Of a stretch of DNA of 64,000 bases, positions 1-64,000 are shown in pieces. Numbering within the stretch: position 1 is the stretch's first letter; each line of letters begins with the position of its first letter. Both the position numbers and the translations under genes were made by a program. A model generated the notes under the pieces. It was given only the letters and a program-made list of their open reading frames with translations, was not told where the DNA came from and did not search any database. The stretch is from a virus. The stretch spans positions 1 through 64,000 of IMG/VR virus record IMGVR_UViG_3300046616_000431, one strand, 5' to 3'.

Positions 1-210
1 ACCGGCGACAACCGGATGGACATCCACTCCTCCGCCGTGTGGGGCGAGGTGCTCAACTACGAGAGCACCGAGAAGAAGGACTACGACGACGCCAAGATCC
101 TCAAGGAGAAGGGCGAGAACCAGAAGAGCACCGGTGCCGCTCTCCTCGCTGTCGGCGTGGTCGTCTTCGTCCTGCGCTTCACCGGCCGCCCGTCCGCCAA
201 GGAGGTCTGA
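1..210 (+). CDS. Small single-pass membrane protein, 5' end outside window
   Basis: The frame is open from the first base, so the start may lie upstream; otherwise the ATG at 16 gives 64 residues. The N-terminal half is charged and probably helical. Residues about 41-56 from that ATG (GAALLAVGVVVFVLRF) form one membrane segment followed by a short basic tail, which suggests a tail-anchored protein with its bulk in the cytoplasm. The next gene starts three bases after the stop, so the two are probably translated together. No family was recognised. Confidence 0.6.
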   Translation, partial: TGDNRMDIHSSAVWGEVLNYESTEKKDYDDAKILKEKGENQKSTGAALLAVGVVVFVLRFTGRPSAKEV

Positions 211-213
211 GCC

Positions 214-513
214 ATGGCCGACAACATGGTCACCGTGCGGCTGCCGCGCGGCCTCGCCGAGGAGATCGCCGCCATCATCGACGCGCACATGGACGAATAC
301 CCCGTCGATCACGAGTGGGAGGTGATCGAGGCCGTCCGCCAGCTCGACCCGGCCAAGGGCGCAGAGATGTACAGGTCGCATCGCTACCGGATCAACGGCG
401 GCACGGTGTACGACGTCAAGGCTCAGCAGGAGGTCGAGACCGAGTTCGCCAACTCCGACGCCGCCCGCGCCTGGGTCAAGCGGCATGGCAAGGCGAGCGA
501 CACCAACGACTGA
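214..513 (+). CDS. Hypothetical protein, 99 aa
   Basis: A perfect ribosome site (AAGGAGGT, 199-206) lies 7 bases before the ATG and fixes the start. The N-terminus reads MADNMVTVRLPRGLAEEIAAI, a short strand followed by a helix, reminiscent of ribbon-helix-helix proteins, but the remainder is acidic and not diagnostic. The middle (YRSHRYRINGGTVYDVKAQQEV) could be a small beta-hairpin. It is the last gene before a strong terminator, so it closes an operon that begins upstream of the window. Function unknown. Confidence 0.7.
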   Translation: MADNMVTVRLPRGLAEEIAAIIDAHMDEYPVDHEWEVIEAVRQLDPAKGAEMYRSHRYRINGGTVYDVKAQQEVETEFANSDAARAWVKRHGKASDTND

Positions 514-521
514 GCCGCCAT

Positions 522-535
522 GACGTCGTGACGTC
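522..535. other. Recurrent 14-mer GACGTCGTGACGTC, copy 1
   Basis: GACGTCGTGACGTC, two GACGTC palindromes separated by GT, sits between a stop codon and a terminator hairpin. Here it extends to TGACGTCGTGACGTCA (521-536). The same 14 bases recur at 4277-4290 and 27300-27313. It is a candidate protein-binding site; no function is shown. Confidence 0.4.
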
Positions 536-550
536 ACGCCACCGGATCGC

Positions 551-600
551 ACGACCCCACCCCAGCGCACTACATAGGGCGCTAGGGTGGGGTCGTTGTT
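551..600 (+). terminator. Hairpin terminator
   Basis: An 18-bp stem with one mismatch (551-568 with 579-596, 10-base loop) built around ACGACCCCACCC is followed by TGTT. It ends the upstream operon just before the gene at 628. Confidence 0.8.
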
Positions 601-627
601 CCACCCCCGCAGAAGGAGACTGTCCAG

Positions 628-1179
628 ATGAAGAAGGCATCCATCAGGCACCGGCGCCTCTACGCCGTCACGGGAGCGGACCGCGTCACCGTTCCCTCGC
701 TGGTGCTGGACAACGCTCTGTGGGACCGCCTGCCCGAGGCGGACGGATTCGTCTACCGGCCCGCCCCTGAAGGCTCACGCCGGTCGACCATCCTCGACCG
801 CGACACCGGCGCCCGCCGGGGCATCCTCGCCGTACTGCCCCGGTCAGGCGCCAAGCTCACCCAGGCCATGGTCAAGAACCTGGAGCGCCTGGCCCGCAAG
901 GCCGAGGACCTGGATGTCCCCGGCACCGGCGAGGACGCTGTCTCGGCGCTGAGGAAGCTCATCGAGGAGCCGCTGATCCTCGACGTCGTCCGCGACGCCA
1001 AGGTCGTCATGCCCTGGGACGCGTACGTCACCGGCGAACGCCTCCACAGCTGCCCAGCCAAAGGCTGCGGCACGCTCGTCGCCATGAACGCAGCCAGCAG
1101 GCTCCGTGCCCACCCCGACCGCACCGGCGCGTCCTGCCCCCGGTCCAACACCCCGCTTACCGAAGAGGAGCGAAACTGA
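628..1179 (+). CDS. Hypothetical protein with C-terminal Cys/His cluster, 183 aa
   Basis: Start ATG follows the ribosome site AGAAGGAGA. The first 25 residues are basic and the middle (about 75-120) is predicted helical. The C-terminal part contains CPAKGCGTLV and, about 20 residues on, HPDRTGASCP, a spacing that could bind one zinc ion. The stop overlaps the next ATG (TGATG), so the two genes are coupled. It opens a two-gene unit bounded by terminators at 551-600 and 1666-1698. No family recognised; a small zinc-binding nucleic-acid protein is one possibility. Confidence 0.75.
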   Translation: MKKASIRHRRLYAVTGADRVTVPSLVLDNALWDRLPEADGFVYRPAPEGSRRSTILDRDTGARRGILAVLPRSGAKLTQAMVKNLERLARKAEDLDVPGTGEDAVSALRKLIEEPLILDVVRDAKVVMPWDAYVTGERLHSCPAKGCGTLVAMNAASRLRAHPDRTGASCPRSNTPLTEEERN

Positions 1180-1661
1180 TGGGTCGCACCCACCTGAGCG
1201 AGGAGTACGCCAAGCTCCTCGACGGCCGCGCCAGGATCGGAGCCGACAGGCTCGTCGATGATCTGATCGCGCGGCTGGCCGAGTACCTCTGGCTCCACTA
1301 CCCCGGCGCCCATCGCGTGCTCATCACCATCGACGACGTCACCGGCCGTGCCGAGCCGATGCAGATCCTCGGCGAGGACGACCGGCCCCTCTGGTCGGTC
1401 GACGGCCCCGGCTGGGAGCCGGGCGGGGACAATGGCCCGCTCCAGTCCCTCGCCCCTGGTGACGCCGCCGACCGCCACGGCGCGCGCATCCACCACGATC
1501 TCGCCCTCCTCGGCATGCTGTTGCCCGAGGGAACCCAGTGGTCCGAGCCCTGGCCCGGACAGGGGATACGCTCGACGGCGCCGGGCGCCGACTGGGAGAT
1601 CATTCTTCCCACCAGTACCAACCGGTTGCAGTTTCTCGAAGAAGAAAAAATGGGAAAGTAA
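1179..1661 (+). CDS. Hypothetical protein, 160 aa
   Basis: It starts inside the stop codon of the preceding gene (TGATG) and so depends on coupled translation. The protein has a helical N-terminus (EEYAKLLDGRARIGADRLVDDLIARLAEYL), then a strand-rich part with VLITIDDVTG and repeated acidic or proline-rich turns. The C-terminus ends in a charged run, EEEKMGK. No signal peptide, membrane segment or catalytic motif is visible. A perfect terminator begins five bases after the stop. Function unknown. Confidence 0.75.
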   Translation: MGRTHLSEEYAKLLDGRARIGADRLVDDLIARLAEYLWLHYPGAHRVLITIDDVTGRAEPMQILGEDDRPLWSVDGPGWEPGGDNGPLQSLAPGDAADRHGARIHHDLALLGMLLPEGTQWSEPWPGQGIRSTAPGADWEIILPTSTNRLQFLEEEKMGK

Positions 1662-1665
1662 TTCC

Positions 1666-1698
1666 ACCTACCCCAGCTTTGGGGTAGGTTCTTTTTTT
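1666..1698 (+). terminator. Intrinsic terminator with T-tract
   Basis: Ten-bp perfect stem ACCTACCCCA / TGGGGTAGGT (1666-1675, 1680-1689), 4-base loop, then seven T residues (1692-1698). This is the only hairpin in the window with a classical long T run. Confidence 0.92.
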
Positions 1699-1770
1699 AG
1701 ACGGAACAGGCCGCGCCAACGGCCTCTCCGCCCGCCAATTTCCCTCGACCCGCCACGAAGGAAGAAGACC

Positions 1771-2259
1771 ATGAACTCTGCTGCTGTCTCCCGCGCTGCC
1801 CTGACCGCCGCGCTCGGCGCCGTCACAGCCTCCCTGATGCTGGGCACCGCCACCCCTGCCGAAGCCGCCACCCTTAAACAGGCGGCCCTGAAGGTCGCCG
1901 CCGCCCAGAAGGGCGACCCGTACCAGTACGGCGCGACGGGCCCGGACCGCTTCGACTGCTCCGGCCTCACGTACTACTCGTACAAGAAGGCGGGCAAGAA
2001 GATCTCCCGCACCGCGCAGGCTCAGTACAACAACTCCCGGCACATTTCCGGGCACAGCGTGGCCAAGGGCGACCTGGTCTTCATCGGCCAGTCGACCAGG
2101 TCGATATACCACGTGGGTATCTACGCGGGCTTCTGGTCCGGCAAGTCGTGGATCTGGAATGCCAACACCGGCGCGTACCGGGGGCGCAAGGTCGTGCTGG
2201 CGCCGCTGCGCGAGTACACCACCCGTGGGTCGAAGGCGTACTTCGGCGAGGTCAAGTAA
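1771..2259 (+). CDS. Secreted NlpC/P60 cell-wall peptidase
   Basis: 162 residues from the ATG at 1771 (ribosome site AAGGAAG). Residues 1-32 form a signal peptide: short polar start, hydrophobic core LTAALGAVTASLMLG, and the cleavage motif AEA-A. The mature part is one NlpC/P60 domain with catalytic Cys63 in DRFDCSGLTYYSY, His114 in IYHVGIYAG, and KGDLVFIG between them. Such enzymes cut peptidoglycan stem peptides outside the membrane. A signal peptide is unusual for a phage lysin, and the gene lies far from the lysis genes at 18-19.7 kb. It may remodel the host wall or exclude superinfecting phage (inference). The next ATG overlaps the stop (TAATG). Confidence 0.88.
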   Translation: MNSAAVSRAALTAALGAVTASLMLGTATPAEAATLKQAALKVAAAQKGDPYQYGATGPDRFDCSGLTYYSYKKAGKKISRTAQAQYNNSRHISGHSVAKGDLVFIGQSTRSIYHVGIYAGFWSGKSWIWNANTGAYRGRKVVLAPLREYTTRGSKAYFGEVK

Positions 2260-2696
2260 TGTCCGTGTACTCCACGTACCGCCGGGCGCTTGCGACCGCC
2301 GACGCCTATCTGAGGCTCAACATCACCACGGGGCTCGCCGACGTCATCGTCGGCTCCCAGGTCGACTTCCTGCTCGTCGACACCTACCGCGACGACAAGG
2401 TGCAGCCTGGCAAGGGTGGCCGCTACCAGGTCGACACGGCTGACGGCCAGTGTGTGCGGTTCTCGCCGATCGCCCGGGTCCGGGTGCCGTACGCAAACTG
2501 GTACCAGCACGCCACGAGCCCCGACGGCCGCGTCTCCCACCCCCGGGCGCCGATGACCGGCAAGCAGGTGCACAAGAAGACCACCCGCCTCGACGGGATC
2601 CACGTCCTGGCATCCGGCGACATCGTGCACCTCCGCCGGGGGCGCTGCGTGGAGTCGTGGAGCCCCCTCCCTGACACTCCTGAGGAGAACCGGTAG
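2259..2696 (+). CDS. Hypothetical protein co-translated with secreted NlpC/P60
   Basis: 145 residues, starting in the TAATG overlap with the secreted peptidase, so the two products are probably made together. It is a strand-rich, mildly basic protein with motifs such as VDFLLVDTYRDDKVQPGKGG and CVRFSPIARVRVPYANWYQH, and no signal peptide or membrane segment. It could be a cytoplasmic partner or immunity-type protein for the peptidase (inference from context only). A 17-bp perfect terminator follows 10 bases after the stop. Confidence 0.75.
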   Translation: MSVYSTYRRALATADAYLRLNITTGLADVIVGSQVDFLLVDTYRDDKVQPGKGGRYQVDTADGQCVRFSPIARVRVPYANWYQHATSPDGRVSHPRAPMTGKQVHKKTTRLDGIHVLASGDIVHLRRGRCVESWSPLPDTPEENR

Positions 2697-2706
2697 GTTC
2701 AAGATC

Positions 2707-2745
2707 GACAAAAGCCCCATGACTGTCTGTCATGGGGCTTTTGTC
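2707..2745. terminator. Strong symmetric terminator
   Basis: A perfect 17-bp stem, GACAAAAGCCCCATGAC with GTCATGGGGCTTTTGTC (2707-2723 and 2729-2745) around TGTCT. A-rich and T-rich stem bases make it usable in both directions. Confidence 0.88.
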
Positions 2746-2816
2746 ATATGCGCAGTTGGCAGGGTAGCCCATCACAGATGGGGCACCGAGTGTCACTTTT
2801 TTGCATATGCCTAGCG

Positions 2817-2849
2817 GCGTTCGAAACCGGGTGTAGAGTGATCGAACGC
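2817..2849 (+). promoter_or_regulatory. Inverted repeat in promoter region of the 2914 operon
   Basis: GCGTTCGA (2817-2824) and TCGAACGC (2842-2849) form a perfect 8-bp inverted repeat. The 17 bases between them include TAGAGT (2834-2839), a possible -10 box; no convincing -35 is seen. It lies after a terminator and before the first gene of a new operon, so it is probably an operator/promoter. The half-sites resemble actinobacterial LexA half-sites, but the spacing and order are wrong for a SOS box. Confidence 0.5.
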
Positions 2850-2913
2850 AGACCCCGCCAAGTCTGCTCATCAGCCCGCCACTTGCCGTCTCCACCCGCC
2901 AGGAGATCTCTTC

Positions 2914-3174
2914 ATGTCTTCAGCCGCACCCCCGCGTCTCGCCTCCGAGCACGTCACGAGTGAGCTGATCGACGACTCCTACACCCTCCCCCTCGACCTC
3001 GCGGCTCAGCTGCTGGGGTGTTCCGAGGAGGACGCGCGACGGCTGGTCGACTACTCGCAGCTCAACGCGAAGTCCGGCATCGAAGGCCCGCTCACGGTCA
3101 AAAGGAACCAGGGCGTCACCTTGCTGTCCGTTCTCGCCTACCGCCGCCAGACGGCGACCGCCCACTCCGCCTGA
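2914..3174 (+). CDS. Small putative DNA-binding protein, 86 aa
   Basis: Start ATG follows CCAGGAGAT. After a disordered first 15 residues comes LPLDLAAQLLGCSEEDARRLVDYSQLNAKSG, which has the helix-turn-helix rhythm of small excisionase/MerR-like proteins that test a cell-type codeword at the second helix. It heads a run of five tightly packed genes (2914-4479) downstream of the operator-like repeat at 2817-2849, so a regulatory role is plausible. The fold assignment is by eye only. Confidence 0.65.
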   Translation: MSSAAPPRLASEHVTSELIDDSYTLPLDLAAQLLGCSEEDARRLVDYSQLNAKSGIEGPLTVKRNQGVTLLSVLAYRRQTATAHSA

Positions 3175-3194
3175 GACGAAAGGGGGCAACCGCC

Positions 3195-3701
3195 ATGCCC
3201 CGGCCCGACATGCTCGCCGTTCGCTCCGCACTGGACCTGACCGACAGGCAGTCTCACCGCCTGGTCGCGTTTGCAGCCCTGGATGACATCACCGGCTACA
3301 AGCGCCCCCGCTCTCTGTGGAACCACCCGACTCTGGCCCGGCAGCTCGGGCTGGGCCCGCACTTCGTGGCCCTCCTGCAGAACTACCTTCTGTACCGCGC
3401 CGCCCGGGACATCAGCCACGCGCAGAGTCTGCGCCCGCACGGCGACAACGTGGCCCTGCTGGTCCGCGTCGAGGACGAAAGGCCGCTGGACCGGATCCGC
3501 ATGGTGGCCAGCAGGCAGCGCGAGGCCCAGCTGGCCGCGCTGCTCGCCCTCGGAATGGTCCGCAAGGTCCGCGTCGAGGGCTTGGTCGTCGTCGACATCG
3601 AAAGATCTCTGGGCCGCGCCTGCGGGCTCGCCTGGGAAGACCTCACCGCCATCTACCAGCGTCAGCGCACCGCCCAGAAGAAGGAGCTGATCGGAGCATG
3701 A
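3195..3701 (+). CDS. Hypothetical protein, 168 aa
   Basis: Start ATG at 3195 follows AAAGGGGGC. The protein is mostly helical, with SALDLTDRQSHRLVAFAALDDITGYKRPRSLWNHPTLARQLGL, a winged-helix-like beginning (RSLWNHPTLARQLGL could be a recognition unit). A second half, VASRQREAQLAALLALGMVRKVRVEGLVVVDIERS, ends like a wing. It may bind DNA. Its stop overlaps the next ATG (ATGA). No family named. Confidence 0.7.
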   Translation: MPRPDMLAVRSALDLTDRQSHRLVAFAALDDITGYKRPRSLWNHPTLARQLGLGPHFVALLQNYLLYRAARDISHAQSLRPHGDNVALLVRVEDERPLDRIRMVASRQREAQLAALLALGMVRKVRVEGLVVVDIERSLGRACGLAWEDLTAIYQRQRTAQKKELIGA

Positions 3702-4309
3702 GCATCAAGGACACCCCCATCGGGGTCACCCTCACGTACAAGCCGCACGGCGCGTTCCTGCCGGTGGACCGCGAGTTCCCCTGGGCGACGCCGGACGACC
3801 TGGTGTTCGTCCTGGCCGCCTTCCAGGCCCGCCAGGGGCGGGGCCGGGTCACCAGAGCCGAGATCGTCGAGGCGCTCCACGAGGCCCGCATGAGCCAGAT
3901 GGAGTGGCACGAGGACCACATGCGTACGGCGCTGCTCACGGGGCTGGGCTGGTGGGCGAAGCTGGTGCCGTCGAGGCTGATAGACCGGGTCATCGAGCTG
4001 GCGATGAACCACTACTACGAGTCCACCTCGCAGTGGGCCGTGGAGATGGCCGACCTGTACGAGCAGGTGAACAGCCTGAACTCGCGGATGAGCGACGTCG
4101 GCCGGGCGCAGACGCAGCAGGCGCGGATCCGCCGGGCCGCGCCGTCGTATGGGCCGATGATCCACTGCGGTGGCGGATGCGACAAGGCGATCCTGCTGGA
4201 GCACCTCGCGAGTCCGCCGCCGGGCTGGACCGTCAGCGAGGAGAAGGTGCCGTTCTGTCCCGAGCACTCCGGCGCTGACGTCGTGACGTCGCAGGTGGTT
4301 TCTTCCTGA
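3698..4309 (+). CDS. Hypothetical protein with C-terminal zinc-finger-like motif, 203 aa
   Basis: ATG at 3698 overlaps the previous stop (ATGA). The N-terminal 75 residues (FLPVDREFPWATPDDLVFVLAAFQARQGRGRVTRAEIVEALHEARMS) look like a winged-helix domain. A central amphipathic helix (YEQVNSLNSRMSDVGRAQTQQARIRR) may form a coiled coil. Near the end MIHCGGGCDKA and VPFCPEH supply three Cys and one His, enough for one zinc ion. The last residues DVVTSQ are encoded over copy 2 of the recurrent 14-mer. Unknown function, probably nucleic-acid binding. Confidence 0.7.
   Translation: MSIKDTPIGVTLTYKPHGAFLPVDREFPWATPDDLVFVLAAFQARQGRGRVTRAEIVEALHEARMSQMEWHEDHMRTALLTGLGWWAKLVPSRLIDRVIELAMNHYYESTSQWAVEMADLYEQVNSLNSRMSDVGRAQTQQARIRRAAPSYGPMIHCGGGCDKAILLEHLASPPPGWTVSEEKVPFCPEHSGADVVTSQVVSS
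4277..4290. other. Recurrent 14-mer GACGTCGTGACGTC, copy 2
   Basis: Lies inside the last codons of the 3698 gene (reads D-V-V-T). Identical to the copies at 522-535 and 27300-27313. Confidence 0.4.
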
Positions 4310-4479
4310 TGGGGCGTTTTCTTCTCGGTCTGTTCCTTGCCGGTGCCACCTTCTGGGCGGTCTGGAGAGGAACCGGCGATCCGGCGCTGGCCATATTCGT
4401 GATGTGCATGGTCGCCCTGAGCGTCTGGTTCGGCGCCTTCCGGTGCCGGTGCGAGTCCTGCACCGAGGCGCGCGGGTAA
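4309..4479 (+). CDS. 56-residue membrane protein with CxCxxC tail
   Basis: An ATG overlapping the previous stop (TGATG) opens a 57-codon frame: MGRFLLGLFLAGATFWAVW, a short polar loop (RGTGDP), then ALAIFVMCMVALSVWFGAF, then FRCRCESCTEARG. The two hydrophobic stretches are each long enough to span the membrane, so both ends should face the same side, probably the cytoplasm. The CRCESC cluster could bind metal or form disulfides. It ends the operon that starts at 2914. Two-pass proteins of this size are typical phage accessory products; no function can be assigned. Confidence 0.75.
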   Translation: MGRFLLGLFLAGATFWAVWRGTGDPALAIFVMCMVALSVWFGAFRCRCESCTEARG

Positions 4480-4490
4480 CGCTCGGGGCG

Positions 4491-4525
4491 CTGTCTGTGA
4501 GCCGTCCAGCAGCACCAGGGGGTGG
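4491..4525 (+). promoter_or_regulatory. Bipartite element 1 (dcd)
   Basis: CTGTC (4491-4495), 20-base spacer, CAGGGGGTGG (4516-4525); 18 bases before the dcd start. First copy of the repeated late-type element. Confidence 0.65.
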
Positions 4526-4543
4526 GGAAGGGAGCCCACCACC

Positions 4544-5092
4544 ATGCTGCTGGCCGATCACCAGATCATTGACCGCATTCACGGCGGAGATCTGAAAATC
4601 TCGCCGTTCGACCCCACCCGAGTACAGCCCGCCTCCGTGGACATGCTGCTCGACCAGTACGTACGCACGCTGGCCGGGCCGAAGTGGGGCGAGATCGACG
4701 TCGCCAACGTCCCAGCCCGGCACACCACGCTCAGCGAGATCGGCGACGACGGCTGGCTGCTGGACCCGGGCGACTTCATCCTCGGTTGCACCGTGGAACG
4801 TGTGACCCTGCCGCCCGATTTGGCAGCGAGGGTCGAAGGCAAGAGTTCCCTGGGCCGGTTGGGCCTGACCGTGCACGTGACGGCAGGCTTCATCGACCCG
4901 GGGTTCAGCGGGCAGATCACGCTGGAGATCGCCAACCTGTCCGGCAAGCCGATCCGGCTCCGGCGGCTGATGCCGATCGCCCAGCTGTGCCTGATCCCGA
5001 TGGCGGCCGTCCCCGAGCGGCCGTACGGGCGGGCGGGCAACCACTACCAGGACCAGTACGGTCCCACGGAGTCGCGCTACGAATTGCGCTGA
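4544..5092 (+). CDS. dcd: dCTP deaminase
   Basis: 182 residues, the usual Dcd length. Cytosolic enzyme that converts dCTP to dUTP and ammonia, supplying uracil nucleotides for thymidylate synthesis. Signature segment EGKSSLGRLGLTVHVTAGFIDPG runs from residue 98; KSSLGR (100-105) and Glu128 in ITLEIAN match the family's active-site Ser, Arg and Glu. N-terminal ISPFDPTRVQPASVDM is also typical. The ribosome site is GGAAGGGAG. It stands alone between element 1 and the 5168 gene. With thyX at 41830 it provides two steps of a route from dCTP to dTMP. Bifunctional dCTP deaminase/dUTPases are close relatives and cannot be excluded. Confidence 0.93.
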   Translation: MLLADHQIIDRIHGGDLKISPFDPTRVQPASVDMLLDQYVRTLAGPKWGEIDVANVPARHTTLSEIGDDGWLLDPGDFILGCTVERVTLPPDLAARVEGKSSLGRLGLTVHVTAGFIDPGFSGQITLEIANLSGKPIRLRRLMPIAQLCLIPMAAVPERPYGRAGNHYQDQYGPTESRYELR

Positions 5093-5104
5093 TCCTGGAA
5101 CTTT

Positions 5105-5147
5105 GGCGGTGGTTGTCGGAGCCCCCCGGCAGAATGACACCACCGCC
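5105..5147. terminator. Hairpin after dcd, possible weak terminator
   Basis: GGCGGTGGT...TGTC pairs with GACACCACCGCC (5105-5117 and 5136-5147) with one bulged base. There is no T run, so it could equally be an operator for the next gene. Confidence 0.45.
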
Positions 5148-5167
5148 AAGGCGCAGGGAGAACAGCG

Positions 5168-6940
5168 ATGGCAAAGCGTAAGCAGGGCCTGCTTCCGTGG
5201 CCCGAGAACATCTGGCACACCGAGGGGTGCGCCACCACCGCCGGGCTCGTGTACGACATCCAGACGTACCTGATGCAGATGCACCAGGTGGGACGCATCC
5301 AGCAGTACCGCGAGTTCGACCCCCGGGACAACGACCCCGGCAGCCGCGCGTGGTGGGGGTTCGACGCCGGATGGTGCACCGACGACGGCGCCCGTGTCCG
5401 GGCCCGCCTGAACCTGATGCCGGACCAGATCGAGGCGGAGCATCTGGGGGCGACCCGGGAGACGGTCTCCGCCAACCGCACGATCCCGCTGCGGATGGGC
5501 TGGACCGTGACGGCCGAGGCCGACCGGCCCTGGCAGCCGGAGTGGGCCTCGCCCGCCCTGGCGTTCCTTCCTGCGCGCGGCGACCTGAACTGGGACCGGG
5601 ACTGGCTCACCGGCCAGCTGTCGATGCACGCCATCACGGCCTTCAGCGAGATCGCCCCTGAGCGGACCCGCAAGCTGCTTGAGCAGCTGTCGATGTCCAC
5701 CTGGTACACCACGGTCATCACCCACGACCGGCGCCCCATCACGTCCGAGCCGCTGCCGGGCCTGTTCGGCATGCTGCCGGACAGCATGGTCGGCCGGGTC
5801 CTGGAGATCCGCGCCTACGGCGACCAGGACCAGGTGTTCAACGAGCTGCTCACCGAGCACCGGGTCTCGCTGCCCTGGGGCGGCTCGGTGATCCTGCCGT
5901 CCATCCCGCGCAAGGACCACTGGAACTCGGCCGACTACGCGCTCAGGGTGCCCGGTGGGGACTTCTCCCGGCTGCTGCAGAAGACCGCCCTGCACGTCAT
6001 GCGGTACGCGGCCTTCCCCTCTCACTACCATGACCGGGTCCGTGACGCGGCGGAGAGTATGCGGGCCTCCTGGGAGCTGCCGGAGGTCGAGCTGGCGGCC
6101 GGTCACCTCCAGCTGAAGCTGGACGATGCGCTGCGGGACGTTGGCGAGCTGCGGCTGGAGCTGGAGTCTGCCAGCCTCCGGATCGAGGATCTGGAAGAGA
6201 AGCGCCGGGCGGCCGAGGAGATCGCCAGGGAGGCCGAGGGCACGGTCCTGGAGACGATGAAGGCGTACCGGGAGCACCCGCTGGAGGTGCGGGCGGCGGA
6301 GGCGCTGGCGCAGGCTGAGGCGGCGTTCTCGGAGCAGGAGGCGGCCGAGGCGCTGGCGGAGGACCTGACGGCCGAGGTGTCGTGGCTGCGGCGCCAGCTG
6401 GCCCAGGTGCCCGGCCGCTCGTACGGGGAGAAGGCGCCGGAGCGGCCGAAGGGACCCAGGGACTGGCACGAGCTTCCGGAGCTGATCTCTTCCCTGATGC
6501 CGCACATCGCGCTGGGGATCTCGTGGGAGCCGGTGGAGAAGCTGTACGGGCACAAGCACGAGATGAACTGGCTGCGCCGGACCTGGGACGTCCTGGAGGC
6601 GCTGGAGGCGTACGCGGAGGCGAAGAAGGAGCACGGGTCGGGTGTCCTGCCGCACTTCACCTCCTACCTGAACTGGCCCAAGGCCACGGTCCTGGTTCCC
6701 TTGAGTTTCTACAGCGCCAAGGAGACGTCGGTGCTTCGCCGGGACCCGAAGTGGAAGGCGATGCGGATGGTCAGGGTGCCGGGTCTGGGCGAGGTCTTCA
6801 TGGGCGAGCACTTCCGTATCGGCGGCAACCGGCCTCCCGCGCCGCGCATGCACGTCTACGACGACACCTCCGGCCCGACCGGGAAGATCCACGTCGGTTA
6901 CATCGGCCCGCACCTGCCGAACGGCAACGACGCCTCCTAG
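5168..6940 (+). CDS. 590-residue coiled-coil protein of unknown function
   Basis: Start ATG follows AGGGAGAA. Residues 1-300 form a mixed domain rich in Trp and aromatic residues (WWGFDAGW, WTVTAEADRPW, STWYTTVITHDRRP). Residues about 300-410 are a continuous coiled coil with Ala/Glu/Leu heptads. The C-terminal 90 residues end in HFRIGG...PRMHVYDD...GKIHVGYIGPHLPN, a compact strand-rich module that I associate from memory with the ends of other actinobacterial proteins of unknown role. No Walker motif is present, so it is not a terminase. No repeated element was seen upstream, unlike its neighbours, so it may be expressed from dcd or another signal. Confidence 0.8.
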   Translation: MAKRKQGLLPWPENIWHTEGCATTAGLVYDIQTYLMQMHQVGRIQQYREFDPRDNDPGSRAWWGFDAGWCTDDGARVRARLNLMPDQIEAEHLGATRETVSANRTIPLRMGWTVTAEADRPWQPEWASPALAFLPARGDLNWDRDWLTGQLSMHAITAFSEIAPERTRKLLEQLSMSTWYTTVITHDRRPITSEPLPGLFGMLPDSMVGRVLEIRAYGDQDQVFNELLTEHRVSLPWGGSVILPSIPRKDHWNSADYALRVPGGDFSRLLQKTALHVMRYAAFPSHYHDRVRDAAESMRASWELPEVELAAGHLQLKLDDALRDVGELRLELESASLRIEDLEEKRRAAEEIAREAEGTVLETMKAYREHPLEVRAAEALAQAEAAFSEQEAAEALAEDLTAEVSWLRRQLAQVPGRSYGEKAPERPKGPRDWHELPELISSLMPHIALGISWEPVEKLYGHKHEMNWLRRTWDVLEALEAYAEAKKEHGSGVLPHFTSYLNWPKATVLVPLSFYSAKETSVLRRDPKWKAMRMVRVPGLGEVFMGEHFRIGGNRPPAPRMHVYDDTSGPTGKIHVGYIGPHLPNGNDAS

Positions 6941-6961
6941 CACCTCTTCTCCTCCTGCTTG

Positions 6962-6997
6962 CTGTCTCACCCCTCTCTACGCCCTTCCAAGGGGCGA
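6962..6997 (+). promoter_or_regulatory. Bipartite element 2
   Basis: CTGTC (6962-6966), 22-base spacer, AAGGGGCGA (6989-6997). The right box lies in the loop of a perfect 9-bp inverted repeat, TCACCCCTC/GAGGGGTGA (6967-6975, 7001-7009). Start codon of the next gene at 7015. Confidence 0.7.
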
Positions 6998-7014
6998 AGG
7001 GAGGGGTGATTTGC

Positions 7015-9147
7015 ATGCACGCTGCCGGACTGCCCGATCGGGACCTGTGGGACGAGGACGAGCCCGTCCGCGAGCCGATGCGCCCGCAGGCGGCTGATGC
7101 ACGCCGTAACCCCTCCCGCGACGACAAGCGGATACGCCGCCGGATGCGCCGGTCGGGCGCGCAGGAGGAGAACGAGATGCCCATCCCTGACCGCTCGCAA
7201 CTGGTGCAGCGGATCGCGAGCGCCACAAGCCTCGCCGACCAGATGGTCCTGGTCGGCCAGCTCGACGAGCTGGACCGCCAGAGCCAGCGGCAGGCCGCGC
7301 TGGAGCGCGAGGTCGACCTGTCCCAGACCTCGATCGACGCGGCCATGACGCCGATCGTGTCCCGCACCGCGCGCGGCACGATGGCCAGCGACTGGCTGAC
7401 CGAGATCGCCGACGAGCCGCTGGACCAGTCCAAGCTGGTCGCCCAGGCGGCCGTCTGGTACGGCCAGGTGCCGGACTTCGTGAAGTCCGACGAGGTCGAG
7501 TTCAGCGAGCAGGCGCGCGGCATGGCCCGCAAGATCGCCTCAGGTATGGGCGGCCACGCCCAGGCCGCCGAGCAGATCTTCGTCAGCTACGCCGCGTTCC
7601 TGCGCGCGCAGGCGGCCTCCGGCCTGGACCAGATCCAGCAGACCACGGCGCCCGACGGCGTGAGCCAGAAGGCGACGCCGCTGCCTCCGGACGTGTTCGA
7701 CAACTTCGCCCCGCCGGTGGCCGACATCAACACTGGTGTCACCGGCACGGAGGACTCCAACCAGGCCCCGGCGATCCAGATGGCCGTCGGCGGGGGCGGC
7801 AACTCCTCCCCTGAGGTCCCCGGCGGGCACTCCGAGACCGGCGAGATGACCGGCCCGGCCCCCGAGCCGTCCCTCGGCGGCGGCGGCGGCGGCTCCGCGC
7901 CGGAGCGGGCCGGTGGTCACTCCGAGGCGCCCGCCGCGTCCGAGCCGGTCCAGGAGCCCGCGCCTGCGGTCGACCCGGGCCAGGGTCCGGCGGCCGGTTC
8001 CGGCGGCGCGCAGCCGTACGGCGCCGGTGGCGACCAGGAGCCGCGCAAGCAGGCCGCGTCCGGGCTGCCGATGATCCAGCAGACCGTCGACCCGCACGAC
8101 GCGCCGTCCACGCAGCCGCTGAACACCACCGTGGCGTTCCCGTGGACGCTCGACGAGGGCGGCGAGGCCGACGGCATGACCGGCGAGGCCCAGTACGACC
8201 AGGGCGGCCAGGTCTCCTCCGGCCACCAGTCGCACGCCAGCCGCAAGACGGCCGACCAGTGGACGCAGCCCTCGCAGCTGATCCAGCCGAACGTCGCCAA
8301 CTCGCCCGCGTCCACGCCGCCGCGCACCGTCGCGGACGCGGGCTCCGGCGCGGCCGACGCGGGCTTCGGCACCCAGCCGTCCTTCGGCGACGCGCACGCG
8401 GCCCCGGCCTACACCGAGTCGTACACCTCGGCCGCCCCGGCCGCGCACGCGCAGGACGTGCCCGTGACGATCGGCGGCGACAACGGCACGGGACAGATGC
8501 ACCCGGCATATGCCTCCCGCAAGGTCGCCACCAAGCAGGAGATGCAGCACCCCGACTTCCAGAAGGGCTACAAGTACGCGGCGAAGTGGGCCCCGGGCAC
8601 CCCGCTGGTCACGCCGGGCTCGGCCGAGCTGGAGGCCGGTATCTACGCCGGGTTCACCGACCGGCCGCTGCACCGCGCCGCCTGGCTCTCGGTGCACGCC
8701 GAGCTGTCCAAGGTCGAGCCGAGGCTGGCCCGCCGGATCACGGCGCACCGCCAGTTCACGCACAAGATCGCGGCCGAGCAGGGCCTGCCGACCGACGGCA
8801 CCTACCTCTCGGTGCAGGCGGCCACCGGCATCGACCCCGACACCACGGGCCCGGCGACCTCGCCGTCCCCGACCGGCGACACCCCGATCAACGGCCCCGG
8901 CCGCCCGGCTCCGCTCGACGGACAGACGGGAGCCGCCGACCCGGCCGGTGCCGCGCCCTACAACGGCGCCCCGCCGTACGGCAGCCCGGTCGTCCCGCAG
9001 CAGGCGACCGTGCCGCAGGGCCAGCCGGTGCACATCCCCGACACCGGCATGGCCTCGGCCGCCCCGGCCGGTGGAGGACTGTCACCGACGGCCGCCGCGT
9101 TCCGGCGCCGCGTCCAGGCGGGCCTCCTCGAAGAGAAGAAGGGCTGA
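7015..9147 (+). CDS. Large low-complexity protein, possible virion or assembly protein
   Basis: 710 residues from ATG 7015. A second ATG at 7177 has the better ribosome site (AGGAGGAG) and would give 656 residues; both may be used. Residues about 55-200 are helical; 230-520 are Gly/Pro/Ala-rich and probably disordered (SLGGGGGGSAPERAGG), with an internal near-repeat: AASGLDQIQQT and AASGLPMIQQT. VAFPWTLDEG recurs as VAFPWTISDN in the protein at 29240, next to the capsid genes. A folded C-terminal part (FQKGYKYAAKWAPGTPL...RLARRITAHRQF) follows. This placement before the portal suggests a structural or packaging role, but no family is recognised. Confidence 0.75.
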   Translation: MHAAGLPDRDLWDEDEPVREPMRPQAADARRNPSRDDKRIRRRMRRSGAQEENEMPIPDRSQLVQRIASATSLADQMVLVGQLDELDRQSQRQAALEREVDLSQTSIDAAMTPIVSRTARGTMASDWLTEIADEPLDQSKLVAQAAVWYGQVPDFVKSDEVEFSEQARGMARKIASGMGGHAQAAEQIFVSYAAFLRAQAASGLDQIQQTTAPDGVSQKATPLPPDVFDNFAPPVADINTGVTGTEDSNQAPAIQMAVGGGGNSSPEVPGGHSETGEMTGPAPEPSLGGGGGGSAPERAGGHSEAPAASEPVQEPAPAVDPGQGPAAGSGGAQPYGAGGDQEPRKQAASGLPMIQQTVDPHDAPSTQPLNTTVAFPWTLDEGGEADGMTGEAQYDQGGQVSSGHQSHASRKTADQWTQPSQLIQPNVANSPASTPPRTVADAGSGAADAGFGTQPSFGDAHAAPAYTESYTSAAPAAHAQDVPVTIGGDNGTGQMHPAYASRKVATKQEMQHPDFQKGYKYAAKWAPGTPLVTPGSAELEAGIYAGFTDRPLHRAAWLSVHAELSKVEPRLARRITAHRQFTHKIAAEQGLPTDGTYLSVQAATGIDPDTTGPATSPSPTGDTPINGPGRPAPLDGQTGAADPAGAAPYNGAPPYGSPVVPQQATVPQGQPVHIPDTGMASAAPAGGGLSPTAAAFRRRVQAGLLEEKKG

Positions 9148-9153
9148 CCCCTG

Positions 9154-10440
9154 ATGGACTTCACCGCAGATCTGATGTGGGACGGGGCCACGCGTGACCA
9201 TGACGCGGAGAGCCTCGAACTCGCACGCACGGCGGCCCTGCTCGACGCCGACGCCATGGTCGGCCCGCTGGTCTTCCAGGCGTCCGACGCAGGCGACCTC
9301 GGCCACCGCCTCGCCCTGGCCGAGCCGCACCTGCAGGCCATCGCGGAGCGGCGCGGCTACCCGGCCGAGGAACTGACGGCGGACCTGACACGCCGCTGGC
9401 AGCTGCTGGCCTCCGCCCGCACCGCCCAGGCGCAGCAGGCTGCCGCCAGCCGGAAGGTCACGGCCGCGCAGGAGGCCGCCATGGACCAGGCCGTCGCCAG
9501 CCTGGCCGCGATGGCCGCCCGTGAGAACCCGCTGGTGCCGATGTCGGAGTGCCTGCGGCTGGCCACCGAGGCCGTGCAGAAGCACGCGGACGCCTTCCCC
9601 CTCGCCTACGAGTCCTGGGGAGGTACGGGCGACGGCCCTTTCATGGATAGGGCCAAGCACTGGAAGCCCCCGAGCATGAAGGGCGGCGGCGGCTCGGCGG
9701 CAGTCGACCCGGGCGCCAACGGCGGCGACAGCACGTTCGACGAGGTCAACCGGCGCCTGGACCAGGCAGAGAACCGGGTCAACTCGATGTCCGGCGGGGC
9801 GAGCCCGTCCGGCCCGTCCGGCCCGGCGTCGCCGACCGCGTCCCTGGACGCGATGGCGGCCGGGTTCATGAACCGCGTACGGGACTGGTGGAGGGGCGAC
9901 AGCGCGGCGCAGCACCAGGCACCGGCTCCGTCGGCCACCCCGGCTCCCGCAGCTTCCTCCGAGGGGCACGTCGCCCCCTATGACCCGACAGGCTGGCACG
10001 GCAACGCGCCCGCCCGGCACGCCGAGGACGCGGCCGACGCAGCCACGGAGCGGGCTCATGACCAGGCGGGTCGGCGCGAGTTCGACGACATCATGCGGGG
10101 GCTGAACGACAGTCAGACCGAGATGAACCACAAGTGGGACACCCCGGCGGCCGATCGCTTCGAGAGCCCCTCCGAGCGCGCCGACTCGCTGGAGCACGGC
10201 AACAACCACCGCTTCAACGACATGGAGCGCCGCCTGAACGAGGCTGGCGCACCGTCCGGCGGCCACAGCCACCACCCGGCCCCGGCCAGCTTCAGCCACG
10301 CCGACTCCGGCGGCGCCAGCAGCGGCCAGCAGCACCTGCCGACCGACCCGGCCCCGTCCTTCTCCCACCCGTCCACCCCCGACACCACCCGCCAGCGCCA
10401 GGACTGGGCGTACGGCGGTCACTTCCAGTACGGGACGTGA
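9154..10440 (+). CDS. Low-complexity protein, 428 aa
   Basis: Starts six bases after the previous stop behind AGAAGGGCTGACCCC. Residues 1-150 are helical and Ala-rich (HRLALAEPHLQAIAERRGYPAEELTADL). From about 165 onward the chain is mostly disordered, with Gly/Ser/Pro/His tracts and several short helices containing RRLDQAENRVN and ERRLNEAGAP, a repeated heptad-like unit. There are no membrane segments or enzyme motifs. Position between another low-complexity protein and the portal unit suggests a minor head or injected protein (inference). Confidence 0.7.
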   Translation: MDFTADLMWDGATRDHDAESLELARTAALLDADAMVGPLVFQASDAGDLGHRLALAEPHLQAIAERRGYPAEELTADLTRRWQLLASARTAQAQQAAASRKVTAAQEAAMDQAVASLAAMAARENPLVPMSECLRLATEAVQKHADAFPLAYESWGGTGDGPFMDRAKHWKPPSMKGGGGSAAVDPGANGGDSTFDEVNRRLDQAENRVNSMSGGASPSGPSGPASPTASLDAMAAGFMNRVRDWWRGDSAAQHQAPAPSATPAPAASSEGHVAPYDPTGWHGNAPARHAEDAADAATERAHDQAGRREFDDIMRGLNDSQTEMNHKWDTPAADRFESPSERADSLEHGNNHRFNDMERRLNEAGAPSGGHSHHPAPASFSHADSGGASSGQQHLPTDPAPSFSHPSTPDTTRQRQDWAYGGHFQYGT

Positions 10441-10441
10441 C

Positions 10442-10657
10442 ATGGACTCGAACGTCGCCTGGGGTGCCATCCTCGGCACCGCGTTCCTCTACGAGATGTA
10501 CGGCGTGCTGGTCCGCCCCGACCAGGGGCTGACCCTCTCCGAGCGGACCCGGGCGTGGTTCCACACCCGCAGCAAGCCGGGCAAGGCCGTCTTCGTCCTC
10601 GCCTGGCTCGGGCTGACGGCCTGGTTCATCCCGCACATCATCTTCGGAGGTCAGTAG
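10442..10657 (+). CDS. Two-pass membrane protein, 71 aa
   Basis: ATG one base after the previous stop. Hydrophobic segments AWGAILGTAFLYEMYGVLV (6-24) and AVFVLAWLGLTAWFIPHIIF (49-68) flank a basic loop with SERTRAWFHTRSKPGK. This hairpin layout would place the loop in the cytoplasm. Two-pass proteins of this size are common in Streptomyces phages between structural genes; a holin-like role is possible, but the lysis genes lie elsewhere. Confidence 0.75.
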   Translation: MDSNVAWGAILGTAFLYEMYGVLVRPDQGLTLSERTRAWFHTRSKPGKAVFVLAWLGLTAWFIPHIIFGGQ

Positions 10658-11014
10658 GTGTTCATCTACCAGGCCGCCGTGGAGAAGGTGGTGGACGGCG
10701 ACACCCTGGACCTCCAGCTCGACCTGGGGTTCGGGGTGTTCACCCGGCAGCGGGTGCGCCTGCTCGGCATCAACGCCGCCGAGCACGGCACCGAACTCGG
10801 CGACAAGGCCACGGCGTTCGCGAGGGACTGGGTCAAGCAGCACGGGCCTGCGTTCACCGTCCGGACGCAGAAGGACAAGAAGGAAAAATTTGGCCGCTAT
10901 TTGGCCACGATCCTGTCCGACACCGCCGACCTGGGCCAGGCCCTGATCGACGCCGGACTGGCTCTCCCGTACGACGGAACCGGGCCCCGGCCCGTCCCGG
11001 AACCGGTACCGTAG
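10658..11014 (+). CDS. SNase-like (thermonuclease) nuclease
   Basis: 118 residues from GTG 10658 with ribosome site GGAGGT. Motifs of the staphylococcal nuclease fold are in order: VVDGDTLDLQLDLGF (metal-binding Asp residues), RVRLLGINAAE (catalytic Arg and Glu), and KFGRYLATI (second Arg). The family hydrolyses DNA or RNA with calcium. No signal peptide is visible, so it acts in the infected cell or is packaged. It ends the 7015 unit just before a terminator. Host DNA breakdown or nucleotide salvage are possible roles. Confidence 0.88.
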   Translation: MFIYQAAVEKVVDGDTLDLQLDLGFGVFTRQRVRLLGINAAEHGTELGDKATAFARDWVKQHGPAFTVRTQKDKKEKFGRYLATILSDTADLGQALIDAGLALPYDGTGPRPVPEPVP

Positions 11015-11072
11015 CCGAAGGCCCCATGGCCACCGCCTGTCGCGATTCGACATCCACACGCGCGGGCACACT

Positions 11073-11107
11073 CGCCCCTCCTGACCATCCAGCAGGAGGG
11101 GCGTTGT
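11073..11107 (+). terminator. Hairpin terminator
   Basis: Perfect 11-bp stem CGCCCCTCCTG / CAGGAGGGGCG (11073-11083, 11093-11103), then TTGT. The left box of the next bipartite element starts six bases after the stem. Confidence 0.82.
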
Positions 11108-11108
11108 G

Positions 11109-11143
11109 CTGTCCGGGCCCGTATCTCCGCCTGTAGGGGGTGG
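11109..11143 (+). promoter_or_regulatory. Bipartite element 3
   Basis: CTGTC (11109-11113), 20-base spacer, TAGGGGGTGG (11134-11143), directly after a terminator and 11 bases before the ATG at 11155. Confidence 0.7.
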
Positions 11144-11154
11144 AGGTGAGGACC

Positions 11155-11661
11155 ATGTCGATGCTGCCCCAGGTCCTGGCGCACCAATCAGGCGATGGAA
11201 TCACCATCGCGCACTGCCCTTTCTGCGGCTCCGGGCAGGTCCTCGGCCGGTCCGACGGGAACACCGAGTGCTCGTTCTGCAACCAGTCCTTCATGGTCCG
11301 GGTGCAGCCGATGTTCTCCGCGTTCCCGCAGACGATCGACGGCATGCCCGTCGACATCCCCGGCATGCCTCCGGTCGCGCCTCCTGGGATGCCGCCTGGC
11401 GGCGACCCGATGGCCGCCGGAGGCCCTCCTGGAGCGGACGGCGAGGACGGCGGCGGAGCGCCCCCGTTCGGCGGCGACAGCGACTCAAGCGACTCTGGCT
11501 CCGAAGACGGCCCGCCCGACTCCGGCGGCTCGGACGACGACTCCGGCGGCGGCCCGCCGTTCGAGAAGAAGGAGTCCGCGTTCCGCACGACGGCCGGTCA
11601 CCAGCTGGCCCGCACCGCCTACGTCGACTACCTGGCCAACCAGCTGAAGGGGGCCCGATGA
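11155..11661 (+). CDS. Zinc-ribbon protein with acidic tail, 168 aa
   Basis: I prefer ATG 11155 (GGAGGTGAGG upstream) to the in-frame GTG at 11140, which would lie inside the bipartite element. The N-terminus is a clear zinc ribbon: HCPFCGSGQVLGRSDGNTEC followed by SFCNQSF. The middle repeats PPG/PGM units and then turns strongly acidic (SDSSDSGSED, SDDDSGGG). The C-terminal helix ends YVDYLANQLKG. Acidic tails with a zinc ribbon suggest a nucleic-acid mimic or a small capsid-assembly factor; neither is proved. It overlaps the next start by four bases. Confidence 0.75.
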   Translation: MSMLPQVLAHQSGDGITIAHCPFCGSGQVLGRSDGNTECSFCNQSFMVRVQPMFSAFPQTIDGMPVDIPGMPPVAPPGMPPGGDPMAAGGPPGADGEDGGGAPPFGGDSDSSDSGSEDGPPDSGGSDDDSGGGPPFEKKESAFRTTAGHQLARTAYVDYLANQLKGAR

Positions 11662-11834
11662 GCGTCTCCGTGAAGGCCCTCGTGCAGCTCGGTCTCGACG
11701 GCGAGACGTACGAGCCGGGCGACTGGATCACGCTGCCGGACGAGCAGCAGCCCCGCGCGCAGGAGCTGCTGGCGTACGGCCTCGTCGAGGAGGCGCCTGC
11801 CGCGCCGGTCAAGGGCCGCCGCCGCAGGACGTAA
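11658..11834 (+). CDS. Small protein, 58 aa, paralogue of the 37868 gene
   Basis: ATGA overlap with the preceding gene. MSVSVKALVQLGLDGETYEPGDWITLPDEQQPRAQ is strand-rich and matches the layout of the small protein at 37868 (LKAGLANVVLPNGNLYQGGDVVILTDEQY). Both have a Y-x-x-G-D-hydrophobic segment followed by a Asp-Glu-Gln turn. The C-terminus is basic (VKGRRRRT). Small proteins of this kind sit beside head genes in many phages; the exact role is unknown. Confidence 0.72.
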   Translation: MSVSVKALVQLGLDGETYEPGDWITLPDEQQPRAQELLAYGLVEEAPAAPVKGRRRRT

Positions 11835-11846
11835 CACCCCTCGTTG

Positions 11847-11880
11847 CTGTTCCTCCCTGTTCTCCCGCCCCAAGGGGTGA
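11847..11880 (+). promoter_or_regulatory. Bipartite element 4 (portal)
   Basis: CTGTT (11847-11851), 20-base spacer, AAGGGGTGA (11872-11880). The right box lies in the loop of a perfect 13-bp inverted repeat, TGTTCCTCCCTGT/ACAGGGAGGAACA (11848-11860, 11887-11899). The right arm also carries the ribosome site of the portal gene. Confidence 0.72.
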
Positions 11881-11903
11881 GCCACCACAGGGAGGAACAC
11901 CCC

Positions 11904-14063
11904 ATGCCCGAGGACATGTCCGAGGCCGCGCTGTCGCGCATGTCTCGCCTGTTCCGCCGCGCCTCGCGCGGAGAGACAGAGTCGCCTGAGGCGCGCGAGA
12001 TGCGTGCGAACCGGCGCCTTCGCAAGAGTGCCTCCGAAGTCGGCAGGTCGGGCCCCTCGGTCAACTTCGCGACGCAGCGCCCGCGTGACCCCCTGTTCTA
12101 CTGGCGGCAGAACAACATGCCGTTTCAATTTGACGATCCGCAGCAGATGGCGAAGATGCGGGCGTACTGCCGCCTCGTATATGCCTCGCACCCGATCGTC
12201 GGCTCCTGCGTCGACATCTACTCCAAGTACCCGCTGCTCGGAATGAAGATGTCGTGCAAGGACGAGCGGCTCACCGACTTCTACACGCAGCATTTCCTCG
12301 AAGAAGAGGGCCTGAATTACAACAAGTTCATGGTCGACATCGGCCGTGAGTACTGGACGGTCGGCGAGGCCTGGCCGCTGGGCACCTTCAACGAGCCGCT
12401 CGGTGTCTGGGACGACGAGGAGCTGCTGAACCCGGACGACGTCGAGGTCCAGCCCTCCCCGTTCCTGCGTGACCCGCGCTTCCTGATCCGGCTCCCCACC
12501 GAGATGCGGGAGCTGATCCGCACCCGTCAGCCTGCCTGGGAATTCCAGAAGCTGATGGAGGCGTACCCGGAGCTGACGTATTACGCCGACGACAACGCGC
12601 TCATGCCAGTTTCGAATATCTTGCTGCGCCAGCTGAAATTCGAAGCCGACACCTTCAACAAGCGCGGCGTCCCCCTGCTTTACCGGGCGATGAGAAGCCT
12701 GATGCAGGAGGAGATGCTGAATGCGGCCGTCGACTCGGTGGCCGACCGGCTGTACACCCCGCTGATCCTGGCCAAGCTCGGCGCCTCCGCCTCGGACCTT
12801 GGCACCAGCGTGCCGTGGATCCCGACGCAGGACGACCTCGCCGACTTCGAGGAGGCCGTCGACCTCGCGCTCGCGGGCGACTTCCGCATCATCATGACCC
12901 ACTTCGGCGTCGACATGGAGCCGGTGCTGGGCAAGGAGGACGTCCCCGACCTCTCCCCGGACTTCGAGCGCATCGAGGGCCGGATCCTGCAGACGTTCGG
13001 CCTGTCCAAGACGATGCTGGCCGGTGCGTCCTCCGGTGAGACGTACGCGGCCGACGCCCTCAACCGCGACCTCGTCACGCAGATGCTGACGAACTACCAG
13101 CAGCTGCTGAACCGGCACTACCGCCAGCGCGCCCTCGTCGTGGCCGAAGCGCAGGAGCACTTCGACTACGAGGAGCGTGGCGGCAAGCGCTACGTGAAGA
13201 TGGAAGAGATCCTCGAAATCGACGAGGAGACCGGCGAGGAGCGCATCGTCGAGCAGCCGAAGCTGCTCATCCCCGAGCTGCAGTTCCGCACCATGTCCCT
13301 GCAGGACGAGGCCGCGCAGACGGAGTTCTTCGAGGCGCTGCGCGAGGCCGGTGTCCCGATCTCGATGCGCACCCGGCTGCACAACGTGCAGATCGACTTC
13401 GACGACGAGATCGAAAAATCCCGCGACGAGGCCGTCGAGATGGCGGTCGCCGAGCAGGAGACCCGCAAGGCCATCTACGTCGCGCTCAAGGACAAGGGCC
13501 TGCCGATCCCGCAGGACCTGCGCTCGGACTTCGAGCCGCGCGCGCTGCCTCCGGCCCAGGACCCCAACGCGATGCCGACGGCGGCGCTGCGGATCCCCCT
13601 GCTGGGCATGGACCCGGTCGGCGCCCAGCCCACCCTCGCGCCCACGATGCAGGACCTGCAGGGCACTCCGGCCGACGGCGGCGTCGCACAGCCCGGCGGC
13701 GTGCCCGAGCCCGTGGACGCCGACCAGGGCGGCGGGGATGCCCGGCCGGACGAGTCCGACGAGATGCGCGGCGACATGCCCAAGCAGTCCTCGAAATCGA
13801 CGTACACGCCGATCGAGGACGTCACCGGGCTGTTCCAGAACGCCGAGCGCATGCGCCACCTGGCCAACCAGCACAAGCCGAAGGTCACGGTCGCCGCCAA
13901 GCCGGACCCGAAGCCCGAGGGCGAGGACGGCGAGGAGCCCGAGGTTCCCGAGGCCGTCCAGCGCAAGCAGCCCATCGGGCTGTACGGCGGCCCCCGTCAC
14001 GTCGGCATGCGCCGCCACGTGAACGAGAAGGACATCAACAATCTGTGGGGGATCACCCGATGA
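11904..14063 (+). CDS. Portal protein
   Basis: 719 residues from ATG 11904; ribosome site GGGAGGAA. The protein forms the dodecameric DNA gate at the head vertex. Support: length and composition typical of large actinophage portals, an early segment DPLFYWRQNNMPFQF...MRAYCRLVYASHPIVGSCVDIYSKYPLLG, and the core FERIEGRILQTFGLSKTMLAGASSGETYAADALNRDL, which resembles the portal stem/crown region. The C-terminal 150 residues are Pro/Asp/Glu-rich. No separate motif proves it; the call rests on size, pattern and position before the spike and lysis genes. Stop overlaps the next ATG. Confidence 0.78.
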   Translation: MPEDMSEAALSRMSRLFRRASRGETESPEAREMRANRRLRKSASEVGRSGPSVNFATQRPRDPLFYWRQNNMPFQFDDPQQMAKMRAYCRLVYASHPIVGSCVDIYSKYPLLGMKMSCKDERLTDFYTQHFLEEEGLNYNKFMVDIGREYWTVGEAWPLGTFNEPLGVWDDEELLNPDDVEVQPSPFLRDPRFLIRLPTEMRELIRTRQPAWEFQKLMEAYPELTYYADDNALMPVSNILLRQLKFEADTFNKRGVPLLYRAMRSLMQEEMLNAAVDSVADRLYTPLILAKLGASASDLGTSVPWIPTQDDLADFEEAVDLALAGDFRIIMTHFGVDMEPVLGKEDVPDLSPDFERIEGRILQTFGLSKTMLAGASSGETYAADALNRDLVTQMLTNYQQLLNRHYRQRALVVAEAQEHFDYEERGGKRYVKMEEILEIDEETGEERIVEQPKLLIPELQFRTMSLQDEAAQTEFFEALREAGVPISMRTRLHNVQIDFDDEIEKSRDEAVEMAVAEQETRKAIYVALKDKGLPIPQDLRSDFEPRALPPAQDPNAMPTAALRIPLLGMDPVGAQPTLAPTMQDLQGTPADGGVAQPGGVPEPVDADQGGGDARPDESDEMRGDMPKQSSKSTYTPIEDVTGLFQNAERMRHLANQHKPKVTVAAKPDPKPEGEDGEEPEVPEAVQRKQPIGLYGGPRHVGMRRHVNEKDINNLWGITR

Positions 14064-17000
14064 CGTACACCCTGATTCCGGTCACCCGGACCTACCTCAA
14101 CGGGGCTACGCCGCGCACCGGCACGGTCCGGCTGCAGCTCGTCGGCCCCCTCTACAACGAGGGCGAGATAGCTGACCGCCAGCCGCAGATCGCCACCCTC
14201 GACGCGGCGGGCTCGATCTCGCTGACCGTGCGGGCCACGAACGACCCGGCGACCCTTCCGGTGGGCGGCGGCGCGTACGAGGTCACCGAGTCCCTGTCCG
14301 GCCTGGCCACCTCCGTCTACTACATCGAGGTGCCCTACGACGGCGGCCCCGTCGACCTGGCGACCGCCCCGCACCTGGCGGCCGGGGACATCAACGCCCC
14401 GGCCGTGCTGTTCCAGCCGGTCAACGAGCGCGGCCTGCCCGGCGGCTACCCGGTCCTGGACGGCTCCGGCCGTGTCCCGCGCACCCAGCTGCCTGCCGAC
14501 CTCGGCAGCGGGGGCGGCGGCAGCGGTGTCGTGCTCAGCGGCGACGCTACGGACATCCAGTCACTGGGCACCCGGGCGGCCGGTACGACCGGCAAGGCGG
14601 CCGACGCTGGCCACGTCCACCAGATGCCCACCCTCAGCCAGGTAGGGCCGCCGACCGCCAACGTCGACCTGAACGGCAAGCGTGCCGTCAACGCCGCCCC
14701 CGGCGTCGCCGCGACCGACCTGGCCACCGTGGCGCAGCTCGGGCAGTCCCTGCTGGGCTGGCTGAACGTCAAGGACACCGCGTACGGAGCCAAGGGCGAC
14801 GGGACGACCGATGACACGGCCGCGATCCAGGCGGCCTTCAACGCGGCTCCTGCCGGTGGCGTGGTCTACCTGCCGGAGGGTGTCTACCGGACCTCCGCCC
14901 CGCTGGTAGTGCCGCCTGCCATCACCGTGCGCGGCTCGCACGCCAACATGATGACGGCGCTCAACCTCGCGGACCCGCCGTGCTACATCCAGCCGCTGCC
15001 CGGCTTCACCGGCGCGTCGCTGCTCCTGCTGAAGGACCAGGCGGGCGGCGGGTACGCCAGCCTCCCGGCCGAGCACCGCATCGAGAACCTGATGCTGGAC
15101 GGCTCGACGCTGGACGGCACCAAGCCGGTCGACGGCATCTTCGCCGCTGGCAACATCCAGAACGTCCGGCTGGACAAGGTCACCATCCGGCGCATGTCGA
15201 ACAACGGCATCGTCACCGGCAGCATCGCCAACGTCTTCCCGTACTCGTGGCGGCTGACGAACGTGATGATCGACAACTGCCGGGGCAACGGCGTCCTCTT
15301 CACGCGCATGACCGACCTGACGATGATCGACTGCCAGGCCATCGGCAACTGGGCCCAGGGCATGGTCCTGTCGAACATCGCCAACAGCCAGCTGATCGGC
15401 TGCCGGTGGGAGTGGAACGGCAGTCACGGCCTCCACATCACCGGCAGCTGGGGCAACGGCACCGGCTCCGGCGGCATGCAGCTGGACGCCTCCTCGACCG
15501 ACCGCAACGGCGGCCACGGCGTCCTGATCGACGCCACCGGCAACGCGCCGGTCAGCATCACCAACCTGACGACCCGCCGCGACGGCCGCAACGGCGGCAG
15601 CGGCGGAGGCGGCTTCTCCGGCCTGGCCGTAGTCGGCGCGACCATGCCGGTCGTCGGCAACACCATCACCTGCTACCCGGGCGTGGACGACGACGGCACC
15701 GGCACGAACTCGCCCCAGTACGGCGCCCTCCTGTCCGGCTCGACGAGCATCCAGCTCGACGGGCTGTACCTGCACGCCGCGCAGGAAGGCCTCCACGACG
15801 ACGGCACCAACACGGCCGTCACCCTCGGCTCCAGCGTCACCGTGGCGTCCGGCCCGACGACCGCGCCCGCACGCAACGTGCGCCCGATCGGGGCTGGCTG
15901 GCTGAACGTCAAGGCGTTCGGCGCCAAGGGCGACGGCATCACGGACGACACCGCCGCGCTGCAGGCGGCCATCACGGCCGGTGGTGCGGCCCACACCACC
16001 GTGTACGTGCCGCCGGGAACCTACATGGTCAGCGACCCCATCGTCATCCCGGCCGGTGAGGGCCTGACGGTCGCGGGCGCCGGGTGGGGCTCCTCGATCA
16101 AGCTCCTGGCCGCGAGCGACTGCTTCGTCTTCAAGATGACCGCAGTCGACACCCGCGTCACCTTCCGGGACCTGGAGATCGACGGCAACTGCCTGGAGCA
16201 GGGCACCACCGGCACCTCCGGCGGCATCGACGGCTCCGGCTCCGTGGCGAGCCTGTACTTCAACATCCACTTCATCGCGTGCCGCGACGACGCCCTGTAC
16301 CTGGCAGGCATGACCGGCGGCGCGTTCGGCCACAACAACCGGGTCATCGGCTGCCTCTTCGACCAGTCGATGACCTCCACGGGCCCCGGTCGCGGCATCC
16401 ACATGGACAGCAACGACGAGAACCAGGTCATCGGCTGCGACTTCGAGTACCTCGGCGGATCGGGCGGCACCGGCGCCACCGCCGCTTCGATGATCTTCGA
16501 CCAGTGCGGGACGCAGTTCATCTCGGACTGCAACTTCGTCAACGGCGGCAACAACGCCATCGGCGTCCGCGTCCAGGACGCCAAGTCGACGAAGATCACC
16601 GGCTGCAACTTCGACGGCCTCGCCGGTACCGCGATCTTCCTCGCCGCGCAGCGGTGCGTCGTCACCAGCAACACGATCTTCTCGGTGGGTCACGCCGGTA
16701 CAGCGGGCCAGGCGTCCGGCATCCACCTGGAGTACGCCACCGCCGACAACGTCATCGCGCACAACGTGATCACCTCCGACCCGACGAACGGCGTCTCTCG
16801 CGGCGCCATCCGGGAGGCGTCTGACGGCAACTCCGGTGGCAACAACATCAGCAACAACACGATCGTCACGTCCGGCACCTGGGCCTACGCCCCGCTCGAT
16901 CTGAGCGGCAAGGGCTCGCAAGTACTGGGCAACATCGGCGGCGGGATCACCGGCGACCAGGCGATCTACGTCAACGTCAAAAGCCCCGCATTCAGGGCCA

Positions 17001-18304
17001 AGGGCGACGGGACCACCGACGACACCGCAGCGATACAGGCCGCGCTGACCGCCTGTCCTGCGGGAGGGACCGTCTACCTGCCGGTGGGGGTCTACCGCAC
17101 CAGCGCGCCGCTCACGATCCCGCCCTACGTGACGCTGAGGGGCACTCACGGGGGTGGGGAGGCGCAAAGCCTGTCATCGCCGAGGCCGTCTGCGATCAAG
17201 CCGCTCGCGTCCTTCTCCGGCGGTGCGGTCGTCCAGGTGCTGGATCAGCAGCTCGGCGGGTATGCCACGCTGGCGTCGGAGATCGCGCTCTACAACCTCA
17301 CCATCGACGGCTCGGCTCTGACTGCCGGATCGGGTATCGCAGGTATCCGGATGACGGGCCAGATCCAGCACGTCACGATGCGGGACGTGCAGGTGCGGCA
17401 GGTGCCGGGCATCGGCATCGACACCACCTACAACCTCAGTGCGCCTCCCGGTCCGCAGGCGCCTTTCTGCCTGCACTACAGCCGGGTCTCCGTCCTGTGG
17501 TCGGGCAGCCACGGCATCACCCTGAACAACTCCACGGACTCCACGTTCGAGGACGTCTACGTGCTGGGCGTCACCGGCTTCGGCTGGTACATCTCCGGGG
17601 CCAGCGGCTCTCAGTGGATCGCATGCCGAGCCGAGTGGTCCGGTCTGGACGGATTCAACCTCGCCGGTAACTCCGGCGTGGAGACCTTCATCGGCTGTTC
17701 CACCGACCGCAACGGCCAGAACGGCTTCTCCATCCCCTCCTCCGGCAGCACCGGCACAGTGGTCCTGTCCAGCTGCCGGATGACTCGCGACGGCAAGTCC
17801 TCCACCAGCGCCGGGTACTCCGGCCTCAACGTCAACGGCGCCACGCGGAAGGTCATCGTGGACGCCGTCGTCATCACCACCGGGCGGGACGACGACGGCA
17901 CCTCGGGCAACCTGAGCCCCCAGTACGGCGTCTCGGCGACCAACGCCGCGTACGTCGTTGTGGCGTCCGGCGACATCAACGGCGCCACATCGGCGTGGAG
18001 GGACGGCGGCGGCAACACCATGCTCCTGCGCGGGCCCACGGTGACCGGGAACAATCTGGCATCGGGCCCCATGGTGAAAGAGGGCACCAACGCGCGTATG
18101 GGAGTCGCCACCCTTGTGGCAGGCACCGTGACCGTCGCCAACACGAGCGTGGGAGCCAACAGCCGTATCTTCCTCACCCGGGCCACGGCGGGCGGCACCT
18201 TGGGCCAGCTGTCGTACACGGTCACGGCAGGCGTCAGCTTCACGATCAACTCAGCAGCCGCCGAAACGTCCACGGTGAACTGGATGATCGTCGAAGCCGC
18301 CTGA
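14060..18304 (+). CDS. Tail spike with three tandem pectate-lyase-like beta-helix domains
   Basis: 1414 residues; ATG 14060 overlaps the portal stop. Residues 1-110 are a strand-rich N-terminal module, then a linker with GSGGGGSGV. The pectate-lyase-3 entry motif occurs three times, at about residues 235 (LNVKDTAYGAKGDGTTDDTA), 614 (LNVKAFGAKGDGITDDTA) and 971 (VNVKSPAFRAKGDGTTDD). Each is followed by a VYLP/VYVP...GTY turn and long Asn/Gly-rich beta-helix repeats. These folds bind or cut surface polysaccharides. Domains 1 and 3 are most alike (YRTSAPL), which suggests internal duplication. Translational coupling to the portal is odd, because spikes normally belong with tail genes. Confidence 0.85.
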   Translation: MTYTLIPVTRTYLNGATPRTGTVRLQLVGPLYNEGEIADRQPQIATLDAAGSISLTVRATNDPATLPVGGGAYEVTESLSGLATSVYYIEVPYDGGPVDLATAPHLAAGDINAPAVLFQPVNERGLPGGYPVLDGSGRVPRTQLPADLGSGGGGSGVVLSGDATDIQSLGTRAAGTTGKAADAGHVHQMPTLSQVGPPTANVDLNGKRAVNAAPGVAATDLATVAQLGQSLLGWLNVKDTAYGAKGDGTTDDTAAIQAAFNAAPAGGVVYLPEGVYRTSAPLVVPPAITVRGSHANMMTALNLADPPCYIQPLPGFTGASLLLLKDQAGGGYASLPAEHRIENLMLDGSTLDGTKPVDGIFAAGNIQNVRLDKVTIRRMSNNGIVTGSIANVFPYSWRLTNVMIDNCRGNGVLFTRMTDLTMIDCQAIGNWAQGMVLSNIANSQLIGCRWEWNGSHGLHITGSWGNGTGSGGMQLDASSTDRNGGHGVLIDATGNAPVSITNLTTRRDGRNGGSGGGGFSGLAVVGATMPVVGNTITCYPGVDDDGTGTNSPQYGALLSGSTSIQLDGLYLHAAQEGLHDDGTNTAVTLGSSVTVASGPTTAPARNVRPIGAGWLNVKAFGAKGDGITDDTAALQAAITAGGAAHTTVYVPPGTYMVSDPIVIPAGEGLTVAGAGWGSSIKLLAASDCFVFKMTAVDTRVTFRDLEIDGNCLEQGTTGTSGGIDGSGSVASLYFNIHFIACRDDALYLAGMTGGAFGHNNRVIGCLFDQSMTSTGPGRGIHMDSNDENQVIGCDFEYLGGSGGTGATAASMIFDQCGTQFISDCNFVNGGNNAIGVRVQDAKSTKITGCNFDGLAGTAIFLAAQRCVVTSNTIFSVGHAGTAGQASGIHLEYATADNVIAHNVITSDPTNGVSRGAIREASDGNSGGNNISNNTIVTSGTWAYAPLDLSGKGSQVLGNIGGGITGDQAIYVNVKSPAFRAKGDGTTDDTAAIQAALTACPAGGTVYLPVGVYRTSAPLTIPPYVTLRGTHGGGEAQSLSSPRPSAIKPLASFSGGAVVQVLDQQLGGYATLASEIALYNLTIDGSALTAGSGIAGIRMTGQIQHVTMRDVQVRQVPGIGIDTTYNLSAPPGPQAPFCLHYSRVSVLWSGSHGITLNNSTDSTFEDVYVLGVTGFGWYISGASGSQWIACRAEWSGLDGFNLAGNSGVETFIGCSTDRNGQNGFSIPSSGSTGTVVLSSCRMTRDGKSSTSAGYSGLNVNGATRKVIVDAVVITTGRDDDGTSGNLSPQYGVSATNAAYVVVASGDINGATSAWRDGGGNTMLLRGPTVTGNNLASGPMVKEGTNARMGVATLVAGTVTVANTSVGANSRIFLTRATAGGTLGQLSYTVTAGVSFTINSAAAETSTVNWMIVEAA

Positions 18305-18324
18305 GCAGTCTTCGGCGCCCGCTG

Positions 18325-18358
18325 CTGTCCAGCGGCCCCCGGCCCTCCCAAGGGGTGA
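18325..18358 (+). promoter_or_regulatory. Bipartite element 5 (endolysin)
   Basis: CTGTC (18325-18329), 20-base spacer, AAGGGGTGA (18350-18358). The right box forms part of a perfect 17-bp stem (18341-18357 with 18367-18383, 9-base loop) directly upstream of the endolysin start. Confidence 0.72.
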
Positions 18359-18388
18359 GATCTCACCACCCCTTGGGAGGGCCCCCTC

Positions 18389-19261
18389 ATGTCAGGCATA
18401 GTCCCCGACTGGCGCCGCCTCGTCGACCACGTCCAGTCGATCGCCGAGAAGATCTACGAGAACTGGAACAGCCGCGACGGCTGGGACAACGACACGATCT
18501 TCGGCAAGCAGTACGGCTGGAACCTGGTCGCCTGGTGCATGGAGTTCGACTGGTGCATGTTCAAGGACGTGGCCCTCGACTCCATCATCCCCAAGACCGC
18601 GTCCGTGGCCGCCATGACCGACTACGCCAAGAAGCACGGCGCGTGGAGCGAGTACCCCTCCGTCGGCGCCCTGATCAACTTCTCCAGCTCCGGGCACACC
18701 GAGATCTGCGTCGGATTCGACAAGGACAACGTGTACAGCAAGGGGGGCAACAGCCTCCAGGCCGGAGCCGAGGACCACGGCCAGGGCAACGGCGTCTGGT
18801 CGCACGTGACCCCGCGCCGCGCGGCCAAGGTCGTCGGCTACTTCGCCCCGAAGTTCCCCGACGGCGTCTGCCCGCCCACCGCTGACCCGAACGACCCGCG
18901 CGGAGGCAAGGCCGTCGAGTCCTGGCGCTGGACGCCCCCGGCCGCCCCCTCCAAGCCGTCCACCCCGTCGGCTCCGTCGACCCCGGCCAAGCCGACGCTC
19001 CCGGCCTTCCCCGGCCGCGACGAGTTCGTGCTCGGCGCGAGGAACAAGTACGCCCTGCAACTGCAGAAGTGGCTCGCCAAGGGCAACTGGGGCCCGGCGT
19101 ACACCGTCGGCCCGTCCGACACCATGACTCAGAAGGACCTCGACAAGGTCAAGGCCCTGCAGCAGCACTACCTGTCGGCGCTCGGCCCGGCCGACGGCCT
19201 GTGCGGCCCGAAGACCTGGCAGTACGCCTTCGAGGTCGCGAGCGGCCTCCGCAAGAAGTAA
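18389..19261 (+). CDS. Endolysin, CHAP-like domain plus peptidoglycan-binding domain
   Basis: 290 residues. Residues 1-155 fit a CHAP-type cysteine amidase/endopeptidase: Cys50 in GWNLVAWCMEFDW and His103 in SSGHTEICVGF, with the expected GALINF strand between. A Pro/Ser/Thr linker (about 180-210) leads to a C-terminal domain, DEFVLGARNKYALQLQKWL...LGPADGLCGPKTW, with the pattern of peptidoglycan-binding type 1 repeats. It cuts host peptidoglycan at lysis and has no signal peptide, so it needs a holin; the next gene is a candidate. No ribosome site is obvious because the start lies just after the hairpin of element 5. Confidence 0.85.
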   Translation: MSGIVPDWRRLVDHVQSIAEKIYENWNSRDGWDNDTIFGKQYGWNLVAWCMEFDWCMFKDVALDSIIPKTASVAAMTDYAKKHGAWSEYPSVGALINFSSSGHTEICVGFDKDNVYSKGGNSLQAGAEDHGQGNGVWSHVTPRRAAKVVGYFAPKFPDGVCPPTADPNDPRGGKAVESWRWTPPAAPSKPSTPSAPSTPAKPTLPAFPGRDEFVLGARNKYALQLQKWLAKGNWGPAYTVGPSDTMTQKDLDKVKALQQHYLSALGPADGLCGPKTWQYAFEVASGLRKK

Positions 19262-19277
19262 CACTCAGTAGCGCCGA

Positions 19278-19317
19278 AACCCCCGGATCACGATCTTCTG
19301 TGAAGACCGGGGGTTTT
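19278..19317 (+). terminator. Intrinsic terminator after endolysin
   Basis: AACCCCCGG pairs with CCGGGGGTT (19278-19286, 19307-19315), with an inner TCTTC/GAAGA stem, followed by TT. The next bipartite element begins four bases later. Confidence 0.85.
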
Positions 19318-19320
19318 GCG

Positions 19321-19356
19321 CTGTCTGGCTCCAACCCCAGGGCTGCCAAGGGGTGA
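19321..19356 (+). promoter_or_regulatory. Bipartite element 6 (holin candidate)
   Basis: CTGTC (19321-19325), 22-base spacer, AAGGGGTGA (19348-19356), directly after a terminator. Confidence 0.7.
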
Positions 19357-19382
19357 AGGCCAAGACCACCGAGGAGTTGCGC

Positions 19383-19712
19383 ATGACCCAGTCGGACCCC
19401 ACCAGCCTGGGCGATCTGTGGACGATGATCCAGCGCGACTCACAAATCACCAGGGACGCCGTCAAGCGGGAGCTGGACGACGTCAAGAAGCGCCTCGACA
19501 CCTTCGTCACCAAGGACCACTTCGAGGCCGAGAAGCGCTTGCTGGAGGCCCGCATCCAGCACGCGGAGGACGCGCTGAAGAAGCTGGAGGACGACGCCCG
19601 CGACAGCGCGCTGGGCCGGGCGCAGACACGCCGCGAGTTCGTCTACAAGGGCCTGATCCCAGTCCTCGCGCTGCTGATCGCGGCGCTGTCCATCTACTTC
19701 AGCGCCAAGTAG
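19383..19712 (+). CDS. Holin candidate: coiled coil with C-terminal membrane anchor
   Basis: 109 residues from ATG 19383 (GAGGAG upstream); the in-frame GTG at 19353 lies inside element 6. Residues 15-80 are a charged coiled coil (DAVKRELDDVKKRLDTF, AEKRLLEARIQHAEDALKKLEDDA). Residues 89-105 (GLIPVLALLIAALSIYF) form the only membrane segment, followed by SAK. This layout resembles single-span holins or holin-like proteins that sit beside lysins in actinophages (family knowledge). It follows the endolysin but has its own element and terminator. An alternative is a virion membrane anchor. Confidence 0.68.
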   Translation: MTQSDPTSLGDLWTMIQRDSQITRDAVKRELDDVKKRLDTFVTKDHFEAEKRLLEARIQHAEDALKKLEDDARDSALGRAQTRREFVYKGLIPVLALLIAALSIYFSAK

Positions 19713-19715
19713 AGC

Positions 19716-19750
19716 CTGTCTGTCCGGGGGCTTGAGGGCCCAAGGGGCGA
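19716..19750 (+). promoter_or_regulatory. Bipartite element 7
   Basis: CTGTC (19716-19720), 21-base spacer, AAGGGGCGA (19742-19750); 23 bases before the GTG at 19774. Confidence 0.68.
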
Positions 19751-19773
19751 AGAGAGCACCCTGGGAGGGCAGC

Positions 19774-22590
19774 GTGGGCATCCAGCCTGACATTCCGCAG
19801 CGCCTGACGCACCAGACGCTGGGCATGCAGCGCCTGGCCGTACACGCAGAGGACTACTGGGAGTACAAGCCCGAGCAGCGCGTCCAGACCACCGACGGCC
19901 TGCCCGGCACTGTCAAGGCCGTCCTCGACGGCCCGTACCCGGGCTCCGAGGAGTACCAGGTCGAGCTGGACAAGGGGATGGGCGGCGGCGCGTACACCGC
20001 GAGCCAGCTGCGTCCTGCAGCCGCCACCACGGCGGCCATGGAACAGACAGCGGCAGCCGACTACCCCGAGCTGTCCCAGATCCTCGTCGAGCGGCCGGAC
20101 CCGGCCGGGATGATGGTCTACGCGGCCAAGGCAGCCCCCTTCGGCGACGACGACGGCAAGGACGACGACTCCTCTGACGACGACTCCGATGACGGAGACG
20201 ACGACAGCGACGACTCGGACGACGACGGGGACGACGACGACTCGGACGACGATTCCGAGGACAAGGACGACAACACCCCGCCGTGGGTGAAGAAGGACGC
20301 CTCGGCCCTGTTCGCCTCGCTGATCACCACGGCGGCGGCCGATATAGACTTCCGGTTCCAGGTCACCGCTGCCTGGAAGGACGTCGTCGCCAAGGCCAAG
20401 CGGATCCGCTCCGAGGGCGGCGTCCGCGTCACCATGGCTTCCGACGGCCTGGTCTTCGCCGATGTCAAGGGCGACAACGAGGTCTACGAGGCGGGCCTGC
20501 AGCGGCTGCCGAACAAGCAGGCCATTCACTCCTGGTCCTGCGGCTGCAAGTGGGGCGCCTACCACTGGGGCGCCGACGACGACTTCAGCAAGTTCGCCGG
20601 GCGCATGTGCTCCCACGCACTGGCCCTGCAGTACGAGGCCCAGTCCCGGGGCATGTTCGGCCGCAACGTCGGGGTCGACGAGACCCGGCCGCACTGGGTG
20701 CCCCGCAAGGTCGTCGTGAAGTACGACATCGACGCCGACAAGAACCGCCTCGCGCCGTCCACGGCCGCCTACGACCAGAACGGCGAGTACTTCGACAGCG
20801 GATACGACGATCACGAGGAAGCCGACCGTTCCAAGCAGTGGGACGACGTCCACGAGGGCCTTGAAGGCATCCACCGAGGCATCGGTATCCACCTGCGGCC
20901 CGAGGACCACGCCGTCGTCCACGACGAGGACCGGCCGCTGCACGAGCGCGCCCAGCACCTCCTGGAGTCCATCCCCCGTAGCCATGAGGGCCAGCGCCAC
21001 GGCCCCGACGGCAACGTGGGCTGGCACTGGTCGGGCAGCGACGGCGTCGGTGAGGACTTCGCCAACACGACCTCTCACCCCTCCCACCCCGGGCCGCTTA
21101 CCGGCGTCGTCTTCCACGGTCACAAGCCCGACCGGGGCGACATCAACGAGTACCCGGACCAGAGGGAGGGGGATGTCTACGGCTACCACGACCACGGCGA
21201 GCAGGAGGTTCCCCTGCACCACGGCAGCCACGTGGGGCTGAAGGGTGTCTCCTGGAAGGACATGGGCCGGGAGGAGGACCACCCCGCTCTCGGCCACGCT
21301 CACCCCAACGGCACGCCGTCCATGTTCTTTCCCTACCTGGGGGACTTCACCCACCACACGTTCGGCGAACACGAGCCCCAGCACGTCACCGCTCTGCGCC
21401 GGGGCTACGCTCCTCTCTCCGTCGTCGCGCGCGCGGCCGTGAAGGCCGGTGAGAACCGAGCCGAGGTCAAGCTAGCCATGTACGCAGCAGGCATTCAGGC
21501 GACGGCCAGCGACGATGATGACGCGGAATGCGAAACCTGCACCGAGCCGTTCTACGACGGCCAGAGCCACGAGTGCCAGCACTGCGGCGGCGAGCACCAC
21601 ACCAACTGCTGCGACTACGACACCGGGCACACCGACTGGGACCAGGTCCACCCGCACCTGAACGGCGTGCACCGTGGATTCGCTGTCAACCTCCCCTCGA
21701 ACGTGCATTCCCAGGTCCACGACCCGCAGAAGCCTGTCCACGAGCGCGCCCATGCGTTGCTCGACTCGGTCGCCGACGGCAACGACGGCTTCGGTATGCA
21801 CTGGAGCAGCAACCCCAGCCAGGCCGAGCATTACGCCCACGTCTCACACCCGGACCGTGGCGCTGACGGCGGCCACCAGAGCACCCACGTGATGCTGCAC
21901 GCCAAAACACCGGCCCGCGATGACATCGAGACCGACCCCGACACGCTGATGGACCACCACGTCATCGGCTATGACAAGCACGACGACCATGAGGTCCCGA
22001 TCCAGCGCGGCGCCGATGTTCACATCAGCGGCATCTCGTGGAAGGAGCCTCACAAGCACGAGTGGACGCGGCACGACTTCGACAAGCCGGTCACGCACTT
22101 GGCCAACGCCGACGCCCCGTTCGGGGCGCCGTCGGGTACCTCGTACGAGCTGCCGAAGGCGCCGGGCGCGACGTCGCCGAAGATGCCGTGGGAGAACCCG
22201 GCGTCGGCGGGCAACCTCGCGGGCGCCGACCCGGTGGGCTGGAACCGCAGGCTGCCGCTGGAGTCCTACGCCTCGCTGGACGACCAGCACTCGCTGTTCG
22301 AGCCGGGCGGCACCGAGGCCACGCTGAACGAGGAGCCGGAGGGCGCGCTGCCCGAGACGGACGGCATGCAGATCCCGTCCAACGACGAGGCGCTGTCGCC
22401 GTCCATCACGGGCAGCCTGCGGCGCCAGGCGCTCAAGGACTTCACCCTCGCCGAGCGCCAGGCGCTCATCGACGAGGGAGAGGGGGTCCGGGCCGCCAAC
22501 CTGGACCTCCTGAAGATCGAGGGGACCCACTACGCCGACCTGGAGCAGATCCTGGCGGCACAGGAGGACGACACCACATGGCTGGAATGA
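19774..22590 (+). CDS. SWIM-finger protein with two ADP-ribosyltransferase-like domains
   Basis: 938 residues from GTG 19774 (GGGAGG upstream). Order: small beta domain with PGTVKAVLDGPYPGSEEYQVELD (about 40-75); an Asp/Ser tract of about 40 residues (124-168); a SWIM zinc finger (CxCx(n)CxH: SWSCGCKWG at about 252 and RMCSHALALQ at about 278); two similar domains at about 359-495 and 625-760. Each of these has IHRG/VHRG, GWHWSGS/GMHWSSN, and QEVPLHHG/HEVPIQRG, in the order of the Arg, Ser/Thr and Glu motifs of ADP-ribosyltransferases. A CETCTEPF...CQHCGGEHH ribbon precedes the second. It may be a virion enzyme injected into the host. The ART assignment is by motif only. Confidence 0.6.
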   Translation: MGIQPDIPQRLTHQTLGMQRLAVHAEDYWEYKPEQRVQTTDGLPGTVKAVLDGPYPGSEEYQVELDKGMGGGAYTASQLRPAAATTAAMEQTAAADYPELSQILVERPDPAGMMVYAAKAAPFGDDDGKDDDSSDDDSDDGDDDSDDSDDDGDDDDSDDDSEDKDDNTPPWVKKDASALFASLITTAAADIDFRFQVTAAWKDVVAKAKRIRSEGGVRVTMASDGLVFADVKGDNEVYEAGLQRLPNKQAIHSWSCGCKWGAYHWGADDDFSKFAGRMCSHALALQYEAQSRGMFGRNVGVDETRPHWVPRKVVVKYDIDADKNRLAPSTAAYDQNGEYFDSGYDDHEEADRSKQWDDVHEGLEGIHRGIGIHLRPEDHAVVHDEDRPLHERAQHLLESIPRSHEGQRHGPDGNVGWHWSGSDGVGEDFANTTSHPSHPGPLTGVVFHGHKPDRGDINEYPDQREGDVYGYHDHGEQEVPLHHGSHVGLKGVSWKDMGREEDHPALGHAHPNGTPSMFFPYLGDFTHHTFGEHEPQHVTALRRGYAPLSVVARAAVKAGENRAEVKLAMYAAGIQATASDDDDAECETCTEPFYDGQSHECQHCGGEHHTNCCDYDTGHTDWDQVHPHLNGVHRGFAVNLPSNVHSQVHDPQKPVHERAHALLDSVADGNDGFGMHWSSNPSQAEHYAHVSHPDRGADGGHQSTHVMLHAKTPARDDIETDPDTLMDHHVIGYDKHDDHEVPIQRGADVHISGISWKEPHKHEWTRHDFDKPVTHLANADAPFGAPSGTSYELPKAPGATSPKMPWENPASAGNLAGADPVGWNRRLPLESYASLDDQHSLFEPGGTEATLNEEPEGALPETDGMQIPSNDEALSPSITGSLRRQALKDFTLAERQALIDEGEGVRAANLDLLKIEGTHYADLEQILAAQEDDTTWLE

Positions 22591-23000
22591 CCAAGGACGA
22601 CACGGAGCCGCAGCGTATCGACGAGCCTGCCGACTCTTCCGACCCCTTCGGCGGCGACAGCCAGCGCTTCACCTGGACCCGCCCCGTCACGGTCGGCCAG
22701 CTGCAGGCCGAGCTGGACGAGACGGTCGGCCCGCAGGTGCGCGTCGCGATGGTGTTCCCCCGCGACAGTGACGGCGCGGAGGTCCAGGCCGACACCGAGA
22801 ACCCGATCACGGTCTACGTGACGCCGTCCTCGGCCGATCTGGCGGCCGTGCGTCAGGTGATGGCCGCCCACCGGCCGGACCCCTACTACGGGATGTCCGA
22901 AGAGGATCGCGAGGGCGCGCAGCTCCGCGAGAAGATCATCTCCGGTGCCGACCTGACGATGGACGAGATGCAGCAGGCGCTCCGCCTGCTCATCAGCTGA
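22578..23000 (+). CDS. Hypothetical protein, 140 aa
   Basis: ATG 22578 has CAGGAGG upstream and overlaps the end of the SWIM/ART gene by 13 bases. Central part WTRPVTVGQLQAELDETVGPQVRVAMVFP...PITVYVTPSSADLAAVRQVMAAHRPDP looks like a small alpha/beta domain. The tail is helical (SGADLTMDEMQQALRLLIS). It is co-translated with the large enzyme and could be its inhibitor or chaperone (inference from overlap only). It ends at a bidirectional terminator. Confidence 0.7.
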   Translation: MAGMTKDDTEPQRIDEPADSSDPFGGDSQRFTWTRPVTVGQLQAELDETVGPQVRVAMVFPRDSDGAEVQADTENPITVYVTPSSADLAAVRQVMAAHRPDPYYGMSEEDREGAQLREKIISGADLTMDEMQQALRLLIS

Positions 23001-23011
23001 CCGGACAACAG

Positions 23012-23047
23012 CAAAGGCCCTCTCCGCCGGTGCGGGGAGGGCCTTTG
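23012..23047. terminator. Bidirectional terminator between convergent genes
   Basis: CAAAGGCCCTCTCC pairs with GGGGAGGGCCTTTG (23012-23025, 23034-23047) with one mismatch. It separates the forward ART operon from the reverse-strand cassette. Confidence 0.85.
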
Positions 23048-23057
23048 TGCTTCGGCG

Positions 23058-24350
23058 TCAGACGGTTTCGAGGCGCCGGTGGAACTTGGCCATGAGGACG
23101 GGGTTGGCCATGGCGTTGCCGATCGGCAGGAACAGGGCGGTGGTGGCCAGCGGATCGTCGGCGGGCGACAGGATCGGGCATCCCGGGTTCTCGGAGTGCG
23201 GCTCGGCGCCGGTCTTCTTGAGGTGTATGGCGGCGCGCAGCAGGTAGGCGGGGACGACATGATCGGGCAGGCCCAGCTCACGGACGGTCTCCTGGCTTTC
23301 GTCGCGCAGGCTGGCCGGGAGGTACGCCTGGAGCCGGATGGAGGCGTCGCAGATCTCGGTGACCCGGCGGTGCAGCCGCTGGTCCAGGCCGCGCCAGTTC
23401 CAGAAGTCAATGAGCGCGCGGCGTGTCTTGCAGGCCCTCTTCATCACGACCGGTGCTCGCGGGCTCAGCTTCCGGATTACCCATCGTTCCTTGTCGCTGC
23501 GGTAGACCACAGAGGGCACGGCGTAGGTGAGGGCGCTCCACATCGGCCGCAGGTCATTGATGGCTGCGTGCATCTCCATCCGGGCGGCCATCCGTTCCCA
23601 CATCGGCGCGCTGCTTCCGACGATCATGAGGAGGCCCCAGCTGCTGAGGGCGAAGGAGGAGAAGACCGAGACGAAGCCGTCGCCGCCGAGGAACGGCTTG
23701 TCGAAGAGGCGGACTACCAGGTAGCCGATCCGCAGGTTGGCGTACGTGGCGCCGATCGAGCAGCCGATGGCCATGCCGTGCATGCCGAGCTTGAAGGCGC
23801 CCTTGGCCTTCGGGTCGCGGCTGGCGGCAGCGAGCATCATGGAGGCACAGATCGTGCCGAAGGCCATGTAGACGTAGTAGAAGAGCAGGTGCAGGGAGCC
23901 CCAGAAGTGCCCGGCCTGCTGGAAGATGTAGTCCCCGCCCCCGTCCCCGTCCACGTTCCGGGAGGCCTGGGGAAACAGGATCACGCTGACAGCGACCGCT
24001 GCCCAGGTCGCGGCGCGCCGGGGACGGTTGCTGATGACCCTGCGGTACCGGGGCTCACGCTTGCCGTCCATGCGGCCGGGAACCACGGCCATGACCCACT
24101 GCAGCAGCAGCGCGACGCCCGCGAACCTGGAGATGTGCTGGGCCAGCATGATCGCATCGTCCCTGCCCGTGGCCTGCGCAACGAAGTCTGCGACGGAGCA
24201 GATCCGGGTCGCCATGGCGATGTCCATGACCACCAGGAAGGCCCAGAGGGCGCGGCTTTTGTGGTTGCGCAGTGCGGAGGGCAGGCGCCTGATGCATTCG
24301 AGGGTCAGGGCGATGACGGTGAGGGTGAAGAGATCAGGTGTGGCGGTCAC
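23058..24350 (-). CDS. Multi-pass membrane protein (MAB_1171c-like)
   Basis: 430 residues from the GTG at 24350, whose GTGA overlaps the stop of the peptidase gene. The N-terminal 230 residues hold about seven hydrophobic segments (LFTLTVIALTLECI, LWAFLVVMDIAMA, FAGVALLLQWVMAVV, ATWAAVAVSVILF, LHLLFYYVYMAFGTI and two more). The C-terminal 190 residues are soluble, with MWSALTYAVPSVVYR and DQRLHRRVTEICDASIRL. This matches, from memory, the actinobacterial MAB_1171c family, which is often encoded next to XRE and ImmA-like genes, as here. It acts in the cytoplasmic membrane; 'putative transporter' is the common label but the substrate is unknown. Confidence 0.72.
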   Translation of the reverse strand: MTATPDLFTLTVIALTLECIRRLPSALRNHKSRALWAFLVVMDIAMATRICSVADFVAQATGRDDAIMLAQHISRFAGVALLLQWVMAVVPGRMDGKREPRYRRVISNRPRRAATWAAVAVSVILFPQASRNVDGDGGGDYIFQQAGHFWGSLHLLFYYVYMAFGTICASMMLAAASRDPKAKGAFKLGMHGMAIGCSIGATYANLRIGYLVVRLFDKPFLGGDGFVSVFSSFALSSWGLLMIVGSSAPMWERMAARMEMHAAINDLRPMWSALTYAVPSVVYRSDKERWVIRKLSPRAPVVMKRACKTRRALIDFWNWRGLDQRLHRRVTEICDASIRLQAYLPASLRDESQETVRELGLPDHVVPAYLLRAAIHLKKTGAEPHSENPGCPILSPADDPLATTALFLPIGNAMANPVLMAKFHRRLETV

Positions 24351-24880
24351 CAAAACTCGTTTCGTGTATCGAGGCACTCTCTGATGTTGTCGACCAGGCT
24401 GGACCCCGGCGGGAGGGTTCGTGCCAGCCAGTCATCCGCGAAGTAGCTGAACTCTTCCGCTCGCTGCTCGCGGGGGTCGCTGAAGTCGGTCCTGCACATG
24501 CTGGAGGCCCACAGCGCCGCACTGGTGTGGCGGCAGAGGCCCTGGAGGAGCCTCATGAGGTCCTTGAGGTCGATCGGGTCGGGCTCGTCGCCGTTGACCA
24601 TGTGACCGAGTTCGTGGCTGACTATTCGGCGTTCCAGGACGCCGGTCGCTGCGGGGTGGATCCAGACGAGGTCGATGTTCCCGCTGCTGACCCACATGCC
24701 GCTCGGGCCGCTGGGAGACGCGGCCTGGGGATCACGGGTCACCACGAGGCGGTGTCCTCGCACCTGGCGGACGTACTCGCGAAGCAGAAGCTCGGGTGTC
24801 CGGGGCCCGTCAGGGAGAACGAGGTCCTGGAGGGCCTTGTTCCACTCGCTTCTGACGCCCCTGCCCCGCCTCAACTTCAC
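24347..24880 (-). CDS. ImmA/IrrE-type zinc metallopeptidase
   Basis: 177 residues from GTG 24880 (GAGGGGGCG upstream). The catalytic HExxH motif is VSHELGHMVNGD, with a downstream acidic residue in EQRAEEFSYFADDWLAR as the likely third ligand. Order and length fit the ImmA/IrrE group, which cleaves XRE-type repressors (known for ImmA/ImmR of ICEBs1). The XRE regulator is immediately upstream and the membrane protein is coupled downstream. Together they look like a signal-controlled repressor switch: membrane sensor, protease, repressor (inference). Confidence 0.8.
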   Translation of the reverse strand: MKLRRGRGVRSEWNKALQDLVLPDGPRTPELLLREYVRQVRGHRLVVTRDPQAASPSGPSGMWVSSGNIDLVWIHPAATGVLERRIVSHELGHMVNGDEPDPIDLKDLMRLLQGLCRHTSAALWASSMCRTDFSDPREQRAEEFSYFADDWLARTLPPGSSLVDNIRECLDTRNEFW

Positions 24881-24952
24881 CGCGCCCCCTCATGTCTCAA
24901 TCTCGCCTGTCACATACAGCAGTCAGCGTAGGCCAAAGTACTGACAGTGCAG

Positions 24953-25501
24953 TCAGGAGGGCGGCTCTTCGTCCCTGGCAATCTTGATCGCGGCCAACTG
25001 CATGTGGATCATGCCTGTGGCCGTACGGGCGTCCAGTTCGCTCGCGCCGCGCATGAGGGCCATGAGGAGCTGTCCCGCGTTCGCCGCCCCTCCCGCCTCC
25101 ATCTTCTTCTTGAGCTGGCGCACGGCGACCAGCATGTCGACCTCGTCCTCGATGGCGACGGTCTCGGGGGTGCGCTGGTCGCCCTCGAAGAAGTAGGCCG
25201 GGGAGACCTCGAAGAAGATCGCCAGGTACTGCAGGACGTCCTTGGTCGGGTTGCGCCGCTTGCCGCTGAGCAGGTCACCCATGTACTGGCGGTTCAGCAG
25301 ATCTCTTTCGTTCCGCCCCGCAGGAGGTAGTTTCTGTCGCGTGACAGAAAAGTGGTCGTCGGCGTACAACCTTGAGACCTCCTCGGCGATCTCACTGATG
25401 TCGTACTTCTCGCCATCAGGTCGACGCTTGAGGTATCGCAGGCGATGCAGCTTGTTGGCGAGCGGTCCGAGAGCGGGATCGCTCGTGGGCGCCTCTCCCA
25501 T
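24953..25501 (-). CDS. XRE-family transcriptional regulator
   Basis: 182 residues from ATG 25501 (GGAGGGGAGGGG upstream); the frame extends further but without a ribosome site. The helix-turn-helix lies around LNRQYMGDLLSGKRRNPTKDVLQYLAIFFEVSPAYFFEGD, the usual XRE pattern with a YLAIFFEVSPAYF end. The first 80 residues (LRYLKRRPDGEKYDISEIAEEVSRLY) match actinobacterial XRE proteins. The C-terminal part (VDMLVAVRQLKKKME) is a helical dimer or protease-recognition region. It faces the forward genes across a repeat-rich promoter region, so it may be the lysogeny repressor. Confidence 0.82.
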   Translation of the reverse strand: MGEAPTSDPALGPLANKLHRLRYLKRRPDGEKYDISEIAEEVSRLYADDHFSVTRQKLPPAGRNERDLLNRQYMGDLLSGKRRNPTKDVLQYLAIFFEVSPAYFFEGDQRTPETVAIEDEVDMLVAVRQLKKKMEAGGAANAGQLLMALMRGASELDARTATGMIHMQLAAIKIARDEEPPS

Positions 25502-25570
25502 GAGTCGCCCCTCCCCTCCATCTTGAAAAATGTCTCCGGCAGTCGCGGCAGAGTCTACCCACGATGTCGA

Positions 25571-25647
25571 GAAAGTTGACACGGGCTCGTGTTGTTGAAC
25601 TTTCTTGCGTCTGAAGTTGACACGACCGGAGGTACGGGACGTACGAT
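25571..25647. promoter_or_regulatory. Operator/promoter cluster upstream of the XRE regulator
   Basis: GAAAGTT (25571-25577) and AACTTTC (25598-25604) form an inverted repeat. AAGTTGACACG occurs at 25573-25583 and again at 25614-25624, 41 bases apart. TTGACA (25617-25622) with TACGAT (25642-25647) could be a forward promoter with a long 19-base spacer. Likely binding sites of the divergent XRE protein. Confidence 0.6.
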
Positions 25648-25728
25648 TCCGCTCACGGAAGGCAACATTTGAGCGGGGGGTGAAGCAGAGTGGCGGCTGA
25701 GACCAGTGGGACCGCCCCGCTCGCGCTC

Positions 25729-25763
25729 CTGTCGGGCACCGGCCCCGCAGCGGCAAGGGGTGA
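25729..25763 (+). promoter_or_regulatory. Bipartite element 8
   Basis: CTGTC (25729-25733), 21-base spacer, AAGGGGTGA (25755-25763). GTGAG/CTCAC (25760-25764, 25772-25776) forms a small hairpin over the right box. Confidence 0.65.
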
Positions 25764-25794
25764 GGAGATCTCTCACTCTGCCCAAGGAGTTCAG

Positions 25795-26094
25795 GTGCCT
25801 ACTCCCGCTCTCGTCCGCACGGTCGTCCCGATGGCCGTCGGCTTCGTGCTGGCGTTCCTCGCCTCGTACAACGTCCACGCCAGCGCCGAGTTCACACAGA
25901 ACCTCACCGGCCTGCTGACCGTGGTCCTCGGCGCCGCGTACTACGCGCTCGCCCACCTGCTTCAGTCTCGCTGGCCCCTCGCGGGGCTCCTTCTCGGCTC
26001 CACCGCCAGGCCGACCTACGAAGGACGCCACCGCCGCAAGGCCAGCATCAGTCCGGCGACCGCCACGTCGGACACTCCGGAGAACCAGCTGTAG
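25795..26094 (+). CDS. Two-pass membrane protein, 99 aa
   Basis: GTG 25795 with ribosome site CAAGGAG; the frame also opens at GTG 25690, but that start would put element 8 inside the gene. Segments ALVRTVVPMAVGFVLAFLASY and FTQNLTGLLTVVLGAAYYALAHLL span the membrane, with a short external loop and a basic Pro/Thr-rich cytoplasmic tail. The pattern is that of small phage holins and of superinfection-exclusion proteins. It stands alone between the repressor region and a strong terminator, so it might be an antagonist of the lysis system or a second holin. Confidence 0.7.
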   Translation: MPTPALVRTVVPMAVGFVLAFLASYNVHASAEFTQNLTGLLTVVLGAAYYALAHLLQSRWPLAGLLLGSTARPTYEGRHRRKASISPATATSDTPENQL

Positions 26095-26126
26095 CCCGCC
26101 AACTGCCGCTGATGTAGACCGGAGGC

Positions 26127-26182
26127 AGGACCCCGGCCGACCACACTTCCCTACCCAGGAAGGTCGGCCGGGGTCCTCTCAT
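26127..26182 (+). terminator. Long hairpin terminator
   Basis: A perfect 16-bp stem AGGACCCCGGCCGACC / GGTCGGCCGGGGTCCT (26127-26142, 26162-26177), 19-base loop, then CTCATTTT. Confidence 0.88.
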
Positions 26183-26405
26183 TTTGCGGCGATGGATGAG
26201 CTGTCCACATCAAGAACGGCGCTGACGACAAAAGGTAGCGGGTTCCTCACTGCGCGTCTATTTGTCGCTAAGTGGATAGGCGACTTCCGGAAACAGCTTG
26301 TCCTTACGGTAGCACCGACCTTGAAAAACCTTTGGCCACGGGTCCAGGCCTGCACCTCGCCTTCACAAACGATGCTCGCCCGTTAGTACGCATATTCACT
26401 CCATC
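26183..26405. other. Gene-free, AT-richer stretch
   Basis: About 220 bases with visibly lower GC than all neighbours and no codon-position GC bias. The only open frame (26192-26386) lacks a ribosome site and normal codon use. GTCGC/GCGAC near 26267-26285 makes one small hairpin. It may hold a promoter, a small RNA or an old insertion; nothing definite is visible. Confidence 0.35.
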
Positions 26406-26440
26406 CTGTTCAACGCCTCCTGGGACTCCACAAGGGACGA
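26406..26440 (+). promoter_or_regulatory. Bipartite element 9 (capsid protease)
   Basis: CTGTT (26406-26410), 21-base spacer, AAGGGACGA (26432-26440). The right box has one mismatch. The start codon at 26480 follows 39 bases later. Confidence 0.58.
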
Positions 26441-26479
26441 GGGCGCACCACGCGCCGCCGCCCGCACAGGAGGACCCCG

Positions 26480-29179
26480 GTGCTGAAGTTCGCCACGGCC
26501 CAGATCATCGCCGCCAGCCTCGGCGACCAGCAGCGCGTCACGAAGGCCGCCCACCGCGCCGTCTTCAGCTACGAGGCGCGGCCGGGATACCTGTACGTGC
26601 GCTCCCGGGCCATCTCCTCGCGCTGCAACGACAACTGGGACGAGTTCCCCGCCGAGGAGATCGCGAAGGCGTACGGCTCCTTCGTCGGCAAGCCGGTCTT
26701 CGTGAACCACAAGAACGACAACCACCGGCGGGCGCGCGGCGTCATCATCGACGCCGCCCTCCACGAGGACAAGAACCCCGACGGCACCCCGGACACCTGG
26801 GCCGAGGTCCTCATGGAGATCGACGCCAAGCAGTTCCCGAAGCTGGCCAAGGCGATCCTCGCCGGTCACATCGACCGGACCTCCATGGGCTGCGACGTCG
26901 AGCGCTCCGTGTGCTCCGCCTGCGGCAACGTGGCGACCACCCCGGCCGAATACTGCGCACACATCCCGGGCCTGAAGGGCAAGCGGCTCTTCCGGCACAC
27001 CGCCTCCGGCCAGCGCGTCGGCGAGCTGGTCCGCGAGACCTGCTACGGCCTGTCATTCTTCGAGAACTCGGTCCTCGTCGAGCCCCCGGCCGATCCGACG
27101 GCCCACTTCCTCGGCGTGGACTCCTCCGGCCTCGGCAAGGCCGCCGCGATCGACTTCTCCGACTACGACCACGACGGCCTGGAAGAGGACGACGACGAGG
27201 AGAACAAGCCGCACACCCCGACGCCCACGGCTCCTTCGCAGCACCCTCGTCCGGCCCAGCCGCACGTCCCGAACAACGGGACCGCGCACGACAACCAGCG
27301 ACGTCGTGACGTCGTAACGAACACGCACCCCTTCACACCGCTGAAGCCCAGCCTCAACACCCTGCAGACGACGGCCTCCCTCGAAGTCGAGGCGGCCGGA
27401 CCCCAGTACCAGAACCCGGGCGACCACCCCTGGTTCAAGGAGACCGGACTCAGCCACGAGCACGTCCTGAACCACTGGGACCAGGCCACCGACGAGGAGA
27501 AGAAGCAGGGCGCCCGCTGGTACCCGGACGCCCACCACGTCGCCAAGGCCATCGCGAAGCTGAACCCCGACATCACGGACGACAAGGAGGCCGCCCACAA
27601 GGGCGCCGGTGTCCTGTCGGCCTACAGCCCGCAGCAGAACTGGTGGGCCAACCAGCACAACGCCGCACGCTCGTTCGTCGGCAAGAAGGCCGTCGGCAAG
27701 GGCGAGGGCCTGATGGTCATGTCCTCCCACGCCAACGCCGCGCAGAAGATCCTGGACGGCGAGGACCACCAGAAGGTCCTCAAGGGCCCCAAGACCCAGG
27801 ACTTCGCCCACCTGATCGAGCACGGCGGCAACGACGAACACGGCCAGCCGTCCAAGCGCGTCGTCATCGACCGGCACGCCCTGTCCGTCGCCGCCGGACG
27901 CCGCCTGAACGCCGACGACTCCAAGGGCTTCCCCTCCAGCAACCGGCACTACTACGAGCACGCCGCCGACCAGTACCGCACGGCCGCCGCCGTCATATCC
28001 GACCGCGAGAAGCGCCACGTCCCGCCGCACGAGGTCCAGGCCGTCACCTGGCTCACCCGCCAGCGCCTGAACGCGGCCGAGGACGAAGGCTCCCCGGGCG
28101 GCAAGGGCCGCCAGACCGTGCAGCGCAACCAGCGCCAGCAGTGGAAGGACCTCGCGGGCGAGCACACCCCCCAGCTCAAGGACGACGGCAACTCGCACGT
28201 CTCCAAGCTCGTCAGCGCCGACGCCATCCTGGAGGACGGCACGATCCGCACCGTGGCGTACGGAGAGGTCAAGGCCCCGGCCGACGTCGACACCCTCCGC
28301 GAGGAAAACTGCCCCGTCTGCGGCGACAGCGACACCTACGACGGCCAGGCCTGCCAGATCTGCGGGTTCATCAGCCCGCCGACACAGTTCCGCGACCCCG
28401 ACCTCGACATGGCCAAGCGCCTCGACCTGCGCAAGCAGATCGTCGACCCCTCCCTCGTCGACAACAACGGCGAGCTGCAGCGCGTCGACCAGGACGGCAA
28501 CGCCATGCCGCAGGACCCGAACGCCGACCCCAACGCGGACCCCAACGACCCCGACGCGCAGGCCGACCCCAACGACCCGAACGCGCAGATGGTCGACCCG
28601 GACCAGCTCGACGAGAACGGCCTGCCGCCGTCCCCGTACGGAGACCAGGCCCTCGACGGCACCCAGCAGGGCCCCAGCCAGTCCGACCGCAACGGCGACG
28701 GCATGATCCAGCCCAACGAGATCGACATGGACGGCAACGCCAACGTCCAGCAGCAGGTCGACCCGGAGATGGGCGGCCAGGCCGGACCCCGCGAACTGCC
28801 CGGCTGGGGCAAGGACCGCACCGGCGACGCCTTCACCCCCGGCCCCGACATGCCCTACCGCCCCGACGAGCCGGGCAACCCCAACGACGTCCTCGGCCAG
28901 GACGACGACGACCGCAACCCGATGGGCATGCCGACCCCGGCCCCCATGATGGGCCGCCCCGGCGACGGCATCCCGGACCTGATGTGCGGCAACTGCGGCT
29001 TCGCAGCCGACGCCACCCCGCCCCAGACCCAGAACATGGGCGACCCCATGGCGGCCACCGACGGCGTACTCGACGGCGACGTCTGCCCCAGCTGCCAGCG
29101 CGGCCAGCTCCTGACCCCCGGCGAGATCAACTCGAACTATTCCAAGGCACCTGCTGTCGAGCACCCCGCATACAGCTGA
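26480..29179 (+). CDS. Capsid maturation protease fused to DUF7178-like and zinc-ribbon domains
   Basis: 899 residues from GTG 26480 (ACAGGAGG). Residues 1-230 (SFVGKPVFVNHKNDNHRRAR, ILAGHIDRTSMGCDVER, TCYGLSFFENSVLVEPPADP) resemble head proteases of large actinobacterial myoviruses, with a CSACGN...YC insertion. Residues about 305-540 hold GAGVLSAYSPQQNWWANQHNAARS and VVIDRHALSVAAGRRLN, which I relate from memory to DUF7178, a phage family of unknown function. Then follow a ribbon (CPVCGD...CQICGF), an Asp/Pro/Asn tract (DPNADPNDPDAQADPNDPN) and a last ribbon (CGNCGF...CPSC). The position before scaffold and capsid genes supports the protease call. The fusion is unusual. Confidence 0.65.
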   Translation: MLKFATAQIIAASLGDQQRVTKAAHRAVFSYEARPGYLYVRSRAISSRCNDNWDEFPAEEIAKAYGSFVGKPVFVNHKNDNHRRARGVIIDAALHEDKNPDGTPDTWAEVLMEIDAKQFPKLAKAILAGHIDRTSMGCDVERSVCSACGNVATTPAEYCAHIPGLKGKRLFRHTASGQRVGELVRETCYGLSFFENSVLVEPPADPTAHFLGVDSSGLGKAAAIDFSDYDHDGLEEDDDEENKPHTPTPTAPSQHPRPAQPHVPNNGTAHDNQRRRDVVTNTHPFTPLKPSLNTLQTTASLEVEAAGPQYQNPGDHPWFKETGLSHEHVLNHWDQATDEEKKQGARWYPDAHHVAKAIAKLNPDITDDKEAAHKGAGVLSAYSPQQNWWANQHNAARSFVGKKAVGKGEGLMVMSSHANAAQKILDGEDHQKVLKGPKTQDFAHLIEHGGNDEHGQPSKRVVIDRHALSVAAGRRLNADDSKGFPSSNRHYYEHAADQYRTAAAVISDREKRHVPPHEVQAVTWLTRQRLNAAEDEGSPGGKGRQTVQRNQRQQWKDLAGEHTPQLKDDGNSHVSKLVSADAILEDGTIRTVAYGEVKAPADVDTLREENCPVCGDSDTYDGQACQICGFISPPTQFRDPDLDMAKRLDLRKQIVDPSLVDNNGELQRVDQDGNAMPQDPNADPNADPNDPDAQADPNDPNAQMVDPDQLDENGLPPSPYGDQALDGTQQGPSQSDRNGDGMIQPNEIDMDGNANVQQQVDPEMGGQAGPRELPGWGKDRTGDAFTPGPDMPYRPDEPGNPNDVLGQDDDDRNPMGMPTPAPMMGRPGDGIPDLMCGNCGFAADATPPQTQNMGDPMAATDGVLDGDVCPSCQRGQLLTPGEINSNYSKAPAVEHPAYS
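27300..27313. other. Recurrent 14-mer GACGTCGTGACGTC, copy 3
   Basis: Lies in the linker of the protease gene (reads D-V-V-T). It breaks an otherwise low-complexity stretch and is identical to the copies at 522-535 and 4277-4290. Confidence 0.4.
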
Positions 29180-29189
29180 CAAGGGGTGA
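29154..29189 (+). promoter_or_regulatory. Bipartite element 10 (scaffold candidate)
   Basis: CTGTC (29154-29158) lies inside the end of the protease gene; 22-base spacer; AAGGGGTGA (29181-29189) starts right after its stop. The next start is at 29240. Confidence 0.66.
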
Positions 29190-29239
29190 AGAACCGCCCA
29201 CGGCGCCCGCCGTGAGCCCGCCTCAGAAGGAGTCCCAGT

Positions 29240-30088
29240 ATGAGCCGACCGCTCATGGCAGCCCTCACGGCGCAGCAGACCGTCATCGACGACCAGCGCC
29301 GCCAGATCGCCATCCAGGGCCAGCAGATCGCGCTCATCGCGCGCCTCGCCGGTGTCACCGACCAGGTCAGCGCCATCGGCAAGACCGCCGACATCGCCAA
29401 CCCCGCGCAGCCGATCCCGGACCCGGGCGAGCAGGCCCCCTCCGAAACCACGGAGCAGGCCGCCACCCCGGAGACCAACGACGACGTCCGCTCCCCGGGC
29501 CAGACCGGCAACTCCACCCAGGGCGTCCCGGCCGCGTCCACCGACACCGCCCTCACCCCCGGCGGCACCCTCCCGGCCGAGCCCTACGGCAACCTCCAGG
29601 ACGTCACCGCCCCGGTCTCCGGCACCAACACCGGCGAGGTCGGCGGCGACCAGACCCGCATCGAGACCGACGTCCGCGCCGGAAACCCGATGGTGCCCGA
29701 CGTCGCGTTCCCCTGGACCATCAGCGACAACCAGTCCAACAACAACCCGCCCTCCTCGGGCGAGATGGCCGGAGGCGGCTCCCCCAGCCGCACCCACGCC
29801 TGCCTCCGACTCGCCCGCCTGCGAGTCCAGGCCGGTGTCGCCAAGGGCGACGACATCACCCTCGCCGCCGCCCTGGAAGCCGACACCCGGCTGACCGACG
29901 ACCTCATCAACCACGAGATCGGCCTCCTGAGCCGCCTCGCGAGCACCGCCACCAAGGCGCCGTCTGAGGGCGCCGCCCCGCGCACCGTGCGCTCCGCCGC
30001 CCGCGTCGCACCGTCCCTGGCATCCCAGTCGACGGCCACCAGCCCGGCGGCCCGAGAGGACCTCGTCGACAGCGACCTCTTCCTCTGA
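29240..30088 (+). CDS. Scaffold-like protein, 282 aa
   Basis: ATG 29240 follows AGAAGGAG. A short N-terminal coiled coil (QQTVIDDQRRQIAIQGQQIALIARL) leads into a disordered Pro/Thr/Gly region, then VAFPWTISDN, shared with the 7015 protein. A helical C-terminus (SRTHACLRLARLRVQAGVAKGDDITLAAALEADTRLTDDLINHEIGLLSRL) follows. Lying between protease and capsid genes, with a disordered middle and helical ends, is typical of scaffolding proteins; this is inference from context and composition. Confidence 0.62.
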   Translation: MSRPLMAALTAQQTVIDDQRRQIAIQGQQIALIARLAGVTDQVSAIGKTADIANPAQPIPDPGEQAPSETTEQAATPETNDDVRSPGQTGNSTQGVPAASTDTALTPGGTLPAEPYGNLQDVTAPVSGTNTGEVGGDQTRIETDVRAGNPMVPDVAFPWTISDNQSNNNPPSSGEMAGGGSPSRTHACLRLARLRVQAGVAKGDDITLAAALEADTRLTDDLINHEIGLLSRLASTATKAPSEGAAPRTVRSAARVAPSLASQSTATSPAAREDLVDSDLFL

Positions 30089-30101
30089 TCAACCCCCCAC
30101 C

Positions 30102-30135
30102 GCGAAGGGCCCGGCCTCACCGCCGGGCCCTTCGC
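30102..30135 (+). terminator. Hairpin terminator
   Basis: Perfect 14-bp stem GCGAAGGGCCCGGC / GCCGGGCCCTTCGC (30102-30115, 30122-30135) with a 6-base loop, no T run. Confidence 0.82.
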
Positions 30136-30169
30136 CATACCCGCCACAGAAATTCCTTGCCAACTCTCC

Positions 30170-30204
30170 CTGTCTCATGCCGTTTGGCCGCCAGTAGGGG
30201 GTGA
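30170..30204 (+). promoter_or_regulatory. Bipartite element 11 (decoration and capsid)
   Basis: CTGTC (30170-30174), 20-base spacer, TAGGGGGTGA (30195-30204); 55 bases before the ATG at 30260, the longest gap in the set. Confidence 0.68.
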
Positions 30205-30259
30205 AAGCGGCCTGCCGGTCCCCCTCGGCGGCCAGCCGAGAAACCTGGGAGGGCGGCAC

Positions 30260-30772
30260 ATGATCCGCGTTCGGGCAGCCAACGCCCACATCAAGAGGAC
30301 CTTCCGACCGACGTACGCCTGGACCCAGGCAACGCCGAAGTCGGTCTTCCTCGACCCGGCCTGGGACCGCAGCTTCCTCATCTACCCGGGCATGGTCCTC
30401 ATGCGCACGGCCGGTGAGCTGGTGACCCTGATCGGAGGCTCCGGCGTCCCCTACGGCTTCGCGGCCGACTACGTCGGAGGCGACGGCTTCGACCCGCTCC
30501 TCGACGTCGGCGTCAACGCCACCGCCGTCTGGGTCTTGGGCACCGACGGCGAGGCCGAGATCCTCGCCCCCGCCTTCGACAACACCCAGACCTGGACCGA
30601 CCCCGGCGACGGCACCGAGAAGCTCGTCTACGCGATCACCGCCGGAACCGGCCGAGGCAAGCTCGCCCTCGCCACCAACGGCGCCGTGGCCACCGCCATC
30701 TCCGCCCAGCCGGTCGCCCGCCTGCTCAAGGTCAACAGCACCAGCAAGATCACCATCGGCGGCCTGCGCTAA
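30260..30772 (+). CDS. Capsid decoration protein candidate
   Basis: 170 residues. Strand-rich and compact (AGELVTLIGGSGVPYGFAADYVGGDG, NATAVWVLGTDGEAEIL, KLVYAITAGTGRGKLALATNGAVATAISAQPVARLLKV), ending TSKITIGGLR. Small beta-rich proteins encoded just before the major capsid gene commonly cement the capsid, and the Gly/Ala/Val-rich closing segment is typical of that class. No sequence motif proves it. It shares a transcript with the capsid gene, 41 bases downstream. Confidence 0.6.
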   Translation: MIRVRAANAHIKRTFRPTYAWTQATPKSVFLDPAWDRSFLIYPGMVLMRTAGELVTLIGGSGVPYGFAADYVGGDGFDPLLDVGVNATAVWVLGTDGEAEILAPAFDNTQTWTDPGDGTEKLVYAITAGTGRGKLALATNGAVATAISAQPVARLLKVNSTSKITIGGLR

Positions 30773-30813
30773 GCGCCCTGAGAGCCGAGCGAGAGGAACA
30801 GAGGAAACTCACC

Positions 30814-31803
30814 ATGACCGCAGCGCTCCACGCTGGGCACAAGGGCGGCGTCACCGCCAAGAAGTCCGACGACTACGTCAACGACATCCTCGCCCGCCGC
30901 GAGAGCCAGGGCCACGCCCCGCTCTCCACCCAGGCGAAGATGCAGCGCCTCCAGTCCGTCGTCTCCGACCAGACCAACGGCATCAAGCGCCTGGGCGTCG
31001 GCATGATCGGCCCCATCCAGTTGAAGCTCCGCTACCAGGGCATCACCCGGAACGTGCTGGTCGAGGACCCCTGCACCCCCGGCACACCGGTCGAGTACGA
31101 CGTGTGGGACGACCTCGGTCAGGCCTACATGATGTCCGGCACCGAGGGCGAAGTCCGCATCACCCCCTTCGAAGGCAAGCGCATCCAGGTGCGGTTCTTC
31201 CGCATAGCCTCGCGCCCCGCCATCCGCAAGGAAGACCTCCTCTACCTGCGCATCAACGCGGTCGAGCAGGCCCAGGACGAGACCAAGCAGGCCATCCTCA
31301 AGCAGGAGGACTCGCGCCTGATCACGATCCTCCAGGCCGCGATCTCGGACTACACCAACCGCTCCGACCACACGGTCACCCCCAACCACGTGGTCAACGA
31401 GGCGTCGGGCTACCTGACCCCGGGCTCGCTCTACAGCGCGGTCTCCCTGACCGACATGCACGAGCTGCAGTCCAGCCGCATCCTGATCAACCCGATGGAC
31501 TACCGCGACATGTACCGGTGGGACATCAACCAGACGGGCTGGGCCTTCAAGGACCGCGTCGTCGCGGGCGAGACGATCACCTCGTTCGGCGAGTTCCAGC
31601 TCCAGCGCTCCATCGTCGTCCCTCAGGGCGAGACCTACCTGACCCCGGACCCGCAGTTCCTCGGCGTCTTCCCGGTCCTGTACTCGCTCGATGTCGAGGA
31701 AAACCACCGCGTGGAAAGTTTCTGGAAGGGTTGGGTCTTCGATGAGATGATCAGCATGCTGATTTTGAATCCGCGCGGCCTCGCGAAAATCGTGAAGTCG
31801 TAG
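30814..31803 (+). CDS. Major capsid protein
   Basis: 329 residues; ribosome site AGAGGAA. Builds the icosahedral head, HK97-type fold inferred. Support: length, place after the decoration candidate and the protease, and a pattern with an N-terminal helical arm, EYDVWDDLGQAYMMSGTEGEVRITPFEGKRIQVRFFRIASRP (E-loop and P-domain-like) and DMYRWDINQTGWAFKDRVVAGETITSFGEFQLQRSIVVPQG. The last 100 bases use AT-ending codons (GAA, AGT, GGT, GAT, ATT, TTG, AAT, AAA) more than the rest. The C-terminus GLAKIVKS is repeated at the end of the next gene (GLGKIVKS). Confidence 0.85.
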   Translation: MTAALHAGHKGGVTAKKSDDYVNDILARRESQGHAPLSTQAKMQRLQSVVSDQTNGIKRLGVGMIGPIQLKLRYQGITRNVLVEDPCTPGTPVEYDVWDDLGQAYMMSGTEGEVRITPFEGKRIQVRFFRIASRPAIRKEDLLYLRINAVEQAQDETKQAILKQEDSRLITILQAAISDYTNRSDHTVTPNHVVNEASGYLTPGSLYSAVSLTDMHELQSSRILINPMDYRDMYRWDINQTGWAFKDRVVAGETITSFGEFQLQRSIVVPQGETYLTPDPQFLGVFPVLYSLDVEENHRVESFWKGWVFDEMISMLILNPRGLAKIVKS

Positions 31804-31831
31804 CCGATCCATCTCGTCAAACGTACCACAC

Positions 31832-31878
31832 CGAAGGGCCGTAACTCAAGCCGCAACAGGCTGGGTTGCGGCCCTTCG
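31832..31878 (+). terminator. Terminator after the capsid gene
   Basis: CGAAGGGCCG pairs with CGGCCCTTCG (31832-31841, 31869-31878), extended by AAC/GTT in the stem. It separates the capsid gene from the nuclease. Confidence 0.8.
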
Positions 31879-31950
31879 TGCTGCTCGACAGCAACCCAGG
31901 CCTCTCGCAGCGACCCAACCAAGTGGTTCTCAACTAAATTGCTAAAAAAC

Positions 31951-32012
31951 GAGGGCTCCTCTAGACTTGCAGGTGTACCGGCCAAGGTGACACCGCCTCC
32001 AGAGGAGCCCTC
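31951..32012 (+). promoter_or_regulatory. Hairpin that hides the nuclease ribosome site
   Basis: GAGGGCTCCTCT (31951-31962) pairs perfectly over 12 bp with AGAGGAGCCCTC (32001-32012). The right arm contains AGAGGAG, the ribosome site for the GTG at 32014. A smaller GGTGT/ACACC pair lies inside the loop. Folding would block translation. Confidence 0.72.
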
Positions 32013-32013
32013 T

Positions 32014-33672
32014 GTGTCGAATGCTAATGCCAACCTCTACCGAGACCGCGCTGACGAGGTCGAGCGCCTCTTCGTGAACGAGCAGATGTCGGCCCCGAAA
32101 ATCGCTGAGCAGACTGGCGTCCCGGACTACCAGGTCCGCCTGCTGCTTAAAGAGCGCGGCCATGACCTCGCCAAGAGGCGCTCCCAGAAGGAGCTGCGCC
32201 TGCCGGAAGTCACGCCGCTCCTGGAGCAGCGGATGCCTCTCAAGGAGATCGCCAAGCAGACGTCGATCCCGTACGCCACCTTGCGCCGGTGGCTCCAGGA
32301 GGAAGGCATCGACACTGGCGCCAACGACCCGGACGCGACCCGGCGCGAACAGCTCATCGACGAGGTCGTGGCCCGCTACCAGAACACCCAGCCCGCCAAC
32401 ACCATCGCTGCCGACCTGGGGCTCTCGCACGGGACTGTCCTGCGGTGGCTGCACGAGCGCGGAATCGAGATCCGGCGAGCGCCACTCAAGCGCACCGCCC
32501 ACAAGAAGATCAAGCACCTCGACGAGGTGCTGAGGCTGCACCGCGAAGAGGGCAAGACGACCAGCGAGATCACCACCCTCGTGCCGGTCGCTCGGGGCAC
32601 CGTGGAAGCCTGGCTCCGAGACGCTGGAGAGAAGCCCCGCTATAGCACCCCCGCTCAGAAGAAGGCCGAGAGGGAGGAAGACCCCCGGCGTCAGATGGTG
32701 CTGTCCCTCTACCAGAGCGGCTCCACCTGGAAGCAGATCGTCGCCGAGGCTCACGTCGCGGAGACGACGGCGCGCGGCTGGGTTGCGGAGGCCGGAATCC
32801 AGGGGCAGGGTGGCAAGGCTGCGCGGGACACCAGAAAGCGCGCCGAGGCCCTGCGCCTGGCGCGCGAGGAGGACCTGCCCATCATGGAGATCTGCGCGGC
32901 CGTCGAGGCGAGTTACTACAAGGTTCGAGAGTGGCTGGACGAGGAGGGCGTACGCGTCCGCCAGCCCGGCGAGCGAACCCCCGACGGCATCCGCCGCAGC
33001 GCGCAGGGCGCCAAGGGCGGCCCGCGTGGTCGCCGCGCTACCAACCGGCCTGCTGCGCCTATCTCTCGTCGGCCGCGCAACCCCGTGCTCCCGCGCGAGT
33101 GCGCCGCGCCGGACTGCACCGAGACCTTCACGTCGCCCACCCGGAAGTACCACAACGACGAGTGCCGGGCGAAGTGGGCCAAGCGCCGCGAGGCCGACCC
33201 GAACAATCACGTCACCTACACCTGCCAGAACTGCAGTAATGAGTTCACCAGGCCGAGGTCCTCGGGCTCCTTCCGGTACTGCTCCAACGACTGCGCCCAG
33301 CGCCACACCAAGACGAAGCAGCACGTGGTGGTGGAGGACGCGGTGGTGCTGGACTCGTCGTACGAGACTCTTCTGTGGTCGCTGTGCCGTATCTACAAGG
33401 TTCCCGTGGAGCGCTACGACCGAGCTGGCGGAGTGGAGTGGCGTGAGGGCGGCTGGTACGCGCCGGACCTTCTGGTGGAGTGGCAGGGGCGCAGCGTGAC
33501 CGTCGAGACGAAGGGCCTTACCGACCCCGAGGACGAGGAGCGCTGGGCCGCGTTCCGCTCCCAGTCCGACGTCCCCCTGGTCGTCCTGACCCAGGCGGAG
33601 TTGGTGCCGCCTCCGGCCAGCCGCGAGGAGCTGCTGGATTTGCTGGGTCTGGGCAAGATCGTCAAGTCGTAG
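32014..33672 (+). CDS. HTH-array endonuclease with zinc fingers and PD-(D/E)XK domain
   Basis: 552 residues from GTG 32014 (AGAGGAG, seven bases upstream). Six helix-turn-helix units of about 50 residues occupy residues 10-310, each ending like YATLRRWLQEEGI, HGTVLRWLHERGI, RGTVEAWLRDAGE or TTARGWVAEAGI. Two zinc fingers follow (CAAPDCTETF...HNDEC and CQNCSNEF...CSNDC, about 364-427). The C-terminal nuclease has PDLLVEWQGRSVTVETKG (about 484-500), a PD-(D/E)XK site. Lying alone between the capsid gene and the next unit, it is probably a freestanding homing endonuclease. It is not of HNH, GIY-YIG or LAGLIDADG type. Confidence 0.82.
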   Translation: MSNANANLYRDRADEVERLFVNEQMSAPKIAEQTGVPDYQVRLLLKERGHDLAKRRSQKELRLPEVTPLLEQRMPLKEIAKQTSIPYATLRRWLQEEGIDTGANDPDATRREQLIDEVVARYQNTQPANTIAADLGLSHGTVLRWLHERGIEIRRAPLKRTAHKKIKHLDEVLRLHREEGKTTSEITTLVPVARGTVEAWLRDAGEKPRYSTPAQKKAEREEDPRRQMVLSLYQSGSTWKQIVAEAHVAETTARGWVAEAGIQGQGGKAARDTRKRAEALRLAREEDLPIMEICAAVEASYYKVREWLDEEGVRVRQPGERTPDGIRRSAQGAKGGPRGRRATNRPAAPISRRPRNPVLPRECAAPDCTETFTSPTRKYHNDECRAKWAKRREADPNNHVTYTCQNCSNEFTRPRSSGSFRYCSNDCAQRHTKTKQHVVVEDAVVLDSSYETLLWSLCRIYKVPVERYDRAGGVEWREGGWYAPDLLVEWQGRSVTVETKGLTDPEDEERWAAFRSQSDVPLVVLTQAELVPPPASREELLDLLGLGKIVKS

Positions 33673-33695
33673 GCCAGGCAGTACGCTTCAGCATG

Positions 33696-33735
33696 ACGGC
33701 CCCCTCTCGGTACGAACGAGAGGGGGCCGTTGCGT
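33696..33735 (+). terminator. Hairpin terminator after nuclease
   Basis: A perfect 13-bp stem ACGGCCCCCTCTC / GAGAGGGGGCCGT (33696-33708, 33718-33730) followed by TGCG. Confidence 0.85.
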
Positions 33736-33816
33736 GCCCACGTGCCCCTAGGAGTGGGCGCCATTTCCCCGGCTACGGGTCTCTGGCCGCGCGGGCGGAC
33801 GGCCAGACCTCGTGAG

Positions 33817-33842
33817 CCCCTCACTCCTAAGGGAGTGAGGGG
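33817..33842. other. Strong hairpin in the gap after the nuclease
   Basis: CCCCTCACTCC pairs with GGAGTGAGGGG (33817-33827, 33832-33842) around TAAG; outer GTGA/TCAC bases extend it. No T run follows. It may be a terminator or part of an untranslated RNA. Confidence 0.6.
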
Positions 33843-33971
33843 TCACTCGATGGCGCGCCTTTGGCTGGTCATCTCGGCGGGTGACATGTTCTCACCCTGA
33901 CACATTCTCAGCACGATGTGTAGTCGATCAGGTCAATTCCGTGTTCCCCCGAATGAATTCGGCCACGCCTG
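33843..33971. other. Gap without a gene
   Basis: No reading frame here has a ribosome site and normal codon use. TCTCACCCTGACACATTCTC gives a loose repeat of a TTCTCA motif. Together with flanking hairpins and two bipartite elements it makes a 430-base control region before the 34161 gene. Confidence 0.4.
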
Positions 33972-34006
33972 CTGTCCCTGTGTGGGTCGCTCACCATAGG
34001 GGGTGA
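33972..34006 (+). promoter_or_regulatory. Bipartite element 12, upstream member of a tandem pair
   Basis: CTGTC (33972-33976), 20-base spacer, TAGGGGGTGA (33997-34006). CTCACC/GGTGAG (33990-33995, 34002-34007) forms a hairpin across the right box. No gene follows before a terminator at 34050. Confidence 0.68.
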
Positions 34007-34049
34007 GGGTTTGTGGTGGGCCCTCTTGCGGCTCCGTTCTCCGGCCGCC

Positions 34050-34083
34050 ACTCGACCCCCGGACTCCCTTCCGGGGGTTGAGT
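34050..34083 (+). terminator. Terminator between tandem elements
   Basis: A 14-bp stem with one mismatch, ACTCGACCCCCGGA / TCCGGGGGTTGAGT (34050-34063, 34070-34083), 6-base loop. The left box of the next element starts two bases later. Confidence 0.8.
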
Positions 34084-34084
34084 G

Positions 34085-34119
34085 CTGTCTGGGTGCCTGT
34101 GGCCCCAGCAAAGGGTTGA
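34085..34119 (+). promoter_or_regulatory. Bipartite element 13
   Basis: CTGTC (34085-34089), 20-base spacer, AAAGGGTTGA (34110-34119), a divergent right box. ATG of the next gene at 34161. Confidence 0.6.
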
Positions 34120-34160
34120 CGAGTGCGTTACCGCTCCGTTCCCGATCTCTGGAGGCAGTC

Positions 34161-34547
34161 ATGCAGGTGCAGCGGATTCAGGTCAGCAACCCCTCTGCGG
34201 AGGTGGTCGTCCTCACTCCGGACGCGGACAAGCCGAAGACGTACCTGCGCTTCGAGGGCAAGGGCGATCTCGAAGGTGGCGACGTCCAGTTCGTGTCCCG
34301 GGACACGGTGCTGCAGACGCCGTTCATCAAGGCGGTCAAGCGCGGTGTGCTGCAGGTCGATTCCGACCTGGGCGAGGACACGGAGCTGTCGACTCTGCTG
34401 CGCGTGACGCCTGGTGCGAGGGTCGCGTCGGGGCCGGAGAAGCTCACGGCCACGCGGGTCGTCTACGTCTACGACGAGGACGAAGAGGTCTACAACCGCG
34501 TGGAGAAGAAGATCCCCGTCATCATCGAACCTCTCACGAAGGTGTGA
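34161..34547 (+). CDS. Hypothetical structural protein, 128 aa
   Basis: ATG 34161 with GGAGG. Strand-rich: MQVQRIQVSNPSAEVVVLTPDADKPKTYLRFEGKGDLEGGDVQFVS, a helix near FIKAVKRGVLQVD, and an acidic segment (VYVYDEDEEVYNRVEKKIPVIIEPL) at the end. It heads a new unit right after the head genes and two short genes precede the Fn3 protein, so a head-completion or neck role is likely, but no family is recognised. An upstream in-frame extension to 34011 has no ribosome site and was rejected. Confidence 0.68.
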   Translation: MQVQRIQVSNPSAEVVVLTPDADKPKTYLRFEGKGDLEGGDVQFVSRDTVLQTPFIKAVKRGVLQVDSDLGEDTELSTLLRVTPGARVASGPEKLTATRVVYVYDEDEEVYNRVEKKIPVIIEPLTKV

Positions 34548-34555
34548 CCGGCCCC

Positions 34556-34903
34556 ATGAGCATGAGTGAAAGCGAGCGGCGTCTGCTGCTCTCGGGCACC
34601 CTCGACACCTCTGGTGTCCACGCGGGTGAGCACGCGTTCCTGCCGGAGGTCGCTTCGGCCTGGGAGGCCGATGTCGAGCCGGTCGTCCAGGACGAGTACG
34701 GACCCGAGCCTGAGATCCCCGGCTGGCCCGGGACGCCGGACGGCAGCGAGCACAGAGAGACACCGCAGGCCCCGACTCCCGAGCCGGGTCAGGTGGTTCT
34801 GGGGAAGCCGGAGCCCGCCCCTGCTGCGCCGGTGGCTGTCCAGCCGAAGCCTGCGGCGCGTAAGCGCATCCCGGCCAAGAAGACCACCGCGCCCAAGGAG
34901 TAG
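34556..34903 (+). CDS. Hypothetical protein, 115 aa, acidic then basic tail
   Basis: ATG 34556 (AAGGTGTG upstream), with a second ATG two codons on. The first 60 residues are mixed and acidic (HAFLPEVASAWEADVEPVVQDEYG), the rest is Pro/Ala-rich, closing with KPAARKRIPAKKTTAPKE, a histone-tail-like basic end. Such tails bind DNA or act as flexible anchors. Short disordered proteins of this type occur in many phage neck regions; the function is unknown. Confidence 0.65.
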   Translation: MSMSESERRLLLSGTLDTSGVHAGEHAFLPEVASAWEADVEPVVQDEYGPEPEIPGWPGTPDGSEHRETPQAPTPEPGQVVLGKPEPAPAAPVAVQPKPAARKRIPAKKTTAPKE

Positions 34904-34941
34904 GCGTCCGCGCCTGCTGAGATTTAAGAAGGAGGGCTGCC

Positions 34942-35952
34942 ATGGCCGCGAGCGACCAGAGCAGCACGTACGAGACTGATGGTGCTATCGGCACCAAGGG
35001 TGCTCCGGTCCCGGCTCCGGTCCCGGTATCGCAGCCCGACACGACCAACGTGGCCCTGGTGTCTTCCGTTGGCTGGGCTCCTGTCAATACGGGGCTGACG
35101 GAGTCCGCTGAGACTGTCGTGGCGACGGTGGTCACTGTGGAGCCGCCGTACAAGGCTCCGCCTGGCCCGGTGCCTGCTGTCACCAAGGACACGACGTGGA
35201 CGGACAGCCCTGTCGGCAACGGCACGGCTGCTACGGGGCTGAACGCGCTGCTGTCGATGACGGGCACGGTGGAGACGGGCTCGTTCGGTGCTGTGGCGGC
35301 TGGTTCTTCGGCTCTGCCGGTGGCGCCGGTCGCGCCGACGGCGGCGGCCGGTGACCGCTACGTCCTGGTGTCCTTCACGGCGGTGGCCGACCCGCACGCC
35401 ACGGCCAAGGTGACGCAGTACGTCATCGAGTCCGACACGGGCGGCCACGTCTACGCGCCCCGGGGCGCGACCAGTGTGCGGTTCGAGAACCTCAAGGGCG
35501 GTCAGGCGTACAAGTTCCGTGTGGCGGCCTCGAACAAGAACGGTGACGGTCCCTACGGTCCGTTCTCGGCGGCGGCTGTGGCGCCGGGTAACGAGGACGA
35601 GGTTCGTCCGGTGGGGCTGTCGGCGAAGAACATCGTGAACCCGATCTACAAGCAGGACGGGACGATCAAGCAGGGTTCGTACGGTGCGCCGACGCCTCCG
35701 GGCAAGCCGACGGTGGCGGCTGGTGCGACGACCACGGCCAACGTGACCTGGACTGCGCCGACGTCGGGTCAGCCGTCGGGTGGGTACGACGTCAAGGCGT
35801 CGACCGGGCAGACCGTGCATGCGGCTCCTGCGGCCACGACGATCAACGTGCCGGGCCTGACGCTGACCAACGTGATCACCTTTACGGTCACGGCGATCGG
35901 TCAGCTGCAGAACGCGGTGTCTCCTGCGTCGAACAACTTCACCGTCGTCTGA
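34942..35952 (+). CDS. Fibronectin type III-domain virion protein, 336 aa
   Basis: ATG 34942 follows AAGAAGGAGGG, the strongest ribosome site nearby. Residues 1-125 are a Thr/Val/Pro-rich repeat-like stalk (TVVATVVTVEPPYKAP). Two Fn3-like domains follow: VAPTAAAGDRYVLVSFTAVADPH...RFENLKGGQAYKFRVAASNKNGDGPYG (about 128-215) and KPTVAAGATTTANVTWTAPTSG...TINVPGLTLTNVITFTVTAIG (about 250-330). Fn3 domains decorate phage heads and tails and bind carbohydrate. It is likely a surface-exposed head or neck protein. Ends before a hairpin terminator. Confidence 0.75.
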   Translation: MAASDQSSTYETDGAIGTKGAPVPAPVPVSQPDTTNVALVSSVGWAPVNTGLTESAETVVATVVTVEPPYKAPPGPVPAVTKDTTWTDSPVGNGTAATGLNALLSMTGTVETGSFGAVAAGSSALPVAPVAPTAAAGDRYVLVSFTAVADPHATAKVTQYVIESDTGGHVYAPRGATSVRFENLKGGQAYKFRVAASNKNGDGPYGPFSAAAVAPGNEDEVRPVGLSAKNIVNPIYKQDGTIKQGSYGAPTPPGKPTVAAGATTTANVTWTAPTSGQPSGGYDVKASTGQTVHAAPAATTINVPGLTLTNVITFTVTAIGQLQNAVSPASNNFTVV

Positions 35953-36037
35953 TCTTGGCAGGAGGCCGGGCCCGGAGGGCTGCCCGGCCTGGAGCGCCAG
36001 CGTGAATCCGGATACAAGAGCGCTGCTCGCGATAGCG

Positions 36038-36065
36038 GCCCCGTCCCACGACTCCGGGACGGGGC
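36038..36065 (+). terminator. Hairpin terminator
   Basis: Perfect 10-bp stem GCCCCGTCCC / GGGACGGGGC (36038-36047, 36056-36065). Element 14 begins six bases later. Confidence 0.8.
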
Positions 36066-36071
36066 TGCTTG

Positions 36072-36105
36072 CTGTTCAGGCGGCCTTCGCTGGCTGAAGG
36101 GGCGA
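36072..36105 (+). promoter_or_regulatory. Bipartite element 14
   Basis: CTGTT (36072-36076), 20-base spacer, AAGGGGCGA (36097-36105). GCCTTCGC/GCGAAGGC (36083-36090, 36102-36109) folds over the right box. Start codon 21 bases later. Confidence 0.7.
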
Positions 36106-36126
36106 AGGCGACCGCAAGGAGAGGGC

Positions 36127-36789
36127 ATGTCCGGTACGACACCCAGGCTCGGCCTGAAGACATTCGACCAGTCCGACCCGTTCCTGCGTCAGGACTTCAA
36201 CGACCAGTCGGCCAAGCTCGACGCCTATCCGGGTTCGTTCATCTGCACGTCGGCGTCTCGTCCGGCCTGGGGGCCGAACCAGGCGGGCATGCGGATCTAT
36301 GAGACCGATACCCGGCGGGAGCTGGTGTGGACGGGTACTGCCTGGCGTGAGCCTTTGTCGGCGCCTCCGGTGTGGCAGGGGACTGTGGCGCCGGACGTGG
36401 CCATGGGCCATGACACGCACGTCTACTACAACCTGGCGACGTTCAACGTGAACCGGCCGGGCACTCTCCTGGTCAACTTGACCGTGGAGATCCAGGTCCA
36501 GTCGACGTACACCATGAACGCGCACTTCCGGCCGCAGGTCGACGGCAATGACGCGGGGGTCGGCGGAGGTACGCCTTCGTTCATCCGTGTCGAGCAGGTC
36601 CAGGCCTCGGGTGGCGGCTGGTCCCGTCACTACATGATTCCGGTCCTCGGGATCCGCAGTGTCGGTGTCGGCAGCCACAAGTTCGGCATCCACATGTTCA
36701 CCACGCCGACGTCGGTGACGAAGGCTGGCTCGATGCGTCTGTCTCAGGCGCGGGGCACCGCGCTGCTGGTCAACTCGACGGACACGTGA
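36127..36789 (+). CDS. Virion protein candidate, 220 aa
   Basis: ATG 36127 with AAGGAGAGG. The N-terminus TPRLGLKTFDQSDPFLRQDFNDQSAKLDAYPGSFICTSASRPAWGPNQAGMRIYETDTRRELVWTG has the helix and W/G pattern of phage fibre-attachment modules. The rest is a jelly-roll-like set of strands (GTLLVNLTVEIQVQSTYTMNAHFRPQVDG). It may be a short fibre or head-tail decoration. Stop overlaps the next start. Confidence 0.65.
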   Translation: MSGTTPRLGLKTFDQSDPFLRQDFNDQSAKLDAYPGSFICTSASRPAWGPNQAGMRIYETDTRRELVWTGTAWREPLSAPPVWQGTVAPDVAMGHDTHVYYNLATFNVNRPGTLLVNLTVEIQVQSTYTMNAHFRPQVDGNDAGVGGGTPSFIRVEQVQASGGGWSRHYMIPVLGIRSVGVGSHKFGIHMFTTPTSVTKAGSMRLSQARGTALLVNSTDT

Positions 36790-37658
36790 TGGACGAGTAC
36801 ACCGACCGCGCGTACGTATCCCGGTACGGCGCCGCCGAGTTCGGGCTCCGGGTCATGCGCGCCGGTGTGCTCGGCGACGCCGACGGTCCTGTCACGGTCA
36901 CGCTGCTGTCCGACACTCCGGCGGCCACGGTGGTCTTCTCGCGGGCTGCGGACCATCCGGGCGTCGGCGAGTACACGGTGCGGCTGACGTCTCTGGAGAC
37001 GGCTGCTGTGGGCCCGTACGTCCTGGTGTGGCAGTACGTGGTCAACTCGTTGCCGGAGGAGTGGCGGGTCTGGCTGGAGGTGGGCAAGGCCGCCCCGGAG
37101 TACGACCGTCTGACGGACGACATGAAGGGGATCATCGAGACGACGTGGAACCGGTTCTCCGACCTGTTCGACTTCGCCACCGAGGGTCCTCACCTGCAGA
37201 CGTACGTGCAGTCGAACTTCGGCCGGAACCGCCTTGCGCAGTTGATGCGTATCGCTGTCGGGCGTCTGAACACGGTGGCGCAGCCGTTCCAGTCGTACTC
37301 CATCGACGGTGACGGCGGCGCCTCGTTCCCGGTCGACCGGTGGGGCTCGTTGCTGGAGTCGGCGCTGTATGTCGAGTGCCTGCGGCATCTGATGCGTTCC
37401 TACGTCGAGCAGCCTGAGGTGCAGTCCGGCTCGGGTGTCTCGCGGCTGGACCGGCGGGACTACATGGACCGCTGGGGCACCGTGCTGCAGGACGAGGAGC
37501 AGGTCCTCAAGCAGCAGCTGGAGCACTTCAAGATCGCGAACATGGGGCTCGGGCGTGCCCGGGTCCTGGTCTCGGGTGGCGCGTGGGGGCGGTGGGGGCC
37601 GAACCGTCTGCCGCTGTCGTACGCGGCCCGTGCCAACTGGGTTACACGGAATTACTGA
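36789..37658 (+). CDS. Head-tail connector candidate, 289 aa
   Basis: ATG 36789 overlaps the preceding stop. Residues 1-85 are an Ig-like strand module (GPVTVTLLSDTPAATVVFSRAADHPGVGEYTVRLTSL). Residues 100-235 are helical with YDRLTDDMKGIIETTWNRFSDLFDF, LAQLMRIAVGRLN and WGSLLESALYVECLRHLMRSYVEQP, a pattern I associate with phage neck or adaptor proteins. An Ig-like domain fused to an adaptor is uncommon. The C-terminal residues WGPNRLPLSYAARANW are conserved-looking. Role assigned by pattern and location only. Confidence 0.62.
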   Translation: MDEYTDRAYVSRYGAAEFGLRVMRAGVLGDADGPVTVTLLSDTPAATVVFSRAADHPGVGEYTVRLTSLETAAVGPYVLVWQYVVNSLPEEWRVWLEVGKAAPEYDRLTDDMKGIIETTWNRFSDLFDFATEGPHLQTYVQSNFGRNRLAQLMRIAVGRLNTVAQPFQSYSIDGDGGASFPVDRWGSLLESALYVECLRHLMRSYVEQPEVQSGSGVSRLDRRDYMDRWGTVLQDEEQVLKQQLEHFKIANMGLGRARVLVSGGAWGRWGPNRLPLSYAARANWVTRNY

Positions 37659-37674
37659 CCGGCAAGGAGGGGCC

Positions 37675-37854
37675 ATGTCCGGTGGCGCCCAAGAAGGTCC
37701 TGCTCCGTCCGTCGAGTTCGGCCTGGACCACATCGAGGTCAACCAGGTCATCTGCACGCACCGCGTCTGCGGCCACGGCCAGGTCGTGGCCTCTCTCTAC
37801 GAAGCCGAGAAGTTCCGGATCCTGCACATCTGCCCTGGTCGGGCGCTGATCTGA
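37675..37854 (+). CDS. Small protein, 59 aa
   Basis: ATG 37675 with a good AAGGAGG. MSGGAQEGPAPSVEFGLDHIEVNQVICTHRVCGHGQVVASLYEAEKF contains a ICTHRVCGHGQ pair of Cys/His that could bind a metal ion, with another Cys near the end (HICPGRALI). It sits in a neck-gene run next to another short protein. Function unknown. Confidence 0.68.
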   Translation: MSGGAQEGPAPSVEFGLDHIEVNQVICTHRVCGHGQVVASLYEAEKFRILHICPGRALI

Positions 37855-37867
37855 AAGGAGGCCGCTG

Positions 37868-38044
37868 ATGGCCTACACCGTCACTCTCAAGGCAGGGCTG
37901 GCCAACGTCGTCCTGCCGAACGGCAACCTCTACCAGGGTGGCGACGTCGTCATCCTGACCGACGAGCAGTACGGGCGGATGACCGCGACGGCCCGTACTG
38001 CTGTCGTCCAGACCGCGACCATCGTGCCCGTTCCGGCATCCTGA
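37868..38044 (+). CDS. Small protein, 58 aa, paralogue of the 11658 gene
   Basis: ATG 37868 with AAAGGAGG. A 59-codon frame: MAYTVTLKAGLANVVLPNGNLYQGGDVVILTDEQYGRM. The order LKAGL...NLYQGGDVVILTDEQ resembles the 11658 protein (VKALVQL...TYEPGDWITLPDEQ). Both lie upstream of structural genes, suggesting a repeated small head or neck component. The last 15 residues are hydrophobic and Val-rich. Role unknown. Confidence 0.68.
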   Translation: MAYTVTLKAGLANVVLPNGNLYQGGDVVILTDEQYGRMTATARTAVVQTATIVPVPAS

Positions 38045-38060
38045 CGTAGCGAGGCAAGCT

Positions 38061-41000
38061 GTGGCGCGCAGGATCTTCCCCCAGGACCGTATGGCCTACC
38101 GCGTGGCCGGGCCGGGGTCCTACCTGTACTCGGCCGCGACCACGACGGTGGTCGTGTACGCCGACGAGGCATGCACGGTGCTGGCCGACATCCAGGACCT
38201 GGAGGGCGCGCCTCTGGCGGGCTCGGCTCTGGTGGTGGATGCCACGTCGCAGCTGCCCCGTTTCCTCGGCCCGGCCGACGGTACGGCCACGCTGTGGGTC
38301 AGGGGGTCTGGCGGCATCTCTGTGTCCCTCGGCGCCGAGGTCGAGGCCCGGGTGGAGGACGCCGAGGCGGCCCTGGCTGCCCACCTGACGGCCCCGGACG
38401 CCCACGGTGACCGGGCCTGGGCCACGGACCAGTTCGACGCCGTGGGGGCCGCGTCAGCGGCTCAGGTGGCGGCTGCGGCCGACGCGACGGGCAAGGTGTC
38501 CTCCCACGCGGCGGCTGCCGACCCGCATGGCGACCGGGCCTGGGCTGCGGGGCAGTTCGACGCCATGGGCGCCGCCACGGCGGCCCAGAGCGCTGCGGCG
38601 GCCGACGCGGCCTCGAAGGTAGCGGCCCACGTCTCTACCCCTGACGCCCACGGGGATCGAGCCTGGGCCAGCGGACAGTTCGACCCGGCCGGTGCCGCCT
38701 CGGCCGCCCAGAGTGCCGCTGCCACGGATGCGACCAGCAAGGTGGCCGCGCACGCCTCGGCCGCCGACCCGCACGGAGACCGGGCGGACGCCGCAGCGAA
38801 GTACGTGCCGACGGGCGACAGCCGCCTGACGAACGCGCGCACGCCGACGTCGCACGCGGCCAGCCACGCCTTCGGCGGCAGCGACCCCGTCACGGTGGCC
38901 CAGTCTCAGGTGACCGGCCTGACGGCCGCCTTGGCGACTGCCTTGACGCAGACCACGGCGGACGCCCGGTACCCGGTGAAGAGCAGCCTGGTCCTGAATG
39001 TGAAGGACTTCGGGGCTCAGGGCGACGGCACGACCGACGACTCGACGGCGATCCAGAACGCCATCAACGCCATCCCGGCCTCGGGCGGGGCCCTGTACTT
39101 CCCCCGTGGCGCCTACGTGGTCAACACCACGCTCGTCCCCAAGTCCTTCACCCGGCTCTTCGGTGACTCCTGGGGCCGGGCGAAGCTCATCTCGACGACG
39201 ACCGACCTGTTCAAGATGGACGTGGCCCAGGTCGACCGCTTCGAGATGGACCACCTGGCGCTGGATGTGACCGGCGGCCATGCCTTCGTGGGCGCGCAGA
39301 TGGTGCGGTGCCACTTCCACCACCTGGACATCAACGTCCGCTCGGCCGACAAGTCCGTGTGGAGCGCGCCGAACGTGGCGCTGATGGTCGAGTGCTACTA
39401 CTCGGAGATCCAGTACCGGGTGTACGGGGCCACGCGCACCGTCCCGGCCTGGAACCTCGTCTCCTCCGGGGTCGACCTGGTGACCGAGTGCGTGTGGGAG
39501 CGGGTGACCTGCTGGAACAACGACAGCGACGCGACCCAGTACCAGTTCCTCCTTTCCTGCACGAACGCCAACGCGGCGAACCGGAACAACACCTGGCGAA
39601 ACGTCGTGTTCGAGCAGGCCTGTGGCGGTGCGATCAAGGCGGACTCGGCGACCGGCATCCTGATCGACGGCTGCTACTCCTGGGACACCCCTGCGCTCTC
39701 GATCCAGAACGCGCTGTTCGCGATCACCAAGAACGCGGGGAACGCCCTCGTGCCCCGCAACACGGTCATCCGCTCCAGCGGGCGCGTGGGCGACGGACTG
39801 GCCGCGAACGTCTACGACATCTCGCTGTCCTCGACCGCCTTGCAGACCACTCTCGACAACGTCCAGGGGTCCACCACGTCGCCGATCCGCATGAACTTGG
39901 GCGGCGCGGTCGGAGTGTGGCTGAACAATGTGCAGGCCAGCGCCACCATCGACGGTGTCACGGCGGCCAACTACGCCTACCTCCAGCGCGGCGCGTTCAC
40001 CGCCCAGCCGATCTCCTCGGCCGACGCCTTTACCGCCCTCATGCTGGACACCACCGGTGCCCGGGGTGCGCTGCGCGGCCAGGGACAGAACGCCTCCCAG
40101 CGCCTGCTCACCGGCCTGGTCGCCGGGGATGCCAACGCCCGGGTGATTGATTTCCTGGACGGCAAGCGGACGTACGGGGACGGCACCAACGCTCCGGATG
40201 CCACGTGGCGCCGGTCCGGCGCCGGGGTGCTGAGCACGGACCAGATGCTCTCGGCGCTCCAGGGCATGCAGGTCGGTGCTGTCACCCCCGACCTGGGCGG
40301 CGGTGTCGGCGTCTTCGGCCTGAAGAACGCCACGACGGCGCCGACGACCAGCCCGACCAATGGAGCCATCCTCTACGCCGAGAACGGCGTGCTGAAGGTC
40401 AAGCAGGCCGACGGCACTGTCATCACCATCTCGCCTGTGCCCCGACTGGACCAGGTCGGCGCCCCCACCGCCGCTGTGGCTTTGAACAGCCAGAAGATCA
40501 CCGGTCTGGCCAACGGCTCCGCCGCCTCCGACGCAGCCGCTTTCGGGCAGATCCCGGTCTCAGGTACCACCGCAGCCACCTACGCCGCAGGCAACGACAG
40601 CCGCATCACCGGGGCGCTCCAGGCTGCCAGCAACCTGTCCGATGTGGCGAACAAGGTAACCGCGCTCACCAACCTCGGGCTCCCAGGCAAGAACTGCACC
40701 TCGAACGAGACCAACTCCACCGTCACCCAGCAGGCGTCCACCCAGCTGGTCGTGCCGGTGGTGGCCAGCGGGATCTACGTGGTCATGGGCAAGCTCGCGA
40801 TCCAGACCCCGTCGGGCGTCAGCTTCGTCCACGGCTGGACCGCGCCTGCCGGTTCCACCATGGTCTGGGGCGACTCCTCCACGCTCCTCAACACCATTGG
40901 CAGCACCGACAGTTGGAGCGGTACCGGGGCGATGAAGTGGGCCAACATCTTCGGGACGCTCACGGTCGGCGGCTCCAGCGGAAACCTGACGGTGACGTTC

Positions 41001-41072
41001 GCCTCGGGCACCGCCGCGAACGTGGCCACGCTCGGGGTCGGCAGCCACATCGCCCTCATGAGAATCGGCTAG
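38061..41072 (+). CDS. Second tail spike/fibre with 41-residue repeats and a beta-helix domain
   Basis: 1003 residues from GTG 38061 (GAGGCAAG). Residues 1-105 are an N-terminal attachment domain. A 41-residue unit (AHLTAPDAHGDRAW...QFDAVGAASAAQ...) follows, three full copies plus part of a fourth, at residues 107-245. At about 310 the pectate-lyase-3 entry motif (LNVKDFGAQGDGTTDDST) opens a beta-helix of about 330 residues. Residues 720-860 hold tail-fibre segments (KITGLANGSAASDAAAFGQ, LSDVANKVTALTNLGLPGK), and a jelly-roll-like tip closes the protein. It probably reads host polysaccharide. Shares the entry motif with the 14060 spike. Confidence 0.85.
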   Translation: MARRIFPQDRMAYRVAGPGSYLYSAATTTVVVYADEACTVLADIQDLEGAPLAGSALVVDATSQLPRFLGPADGTATLWVRGSGGISVSLGAEVEARVEDAEAALAAHLTAPDAHGDRAWATDQFDAVGAASAAQVAAAADATGKVSSHAAAADPHGDRAWAAGQFDAMGAATAAQSAAAADAASKVAAHVSTPDAHGDRAWASGQFDPAGAASAAQSAAATDATSKVAAHASAADPHGDRADAAAKYVPTGDSRLTNARTPTSHAASHAFGGSDPVTVAQSQVTGLTAALATALTQTTADARYPVKSSLVLNVKDFGAQGDGTTDDSTAIQNAINAIPASGGALYFPRGAYVVNTTLVPKSFTRLFGDSWGRAKLISTTTDLFKMDVAQVDRFEMDHLALDVTGGHAFVGAQMVRCHFHHLDINVRSADKSVWSAPNVALMVECYYSEIQYRVYGATRTVPAWNLVSSGVDLVTECVWERVTCWNNDSDATQYQFLLSCTNANAANRNNTWRNVVFEQACGGAIKADSATGILIDGCYSWDTPALSIQNALFAITKNAGNALVPRNTVIRSSGRVGDGLAANVYDISLSSTALQTTLDNVQGSTTSPIRMNLGGAVGVWLNNVQASATIDGVTAANYAYLQRGAFTAQPISSADAFTALMLDTTGARGALRGQGQNASQRLLTGLVAGDANARVIDFLDGKRTYGDGTNAPDATWRRSGAGVLSTDQMLSALQGMQVGAVTPDLGGGVGVFGLKNATTAPTTSPTNGAILYAENGVLKVKQADGTVITISPVPRLDQVGAPTAAVALNSQKITGLANGSAASDAAAFGQIPVSGTTAATYAAGNDSRITGALQAASNLSDVANKVTALTNLGLPGKNCTSNETNSTVTQQASTQLVVPVVASGIYVVMGKLAIQTPSGVSFVHGWTAPAGSTMVWGDSSTLLNTIGSTDSWSGTGAMKWANIFGTLTVGGSSGNLTVTFASGTAANVATLGVGSHIALMRIG
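38379..38790 (+). repeat. Coding 123-bp tandem repeats in the second spike
   Basis: Units begin at 38379, 38502, 38625 and 38748, a constant 123-base (41-codon) period. The shared core is D-x-HGDRAW and GAAxAAQxAAAxDA. The fourth copy is shortened (HGDRADA). Confidence 0.85.
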
Positions 41073-41080
41073 GAGTCCTC

Positions 41081-41791
41081 GTGCCCATCCCTCTCCCGCT
41101 GCCGTCGCCGACTCCTGCCCCGCAGGCCGACGGCCAGCGCGGTACGTACGTCCGCTCCCGGCAGGACTGGGCCGTCGAGCAGGAGCGCCAGCGCCACAAC
41201 CAGGCGCTGTACATGATGGGCGAGAACGTCCTGTTCTGCCTGCTGTGGACGGCCCGCGACCACGACCAGGGCCTCGTCGGCCTGTGCCCCGTGTGCGCGA
41301 CCGACCGCATCGCGCAAGCCTACGGGCAGGCGACGCGGAACAAGTGCCCGTCGTGCTTCGGCACGCGCTTCGAGGGCGGCTACCGGGCGCTGATCGTCAG
41401 GCCCGCGATCTTCACGGACGCGGACGATGGCCAGAGCTTCACGGCCCGTGGTGTCGTCTCGCCGCAGGAGGTGCACCTGGAGACCACCAGCGACTTCCGG
41501 GTCCACGGCGGCGACTACGCCATGCGCGCGACCGGGGAGCGGCTGCAGCTGCGCTCGCCGCAGCGCACCACGCTGCGCACGGGCTTCGGGACGCCGCACC
41601 AGAGCGAGGACGGGACGGCGTACAACCTGTCGCGGGCGGCCGTCGAGGACTCCACGTCGGTGGCGTACCTGATCCCTCCGGCCACCGCACCCCTGGTGAC
41701 CATTCTGTCCCGGTCTGGGGCGACTCCGGTCAGTTTCAGTGACATCGAAGTTATTAGGGCTCCGTTGATCCCGCTGTACGAGCGAGACTGA
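41081..41791 (+). CDS. Zinc-ribbon virion protein, 236 aa
   Basis: GTG 41081 with AGGAG. Residues about 55-90 contain LCPVCATDRIAQAYGQATRNKCPSCFGTRFEGG, a clear zinc ribbon with CxxC pairs. Before it lies a helical HNQALYMMGENVLFCLLWTARDHD; after it a strand-rich part (FTARGVVSPQEVHLETTSDFRV) and a second half with ATAPLVTILSRSGATPVSFSDIE. I have seen this layout in actinophage head-tail proteins, but the name is unknown. It is coupled in one unit with the spike. Confidence 0.65.
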   Translation: MPIPLPLPSPTPAPQADGQRGTYVRSRQDWAVEQERQRHNQALYMMGENVLFCLLWTARDHDQGLVGLCPVCATDRIAQAYGQATRNKCPSCFGTRFEGGYRALIVRPAIFTDADDGQSFTARGVVSPQEVHLETTSDFRVHGGDYAMRATGERLQLRSPQRTTLRTGFGTPHQSEDGTAYNLSRAAVEDSTSVAYLIPPATAPLVTILSRSGATPVSFSDIEVIRAPLIPLYERD

Positions 41792-41829
41792 CAGGCGTAC
41801 CCGCCAAGAACCCACCACAAGAGGTCCTG

Positions 41830-42549
41830 TTGACCGAGATCACCTTCCGCTCCGACGTCACCGTCGAGCTGGTCAAGCACACCGCGTCCGACCCCGATGT
41901 CCTCTTCGCCGCCCGCGTCTCCACCGCCGGGGAGCAGTCCCTGGAAGAGATCGGCAAGGACCCGGAGCGCTCCAAGGGCCTGATCAACTACCTGATGCGG
42001 GACCGCCACGGCAGCCCGTTCGAGCACAACTCCATGACGTTCTTCGTCAGCGCACCGATCTTCGTCTTCCGCGAGTTCATGCGCCACAGGGTCGGGTTCA
42101 GCTACAACGAGGAGTCCGGCCGGTACCGCGAGCTGCAGCCGGTCTTCTACGTCCCCGGATGGGATCGCAAGCTCGTCCAGGTCGGCAAGCCGGGCGCGTA
42201 CACCTTCGAGCAGGGCTCGCCCCAGCAGTACCTGTACATGAAGAACTCGATGGAGACTGCGTACAAGCAGGCGTACGCCACCTACCAGGAGATGCTAGCC
42301 GCAGGCATCGCCCGCGAGGTCGCCCGCGCCGCCTTGCCAGTGGGCCTGTTCTCGTCGATGTACGTCACCTGCAACGCGCGCTCCCTGATGCACTTCCTGG
42401 GCCTGCGCACGACCCACCCTGACGCCAAGGTTCCCTCGTTCCCCCAGCGGGAGATCGAGATGGTCGCCGAGCAGATGGAGGCCGCCTGGGCCGAGCTGAT
42501 GCCGCTCACGCACGCCGCCTTCAACAAGAACGGCCGCGTCGCGCCGTAG
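41830..42549 (+). CDS. thyX: Flavin-dependent thymidylate synthase
   Basis: 239 residues from TTG 41830 (AAGAGGT upstream). The ThyX signature RHRVGFSYNEESGRY (residues 85-99) is complete, including the RHR and Ser/Arg positions that bind FAD and dUMP. The enzyme methylates dUMP to dTMP with methylenetetrahydrofolate and NADPH in the cytoplasm. With dcd at 4544 it supports thymidylate supply. An ending with RSLMHFLGLRTTHPDAKVPSFPQREIEMVAEQMEAAW fits the family C-terminus. It lies inside the structural region and has no bipartite element of its own. Confidence 0.95.
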   Translation: MTEITFRSDVTVELVKHTASDPDVLFAARVSTAGEQSLEEIGKDPERSKGLINYLMRDRHGSPFEHNSMTFFVSAPIFVFREFMRHRVGFSYNEESGRYRELQPVFYVPGWDRKLVQVGKPGAYTFEQGSPQQYLYMKNSMETAYKQAYATYQEMLAAGIAREVARAALPVGLFSSMYVTCNARSLMHFLGLRTTHPDAKVPSFPQREIEMVAEQMEAAWAELMPLTHAAFNKNGRVAP

Positions 42550-42566
42550 TATCGCAGCGGACGAGT

Positions 42567-42599
42567 AGCGCCCGGGGTGGGGACCTTCGGGCGCTTTCT
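42567..42599 (+). terminator. Terminator after thyX
   Basis: AGCGCCCG pairs with CGGGCGCT (42567-42574, 42588-42595), outer GGACGAG/CTCGTGTCC bases add length, then TTCTC. It precedes a separate promoter. Confidence 0.8.
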
Positions 42600-42625
42600 C
42601 GTGTCCGCCTCCAAACACAGCAGGA

Positions 42626-42653
42626 TTGACTTCAGGTACGAATCAGATAAGAT
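42626..42653 (+). promoter_or_regulatory. Host-type promoter of a leaderless gene
   Basis: TTGACT (42626-42631), 16-base spacer, TAAGAT (42648-42653) match the housekeeping sigma consensus. The ATG of the next gene is at 42662, only nine bases after the -10, so the RNA would begin at or next to the start codon. Confidence 0.78.
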
Positions 42654-42661
42654 CTGGGTTC

Positions 42662-43003
42662 ATGACGGATATCAAGCGTGTTCGTATGTCCGATGGCAAC
42701 GTGGTCGACGTGGGCGCCGCCAAGGAGCGCATCCGTGAGGGTGCGCCCGAGGGGGACCACGACGCGGTGGCTGACGTGGCTGAGCTGCGTGGCCGCCGAG
42801 GCGCTGAGCAGCTGCACGCCAAGCTCATCCCTGACGCCAGCGACGCCCTTGCGGCGACCATCGAGCGCAGGGGCATCTCCAGGACGGACGCGACCAACCG
42901 GCTCATCCAGATCGGCGCCTTCATCGACGAGAAGCTGAAGGAGGGCTACGACGTCCTCCTCCGCAAGGACGGGCAGCAGGACAAGGAGGTCCACATCGTC
43001 TGA
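42662..43003 (+). CDS. Putative ribbon-helix-helix regulator, leaderless
   Basis: 113 residues from ATG 42662; there is no ribosome site, but a consensus promoter ends nine bases upstream. Residues 55-113 (SDALAATIERRGISRTDATNRLIQIGAFIDEKLKEGYDVLLRKDG) match the actinobacterial ribbon-helix-helix pattern with an LLRKDG wing. The N-terminal half is charged. It has its own host-type promoter between a terminator and element 15, so it is likely made in the lysogen or early in infection, unlike its neighbours. The function is probably transcriptional. Confidence 0.7.
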   Translation: MTDIKRVRMSDGNVVDVGAAKERIREGAPEGDHDAVADVAELRGRRGAEQLHAKLIPDASDALAATIERRGISRTDATNRLIQIGAFIDEKLKEGYDVLLRKDGQQDKEVHIV

Positions 43004-43012
43004 GCCCCTGCA

Positions 43013-43046
43013 CTGTCCGCGCCTCCTCCGCCACCCCAAGGGGTGA
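43013..43046 (+). promoter_or_regulatory. Bipartite element 15
   Basis: CTGTC (43013-43017), 20-base spacer, AAGGGGTGA (43038-43046). A perfect 10-bp repeat GCGCCTCCTC/GAGGAGGCGC (43019-43028, 43050-43059) puts the right box in a loop and the ribosome site in the stem. Confidence 0.74.
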
Positions 43047-43060
43047 GCAGAGGAGGCGCC

Positions 43061-43738
43061 GTGCTTGTATCCATGGCCGCGTGGTGGACGAAGGACCCGG
43101 ACGAGCACCACGGGTACGAGCAGATGTGGGACCCGGAGTATCGGCTGCGCGACCCGAACGAGGCGATGGCCGACCGGCGCGGCCGGTATGTGAAGCAGAT
43201 CGCCGACGCCCACGGCGTCGACCACCCCACGGCCACGCAGGCGCTCAAGCACGTCTTCCACCACGTGAACGAGGGGGACCGCGAGGTCGACCCCACCAAG
43301 TACGGCTTCGCCTCGTCGGCGGCCGACCGTAAGGGGCACTACTCGATCCCCACGACCCGCAAGATCATGGACCCCGAGACGTGGAAGCACAGCCCGGTCC
43401 AGGATGTGTCCCTGCATGAGCCGGTCCACGCGACCCAGAACTACGTCAAGCCCAGCCACGTCGCGCACAACCTCTTCCACCCAGGAGAAAAGGCTCCCGA
43501 GTCCGAACCTGACGCCATTGGCGATCCGGACTACCACCCCTCGTGGGGCCAGTTCGAGGACGAGGAGGGCTCTGGGGAGACCTCGCAGGCGGAGCGTGAC
43601 CTGGAGAACCACGCGCGGTTCGTACGGCGCACCAACGGCCGCCTGGAGGTCGCCGACGGCCACCACCGGGTCGCGGCCGACATGCTGCTGGGGAAGTCGC
43701 ACACCCGAGGCCGCGTCGTTCACGAGCGGGACCTGTAG
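43061..43738 (+). CDS. ParB/Srx-fold protein, 225 aa
   Basis: GTG 43061 (GAGGAGGC in the hairpin arm); ATG 43073 is an alternative. The C-terminal part, SLHEPVHATQNYVKPSHVAHNLF...FVRRTNGRLEVADGHHRVAADMLLGKSHTRGRVVHERDL, has the ParB/sulfiredoxin pattern: a starting strand, then VADGHHRVAADMLLG, comparable to the GxxRxxA motif of ParB N-domains. Phages often use such proteins as CTP- or nucleotide-binding enzymes. It is not next to parA. The N-terminus (MAAWWTKDPDEHHGYEQMWDPEYR) is specific to this protein. Confidence 0.68.
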   Translation: MLVSMAAWWTKDPDEHHGYEQMWDPEYRLRDPNEAMADRRGRYVKQIADAHGVDHPTATQALKHVFHHVNEGDREVDPTKYGFASSAADRKGHYSIPTTRKIMDPETWKHSPVQDVSLHEPVHATQNYVKPSHVAHNLFHPGEKAPESEPDAIGDPDYHPSWGQFEDEEGSGETSQAERDLENHARFVRRTNGRLEVADGHHRVAADMLLGKSHTRGRVVHERDL

Positions 43739-44466
43739 TGCCGCAGGTAGAGGTCGCCGAGGTCCACCTGGTCGAGCACCCCGACCGCATGATCATGATC
43801 GAGAAGGACCTGCACCCGAACCGGGCGCGGTCGGCGGCCCGGGACGCTGTGCGGCTGGCCCGGCGGGCGATGCCGAAGATGAGCGGCGCGGCGGCGCGCG
43901 GGATGCAGCCGATCTACGGCAAGGGGTACTTCGGGATCTCCTGGGCGACCGAGGTCGTCTGGTACCAGGACCACGGCACGAAGCCCTTCACTATGAAAAA
44001 TCTTGCCGGGAAGACGATCCCGATGTGGATCGACGACCCCACGGGCCAGGAGCGCCGGGACAACCCGAAGGCGAAGACCAGGGTGACGGAGTCCGGCAAG
44101 GTCCAGGTGCTGATCTTCCGGCGGGCCGCGCTGATCGGGCAGCGGAAGAAGGTCTACCGGCGCGACCCGAAGACCGGCCTGAAGGTCCTCGTCTCGGACA
44201 AGCCGATGCACTACCCGGGCGCGCCGGGCCGGATCGCGTGGCGTGAGGCCGCTGCGCCCTGGACGAGGCCGGGCAAGCGGGGCGGTGCGATCCACCCCGG
44301 CAACATCGGCGTCTGGTGGCGGCACCCGGGGATCAAGCCCAGGTCGTTCCTGAACACCTCGATGACGGCCGCAGCGCAGCGGGCCGGGTTGCTGCCGGAG
44401 CGGGTCTACGTGGCCGACAAGGGGTGGCGGAACTACGTCCGCTTGCATGGTGAGGAGTTCCGCTGA
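43738..44466 (+). CDS. Tail completion protein candidate, 242 aa
   Basis: GTG 43738 overlaps the previous stop. Residues 20-70 (KDLHPNRARSAARDAVRLARRAMPKMSG) and WATEVVWYQDHGTKPFTM resemble HK97 gp10-like minor proteins, with the YQDHGT segment as a clear marker. The middle (VQVLIFRRAALIGQRKKVY) and GGAIHPGNIGVWWRHPGIKPRSFLNTSMTAAAQRAG continue the pattern. Such proteins join the head to the tail or terminate the tail. Followed directly by a tail-terminator-like gene (one-base overlap), which supports the reading. Confidence 0.68.
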   Translation: MPQVEVAEVHLVEHPDRMIMIEKDLHPNRARSAARDAVRLARRAMPKMSGAAARGMQPIYGKGYFGISWATEVVWYQDHGTKPFTMKNLAGKTIPMWIDDPTGQERRDNPKAKTRVTESGKVQVLIFRRAALIGQRKKVYRRDPKTGLKVLVSDKPMHYPGAPGRIAWREAAAPWTRPGKRGGAIHPGNIGVWWRHPGIKPRSFLNTSMTAAAQRAGLLPERVYVADKGWRNYVRLHGEEFR

Positions 44467-45101
44467 TGTACGTCACCCGGGCCAAGACGCTGCCGATCGA
44501 GGCGCTGCACGCGACATTCGACGACCAGTACCCCGTGGCGGAGTTCCGTGGGCTGCACGCCTCGCTGGAGTACCCGGTGGAGGCCGTCAACCTCCCCGAG
44601 ATCTGGGTGAGGTACACCGACTCCGCGCCGCTGCGTCAGTCCGGCATCGCGCACGTCGAGGACACCCACCCGGTCACCGGCGGCAAGATCCAGCCGTATA
44701 CCCGCTGGCGGTTCGAGGGCTCGTGGGAGTTCGTCGTGATCGCTCTGTCGTCCGTCGAGCGCGACCGCGTTTACGACGAGCTGATCGCCACCATCGCCTG
44801 GTCCGGCTACGACACGCTGCGCGGCCGGTTCCGCCGGTACCTGGAGGGCAACGACCTGCTCGACCTGACGGTCCGGACGGACGAGATCGAGTCGACCGGC
44901 GAGAGCGCCGAGCCGGGCACGCCGTGGGGTACGGACGAGGTCCTCTACGAGCGGACGCTGAACGTCGACCTGATCGGTGACTTCGTCCCGGACCCGGAGA
45001 CCGGTGTCATCGTGCCGCTGTCCCGGATCCAGACCACGCCGACGGTGGACCTCACGCTGGATAACGAGGCGCGGGGCGAGGGCGCCGACGGCTGGCACTA
45101 G
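44466..45101 (+). CDS. Tail terminator candidate, 211 aa
   Basis: ATG overlaps the preceding stop (TGATG). Residues 60-130 (IQPYTRWRFEGSWEFVVIALSSVERDRVYDELIATIAWSGYDTLRGRFRRYLEGNDLLDLTV) show the strand-helix-strand pattern of tail terminator or neck proteins. The C-terminus (GVIVPLSRIQTTPTVDLTLD) ends in beta strands. It is the last gene before the tail sheath, the usual position of such a protein in contractile phages (inference). Confidence 0.62.
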   Translation: MYVTRAKTLPIEALHATFDDQYPVAEFRGLHASLEYPVEAVNLPEIWVRYTDSAPLRQSGIAHVEDTHPVTGGKIQPYTRWRFEGSWEFVVIALSSVERDRVYDELIATIAWSGYDTLRGRFRRYLEGNDLLDLTVRTDEIESTGESAEPGTPWGTDEVLYERTLNVDLIGDFVPDPETGVIVPLSRIQTTPTVDLTLDNEARGEGADGWH

Positions 45102-45112
45102 GCCCAGACGCG

Positions 45113-45174
45113 CAGAAGCCCCCCGGGCCGCCAAGCACCGAAGGGCTTCTGGTTAGCGAGGGCCGCCAAGCACC
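45113..45174 (+). terminator. Hairpin with embedded 15-bp direct repeat
   Basis: CAGAAGCCC pairs with GGGCTTCTG (45113-45121, 45143-45151). GGGCCGCCAAGCACC occurs at 45125-45139 and 45160-45174. The hairpin probably terminates the neck operon; the repeat is unexplained. Confidence 0.6.
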
Positions 45175-45208
45175 TCGCCAAGTTCGAGTTCAACCTACCA
45201 GCGCGCTG

Positions 45209-45242
45209 CTGTCCACCGGTGCCATTCCGCCCCAAGGGGTGA
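45209..45242 (+). promoter_or_regulatory. Bipartite element 16 (tail sheath)
   Basis: CTGTC (45209-45213), 20-base spacer, AAGGGGTGA (45234-45242). GCTGTC/GACAGC (45208-45213, 45241-45246) pair across the element. Confidence 0.7.
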
Positions 45243-45268
45243 CAGCTGACCGACGACTGGTGGGTGGC

Positions 45269-46801
45269 ATGCCCGATATCTCTTCTGCGACGTATACGCC
45301 GCCCGGCGTCTACGTCAGCGACGAATCGACTCCGGCGGTCACCCCTCGCTCGGTGTCGACCTCTACGGTGACCATCATCGGCCCGGCTCTCGGGTACGAG
45401 ACATTTTCCGAGGTAGCGACGGTCTACTCGGCGTCGTCCACGGCGCTGAGCCAGCAGGGCATCTACGCCACTGCGGTCACGGGACCTCCGGCCATCGCCG
45501 CGCCGGTCGTGAAGAACATGGCCGGGGTCGCCATGGTCTACGGCGAGGACTACACGTTCGAGGTCGTGGCCGGGTCCGGTGGCGCCTCGACGGCCGTCAC
45601 GAAGATCAAGCGTCTGTCCGGGACCGTGGGCGACCTGACGGCGCCGTCCCCGAACGGCCTGGTCGACGGCGCGCAGGTGCGCATCACCTACGCCTTCACC
45701 TCGGCCTCGTACTACGAGCCGACGCTGCACGAGGACTACGACCAGATCGTGTCCATGTACGGTCCGGCCCTGGTGTCGACGGCCCCGTCCAGCCCGACGG
45801 CCTCCCAGGTCGCCTCGGCGCTGACCCTGGCGTCGAAGATCGCGCTGGAGAACGGCGCAGCCAACGTGCTGTGTGTGCCGACGAACCCGGCCGCCGGTGA
45901 CTACCGGGCGCAGCTGGCGGCGGCGTACGGGAAGCTGGAGGTCGACTACCGGGCGCAGATCCTGGTCCCGCTGTTCGTGGACGGCGCGTACGACACCAGC
46001 ACGGGCGCGAACATGGCGAACCTGCTGGCTGACGTGAAGAACCACTGTGAGACGGCGGCGGCCGACGGTTACGGCCGGATCGCCTTCACTGGCGCTCCGT
46101 CGAACTACGACAACTCCGTCGGCCATGACGCGCTGGCGATCCAGCAGGCGAGCAGGCGGCTGGTGCTGGCGTACCCGAACCGGATCCTGACCTTCAACTC
46201 GGCGGTGAATGCCTCGACCGAGGTCGACGGCTTCTACCTGGCCGCCGCCATGGCCGGTCGGATCGCGCGGAACCCGGTGGCTCGCGGCCTCACCCGGCAG
46301 TCGCTGACCTCGTTCACCGGCCTGCCCGCCACGGTGGCCCAGGCGATGACGAGGACGTTCCGCAACAACCTCTCGAAATCGGGCCTCAGCGTCGCCGAGA
46401 TCAACCAGGCGAACCAGCTGGTCGTCCGGCACGGCCTGTCCACGCAGATGACGTCGGTCCTGACCCAGGAGATCTCGCTGACCCGGGTCGGCGACACGCT
46501 CCTGCAGATGGTGCAGACCGGCATGGAGAACTCGGGCCTGATCGGCGAGCCGATCAACTCCGAGATGACCACGAACGTCAAGTCTGCGCTGCTGGGCCTG
46601 CTGGAGCAGGCGGTCAGCGACAGTGTCATCGTCTCGTACGCCAACGTCCTGGTGCGCCAGCAGTCGGCGGATCCCTCGGTGATCGAGGCGACCTTCAGCT
46701 ACAAGCCTGCGATCCCGATGAACTTTATCGTGGTCAAGTTCGCGGTGGACCTCACCACGGGCGACACCACGGCCCAGGAGCAGGACACGGCCACCCAGTA
46801 A
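45269..46801 (+). CDS. Tail sheath protein
   Basis: 510 residues from ATG 45269; upstream in-frame codons have no ribosome site. It forms the contractile outer tube. N-terminus MPDISSATYTPPGVYVSDESTPAV and VSTSTVTIIGPALGY match the sheath family's handle strands; KIALENGAANVLCVPTNPA, GRIAFTGAPSNYDNSV and RRLVLAYPNRI match its core. The C-terminal SYKPAIPMNFIVVKFAVDLTTGD is the conserved end that joins neighbouring subunits. Presence defines a myovirus. The start context GGGTGGCATGCC is shared with the tail tube gene. Confidence 0.93.
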   Translation: MPDISSATYTPPGVYVSDESTPAVTPRSVSTSTVTIIGPALGYETFSEVATVYSASSTALSQQGIYATAVTGPPAIAAPVVKNMAGVAMVYGEDYTFEVVAGSGGASTAVTKIKRLSGTVGDLTAPSPNGLVDGAQVRITYAFTSASYYEPTLHEDYDQIVSMYGPALVSTAPSSPTASQVASALTLASKIALENGAANVLCVPTNPAAGDYRAQLAAAYGKLEVDYRAQILVPLFVDGAYDTSTGANMANLLADVKNHCETAAADGYGRIAFTGAPSNYDNSVGHDALAIQQASRRLVLAYPNRILTFNSAVNASTEVDGFYLAAAMAGRIARNPVARGLTRQSLTSFTGLPATVAQAMTRTFRNNLSKSGLSVAEINQANQLVVRHGLSTQMTSVLTQEISLTRVGDTLLQMVQTGMENSGLIGEPINSEMTTNVKSALLGLLEQAVSDSVIVSYANVLVRQQSADPSVIEATFSYKPAIPMNFIVVKFAVDLTTGDTTAQEQDTATQ

Positions 46802-46845
46802 ACCTGGCGTGGCGGGCGCTGACGGGCCGCCTGCCGCGCTTTCGA

Positions 46846-46877
46846 GAGGACCCCGGGGTGAGGGCCCCGGGGTCCTC
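46846..46877 (+). terminator. Terminator after the sheath gene
   Basis: Perfect 13-bp stem GAGGACCCCGGGG / CCCCGGGGTCCTC (46846-46858, 46865-46877). Element 17 starts three bases after it. Confidence 0.85.
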
Positions 46878-46879
46878 TG

Positions 46880-46914
46880 CTGTCCGCTGCCGTGCTGCCT
46901 GCCGTAGGGGGTGA
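46880..46914 (+). promoter_or_regulatory. Bipartite element 17 (tail tube)
   Basis: CTGTC (46880-46884), 20-base spacer, TAGGGGGTGA (46905-46914). CCGTAGG/CCTACGG (46902-46908, 46917-46923) folds over the right box. Confidence 0.72.
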
Positions 46915-46936
46915 GACCTACGGATGGGGTGGTGGC

Positions 46937-47440
46937 ATGCCTGCGGGTAAGGCACGCGTTACCGGCTCCGGCTACTCGACCTTCGTGTACGCCGGTAAGC
47001 CGATCGCATATCTGATCAGCGTGGAGGACTCGGGCCAGCGGGCCTGGTCCGACAAGGGGCAGGCGTACAGCTTCATCCACCCCATGGGGAGCCGGACGCC
47101 GACCGAGATCGCGACGTCCCGAGTCCTTGCGGGCGGGACGCTTCAGCTGACGATCCAGGAGCTGTGGGACCACGCTCACTGGGAGCAGATGGCGGGTCTG
47201 GCCGGGACGAACAACATCGTCGAGATCTTCGACCGGCTCAGCCGGACGGCGAACTACGTGACGGCGCAGACGATCATCAAGCCGCCCGGCACCGAGTCCA
47301 ACCCCTCGAAGTGGCGCGGCAAGATCTACCACAACGTGACGATCGTCGACATCGCGGACGGCGACACGCTCACGGTCGGCGGCCTGGACGTCGCCAAGCC
47401 TGTGGTCGCGGCCTACACGCACTCCTCAAGGCTGCGGTGA
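46937..47440 (+). CDS. Tail tube protein
   Basis: 167 residues from ATG 46937 (GGGGTGGTGGC before it, as in the sheath gene). It forms the inner tube through which DNA passes. GYSTFVYAGKPIAYLISVEDSGQRAW, FIHPMGSRTPTEIATSRVLAGGTLQLTIQELW and TIIKPPGTESNPSKWRGKIYHNVTIVDIADGDTL follow the tube fold. Length and place immediately after the sheath are typical of contractile phages. The tail chaperone gene begins four bases after its stop. Confidence 0.87.
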   Translation: MPAGKARVTGSGYSTFVYAGKPIAYLISVEDSGQRAWSDKGQAYSFIHPMGSRTPTEIATSRVLAGGTLQLTIQELWDHAHWEQMAGLAGTNNIVEIFDRLSRTANYVTAQTIIKPPGTESNPSKWRGKIYHNVTIVDIADGDTLTVGGLDVAKPVVAAYTHSSRLR

Positions 47441-47444
47441 TCTG

Positions 47445-47975
47445 ATGTCCGACACCTACGGCACCTACGACCCCGCCGACCGGCCGGGGCGCAAGGCCGC
47501 CACGCCGGAGGAATCGACGCTCAAGGCGGAGGACGGCACCGACCTGCCGTCCTTCGACCAGCGGTACACCGAGGCCTTCAAGGGGCTGCTGTACGTCGGT
47601 TCCCTGACCGACCGGTTCAGCTGGCTCGGCCACGAGTTCGTGATCCGGACGCTGGGGGTCGACGAGCAGCTGGCCATCGCCCAGGTCATGAAGCCGTACG
47701 TGGGCACCGGCGGCGGCGAGCAGCTGGCGTACGCCACGGCGCTCGTCTCGCTGGCCGTGGTCTCGGTGGACGGCGAGGAGCTGCCCACGCCGATCGCGGA
47801 GGACGCCAGGCTCGCCGAGTGGGCGCAGATGCGCTTCGCGTACGTCAAGGCGAACTGGTACCAGTACACGATCAACGAGGTGTTCCAGCGGTACCTGAAG
47901 CTGGAGGACACCGCCCAGCAGGTGGTGGAAGCGATGGGAAAAGCCTTCGCCCCGACGGCCTCGACCCCTGGCTAG
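47445..47975 (+). CDS. Tail assembly chaperone, short form
   Basis: 176 residues, ending at 47975 when no frameshift occurs. Helical: EESTLKAEDGTDLPSFDQRYTEAFKGLLYVGSLTDRFSWLGHEFVIRTLGVDEQLAIAQVMKPYVG and RFAYVKANWYQYTINEVFQRYLKLEDTAQQVVEAMGKAF. It is the gpG-like member of the pair that coats the tape measure protein during tail assembly. It lies between tube and tape-measure genes, the conserved place for these proteins, and ends with a slippery site that allows the longer product. Confidence 0.87.
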   Translation: MSDTYGTYDPADRPGRKAATPEESTLKAEDGTDLPSFDQRYTEAFKGLLYVGSLTDRFSWLGHEFVIRTLGVDEQLAIAQVMKPYVGTGGGEQLAYATALVSLAVVSVDGEELPTPIAEDARLAEWAQMRFAYVKANWYQYTINEVFQRYLKLEDTAQQVVEAMGKAFAPTASTPG

Positions 47976-48385
47976 AGAGGCAGCTGAGGCTGGCCGACCG
48001 CCGGGGCGTGTTCCAGCGGGTGCACTTGTCCGAGGTGCAGAGCTTCGGGCTGGAGCTGCTGATCCTGCTGGACGGCTGGGCCGAGAGCGACGCGAAGACC
48101 GAGCAGCGCAACGACCAGCTGCGGATGGCTCTCGTGGCCGCCGGGGAGTCCCCTGCGGACCTCTTCGAGCCGGAGAGCTACGACGACTTCGACCCCGCCG
48201 AGGACGAGGGCCGCGACCTGGACTACTCGGCCGTGGACTGGGCCGAGGAGGCCTCGGTCGACGACTGGGCCCTGCTGCAGCAGGCGCTGGACTCCACCCG
48301 GGTTTCGGTCGAGGGCAGCAGCGAGGGCGAGAAGCCGGACGGGCCTGAGCTGCCGGACGTGGACTTCGATCGGGAGTGGCAGTAA
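47445..48385 (+). CDS. Tail assembly chaperone, -1 frameshift fusion
   Basis: A 313-residue product: residues 1-166 as in the short form, then a -1 slip at 47936-47942 and 147 residues read from the overlapping frame. That part continues with FQRVHLSEVQSFGLELLILLDGWAESDAKTEQRNDQLRMALVAAGESP and ends acidic (DFDPAEDEGRDLDYSAVDWAEEASVDDW). This is the gpGT-type chaperone found in most long-tailed phages. The overlapping frame has no start with a ribosome site of its own, as expected. It ends at the tape measure start (TAATG). Confidence 0.87.
47936..47942 (+). other. -1 ribosomal frameshift site GGGAAAA
   Basis: In-frame reading is ATG GGA AAA, giving the X-XXY-YYZ heptamer G-GGA-AAA. A -1 slip continues as GGG AAA AGC CTT CGC, matching the open frame to 48385. 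CGCCCCG/CGGGGCG (47948-47954, 48002-48008) may form a downstream stem that stimulates slipping. Confidence 0.9.
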
Positions 48386-50580
48386 TGACGACGCCCCCAC
48401 CGGGTAACCCCCAGGGTCTGACCGGTGCCCTGACGCGCCTGACGATGCAGCTGCAGGCGATGCTGCACCAGAACCAGACGCTCAACAACCTGCCGTCGAG
48501 CGCCCGGCAGTACCTGCAGCAGGCCCGCCAGCAGATCGCCAGCCCGGCCGCGCTGCTGGGCGGCCAGGTGCCGCCTCCGGCCGCGCCGACGGCGCAGTGG
48601 ATAAACTCGGCGGCGGCGTCGTTCCTGAGCCAGGTGGTGCTCAACCAGCCGAACCGGGGCACCGGCCAGACCACCACTCCTACGACCCCGGGGCCGACGC
48701 CGCCGACCACGCCGCCGATTCCCCAGATGCCGTTCGGGCCGAGCCCGCTCATGTGGGGGTACCCGGGCGGCCACGGCGGCGGTAGCGGCGGCTACAACGG
48801 CCCCTACCCGGGCCTGTACCCGGGCCCCCTCGTCGCCCCGCAGCACGCCGGTGTGGGTGGCGGCAACGGTGGCGCCTCGACGGGCATCGGCTCCTGGGCC
48901 CGCCAGAGCGCGCCCATGGTCGGCGCGCGCATCGGAGGCCCCTGGGGCGCCGTGGCGGGCGCGGCCGTCGCTGCGTCCACGCAGATCCCGGCCGAGATCC
49001 GCAGCCAGCGCGACAAGAACGCCTACTACCAGTCGATCGAGGGCGGCTCCAACTTCGACGGCTTCGGCGAGCGCATGTCGGAGGAGGCATACCGCTGGTC
49101 GACGTTCGGCGTGCTTTCCTCCGATGAGGCCCGCAAGGCCTTCAAGGGCGTCACGAAGCTGGGCTACAACTCCAAGGTCGAGGGCGGCATCGGCCGCCAG
49201 GACGCGCTCGACTTCGTCTACCACGGCAAGACCCGGCGCGGCGCCTCGGTGGACGAGTCCCTGCAGACCCTGCAGGTGAACAGCAAGAACGCGCTCGGCA
49301 GCCTCAACGACCTCAACGACGCCCTCAACGCGGTGAGCGACAGTGCGGGCAAGGCGGGCATCAACTCGCAGATGGCCCGAGCCGAGTTCACGCAGCTCAT
49401 GGACCAGGCCATCAAGCAGGGCTACGGCTCGTCCGCCTCGGGTGTGGCCGCGCTGGAGCAGAACATCAAGTCCAGCTACGGCCGGTCCTTCCAGGACGTG
49501 GACGTCTCGGGGCGCCTGGGCATCAACCGCGCGTACCTGGCCGCGTCGATGACGGGGACGACCGTCTCTAACTACCTGACGGCCGGGCCGACGGCCAAGG
49601 GGCAGGCCGACTCGGTCGTCGACCAGAACGTGGCCAAGCTCGGCCTGAAGCCGGGCGTCGAGGCGTGGATCAAGCAGCAGATCGCCAAGTCCGGCGGCAA
49701 CGTCAACGAGGGCGTCGAGCAGCAGATCGCCGAGGAGATGCTGCGGAAGTTCTACCCGAACGACCCCATGGCGCTGGCGGCCGTGGTGGGCAGCCTGTCG
49801 GGCATGCCCAGCCTGGCCTCGGACGCGGTCAAGGCGGCTGCCTGGATCGTCAAGCAGTACAACGGCAAGGGCGCTGCCGCCGAGGTGAAGGACCTCACCA
49901 GCGCGGACAAGGCGAAGCTCAAGAAGACCAGCCAGGAAAACAAGGTCTCCACCGGCGTCGGCGAGCTGCAGCGCACCTCCATGGACGACCGGGGGCCGAA
50001 CGCGGGCAAGAGCAAGCTCGGCGACCTCGACCGCGAGCACTCCGGCGGCTTCCTCGGCTTCGGCGGCCACAACTCCGACGCCTACAACGCCTACCAGAGC
50101 TGGCACAAGAAGAACGGCGGCCAGGAGGACCCGGTCGTCTACGCCCTGCTGAACAAGATCCACGGGGACGACAAGACGAAGGTCGCGGTCACCACGAAGG
50201 ACGGCAAGAAGGTCGTCTCTCTGGCCGACGCGATCAAGCGGCACCGCAACGAGCTGGCGTCCGGCAACGCCGTCATCCTCGGCCCGGACGGCGGCAAGGG
50301 CCAGTCGGTCAGGGACCTCCTCGGCAAGGACAAGATCGACCCCCTGCGGGACTACTCCAAGGAGGCCAAGGCCAAGGAGAACTCCGGCGAGTCGTTCGAG
50401 GCCTGGGAGAAGAAGCACACCAAGAAGACGAAGGACGGCGGGAAGCTGGAGATCGGCCTGACGGCCGACGCCCGGCGCCTGCTGACCGTCATGGACTCCA
50501 CCGGCGTCTCCGGCGCCTCGGCGACCGCGTCCCCGCCGCTGAGCCCGTTCCCCTCCAACCCCAGCTACGGCGGGGAGTAG
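48385..50580 (+). CDS. Tape measure protein
   Basis: 731 residues, starting in the TAATG overlap with the chaperone. Position directly after the frameshifted chaperones is diagnostic. N-terminal helix (ALTRLTMQLQAMLHQNQTLNNLPSSARQYLQQARQQIA), then a Pro/Gly-rich part (about 100-170), a hydrophobic Gly/Ala stretch (GARIGGPWGAVAGAAVAASTQ), long helical regions (SLNDLNDALNAVSDSAGKAG) and a Lys/Glu-rich C-terminal segment (about 600-700). It sets tail length and can enter the host envelope. Compared with most tape measures it is short, which predicts a short contractile tail. Confidence 0.82.
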   Translation: MTTPPPGNPQGLTGALTRLTMQLQAMLHQNQTLNNLPSSARQYLQQARQQIASPAALLGGQVPPPAAPTAQWINSAAASFLSQVVLNQPNRGTGQTTTPTTPGPTPPTTPPIPQMPFGPSPLMWGYPGGHGGGSGGYNGPYPGLYPGPLVAPQHAGVGGGNGGASTGIGSWARQSAPMVGARIGGPWGAVAGAAVAASTQIPAEIRSQRDKNAYYQSIEGGSNFDGFGERMSEEAYRWSTFGVLSSDEARKAFKGVTKLGYNSKVEGGIGRQDALDFVYHGKTRRGASVDESLQTLQVNSKNALGSLNDLNDALNAVSDSAGKAGINSQMARAEFTQLMDQAIKQGYGSSASGVAALEQNIKSSYGRSFQDVDVSGRLGINRAYLAASMTGTTVSNYLTAGPTAKGQADSVVDQNVAKLGLKPGVEAWIKQQIAKSGGNVNEGVEQQIAEEMLRKFYPNDPMALAAVVGSLSGMPSLASDAVKAAAWIVKQYNGKGAAAEVKDLTSADKAKLKKTSQENKVSTGVGELQRTSMDDRGPNAGKSKLGDLDREHSGGFLGFGGHNSDAYNAYQSWHKKNGGQEDPVVYALLNKIHGDDKTKVAVTTKDGKKVVSLADAIKRHRNELASGNAVILGPDGGKGQSVRDLLGKDKIDPLRDYSKEAKAKENSGESFEAWEKKHTKKTKDGGKLEIGLTADARRLLTVMDSTGVSGASATASPPLSPFPSNPSYGGE

Positions 50581-50583
50581 GCC

Positions 50584-51240
50584 ATGGCTCTCGCGTCCCT
50601 GGGCTTCTCCGGCGGCCCGCAGCTCACCTTCCGGATCAACCCCAGCAGCATCAACTGGGGCTTCGACATCCACAGCAGCGTCACCCACACCGTCGGCGGC
50701 CGGGTCGTCCAGATCACCGGCGCGACGCTGCGGGACATGACCGTCACCGGCTACCTCGGCGAAAACCGCAAGGCGGGCGCGTCCCCGGACAGCCTGCCGG
50801 ACCATGCGGGCGTCTCCTGGCGCCTGCACGAGGCGTTCATGGCCCGCTGCCGCCAGATCATGAACCACCAGTCCCGCGACGCCAGCAAGACCGGGAAGAT
50901 GCACGAGCCCGCGATCTTCAACTACCCGCCGAAGGACTGGCGGTGGCAGGTCTACCTCAAGAGCGTCGAAGACCTCGACGGCAACGCCAGCATCGAGCAC
51001 CGCACGGGCAAGTACAGCCACGGCTACAAGCTGACGCTGTTCATCGTCCAGTCCGGCTCGGCCAGCCTGGTCTCCGCCGGTGCGTCCAAGAACGAGATCG
51101 ACGCCGCGCAGGCCAAGGCGATCTCCTCGTACATCGAGCGCATCAGCGAGGGCATCGGCTGGCGCCAGAGCCAGTACAACGGCGGCCTGTCCGACTCAGC
51201 CGCCCAGGAGAGCGACAAGGGCCAGAAGGAGGACAAGTAG
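50584..51240 (+). CDS. Baseplate or tail-tip protein, 218 aa
   Basis: ATG 50584 follows GGGGAGTAGGCC. The N-terminal GGPQLTFRINPSSINWGFDIHSSVTHTVGGRVVQITGATLRDMTVTGYLGE is strand-rich and resembles the start of proteins at the tube end of contractile tails; the rest has RLHEAFMARCRQIMNHQ and a helical tail. The motif FRINPSSINWGF is common in actinophage tail proteins (memory). It is the first of five genes between the tape measure and the hub. Stop overlaps the next GTG. Confidence 0.65.
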   Translation: MALASLGFSGGPQLTFRINPSSINWGFDIHSSVTHTVGGRVVQITGATLRDMTVTGYLGENRKAGASPDSLPDHAGVSWRLHEAFMARCRQIMNHQSRDASKTGKMHEPAIFNYPPKDWRWQVYLKSVEDLDGNASIEHRTGKYSHGYKLTLFIVQSGSASLVSAGASKNEIDAAQAKAISSYIERISEGIGWRQSQYNGGLSDSAAQESDKGQKEDK

Positions 51241-51434
51241 TGGCTGCAGGCGAACGCGAGTGCATCATCAAGGTGCTGCGCCACATCGCGCCGAGCGAGC
51301 CCACCGGCCGTATCTGGGGACGCAAGCAGTCGGCCGACGGCGGGCAGGGACGAGAGGGCAACCTGTGGGCCGCCGACCCGGAGGACCTTGCCGACCTCAT
51401 CGTCGCCGAGCTGACCCGAGAGCGAGGGTGGTAA
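51240..51434 (+). CDS. Small protein, 64 aa
   Basis: GTG 51240 overlaps the previous stop and has AAGGAGGA before it. Sequence AAGERECIIKVLRHIAPSEPTGRIWGRKQSADGGQG is basic in the first half, and the C-terminus (NLWAADPEDLADLIVAELTRERGW) is helical. It is tightly coupled on both sides within the tail operon. Perhaps a small assembly factor; not recognised. Confidence 0.68.
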   Translation: MAAGERECIIKVLRHIAPSEPTGRIWGRKQSADGGQGREGNLWAADPEDLADLIVAELTRERGW

Positions 51435-51664
51435 TGGCTGACCAGTGGGGGTCCGACGTTCCCGTCTCGATGCCGCAGCCGCTGCCGAAGGACGTCGTCG
51501 GCGTCGTGCACATGGGCGGGTTCGTCATGACCGAGAGCGGCCTCTTCCCTGACCTGTCGGCCGCCGACCACGAGTGGCTGTCCCGGCCTACCTTCGCGCC
51601 GTACAACCCGATGAACGACCTGGTCGAGTCCGTCCCTGACCCCGCCGACGACGAGGATTTCTAG
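51434..51664 (+). CDS. Small protein, 76 aa
   Basis: ATG 51434 overlaps the previous stop (TAATG). Sequence has DVPVSMPQPLPKDVVGVVHMGGFVMTESGLFPDLSAADHEWLSRPTFAPYNPMNDLVES, with a possible beta-hairpin around VVGVVHMGGFVM and an acidic end. Its last codons overlap a reverse-strand gene by four bases. Function unknown, likely a tail accessory. Confidence 0.66.
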   Translation: MADQWGSDVPVSMPQPLPKDVVGVVHMGGFVMTESGLFPDLSAADHEWLSRPTFAPYNPMNDLVESVPDPADDEDF

Positions 51665-51885
51665 CGCTTGCGCCGTAGCACCACGATGAGCTTCAGCGCC
51701 AGGAACGGCCAGGAGAACAAGAGGTGCAACACGATGAGAGGGAGCTGATCTTCCAGGTCCCAGGCCAGGAACGACCCATCGTTCTTGACGGCCTTGATGG
51801 CAATCGAGGAAACCTGCGCCCAGCCGATCATCCAGGCCACACCGGTGATCACGAGCAGTGGCGTGACGATCGACTCTGGATTCAT
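51661..51885 (-). CDS. Reverse-strand two-pass membrane protein, 74 aa
   Basis: Start complement 51885; the only reverse gene in the tail operon. Segments SIVTPLLVITGVAWMIGWAQVSSIAI and LPLIVLHLLFSWPFLALKLIVVL span the membrane, with a Lys-rich loop (KAVKNDGSFLAWDLED) and a basic end (RRKR). Hydrophobic composition and codon pattern argue for a real gene. TAGACT on the reverse strand lies only seven bases before the ATG, so it may be leaderless. It overlaps the forward 51434 gene by four bases. Possibly a lysogen-expressed surface or exclusion protein. Confidence 0.6.
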   Translation of the reverse strand: MNPESIVTPLLVITGVAWMIGWAQVSSIAIKAVKNDGSFLAWDLEDQLPLIVLHLLFSWPFLALKLIVVLRRKR

Positions 51886-51917
51886 TCTCCGGAGTCTACC
51901 GACTCAAGGAGGGGTTC

Positions 51918-52580
51918 GTGGCCGACAGCCGCAAGGGGCTGAACTGCACCCTGTCCTACCCGGACGGCAAGACCAACCGGCAGTTCAGGGTGCGTGTCGA
52001 CTCTATCGGCCACGGCGTGACGATGGTGGCCGACGAGTCGAGCGCCCGTAACTCGCGCGCCTACTACCCGCACCGGGTGGCGCCGTCGCGCTTCTACCTG
52101 CGGGTGCTCCTGAAGGGGTACGCGGAGCGCCGGGCGTTCTCCAACTGGATGCAGGGCTACGCCGACCACGTGATGAACCCGGGCCTGGCCGTCGGCAAGA
52201 AGTTCCCCGACATGCGCGTCATGGTGCCGTCGAGGAACTTCGACCGCGAGGGCGTGCCGCTGACGGGGTTCGAGTGGGGTGACGCCATCGGCGCGATCCT
52301 GTGGACGCCGACGATCGTCTTCGAGACGACGGGTGAGCCCCAGGACACCGACTCCTGGACGACGAGCAGGTTCGTCAGCGCTGCGGACCCGGACCTGAAG
52401 TACTTCTGGCCCGCCGGTACGCAGCTCGGCGGCAACGCCGTGCCGTCGGGCAACTACAACAACGTCATCGACGGCTCCGACGGCGGCTCCGACGAGGGTC
52501 AGACCCTGGAGGACATCCCCGTGCATGCCCAGCCGAACGAGGGCACCAAGCCGAACGACCGGTACGACTACGGGAGCTAA
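51918..52580 (+). CDS. Baseplate or tail protein, 220 aa
   Basis: GTG 51918 with AAGGAGGGG. Strand-rich N-terminus (LNCTLSYPDGKTNRQFRVRVDSIGHGVTMVADESS), then YPHRVAPSRFYLRVLLKGYAERRAFSNWMQGYADHVMNP with an aromatic helix, and a mostly acidic C-terminus (SDGGSDEGQTLEDIPVHAQPNEG). The position before the hub and the compact tail-tube-like composition suggest a tail-tip or baseplate component. A good terminator starts at the stop. Confidence 0.65.
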   Translation: MADSRKGLNCTLSYPDGKTNRQFRVRVDSIGHGVTMVADESSARNSRAYYPHRVAPSRFYLRVLLKGYAERRAFSNWMQGYADHVMNPGLAVGKKFPDMRVMVPSRNFDREGVPLTGFEWGDAIGAILWTPTIVFETTGEPQDTDSWTTSRFVSAADPDLKYFWPAGTQLGGNAVPSGNYNNVIDGSDGGSDEGQTLEDIPVHAQPNEGTKPNDRYDYGS

Positions 52581-52625
52581 CGCGCTGGCGTCCGCCTCCG
52601 CCAAGAGACTACGGACACCAGCGCG
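52581..52625 (+). terminator. Terminator after the 51918 gene
   Basis: A 14-bp stem with one mismatch, CGCGCTGGCGTCCG / CGGACACCAGCGCG (52581-52594, 52612-52625), beginning at the stop codon. Confidence 0.82.
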
Positions 52626-52692
52626 TGCAAGGAATGCCCGGACACCGTAGCAGTTCTCCTGTTCTCTGATCTGCCATTCGCCTCAACGACGC

Positions 52693-52731
52693 GGGGCCAG
52701 GCTCCCGGTCTGCCCCGGGTCACCTGGCCCC
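52693..52731. other. Second hairpin in the gap before the hub gene
   Basis: GGGGCCAGG pairs with CCTGGCCCC (52693-52701, 52723-52731). There is no T run and no gene between 52626 and 52824, so it may belong to an untranslated leader or act as a second terminator. Confidence 0.5.
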
Positions 52732-52787
52732 ACTTGCAGCTGCCCACGGCGGCTGCCTTGTCCTGCCAAGGTACCTGATCCGACCTC

Positions 52788-52822
52788 GTGTCCGCACGCA
52801 TCTGCCGCGCCCCAAGGGGCGG
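52788..52822 (+). promoter_or_regulatory. Bipartite element 18 (hub)
   Basis: GTGTC (52788-52792, one mismatch), 21-base spacer, AAGGGGCGG (52814-52822). It ends two bases before the GTG start, so AAGGGG also serves as its ribosome site. Confidence 0.55.
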
Positions 52823-52824
52823 AG

Positions 52825-55317
52825 GTGGTCCAGATTCCGAACTTCGTGATGGCTCCTGGGGTCAAGGTCTACATCGCGACCGAGAAGCACGGGATCATCG
52901 ACGTCTCGGACGACCTGGTCGAGGGCTCGATGACGCGGCGTTCCGACGGCGTCAGCTCGTTCAGCTTCTCGCTGCAGAACGTGCGCCGGAAGTACGACGG
53001 GGTCCTGTCGCCGAACGACCGCGTCGCCGTCCAGATGAAGCGCCTGAAGTGGGTGCAGGTCTACACCGGCTACCTGAACAAGGTGCCGCTGGTGACGGCC
53101 TGGCCGCGCGTGGTTCACCTGACGTCGTCCTGCTCGCTGAAGCGCCTGCAGTACTGGTACTGGGACTCCCACGCCGAGGCCTCCCAGATGATGGTGAGGC
53201 AGGCGCTGACGGACGCGGGCAAGGAGTCCGGCGTCAGCGACGGCGGCATGACCAACGTGATCTTGACGATCCTGAAGAAGGTCGTCGGCTGGCCCGAGTC
53301 GAGGGTCCACATCGCGAAGATCCCCGGCAACTGGTTCGGCGTCGTCGAGACCCTGGCCAAGCAGATCAACGCCGAACTCGACAACGCGGACAAGATCGCC
53401 CGGACCCTCCTTGAGTCGCTGGGCACCGCTTCGGTCGGCGTGGGCGGCGGCGACGCCAGCTCGCTGACCGGCGAGTACGGCGGCTTCAACTCCTCCGAGC
53501 AGAAGAAGAACGGCGCGACGATCTACTCGGTCGGCAAGCAGAAGGGCGGCAGCACCCGGGACTGCATCATCGCGATCATGACGGCGATGCAGGAGTCGGG
53601 CCTGGTCAACCTCGACCACGGCGACCGGGACTCGATCGGCCTGTTCCAGCAGCGCCCGAGCCAGGGCTGGGGAACCAAGGCCGAGATCATGAACCCGGAG
53701 TACTCGGCGGGGAAGTTCTTCGAGGCCCTGTTCAAGGTCAAGAACCGCGACAGCATGGAGCTGTGGGAGGCCTGCCAGGCTGTGCAGCGCTCCGGCCTTC
53801 CGAGGGCCTACGCGGCGCACGAGAAGGCCGCCACGGCGATGGTGCGCGACCTGGAGAAGGGCAAGAGCGGCGACAAGAACACGGACGACCTGAAGTCCAA
53901 GCCGCAGGGCACCTCCAGCGGCCTCGCGCTGGCGCAGACGGCCGTGAACTACTGCAGCAAGTACCCGAACATCCCGTACACCCAGAAGTACGGCGGCACG
54001 CAGATGGACGTCCTGACGGCGAACCCGCCGCCGGGCCTGGACTGCTCCAGCTTCGTGCAGGCGATGTACCTGCGGACCATGGGCAGCCTCTACAGCCTGC
54101 CGCGCGTGGCCGCCGACCAGTACGCCTTCTGCAAGGACGTCTCCGTGGAGACAGCCCTCAAGACGCCCGGGGCGCTGGTCTTCAAGGGCGGCTCGGCCAG
54201 CGGCATCTACCACGTCGAGATGTCCCTGGGGGACGGCAAGAGCACGGTCGGCGCGCACCGCGCCGGGGCCAAGCCGCACGATGTCGGCGTCAACCCGCCG
54301 TCGGCCGCTAGCTACTGGGACTTCGGCGGCTTCCTGCCCCGCATCGCCTACACGACCGGCGCGGGCGGGGTCATCTTCGAGGGCACGGACGGGGTCGAGG
54401 GGGCCGCCAGCTCCACCGAGCCTGTCGTCGAGCTGGTCACCGGCGCGGACGCGCCCGGCTACAACCCGGACGACCCCTTTGACAAGATGTTCGGCGACAA
54501 CGCCTGGCTGCCGATCTCGACGGCCGAGAACGACCCGAACTACGCCATGGCGCAGATGCTGGCGGGGCCGCGCGCGCTGCTCAACGACCAGCCGTTGCTG
54601 CCCTACCTGAAGAACCTGTTCAACTCGACGATGAGGTCGTTCTCCTCGGCGCCGAACGGGGACCTGATCGCCTGGTACCCGGACTACTACGGCATGTGGG
54701 GCGCCGCCGCGAAAATGGTCATCGAGCCCATCGAGGTCCAGGACTTCGAGGTGAGCTGGTCGGACGACTACATGGTCACGCACCAGTTCGTGGTGACCAG
54801 CCCGCAGGGGTCGACGAACACCTTCGACCCGGCGACCGGCACCATCCAGTCGATCACCCAGGACTACCTGGCCCAGTCGGCGATCTTCACGACAGGCGTG
54901 GTCTCGGTGGACTTCCCGGGCGTCTGGAAGGCCCTCTTCGGCATGGATATGACCGAGAAGCAGGCCAAGGCGTACGCCGACAACATCAAGAAGCGCTTCG
55001 GCGCCCGGCCGGACTACCAGCAGCTGCCGGGCCTGGTCGGGCCGAAGGCGCAGCTGTTCGCCGCGATCTTCCTCTTCATGAGGCAGTTCGCGTACCAGTA
55101 CCAGGCGTCGGTGCCGCTGACATTCATGCCGGAGCTGTACCCCGGCATGCTCATCCAGATCCCGGCCTTCAACTTCCAGGCGTACGTCACCACCGTGACG
55201 CACACCTTCAAGTTCGGGCCTGACGGCTACTTCAACACGGCGGTCAACATCGCGGCTCCGGCCCGCCTCACCGGCGACAAGAAGCTGCTCGGACTCCCCA
55301 TGGCTGGTGGCCAGTGA
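52825..55317 (+). CDS. Baseplate hub carrying transglycosylase-like and NlpC/P60 domains
   Basis: 830 residues from GTG 52825; ATG 52849 is a fallback. Residues 1-200 and 520-830 are gpD/gp27-like hub parts (GVKVYIATEKHGIIDVSDDLVEGSM, PLTFMPELYPGMLIQIPAFNFQAYVTTVTHTFKFG). Inserted are two cell-wall enzymes. At about 240-340 MTAMQESGLVNLDHGDRDSIGLFQQ has the lytic transglycosylase Glu at 257. At about 370-510 GLDCSSFVQAMYL (Cys about 407) and GIYHVEMSLG (His about 462) form an NlpC/P60 domain. It would sit at the tail tip and open peptidoglycan during injection. Having both hydrolases in one hub is notable. Confidence 0.85.
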   Translation: MVQIPNFVMAPGVKVYIATEKHGIIDVSDDLVEGSMTRRSDGVSSFSFSLQNVRRKYDGVLSPNDRVAVQMKRLKWVQVYTGYLNKVPLVTAWPRVVHLTSSCSLKRLQYWYWDSHAEASQMMVRQALTDAGKESGVSDGGMTNVILTILKKVVGWPESRVHIAKIPGNWFGVVETLAKQINAELDNADKIARTLLESLGTASVGVGGGDASSLTGEYGGFNSSEQKKNGATIYSVGKQKGGSTRDCIIAIMTAMQESGLVNLDHGDRDSIGLFQQRPSQGWGTKAEIMNPEYSAGKFFEALFKVKNRDSMELWEACQAVQRSGLPRAYAAHEKAATAMVRDLEKGKSGDKNTDDLKSKPQGTSSGLALAQTAVNYCSKYPNIPYTQKYGGTQMDVLTANPPPGLDCSSFVQAMYLRTMGSLYSLPRVAADQYAFCKDVSVETALKTPGALVFKGGSASGIYHVEMSLGDGKSTVGAHRAGAKPHDVGVNPPSAASYWDFGGFLPRIAYTTGAGGVIFEGTDGVEGAASSTEPVVELVTGADAPGYNPDDPFDKMFGDNAWLPISTAENDPNYAMAQMLAGPRALLNDQPLLPYLKNLFNSTMRSFSSAPNGDLIAWYPDYYGMWGAAAKMVIEPIEVQDFEVSWSDDYMVTHQFVVTSPQGSTNTFDPATGTIQSITQDYLAQSAIFTTGVVSVDFPGVWKALFGMDMTEKQAKAYADNIKKRFGARPDYQQLPGLVGPKAQLFAAIFLFMRQFAYQYQASVPLTFMPELYPGMLIQIPAFNFQAYVTTVTHTFKFGPDGYFNTAVNIAAPARLTGDKKLLGLPMAGGQ

Positions 55318-55904
55318 TCGGCAGCGCAGCAACGCACGGGCTCGCCTGGTCCCTGAAGCAGGTCGTCCTGCGCGAGGTGGACCGGGCCAAGGGGCTGGCC
55401 CTCGGGGTCGACACCGAGGGGCAGTACGTCGAGGTGCGCCTGAGCATCCGCCGTTCGGGCATCGTCCCGAAGGTAGGCCAGACCTGGCTGATCGACCGCG
55501 ACTTCGGGGTGTGGTCCCTGGCTGCGCTGGTCGACCTCGCCCCGCCCGACGTGACCGGCGGGGAGTGGCTGCCGCTGACGCTGAAGAACGGCTGGACCGG
55601 CCCCACCACGACGGCTGACGCGCCCGCGCAGGCCCGCCTGAGCAACGGGTGGATCGAGGTCAGCGGCGTCATCAACGGCGGCACGGTACCGGCCGTGGGG
55701 GTCGACCTGGTGGTCGCGACGCTCCCCAGCGCCCTCCCGGCCCACTACAAGGGCAACGCTGTTCTGGCCAGCAACCTGCCCAGCGGGACGGTCGGCTACG
55801 TCCGCGCGGGCCTCCTGCAGAACGGGGACATCACAATCAAGGTCTCGCAGGCCTACACCCCGGCCTGGATCGACCTCAGCACCCTGAAAGCCCGGGTGAC
55901 ATGA
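55314..55904 (+). CDS. Baseplate spike or tail-tip protein, 196 aa
   Basis: GTG 55314 overlaps the hub stop (GTGA). First half (LKQVVLREVDRAKGLALGVDTEGQYVEVRLSIRRSGIVPKVGQTWLIDRDFG) resembles an OB-fold spike such as gpV; the rest is a jelly-roll-like segment (GWTGPTTTADAPAQARLSNGWIEVSGVINGG) found in many phage fibres. It would sit below the hub. Ends next to the bidirectional terminator at 55904-55933. Confidence 0.66.
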   Translation: MIGSAATHGLAWSLKQVVLREVDRAKGLALGVDTEGQYVEVRLSIRRSGIVPKVGQTWLIDRDFGVWSLAALVDLAPPDVTGGEWLPLTLKNGWTGPTTTADAPAQARLSNGWIEVSGVINGGTVPAVGVDLVVATLPSALPAHYKGNAVLASNLPSGTVGYVRAGLLQNGDITIKVSQAYTPAWIDLSTLKARVT

Positions 55905-55933
55905 AAAAAGTGAGACCCATGGGTCTCACTTTT
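55904..55933. terminator. Bidirectional terminator with perfect 20-bp palindrome
   Basis: GTGAGACCCATGGGTCTCAC (55910-55929) flanked by A6 and T4. It separates the forward tail operon from the reverse partition operon. Confidence 0.9.
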
Positions 55934-55943
55934 CCCGCCCTCA

Positions 55944-56005
55944 AAAACTGTGACATGCATGTCACAGAACTGGGGCTCCGAAAACTGTGACATGCATGTC
56001 ACAGA
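55944..56005. repeat. Two palindromic direct repeats, candidate parS centromere
   Basis: CTGTGACATGCATGTCACAG, a perfect 20-bp palindrome, occurs at 55948-55967 and 55985-56004; identity extends to 25 bases (55944-55968, 55981-56005). Centres are 37 bases apart, about 3.5 helical turns. They lie at the 3' end of the partition operon, the usual place of many centromeres, nine bases from the ParB-position gene. No other copy was seen in the window. Confidence 0.72.
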
Positions 56006-56012
56006 TCCGAGG

Positions 56013-56897
56013 TCAGCTCTTGAGCAAGCCTTCAGCCTCGGCCAGCCTCTGCTTCATCTCATCGACATACTCCTGAGCGGACTGCCGGTCGACCGTGACC
56101 AGCTCCTTGAGGAGCCCCAGGTCGATCTTTCCGGCGGCCCGAGCCTCCTTCAGGCGGACATCGACAGGGCGCGACTGGCGGGCGCCGATCGCCTTCGGCT
56201 CCTGCGCAGCGGCGGCACTGGCGTCCATTAGGCGGCGGAGATTCTTTACCGCCGAGACGGTCACCGGCCCTTCGGCTGCCAGCTCGTCGTACTTGGCCCG
56301 GAGGAGGTCGGGGTCATCCTTACCCAGGGCGTAGAGCTGCTCGACCACCAGCTGCGCCAGCGGAGTGGTCACTCGACTCCCCAGCGTCGAGTAGACAACG
56401 TAGTGCCGGATCGCGCGGTAGTAGACGTGCCGCTCGATGCCGATCGCCTTGGCGAACTTCTCAACGGACTTGTGGCCGCCCGCCGTGTAGCTGCCCTTCT
56501 TCTGAACCTCGGCGAACCAGCGGCCGGTGAGGATCCAGTAGTTGGTCTCGATCTGGGCGAACCCGTTCCCGGCCGCTTCGCCGACCTTGCGGATCTGGCG
56601 TTCCGCGTGAGCAAGGTGCTGCAAGTCGGAAGAGTCATCCGGCGCCTGGACGTACTCGAAGGGGTTCGAGGGCTCCGGGGAGTGGATGATCCCTTCGAGA
56701 GGCGCCGGGGCGACCTGGTGCGGCACCTCGACCTCGGCCGGGGCGCTCGCTGCAGCCTGGGCGGCCTCCGTCAGTGCGGGGTCGTCCTCCCCTCGCCGGG
56801 CGACCGGCTTGACGGCGGCCAGCGCAGCTGCACCCTTCGCCGCCCGCCTCTCGGCCGCCGTCTTCGGTCCCTGCTTGGTTCCTTCTCCGAGCCTCAC
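56013..56897 (-). CDS. Centromere-binding protein candidate (ParB position)
   Basis: 294 residues from a GTG that overlaps the parA stop (GTGA). It has no canonical ParB N-domain. Residues 1-90 are Ala/Pro-rich and basic. A helix-turn-helix is likely near 145-165 (KSVEKFAKAIGIERHVYYRAIRHY). YGLG-like loops (ALGKDDPDLLRAKYDELAAEGPVTVSAVKNLRRLMD) and a C-terminal coiled coil (QSAQEYVDEMKQRLAEAEGLLKS) follow. It is the second gene of the partition operon and lies next to paired palindromes, so it probably binds them and partners ParA. Homology to characterised ParB or ParR proteins is not established. Confidence 0.72.
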   Translation of the reverse strand: MRLGEGTKQGPKTAAERRAAKGAAALAAVKPVARRGEDDPALTEAAQAAASAPAEVEVPHQVAPAPLEGIIHSPEPSNPFEYVQAPDDSSDLQHLAHAERQIRKVGEAAGNGFAQIETNYWILTGRWFAEVQKKGSYTAGGHKSVEKFAKAIGIERHVYYRAIRHYVVYSTLGSRVTTPLAQLVVEQLYALGKDDPDLLRAKYDELAAEGPVTVSAVKNLRRLMDASAAAAQEPKAIGARQSRPVDVRLKEARAAGKIDLGLLKELVTVDRQSAQEYVDEMKQRLAEAEGLLKS

Positions 56898-57685
56898 GCG
56901 GCCTGCTCCTCTTCCTTGATGGCCTCGCGCAGTACGTGACGCACGAGGTGGCTGAACTCGTCGAGATCGGAGAGCGTGGGGGTCTCCTCCCAGGCTCGGG
57001 TGTAGTGCGTGCGGCCACTGACGTCGAAGTAGGGGTGCACGAACGGGACCGGGATGAAGTCCGGGTCGCGCTCGCTCAGGTCGGTCGCCAGGATGGCCCG
57101 CTGCTCTTCGGGGAGCGAGGTCGCGAACTTGCAGGCGACAAAGAAGTAGTGGACGCCGAGCCCGTTCTCGTTCAGCCGGGCCGCCCTGGCTGCGGTCTGC
57201 AGGGTGGCCTGGATGCGGACGGTCTCCCAGCCGGACGGGGCGCTCGGCATCAGGAGGAGATCCCCCTGAATGCAGAGATCGGTAAAGGCTTCCTTGTCGC
57301 CTCCGCCGAGGTCCACGAGGACGACGTCGTAGTCGGCCTTCAGCTCCTTGATGCGCTTCTCCAGCGTCGGCCCCTTCTGGTCGTTCACGTTGTGCTCGAC
57401 GAGGGCAAAGGGGACCTTCTCCCCGAGCGCATCGCGGATGGCGACCCAGGTGGCCAGGGTCTGGCTGTTGAAGTCGGTGTCGACGATGACGACTCGCATT
57501 CCGAGGGTCCGGGCGAACCACAGGGCGAGGTAGAGGGTCGAGGTCGACTTGCCGGTGCCGCCCTTGAGGACACCGATGCCGACGGCGAGACCTCCTCGGG
57601 ATCGGATCCAGTCCTTGATCTGGGCGACGGGCGCCATGAGCCTCTTCAGCTCTCGGTCGTCCCTGGGTTTGTGCTTGGGGTTCAT
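56894..57685 (-). CDS. parA: ParA-type partition ATPase
   Basis: 263 residues from ATG 57685 (CAGGAGAG); the longer frame to 57718 has no ribosome site. Deviant Walker A, KGGTGKST, at residues 41-48, Walker A' DTDFNSQT, and VVLVDLGGGD as Walker B. Only 30 residues precede Walker A, so it lacks the helix-turn-helix region of type Ia ParA and resembles type Ib. It binds nonspecific DNA with ATP and moves plasmid copies. It shows that this phage genome is probably maintained as a low-copy plasmid in its lysogen (inference). Confidence 0.93.
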   Translation of the reverse strand: MNPKHKPRDDRELKRLMAPVAQIKDWIRSRGGLAVGIGVLKGGTGKSTSTLYLALWFARTLGMRVVIVDTDFNSQTLATWVAIRDALGEKVPFALVEHNVNDQKGPTLEKRIKELKADYDVVLVDLGGGDKEAFTDLCIQGDLLLMPSAPSGWETVRIQATLQTAARAARLNENGLGVHYFFVACKFATSLPEEQRAILATDLSERDPDFIPVPFVHPYFDVSGRTHYTRAWEETPTLSDLDEFSHLVRHVLREAIKEEEQAA

Positions 57686-57755
57686 GTGCTCTCCTGATTG
57701 GCGGGCTGTGGGGGCCATCCTGCCGCAAGATCCCGCCTCTCAGGCGCACCCGGTC

Positions 57756-57791
57756 ATGTCTCGGCCCGTCACCGCGCCTCTCAAGGGGCGA
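57756..57791 (+). promoter_or_regulatory. Bipartite element 19 (gp25)
   Basis: ATGTC (57756-57760, one mismatch), 22-base spacer, AAGGGGCGA (57783-57791), immediately before GAGGAGG and the GTG at 57803. It also lies upstream of parA on the other strand. Confidence 0.6.
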
Positions 57792-57802
57792 GGAGGTGGC
57801 GA

Positions 57803-58231
57803 GTGAAGACTCTGGCGCTCGTAGGCGGCGACCTGGCCCCGGGTGACGGCGGGTACCGGTTCCTGACTGGTGCTCCGCGCATCCGGCAGGACCTGGCGCT
57901 CGCGCTGGCGGAGCCGTTCGGCAACGACACCTACCACCCCGAGTACGGGTCGGTGCTCAGCTCCTACATCGGCGAGCCGCTGACGGACGAGCTGCAGCTG
58001 CTCGTGCGCTCCGAGGTGGTCCGCGTGCTGCAGCAGTACGTCGCCGCTCAGCAGGCGAACATCGCGGCCGACTCTCTGTCGGGCTCGCGGTCTCGCTACA
58101 GCTTCCAGGACGTTGTGAAGTCGGTGACGTCGATCACGACGGACATCAAGTACGACGTGCTCAAGGTCGCGGTCTCGCTGACCACCGAGTCCGGAGCGAC
58201 GGTCAAGATTCTGCGGACGGTGGACGTGTAA
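57803..58231 (+). CDS. Baseplate wedge protein, gp25-like
   Basis: 142 residues from GTG 57803 (GAGGAGG). Contains FLTGAPRIRQDLALALAEPFGNDTYHPEYGSVLSSYIGEPL, matching the gpW/gp25 baseplate family with its helix-turn opening and R(I)RQDL motif, followed by VRVLQQYVAAQQANI and a strand-rich closing part (SVTSITTDIKYDVLKVAVSLTTESG). The family builds the wedge and triggers sheath contraction. The gpJ-like gene overlaps its stop (TAATG). Confidence 0.88.
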   Translation: MKTLALVGGDLAPGDGGYRFLTGAPRIRQDLALALAEPFGNDTYHPEYGSVLSSYIGEPLTDELQLLVRSEVVRVLQQYVAAQQANIAADSLSGSRSRYSFQDVVKSVTSITTDIKYDVLKVAVSLTTESGATVKILRTVDV

Positions 58232-60081
58232 TGGGAGTCTCTCGCGAGGACATCGTCACGCAGATGCGTGACGCGCTGCTGATCTCCGACCCGGAGGTGG
58301 ACACTTCCGTCGGCACGCCGCTGCGGAAGATCCTGGACGCGGTGGCCGGGTCTCTGGCGGACGCGTACGTCGAGAACCACTTGCTGTCGTACGCCTACGA
58401 CATCGACTCGAAGATCGACGCCGACCTGGACTCGTTCACGTCGCTGTTCGGTATCTCGCGGATCCCAGCCCGGCGCGCGATCGGCTCCGTGACGTTCTCC
58501 CGGACCGGGGACCTCACGCCGACCGTCTTCATCCCGGTCGGCACCGAGGTCGCGGCGTCCAGCGACCCGGCCCTGATCGTCCAGCTGGTCACCGGCGCGA
58601 CCCTGATGCCCGGCTCGACGTCGGTCACGGTGCCGGTCCAGGCGGTCGCGGCCGGGCCGGAGGGGAACCTGGGCGCGGGCGTGGCCACGGTCATCACGTC
58701 GCCGATCCAGGGGGTCAATTCGGTGGTCAACACCGGCGCATTGACCGGTGGCACCTCCCGGGAGACGGACACCGAGCTGCGGGCGCGGTGGAAGGCCACG
58801 GTCTTCCGGTCGATGGCCGGGACCGAGCAGATGTACCTGGGCGTGGCCCTGGACGACACCGACTGCTACGCGGCGCAGGTGGTCGGCTCGTCGAAGACGC
58901 GGTCGGAGATCCTGCAGGTGCCGGTCACCGGCAACACGGTCGCACAGATCAACGACGCGAAGTACGTCTACTCCTCGCCGGTGCAGGTGGCGAAGGCGGA
59001 CGGCACGCTGCTGGTCAAGGACTACGACTACACCTGGGTGCCCAGCAATCCGCCGCAGCTCGCCGGGCTGTCGTCGTCGTTCCCGGCCGCTGGTGAGCTA
59101 CTGACGGTCAACTACCAGTACCTGCCGACGGTGAGCCGGAACGACCCGGCGACGAACATCACGAACCGGGTGGACATCTTCACCGGCGGTACCCGGGCGC
59201 AGGCGGCGCAGGCCAGCCTGATCTTCAAGAACGACAAGAAGTGGCAGACGGTCTCCACCGTCGACCTGTACACGGGAGTCTGGCTGCGCGCGGACCAGAC
59301 GCGGCCGGAGGCGGGCAACGTGTTCATCCCGCTGCCGTTCGGGCCGATCCTGAGCGTGCCCACGAACCTCACGGTCGGGGCGACCACGTACGGCCTGGCG
59401 ACGGCGGCGAACCCGATGGGGACGGTCACGGGCGGCGTCACGTACGCGTATCAGATCGTCCACGAGGACTCGGTGGACGGCTGGACACCGACGAGCCGTT
59501 TCGGCCTGGAGTGGCACCGCAACTACCTGCCCGCCAACGGCTCCTCGTTCGTGGTCGGCGGGACCGGGAACTACACCTACAACGAGGTGCCTGCGAGCGT
59601 GCAGGACGCGGTCAATCGCTGGCGGCTGGTGGGCATTGACGCCAAGGTGCACCAGGCCAAGCAGCGCTGGCTGCGGTTTGCCCTGGGCGTGATGTACACG
59701 GCCTCCTCGACCGGGTCGGTTGCCTCGGTCCAGGACGCGATCCGTACGGCACTGAGCGACTACCTGAACCGGATGGGGTTCAACAGCAACGTCCAGATCT
59801 CCGACGTGCTCTCGGTCATCCACCAGGTTCCCGGGGTGGACAACTGCCGCCTGCTGCACGGCGGGGACGTGACCGGCTACAGCTCGGCCAACCCGAACGC
59901 CTCCATCGTCGGCATGCAGCAGATCGCGCCGGGCAGCGCGTCGAACTCGGCCGCGCTGGCGTCGTACGTCGAGCCTGCCACCGGCCGGGCCAAGGACAAC
60001 TACTTCAAGGACGACGAGCTGCCGGTCCTGGGCGCCGTCGTCTTCAAGACGCTCGCGCGCAACAGCTTCGGGGTGCTCTGA
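58231..60081 (+). CDS. Baseplate J-like protein
   Basis: 616 residues, starting in the TAATG overlap with gp25. Residues 1-310 show the gpJ pattern: VDTSVGTPLRKILDAVAGSLADAYVEN, SFTSLFGISRIPARRAIGSVTFSRTGDLTPTVFIPVGTEVAAS, RETDTELRARWKATVFRSMAGTEQMYLGVALDDTDCYAAQVVGSSKTR and AAGPEGNLGAGVA. A middle strand-rich insertion lies around 330-460. Towards the end come AIRTALSDYLNRMGFNSNVQISDVLSVIHQVPGVDNCRLLHG. It joins wedges in the baseplate. Longer than P2 gpJ, as often in actinophages. Confidence 0.87.
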   Translation: MGVSREDIVTQMRDALLISDPEVDTSVGTPLRKILDAVAGSLADAYVENHLLSYAYDIDSKIDADLDSFTSLFGISRIPARRAIGSVTFSRTGDLTPTVFIPVGTEVAASSDPALIVQLVTGATLMPGSTSVTVPVQAVAAGPEGNLGAGVATVITSPIQGVNSVVNTGALTGGTSRETDTELRARWKATVFRSMAGTEQMYLGVALDDTDCYAAQVVGSSKTRSEILQVPVTGNTVAQINDAKYVYSSPVQVAKADGTLLVKDYDYTWVPSNPPQLAGLSSSFPAAGELLTVNYQYLPTVSRNDPATNITNRVDIFTGGTRAQAAQASLIFKNDKKWQTVSTVDLYTGVWLRADQTRPEAGNVFIPLPFGPILSVPTNLTVGATTYGLATAANPMGTVTGGVTYAYQIVHEDSVDGWTPTSRFGLEWHRNYLPANGSSFVVGGTGNYTYNEVPASVQDAVNRWRLVGIDAKVHQAKQRWLRFALGVMYTASSTGSVASVQDAIRTALSDYLNRMGFNSNVQISDVLSVIHQVPGVDNCRLLHGGDVTGYSSANPNASIVGMQQIAPGSASNSAALASYVEPATGRAKDNYFKDDELPVLGAVVFKTLARNSFGVL

Positions 60082-61415
60082 TGACGACTCCCATCCACCA
60101 GGGCAGCGGTCTGTACGGCTCGGCCGTCGTCTCCGGCGGCCTGATGCCGCTGCAGGCCGACATCACGGTGCCGCAGTCGACGGCGCTGGCCAGCGGTACC
60201 GGCATGCTGGTCGCCGACACTGCCATCACCGAGCAGCTGCGGCACTTCCCTGAGGACGTCTACGACCTCCGGCCGACGTCGCACCTGGTGCGGCTGATGC
60301 AGGTCCTGCTCGGGGAATCCGGCGTCGGCCAGCTGCGCAAGCGTCTCCTCCTGGCCCAGCTGCAGACGCTGTCCTCGTCGGGGGCGAGATTCTTCGATCT
60401 CGACCGCTTCTACGGTGCCCTGTTCGGGGCAACTCGGGCCGACTCCGAGCAGCTGACGATCAACCCCATGGAAACGTCGACCGCGACGGCCGCCGAGTGG
60501 GAGTCAATCGAGGCTGCCGATGCGTCATTCCGGGACCGGATGACCGCACTTGCCCAGTCAATTGCCATGGGCGGCACCGTGCCGGGCCTGACGGCGGCGG
60601 CCGAGGCCATCACCGGCGTCGAGTGCGACGTCTTCGAGTCCTGGGCACTCCTGGACGCCACGGACGATCCCCAGGCGGCCGGGCACGACTGGACGTGGAT
60701 GGAGGGCGCTGCCAGCTGGGCCGACTACGAGGGCCAGATCTGGGGCGCGCTGGAGGGGACGCCGTTCTACGGCCGCTCCGGCGTGCTGACGCGCAGCGAG
60801 CTGCTGGTCCGGGTGAACCGGGACTACCCCTCGACGCCAGAGGGCCGGTCCCAGCGCACGAGCGACGAGTGGGCGCTGGTGCGGGTGCTGGAGCGGATCA
60901 AGCCCGCGCACATCCTTCTCACGGTCGACACGCAGGGGACCTCGGCGCTGCTGCCCCGGGGTATCGCGGCGATCAGGTCCGACAGTGAGCACTGGGAGAT
61001 CGCCACCCGGGTCACGCCGGGCCAGGTCCCCCTGGGGGCAACCCCCTACCCGCTGTCGCCGCAGCAGGAGGCAGACGGCATTGACTCCGGGTCATCCCGG
61101 GTATTGCCCCGGCCTCCGCTGGTCACGAAGATCGGCGACGAGTGGGCGTACGGGTCACAGATCCCGACGTGCCGGACGTACTCGGTCACGCCGACGGACG
61201 ACGTCGACTTCACCGAGCCTGGACCGGTCCCTGACTCCGGACTTGACTCAATTGACCAGTCAGTTGTCTGGCGTGACGGGACAAGCACGGTCTACCGGGC
61301 GACGCTCGGGTCAATGGACCCGCTGCTGAGCCAGGCGGCCCGCGCGGGCGCCGACGGCGTCCTGGTGGCGAACCCGTACAGCGGCGACCGTCGGATGGTC
61401 CTGACGACCGACTGA
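60081..61415 (+). CDS. Baseplate/tail protein I-like, 444 aa
   Basis: ATG overlaps the gpJ stop. Following gpJ is the usual place of gpI-like proteins, which carry fibres. Residues 55-130 (FPEDVYDLRPTSHLVRLMQVLLGESGVGQLRKRLLLAQLQTLSSSGARFFDLDRFYGALF) and RDRMTALAQSIAMGGTVPGLTAAAEAITGVECDVFESW are helical, the latter similar to actinophage baseplate proteins. Residues 330-444 are strand-rich, ending with a domain that may anchor fibres (YSVTPTDDVDFTEPG). Identification is by context and partial pattern. Confidence 0.68.
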   Translation: MTTPIHQGSGLYGSAVVSGGLMPLQADITVPQSTALASGTGMLVADTAITEQLRHFPEDVYDLRPTSHLVRLMQVLLGESGVGQLRKRLLLAQLQTLSSSGARFFDLDRFYGALFGATRADSEQLTINPMETSTATAAEWESIEAADASFRDRMTALAQSIAMGGTVPGLTAAAEAITGVECDVFESWALLDATDDPQAAGHDWTWMEGAASWADYEGQIWGALEGTPFYGRSGVLTRSELLVRVNRDYPSTPEGRSQRTSDEWALVRVLERIKPAHILLTVDTQGTSALLPRGIAAIRSDSEHWEIATRVTPGQVPLGATPYPLSPQQEADGIDSGSSRVLPRPPLVTKIGDEWAYGSQIPTCRTYSVTPTDDVDFTEPGPVPDSGLDSIDQSVVWRDGTSTVYRATLGSMDPLLSQAARAGADGVLVANPYSGDRRMVLTTD

Positions 61416-61427
61416 GCCGGGGGCTTC

Positions 61428-61462
61428 CTGTTCGCCGGGCTCTTCGTGCATCCAAGGGGCGC
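61428..61462 (+). promoter_or_regulatory. Bipartite element 20
   Basis: CTGTT (61428-61432), 21-base spacer, AAGGGGCGC (61454-61462). GGGCTC/GAGCCC (61437-61442, 61481-61486) folds around the right box. Start codon at 61488. Confidence 0.62.
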
Positions 61463-61487
61463 AAGGAGACAACCGCGAGGGAGCCCC

Positions 61488-64000
61488 ATGGCCGACCTGT
61501 ACGCCAACTACGCCGCGCTGGCCGCCGCCCGCCAGATGGGCGTGGATTACCGGCTGCTGGTCCGTACTCCGCCGGGTTCCAGGCTCGCCCATATCGCGAT
61601 CCACGGCGGTGGCATCGAGCCGGGCACCACGGAGATCGCGGACTATCTCTCCGGGTCCGCCAGCCGGTTCTATTCGTTCGACGGCATGCTGGTCTCGGGC
61701 AACTCTGACCTGCACATCACCTCGACGAACTACGACGAGCCGCAGGCCCTGGAGCTGGTCGGCGCCAGCGACTACGTCATCTCCTGGCACGGCGCGGCCG
61801 GGACCGATCCGGTCACCTACATCAGCGGCCTCGACACCGACACCGGGACGCGCATCAAGGAAGCCCTGGAGCAGGCCGGGTTCACCATCGGCGCGACACC
61901 GACGGAGCTCGACGGCAGCAGCCCGACGAACATCGCCAACCGGGGCGCCCGCACGATGGGCGTCCAGATGGAACTGACGCTCGCGCTGCGCCAGTCTTTC
62001 TTCGAGGACTTCACCCGCGCGGGGCGGGACAGCGGCCCGCGTACGGCGGACTTCTACACGTACATGACGGCGATCCGGACGGCGCTCAACGGTCTGGATG
62101 TCCCGGGCAAGGCCCTCGGGTCCGTCTGGCGTGACCGGGTTGCCCAGCCGGTCAGGGGGACGGGCTCGGCGTCGGGTGACTTCGGGATCCCGGCCCTTGC
62201 TCCGCTGACCGTGGACGGCATGCCCCTGGCCGCGCTCAAGGACGCCCTGCGGCTGCAGACGAACACCCGCCAGGTCAGCAGCAACGGCAGCGAGCGGTTC
62301 TGGTCGAGCCCGCCCCGGCCGAACGGCAACCCGCTGCGGGAGGTCTTCGAGTTCTCGCTGGCCACGAACCGGCCGGTCAACCGGGTGGCATTCTCGCTCG
62401 CCCGCTTCCCCCAGCGGGCCTGGGTGCAGTGGCGTGACACGGACGGGGTGTGGCACCCGCTGACACACGCCCGGACCCAGGCGCCGGTCCAGATCAGCAT
62501 CATGGACTCATTGCCCGCGATCATCCCGGCGGGCGTACCGGACAACGTCAAGCTGCACCCGCAGCACTTCGGCTCCGGGCACTGGATGCCTCAGATGGTC
62601 GACGTCGTCCCGGTCAATGCCTCCCGGTTCCGGATCATCATGGCCCGGCTGCCCTCGTCATCGCGGCCGGTCAGCACGGATGGACAGCCGGTGCCGTACT
62701 CCCTGGGGGTCAAGGACGCGCAGGTCTCCTACCGGGCCGCGTCCACGGACGACCTGCCGTGGCTGCCTCAGGCGGACGCCGAGTACACGGCCGCAATTGC
62801 CGGGTCAACCGACCTGCTGGGGTCACAGATCGAGTACTCCGTGCGCCGGAACCGGGCGGCCAACCTGCTGCCCCCGGCCAGCGGCATCTGGCGCTGCGCC
62901 CCTCAGCCGGTGCCGAACGCCGTGGTCAGCCTGCACCTTGACCTGCGGGACTCCTTCAACAAGCCCCAGGTCATTGACCGGCTGTATGTCGACCCGGTGA
63001 CCTCGGGCCCGTCGGTGAACCTCTACTACACGGACCAGACGGCGATCCCGGACCGGTTCGCCCCGGCGACCACTCCGTTGACCCTGCCGCTGGTGCGGCC
63101 GTCGGCCGACTTGCCCGTGGCCGACAGCGAGGGCCTGCTGTTTGACCGGTCACGGTCCTACCTGGACGTGGACAACCGGGCCTGCCAGCTCGACCCGTCC
63201 GAGCCGTTCCTCCTGGCCATGACGGTCAACCCCCAGTTCACCTCCTCTGACCTGGGTCAATGGACGGTCATGGACACCGGTCAACTGACCGTCGGCTTCA
63301 CGGATGGATCGTTCGTTGTCCGTCTCGGTGACCGCCAGATCGAGATGGACCCGGTCACGTTCGGGGTCAACGCCTCTTTCCCCGTGGCAATTGCCTACGA
63401 CGGGTTCACGTTGACCGTCCGCACGCCGTGGGGGCGGAGGGAGCGACAGGACGTCCACCTCCCCTCGGATCCGCCGAGCACGCTCCGGCTCGGCGGACCT
63501 CTGTCGGGCGAGGGCGGTGCGATCCGGATCCGGAGCCTGTTCCTTGCCCGGGGCCGGGCGGCCGACATCGAGACGATCGAGGCGTACTGGCTCGCCCCGT
63601 CCGCGTACGTGCTGCCGCCGGGCCTGGACGCCGACCCGTCCCTGCATACGAGCGCCAACGCGATCCTGCGGATGGACACCAGCCTGATCACGCCGGGGGC
63701 GGAGTCGGTGTGCCCGTGGGGGCTCATCGGGGGCCCGGCGGTCTGCCACGACTCCCAGGTCTGGACGCCGGTGCCGGGCGACTTCACCCTGCGCAAGGGG
63801 CTGCTGAAGTTCCGGCCCATCAAGGCCGCCCACGTGAAGATGGAGTTCACCAACCTGGCGCCGCTGGTGCTCACGCCGTCCCAGGCGACACCGATCGTCA
63901 AGACGAACCTGTTCCCGGCCGACTCGGGCCAGGGCAGCAGCACCGTGGCGAGCGCAAGCAGTGCGTCCGGGGCGGTCCCGACCGGGGCCCGGGTGGCTAC
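61488..64000 (+). CDS. Baseplate protein with poly-gamma-glutamate hydrolase-like domain, 3' end outside window
   Basis: More than 837 residues; no stop before 64000. Residues 1-200 match the gamma-PGA hydrolase family (PghP/DUF867 type): HIAIHGGGIEPGTTEIADYLSG with His39 and Glu44 as metal/catalytic residues, and YVISWHGAAGTDPVTYISGLD. That zinc enzyme cuts poly-gamma-glutamate capsules. Residues 200-520 are a tail-fibre linker; 520 on contain two strand-rich parts with DNRACQLDPSEPFLLAMTVNPQFTSS...GFTLTVRTPWGRRERQDVHL, a lectin/LamG-like shape. It is the last gene in view of the baseplate set and may face the host surface. The enzyme's true substrate in this host is unknown. Confidence 0.75.
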   Translation, partial: MADLYANYAALAAARQMGVDYRLLVRTPPGSRLAHIAIHGGGIEPGTTEIADYLSGSASRFYSFDGMLVSGNSDLHITSTNYDEPQALELVGASDYVISWHGAAGTDPVTYISGLDTDTGTRIKEALEQAGFTIGATPTELDGSSPTNIANRGARTMGVQMELTLALRQSFFEDFTRAGRDSGPRTADFYTYMTAIRTALNGLDVPGKALGSVWRDRVAQPVRGTGSASGDFGIPALAPLTVDGMPLAALKDALRLQTNTRQVSSNGSERFWSSPPRPNGNPLREVFEFSLATNRPVNRVAFSLARFPQRAWVQWRDTDGVWHPLTHARTQAPVQISIMDSLPAIIPAGVPDNVKLHPQHFGSGHWMPQMVDVVPVNASRFRIIMARLPSSSRPVSTDGQPVPYSLGVKDAQVSYRAASTDDLPWLPQADAEYTAAIAGSTDLLGSQIEYSVRRNRAANLLPPASGIWRCAPQPVPNAVVSLHLDLRDSFNKPQVIDRLYVDPVTSGPSVNLYYTDQTAIPDRFAPATTPLTLPLVRPSADLPVADSEGLLFDRSRSYLDVDNRACQLDPSEPFLLAMTVNPQFTSSDLGQWTVMDTGQLTVGFTDGSFVVRLGDRQIEMDPVTFGVNASFPVAIAYDGFTLTVRTPWGRRERQDVHLPSDPPSTLRLGGPLSGEGGAIRIRSLFLARGRAADIETIEAYWLAPSAYVLPPGLDADPSLHTSANAILRMDTSLITPGAESVCPWGLIGGPAVCHDSQVWTPVPGDFTLRKGLLKFRPIKAAHVKMEFTNLAPLVLTPSQATPIVKTNLFPADSGQGSSTVASASSASGAVPTGARVA

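What the first reader, a model, noticed from the sequence alone, without database searches (positions are those of the whole stretch)
32014..33672. Endonuclease built from six helix-turn-helix modules, two zinc fingers and a PD-(D/E)XK domain
Seen directly: six 50-residue HTH units with a repeated ending (LRRWLQEEGI, LRWLHERGI, VEAWLRDAGE, RGWVAEAGI, VREWLDEEG), then two CxxC fingers, then PDLLVEW...VETKG. A serial HTH array could read a long target modularly. Freestanding homing nucleases of phages are mostly HNH or GIY-YIG; this combination is not one I know.
Basis: partly seen in the sequence, partly recalled or inferred. Interest (0 to 1): 0.82.

Follow-up and report, generated by a model that had tools for sequence, protein, structure and literature searches.

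The report
Homing nuclease rewriting capsid gene ends
A phage gene that looks like a selfish DNA-cutting enzyme sits inside the end of the gene for the phage's main shell protein: it appears to bring a silently rewritten copy of that gene's last codons with it and to use the displaced original codons as its own tail, an arrangement known from fungal mitochondria that I did not find reported for phages.

Summary
Window 32014-33672 encodes a 552-aa protein with six helix-turn-helix (HTH) units, one clear and one degenerate zinc finger, and an intact PD-(D/E)XK nuclease domain.

The main result lies at its ends. In Gordonia phages RedWattleHog (occupied) and Stormageddon (empty), a homologous gene is inserted within the last codons of the major capsid (MCP) gene. 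The MCP keeps its protein sequence, but its last codons are recoded synonymously. The original MCP 3' end (ATCATCCTGCGCAAGTCCTAG) is displaced and becomes, in frame, the nuclease's C-terminus and stop. The window shows the same anatomy: MCP ends ...AKIVKS*, nuclease ends ...GKIVKS*. Two further phage types repeat it (LASITKS, IATITKTP).

All family members examined lie directly behind an MCP gene. In Bixzunavirus the MCP body is over 99% identical, while the last 36 nt vary (69-100%) and co-segregate with the nuclease's DNA-binding half.

Best explanation: a homing endonuclease cassette targeting the MCP 3' end and carrying a recoded target copy that would make it immune. Insertion and recoding are shown; cleavage, homing and immunity are inferred. 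The nearest analogues are C-terminus-replacing endonuclease ORFs of fungal mitochondria, which use unrelated nucleases. It is a new variant of a known kind.

The parts
30814..31803 (+). Major capsid protein (MCP) gene, the host gene of the element; ends ...NPRGLAKIVKS*
   Evidence: PHROG_2522 major head protein, E 3e-106
31761..31803 (+). Recoded 3' end of the MCP gene, presumed left part of the element; exact left border uncertain by about 10 codons
   Evidence: By analogy with RedWattleHog/Stormageddon; codon identity to nuclease-less relatives drops over the last 11-15 codons across the family
31832..31878 (+). Hairpin behind the MCP stop, probable terminator carried by the element
   Evidence: Inverted repeat I3; this intergenic DNA has no match in the relatives held
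31951..32012 (+). Inverted repeat ending just before the nuclease start codon
   Evidence: Inverted repeat I5, 93% complementary
32014..33672 (+). Nuclease gene, 552 aa
32035..32163 (+). HTH unit 1
32191..32310 (+). HTH unit 2
32329..32466 (+). HTH unit 3
32494..32631 (+). HTH unit 4
32659..32799 (+). HTH unit 5
32815..32952 (+). HTH unit 6
33100..33165 (+). Degenerate zinc finger (C363, C368, C384)
33223..33294 (+). Zinc finger C404-C407-C423-C427
   Evidence: invariant in 26 relatives
33346..33603 (+). PD-(D/E)XK nuclease domain; E451, PD484-485, E498-x-K500
33646..33672 (+). Captured original MCP 3' end (GGTCTGGGCAAGATCGTCAAGTCGTAG), read as nuclease C-terminus GLGKIVKS*
   Evidence: Repeat of 31777-31803 (D2); 33646-33907 is colinear with MCP end plus downstream DNA of nuclease-less relative L024, E 5e-11; tail match exceeds all 300 shuffles
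33696..33730 (+). Hairpin behind the nuclease, corresponding to the hairpin behind the MCP gene in nuclease-less relatives

Best explanation
A freestanding homing endonuclease cassette of the PD-(D/E)XK type, inserted in the last codons of the major capsid gene. The HTH array and zinc finger(s) bind the MCP 3' end of an uninvaded co-infecting phage and the C-terminal domain cuts it (inferred). Repair from the occupied genome, through homology in the MCP body on one side and the downstream DNA on the other, copies in the cassette (inferred). The cassette carries a synonymously recoded MCP 3' end, so the capsid protein is unchanged while the DNA target is altered and should no longer be cut (recoding shown; immunity inferred). 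The displaced original MCP 3' end remains at the right border and is read in frame as the nuclease's own last residues and stop codon (shown). In relatives inserted a little further downstream, untranslated MCP 3' sequence plays that role (shown for Bixzunavirus).
For: 1) Occupied/empty pair: RedWattleHog against Stormageddon, downstream DNA 100% identical over 425 nt, MCP stretch nearly identical, last codons recoded with no amino-acid change, original end moved to the nuclease 3' end. 2) Cognate C-terminal match in four phage types with different tails: window KIVKS, RedWattleHog IILRKS, L085 LASITKS, L111 IATITKTP. 3) Right junction of the window and of L085 colinear with nuclease-less relatives. 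4) All 23 family members examined lie directly behind an MCP gene; two scan hits without MCP are not family members. 5) AGR arginine codon in the MCP tail: 26/38 nuclease-bearing against 10/45 nuclease-less, p 5e-5; AGR is 2.7% of Arg codons in MCP bodies. 6) Bixzunavirus: MCP body 99.5-99.9% identical, last 36 nt 69-100%, tail type follows nuclease 5' type (p 6e-4). 7) Active site invariant, T7 endonuclease I profile match, folds include I-Bth0305I, Z 7.4, and I-Ssp6803I, Z 5.5. 8) Empty, truncated and interrupted alleles exist.
Against: No cleavage or homing has been measured. Codon identity in the MCP tail is also lowered between nuclease-less relatives (0.83 to 0.61, against 0.81 to 0.42 for occupied versus empty), so recoding is not exclusive to occupied loci; past invasions or other nucleases at the site may explain this, or the tail may simply evolve fast. 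Nuclease-less ArcherS7 has the AGG codons too. The window has no near-identical empty relative; its nearest nuclease-less relatives are about 90% identical in MCP protein. Pairwise dN/dS ranges from 0.16 to 0.96, so constraint is not uniformly strong.
Confidence: 0.85

Rival explanations
1. A phage-encoded Holliday junction resolvase or other housekeeping nuclease that happens to lie in the head gene cluster, as public annotation of relatives says.
For: Relatives are annotated as Holliday junction resolvase; the domain matches T7 endonuclease I and Hjc folds.
Against: Absent from closely related phages with a clean empty site; DNA-binding half swapped between near-identical phages; tied to recoding of the neighbouring gene.
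Confidence: 0.05
2. An interference weapon: the nuclease cuts the capsid gene of competing phages to exclude them, and spread of its own gene is secondary.
For: The target is an essential gene and the carrier's own copy is recoded; several nuclease types occupy the same site.
Against: Not separable from homing with sequence data; both need the same cleavage.
Confidence: 0.3
3. Chance or mosaic recombination: the nuclease was dropped behind the MCP gene by illegitimate recombination and the tail match is coincidence or a short duplication.
For: Phage genomes are mosaic; the window tail match alone is only eight codons.
Against: The match recurs with different cognate tails in four phage types and is exact at DNA level in an occupied/empty pair.
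Confidence: 0.03
4. The captured MCP C-terminal peptide is functional on the nuclease, for example guiding it into the capsid.
For: The peptide is the MCP's own C-terminus and is kept in frame in four phage types.
Against: In Bixzunavirus and L020 the tail comes from untranslated DNA or is absent, so it is not needed there.
Confidence: 0.04

Closest known systems
Mobile endonuclease ORFs that replace gene C-termini in fungal mitochondria (Glomus atp6, atp9, cox2, nad3; Allomyces atp6; Rhizopus atp9), PMC3630166
   Same: Endonuclease ORF inserted in the 3' part of an essential gene, carrying a divergent copy of the gene's end that completes the gene; native end displaced downstream.
   Different: LAGLIDADG or GIY-YIG nucleases; inserted ends appear to come from other species and are longer. 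Here a PD-(D/E)XK nuclease with HTH or finger arrays, in phages, with the displaced end read in frame as the nuclease C-terminus.
Freestanding phage homing endonuclease genes with modular DNA-binding repeats (T5orf172 and others), PMC10448857
   Same: Beads-on-a-string DNA-binding domains, shuffling, location near essential genes including capsid genes.
   Different: Other nuclease domains; recoding of the neighbouring gene's end is not mentioned there (no hits for 'synonymous' or 'recod').
HNH gene insertion altering the 3' end of lysin A in mycobacteriophage Omega, PMC3706429
   Same: Nuclease insertion gives the neighbouring gene a new 3' end.
   Different: HNH nuclease; described there as loss of 35 bp, attributed to errors of repair or a distant donor context.
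I-Bth0305I (EDxHD) and I-Ssp6803I (PD-(D/E)XK) homing endonucleases
   Same: Catalytic domain fold (Z 7.4 and 5.5).
   Different: By my own knowledge both belong to intron contexts; here there is no intron.
T7 endonuclease I
   Same: Local profile match over the PD...ExK segment, E 3e-5.
   Different: No HTH array or fingers; a structure-specific resolvase (own knowledge).

Membership tests
PD-(D/E)XK nuclease superfamily | E...PD...(E/D)xK residues | tested here: met
   E451, D485, K500 invariant, E498 nearly so, in 26 relatives
PD-(D/E)XK nuclease superfamily | Core alpha-beta fold | tested here: met
   Model of mean pLDDT 90; best matches mostly PD-(D/E)XK enzymes, all Z below 8
Homing endonucleases | Occupied and empty alleles at a fixed site | tested here: met
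   RedWattleHog/Stormageddon, Bixzunavirus, junction colinearity
Homing endonucleases | Insertion alters the presumed recognition site in the carrier | tested here: met
   Recoded MCP end in RedWattleHog; family trend
Homing endonucleases | Site-specific cleavage of the empty allele and biased transfer | not testable with these tools
   needs bench work
EDxHD (Vsr-like) homing endonucleases | EDxHD catalytic residues | tested here: not met
   Invariant residues are those of PD...ExK, although the fold is similar
HNH endonucleases (PHROG annotation) | HNH motif | tested here: not met
   No Pfam HNH hit in the nuclease part; for the window PHROG_1271 matches mainly the finger region
T7 endonuclease I / Holliday junction resolvases | Whole-domain similarity and junction-specific cleavage | tested here: inconclusive
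   Profile match over 44 positions only; activity not testable
C-terminus-replacing mobile ORFs of fungal mitochondria | New gene end supplied, native end displaced beyond the endonuclease | tested here: met
   compared
C-terminus-replacing mobile ORFs of fungal mitochondria | LAGLIDADG or GIY-YIG nuclease | tested here: not met
   PD-(D/E)XK domain; works alike, not a member
Group I intron or intein element | Splicing element interrupting the host gene | tested here: not met
   MCP ORF complete upstream; no Rfam match at E up to 1

The most novel reading that the evidence does not exclude
Self-immunising homing cassettes: each DNA-binding array (HTH units or zinc fingers) travels with a silently recoded copy of its own target, and several unrelated nuclease types compete for the 3' ends of essential phage genes by this means. 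A second example at another gene is present in RedWattleHog (HNH-like gene behind ribonucleotide reductase).
Probability: 0.55. Interest if true: 0.85.

Novelty: new variant of a known kind. Interest (0 to 1): 0.76.

Why it matters
If true, a homing nuclease can invade coding sequence of an essential phage gene without intron or intein, at no cost in protein sequence, by bringing a recoded end. That gives a readable footprint, abrupt synonymous change at a gene's end, for finding active and past homing sites, and pairs natural HTH and finger arrays with candidate target sequences. The matched occupied/empty phages in laboratory hosts make it directly testable.

Tried and rejected
Scan of 84,980 bacterial and archaeal species genomes found no relative; plasmids none; a first alignment was too diverse to search with. 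Group I intron or other Rfam RNA: none. Whole-protein fold search reports mostly HTH matches, so the nuclease was folded alone. A first nearest-neighbour codon test wrongly counted L086 and L091 as nuclease-less; it was redone. Sigma-70 promoter scan found none. Some nuclease-less loci with recoded tails have other possible nucleases behind the MCP: NUMOD4-HNH in L051 is significant, LAGLIDADG in L083 is below the cut-off.

Full report
Observation. AlphaFold2 shows six three-helix HTH units in a row, a profile of the six units finds all six, and HTH unit 3 resembles HTH domains such as those of DeoR and Fis solved with DNA. One zinc finger is clear and one is degenerate. The nuclease domain folded alone with 26 aligned sequences reaches mean pLDDT 90, keeps E451, PD484-485, E498 and K500, and resembles Bax1, TnsA, I-Bth0305I, VRR_NUC and Hjc nucleases at Z 6.4-7.8. 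Its profile matches T7 endonuclease I at E 3e-5 over the active-site segment. All Z are below 8, so the assignment rests on residues and topology together.

Family and location. The window is part of a 112,362-base virus record whose MCP is up to 59% identical to those of Ceeclamvirinae and of Gordonia and Rhodococcus phages. Homologues of the nuclease occur in 141 phage records searched with the Bread protein, annotated as Holliday junction resolvase, HNH endonuclease or hypothetical protein. In IMG/VR, scans with nuclease alignments alone returned loci that, where examined, had the gene directly behind an MCP gene: 23 of 25, the two others not being members of the family. The window record holds one copy. 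No relative was found in bacterial genomes or plasmids.

The insertion. Stormageddon and RedWattleHog differ at this place by the nuclease gene. In Stormageddon the MCP ends AAC GCA CGC GGT CTC ATC ATC CTG CGC AAG TCC TAG. In RedWattleHog it ends AAC GCC AGG GGC CTG ATC ATC CTT CGG AAA TCC TAG, the same protein. The Stormageddon end ATCATCCTGCGCAAGTCCTAG, with identical DNA for 425 nt, is found instead at the end of the nuclease gene, in frame. Ten bases of the empty site, ACGCGGTCTC, lie between the two borders and may mark the cut (inference).

The window. Its MCP ends GLAKIVKS*, its nuclease GLGKIVKS*; none of 300 shuffled tails reaches the observed match. Window 33646-33907 aligns with the MCP end and following DNA of L024, which lacks the nuclease (E 5e-11), and the post-MCP DNA of the window matches none of the relatives held. 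Over the last 27 bases, the MCP ends of nuclease-less relatives are closer to the window's nuclease 3' end than to its own MCP end in five of six (L012, L019, L024, which are identical here: 21 against 17; L026 and L022: 20 against 18) and tie in the sixth (L016, 23 each). L085 and L111 show the same capture with other tails, and the right border of L085 aligns with the MCP end of L066 at 94%. L068 and L084/L087 keep a second MCP tail further downstream, not fused.

Recoding. AGG or AGA encodes the Arg of the NPRG motif in 26 of 38 nuclease-bearing and 10 of 45 nuclease-less non-redundant loci (p 5e-5), against 2.7% of Arg codons in MCP bodies; tail codons are rarer overall (p 6e-8). These loci share ancestry, so the p values are indicative. 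Synonymous identity between occupied loci and their nearest empty relatives falls from 0.81 to 0.42 in the tail; between empty loci it falls too, from 0.83 to 0.61. The second figure may reflect past invasions, but fast drift is not excluded.

Bixzunavirus. Nine phages have MCP bodies 99.5-99.9% identical but last 36 nt 69-100% identical; phages sharing a nuclease 5' half share the tail (96.6% against 82.3%, permutation p 6e-4). ArcherS7 has no nuclease; the last 40 nt of the Bixzunavirus nuclease gene are intergenic DNA in ArcherS7, so there the right border lies beyond the MCP stop. ArcherS7 also has AGG codons, so it may be an ancestor or a loss. Tonenili keeps only a remnant of the nuclease, and L023 has an interrupted one, as expected of elements that come and go.

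Function. Homing is inferred from anatomy and family resemblance; nothing here measures cleavage. Interference with competing phages is compatible with the same cleavage and is listed as a rival. The housekeeping resolvase reading is disfavoured by empty sites and by the swapping of DNA-binding halves.

Comparison. The arrangement matches mobile endonuclease ORFs of fungal mitochondria, where an inserted gene end completes the gene and the native end is displaced (PMC3630166). Modular homing nucleases near phage essential genes are known (PMC10448857), and an HNH insertion gave phage Omega's lysin A a new 3' end (PMC3706429). I found no report of recoding and in-frame capture in phages in the open-access library searched, which lacks most subscription journals.

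Noticed in passing
L002 5701-7122 against L005 5079-6098 (RedWattleHog, Stormageddon): A gene annotated HNH endonuclease directly follows the ribonucleotide reductase gene in RedWattleHog only; that reductase gene has 3 differences to Stormageddon in its first 820 nt and 30 in its last 164, with the protein largely kept: a second recoded gene end beside an unrelated nuclease.
   Followed up: partly
L051, minus strand, about 550 nt behind MCP; L083, 31 nt behind MCP: Other nuclease types behind MCP genes with recoded tails: NUMOD4-HNH (significant) and a LAGLIDADG-like ORF (below cut-off).
   Followed up: partly
L003 4707-5648 (NuevoMundo gp106): The nuclease is annotated as major capsid protein, while the true MCP is gp105, annotated hypothetical.
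   Followed up: no
L029, 1149 nt behind MCP stop: A 154-aa ORF that looks rich in HTH motifs and lacks a nuclease domain follows the nuclease gene, perhaps a detached DNA-binding part.
   Followed up: no
L004 3992-5446 (Vibrio phage SD25): Annotated homing endonuclease with an N-terminal part similar to the window's HTH array but a different C-terminal part, beside head and tail genes.
   Followed up: no
window 31951-32012: Inverted repeat abutting the nuclease start codon; similar hairpins sit close before or around the start in RedWattleHog, Bread, L085 and L029.
   Followed up: no

Follow-up and report, generated by a model that had tools for sequence, protein, structure and literature searches.

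A probable ParA-type partition cassette with paired palindromes in a contractile-tailed Streptomyces phage, a probable phage-plasmid

The 64,000-nucleotide stretch analysed here (the window) belongs to a virus record of 112,362 bp and carries a gene for a ParA ATPase, a second gene that overlaps it (gene 2) and a conserved pair of palindromes. These elements form one unit, consistent with one origin, which probably serves a contractile-tailed phage-plasmid of Streptomyces as its plasmid-partition cassette of the ParA type (type I). The operon lies, as had been noted, on the strand opposite to the baseplate genes around it; it is on the minus strand and interrupts the plus-strand tail genes between those for a minor tail protein and a gp25-like baseplate protein. 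The features are listed below in window coordinates.

30814..31803, plus strand: major capsid gene; its product shares 57-59% identity with the capsids of Cluster C mycobacteriophages (Myrna, HyRo, others), Gordonia phage Skog and Rhodococcus phage Finch
45239..46801, plus strand: tail sheath gene, indicating a contractile tail (PHROG 2839, E=1.8e-54; PF04984 below the cut-off)
55314..55904, plus strand: minor tail protein gene, left of the cassette (PHROG 3285)
55906..55933, no strand: 28-bp perfect palindrome AAAAGTGAGACCCATGGGTCTCACTTTT, a bidirectional terminator where the tail gene and the par operon converge
55948..55967, no strand: perfect 20-bp palindrome, distal copy; candidate parS site 2 (at most 1 mismatch in the 7 loci compared)
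55985..56004, no strand: perfect 20-bp palindrome, proximal copy; candidate parS site 1 (20/20 columns invariant in 7 loci)
56013..56897, minus strand: gene 2 (294 aa), of an orphan family; its product is a candidate centromere-binding protein with a ParB-like role
56894..57685, minus strand: parA, 263 aa, with the deviant Walker A motif KGGTGKST
57716..57727, minus strand: GGCA.GAT.G element 5' of parA, a putative promoter/operator (most columns invariant when the upstream regions of the 7 loci are aligned)
57803..58231, plus strand: gp25-like baseplate gene, right of the cassette (PHROG 2669)
58231..60081, plus strand: gp47/baseplate J-like wedge gene, on which the tree is based (PHROG 6)

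The sheath, gp25 and gp47 genes bear out the contractile-tailed phage of the original prediction. The set of structural genes is complete (major capsid, tail sheath, tape-measure position and baseplate) and syntenic with those of the phages Myrna and Skog. The phage itself encodes a DnaB-like helicase and a Pol III alpha subunit. Neither a plasmid Rep nor an origin was identified; GC skew tracked the gene strand and did not point to an origin. Elsewhere in this mostly plus-strand genome, the minus strand encodes a conserved 465-aa HTH protein (record 73610-75007), a candidate repressor or initiator, as well as a DUF6545 protein and its neighbour (window 23058-24880). Together with the HTH gene, the latter two are candidate lysogeny genes.

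The KGGTGKST motif, already noted in the original prediction, forms the P-loop at residues 41-48 of ParA, and the protein is a deviant Walker A ATPase of the ParA family, as in type I partition. No N-terminal HTH was matched in this 263-aa protein. The expected translational coupling of the second gene was also found: gene 2 overlaps parA by the sequence GTGA in the window, and an ATGA or GTGA overlap is kept at all loci. A scan for sigma-70 promoters found nothing.

Gene 2 proved as non-canonical as had been predicted, with no significant match in Pfam, PHROG or NCBIfam. Neither the ParB_N CTPase domain (PF02195) nor the ParB/Noc-type HTH (PF17762) was matched anywhere in the 112-kb record, and a canonical ParB was on these grounds rejected as the partner of ParA. 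Comparison of gene 2 with 30 actinobacterial ParBs by hhalign was likewise not significant (ParB probability 0.3%). The C-terminal 200 residues are predicted to be helical, and structure models of the full-length protein and of the core reached a pLDDT of only 64-67. Foldseek returned no significant fold match for these models (best E 0.08 to 1.6); among its hits were the DNA-binding domains of Noc (TMt 0.54-0.60), SopB (0.52) and Spo0J, at E values of 0.5 or higher, and that of VirB, all four being ParB-family proteins. The modelled helical core may weakly resemble the DNA-binding domains of ParB, Noc and SopB. We infer that the gene 2 product is a candidate centromere-binding protein because of its position, its coupling to parA and its co-conservation with the palindromes, and not through homology.

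The same order of parA, coupled gene 2 and two palindromes, at the same place, was found in relatives of the phage. Homologues of gene 2 numbered 0 in 50,697 phage records, 1 in 72,556 plasmids, 1 in 296 Streptomyces genomes (MH60) and 8 in 2.9 million viral contigs, pRLB1-9.1 and MH60 accounting for two of the eight; the cassette DNA had no match in phages. All of the viral contigs (of 2.9 million) with the exact palindrome are relatives, each with a relative of ParA, of gene 2 or of both. pRLB1-9.1 (CP041653; 154,158 bp), from Streptomyces sp. RLB1-9, is co-linear with the record from 109 kb through its numbering origin to 64 kb, and its ParA and gene 2 product are about 57% and 71% identical to those of the window. 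The co-linear MH60 contig (NZ_MULI01000008.1; 156,949 bp), a separate contig, bears the cassette at the same place (ParA about 54%, gene 2 about 75% identical). Two types of ParA, about 40% identical to each other, occur in the clade: one in the window (56894-57685), L007, MH60 and pRLB1-9.1, the other in L012/L014, L016 and L017 (for example L014:4798-5595, L016:4732-5526 and L017:7155-7964). Despite this split, gene 2 is 65-82% identical within the clade and the palindromes nearly 100%.

Both 20-bp palindromes are perfect and have the identical sequence CTGTGACATGCATGTCACAG. Shuffling yielded 0 chance copies, against the 2 in the window, and, in agreement with the original prediction, no third copy was present in the full 112,362-bp record at up to 5 mismatches. 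The proximal palindrome begins 8 bp after the gene 2 stop codon, rather than the nine bases first given; this distance is 7-10 bp in 7/7 loci. The two copies are 37 bp apart in the window and 37-38 bp apart across all 7 loci. Three relatives have an extra identical palindrome between their gp25 and gp47 genes (L014:6145-6164, L016:6075-6094 and L012:5419-5438), so the operon can have sites to either side of it. The palindromes are probably parS, a reading that had been proposed from position and symmetry and that their conservation across the 7 loci supports well.

We considered the possibility that the palindromes are mere parts of a terminator between convergent operons, with no protein partner. 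In six relatives, the distal palindrome is indeed enclosed in a terminator-like stem, followed in some by a T run, and a terminator scan flagged 55967-55948 in the window, although such matches are expected by chance. Yet the sequence of the surrounding stem differs between these relatives, with paired changes that keep it able to fold, while the enclosed palindrome is fixed. This means that the palindrome sequence, and not merely the fold, is conserved. Selection for folding only would let the palindrome drift likewise, so that a sequence-specific binder is the simplest reason for its constancy, and a pure terminator reading was dropped for this reason. Furthermore, the proximal copy has no stem of its own, the window differs from the six relatives in having a separate 28-bp palindrome as its terminator, and neither the fixed spacing nor the copies next to gp25 and gp47 fit a terminator, making this explanation very unlikely. 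The palindromes could instead be operators or replication iterons, with gene 2 encoding a repressor or replication initiator and ParA being an accessory. The lack of an identified Rep or origin and the orphan status of gene 2 would be compatible with this, as would the third site of some relatives, which lies upstream of parA, beyond gp25. However, the sites lie 3' of the operon, with none at the parA promoter in the window and no extra copy, there or elsewhere, in the 154-kb pRLB1-9.1; there are 2-3 copies only, unlike iteron arrays, and the phage itself supplies a DnaB-like helicase and Pol III alpha. We therefore regard an operator or iteron function as improbable and retain the partition sites as the preferred reading.

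Support for the predicted phage-plasmid came from the two Streptomyces replicons. pRLB1-9.1 was reported as circular, with a PFGE test, and its companion pRLB1-9.2 as linear (PMC6753273). The MH60 contig has an identical 77 bp at both ends, as expected of a circular k=77 assembly, 77 being a usual assembler word size, which indicates that the contig is a circle. A non-integrated replicon is documented for these relatives, and plasmid maintenance is represented by ParA, its partner and the sites. As two cassette-bearing relatives were sequenced as free circular plasmids, maintenance in the host in plasmid form is apparently open to this branch; for MH60, the circle might also reflect a carrier state. 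The alternative is that lysogeny proceeds by integration through a tyrosine recombinase, in which case the circles would be excised molecules or carrier states, and the par genes of secondary importance. The original prediction had seen no integrase in the window. This holds for the whole 112-kb record, in which no tyrosine or serine recombinase was found, but cannot be claimed for the whole phage, since the record is a fragment without the segment that corresponds to 64-109 kb of pRLB1-9.1. Within that segment, pRLB1-9.1 encodes two tyrosine recombinases (67029-67877 and 73279-74283), and MH60 also has two on the same contig, the first being 74% identical between the two replicons. The proposed search beyond the window thus revealed no Rep, and recombinases in the relatives only. 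Extrachromosomal prophages can carry Xer/Cre-like recombinases that resolve dimers, and given that sequencing showed both replicons as free circles, these enzymes are as likely to resolve dimers as to integrate the phage. Two independent relatives assembled as separate circles, and a par cassette kept throughout the clade, also argue against integration as the mode of lysogeny, which we consider unlikely, and favour maintenance as a partitioned plasmid.

The phage is remotely related to the Cluster C mycobacteriophages (Myrna/Bxz1; Ceeclamvirinae). Besides the capsid similarity given above, the sheath and tail order are homologous and gp47 shares about 31% identity with Cluster C-like myoviruses. 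Myrna has the same gene order, with 22 bp separating the minor tail and gp25 genes at the position of the cassette. Four closer contigs, whose gp47 is 41-52% identical, also have the same tail genes without the cassette. Unlike the phage studied here, Myrna and Skog lack a ParA-like gene, and they and the four contigs, which are possibly incomplete, showed no ParA and no tyrosine integrase in the sequence searched and no such palindromes in their tail blocks. In a tree of gp47, from which one of the four contigs (L082) was left out because its match was too short, a branch supported at 100/100 separated all cassette carriers from the other sequences, requiring one change; a single gain is thus the simplest history. 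The split between the two ParA types disagrees with this tree, which suggests exchange of ParA alleles.

The cassette was compared with known partition systems. Like the type I systems of P1 and F (type Ia) and of TP228 and pSM19035 (type Ib), it has a gene for a deviant Walker A ParA with a coupled partner gene behind it, and sites adjoining the operon. It is probably of the type I kind, though it fits neither type Ia nor type Ib cleanly. In contrast to type Ia, ParA has no N-terminal DNA-binding domain (HTH); in contrast to type Ib, the partner is 294 aa long instead of less than about 120 aa, and the sites lie downstream rather than upstream of parA. Gene 2 encodes neither a small ribbon-helix-helix protein nor a protein with ParB_N. 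The parABS systems of the Cluster A phages RedRock, Alma and Miko (Dedrick 2016, Wetzel 2020) likewise combine ParA, a partner and repeated sites in phages kept as plasmids. Their sites consist, however, of eight 8-bp direct repeats at parS-L and parS-R (PMC7157519), instead of two 20-bp palindromes, and the partner described here has no match in the phage collection, the cassette lies on the opposite strand within tail genes and the host phage is a large myovirus.

In a lysogen, the par operon would be read against the lytic direction. A dimer of the gene 2 protein may bind the palindromes (parS, on this model) through its helix-turn-helix core, and ParA-ATP on the nucleoid would then pull the bound DNA apart, allowing a low-copy circular prophage to be inherited. 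The terminator around or beside the distal palindrome would insulate the par operon from the convergent tail operon.

In PMC9262239, the plasmid-forming mycobacteriophages all belong to Cluster A, and in the literature consulted this was the only mycobacteriophage cluster with partition-bearing plasmid prophages. Cluster C-type myoviruses were regarded as non-temperate; according to PMC3029335 (2011), none of the Cluster C phages had been shown to be temperate and none encodes prophage-maintenance functions. The phages described here would represent a new lineage of actinobacterial myovirus phage-plasmids. A circular-plasmid lineage with cassette-free relatives offers a testable case of a lytic-type phage becoming a plasmid. 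We tentatively propose, as a possible history, that a lytic-type lineage of large myoviruses gave rise to plasmid prophages by a single acquisition of the cassette, with a new CTPase-less family of centromere proteins acting on two palindromes, and that the lineage subsequently exchanged ParA alleles, with no change of partner or centromere. If this is true, one shared incompatibility group is predicted. Gene 2 would provide a candidate new centromere-binding protein, and the candidate minimal two-site parS might be used as a stable element in Streptomyces vectors.

pRLB1-9.1 is already in IMG/VR as viral, and full-text literature searches found no paper discussing it as a phage-plasmid. One survey counts 78 actinobacterial plasmids with >50% prophage content (PMC10023795), and pRLB1-9.1 may already figure as phage-like in automatic surveys. 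Another paper names it among linear plasmids without Tap/Tpg (PMC7205883), in conflict with PMC6753273; this is probably a label slip. The plasmid also carries, beside its capsid gene, a 1158-aa protein annotated 'ParB/RepB/Spo0J' (139588-143064), which was considered as the true partner of ParA and rejected: its homologue in the window (26480-29179) matches DUF7178 and, at its N-terminus, a head maturation protease family, but not ParB_N, so that the 'ParB' name is probably misleading. Beside the recombinases, at 69862-71032 (L019:19862-21032), pRLB1-9.1 encodes a putative ATP-grasp-modified RiPP precursor and an MvdC/MvdD-type ATP-grasp enzyme, possibly a peptide-making cargo.
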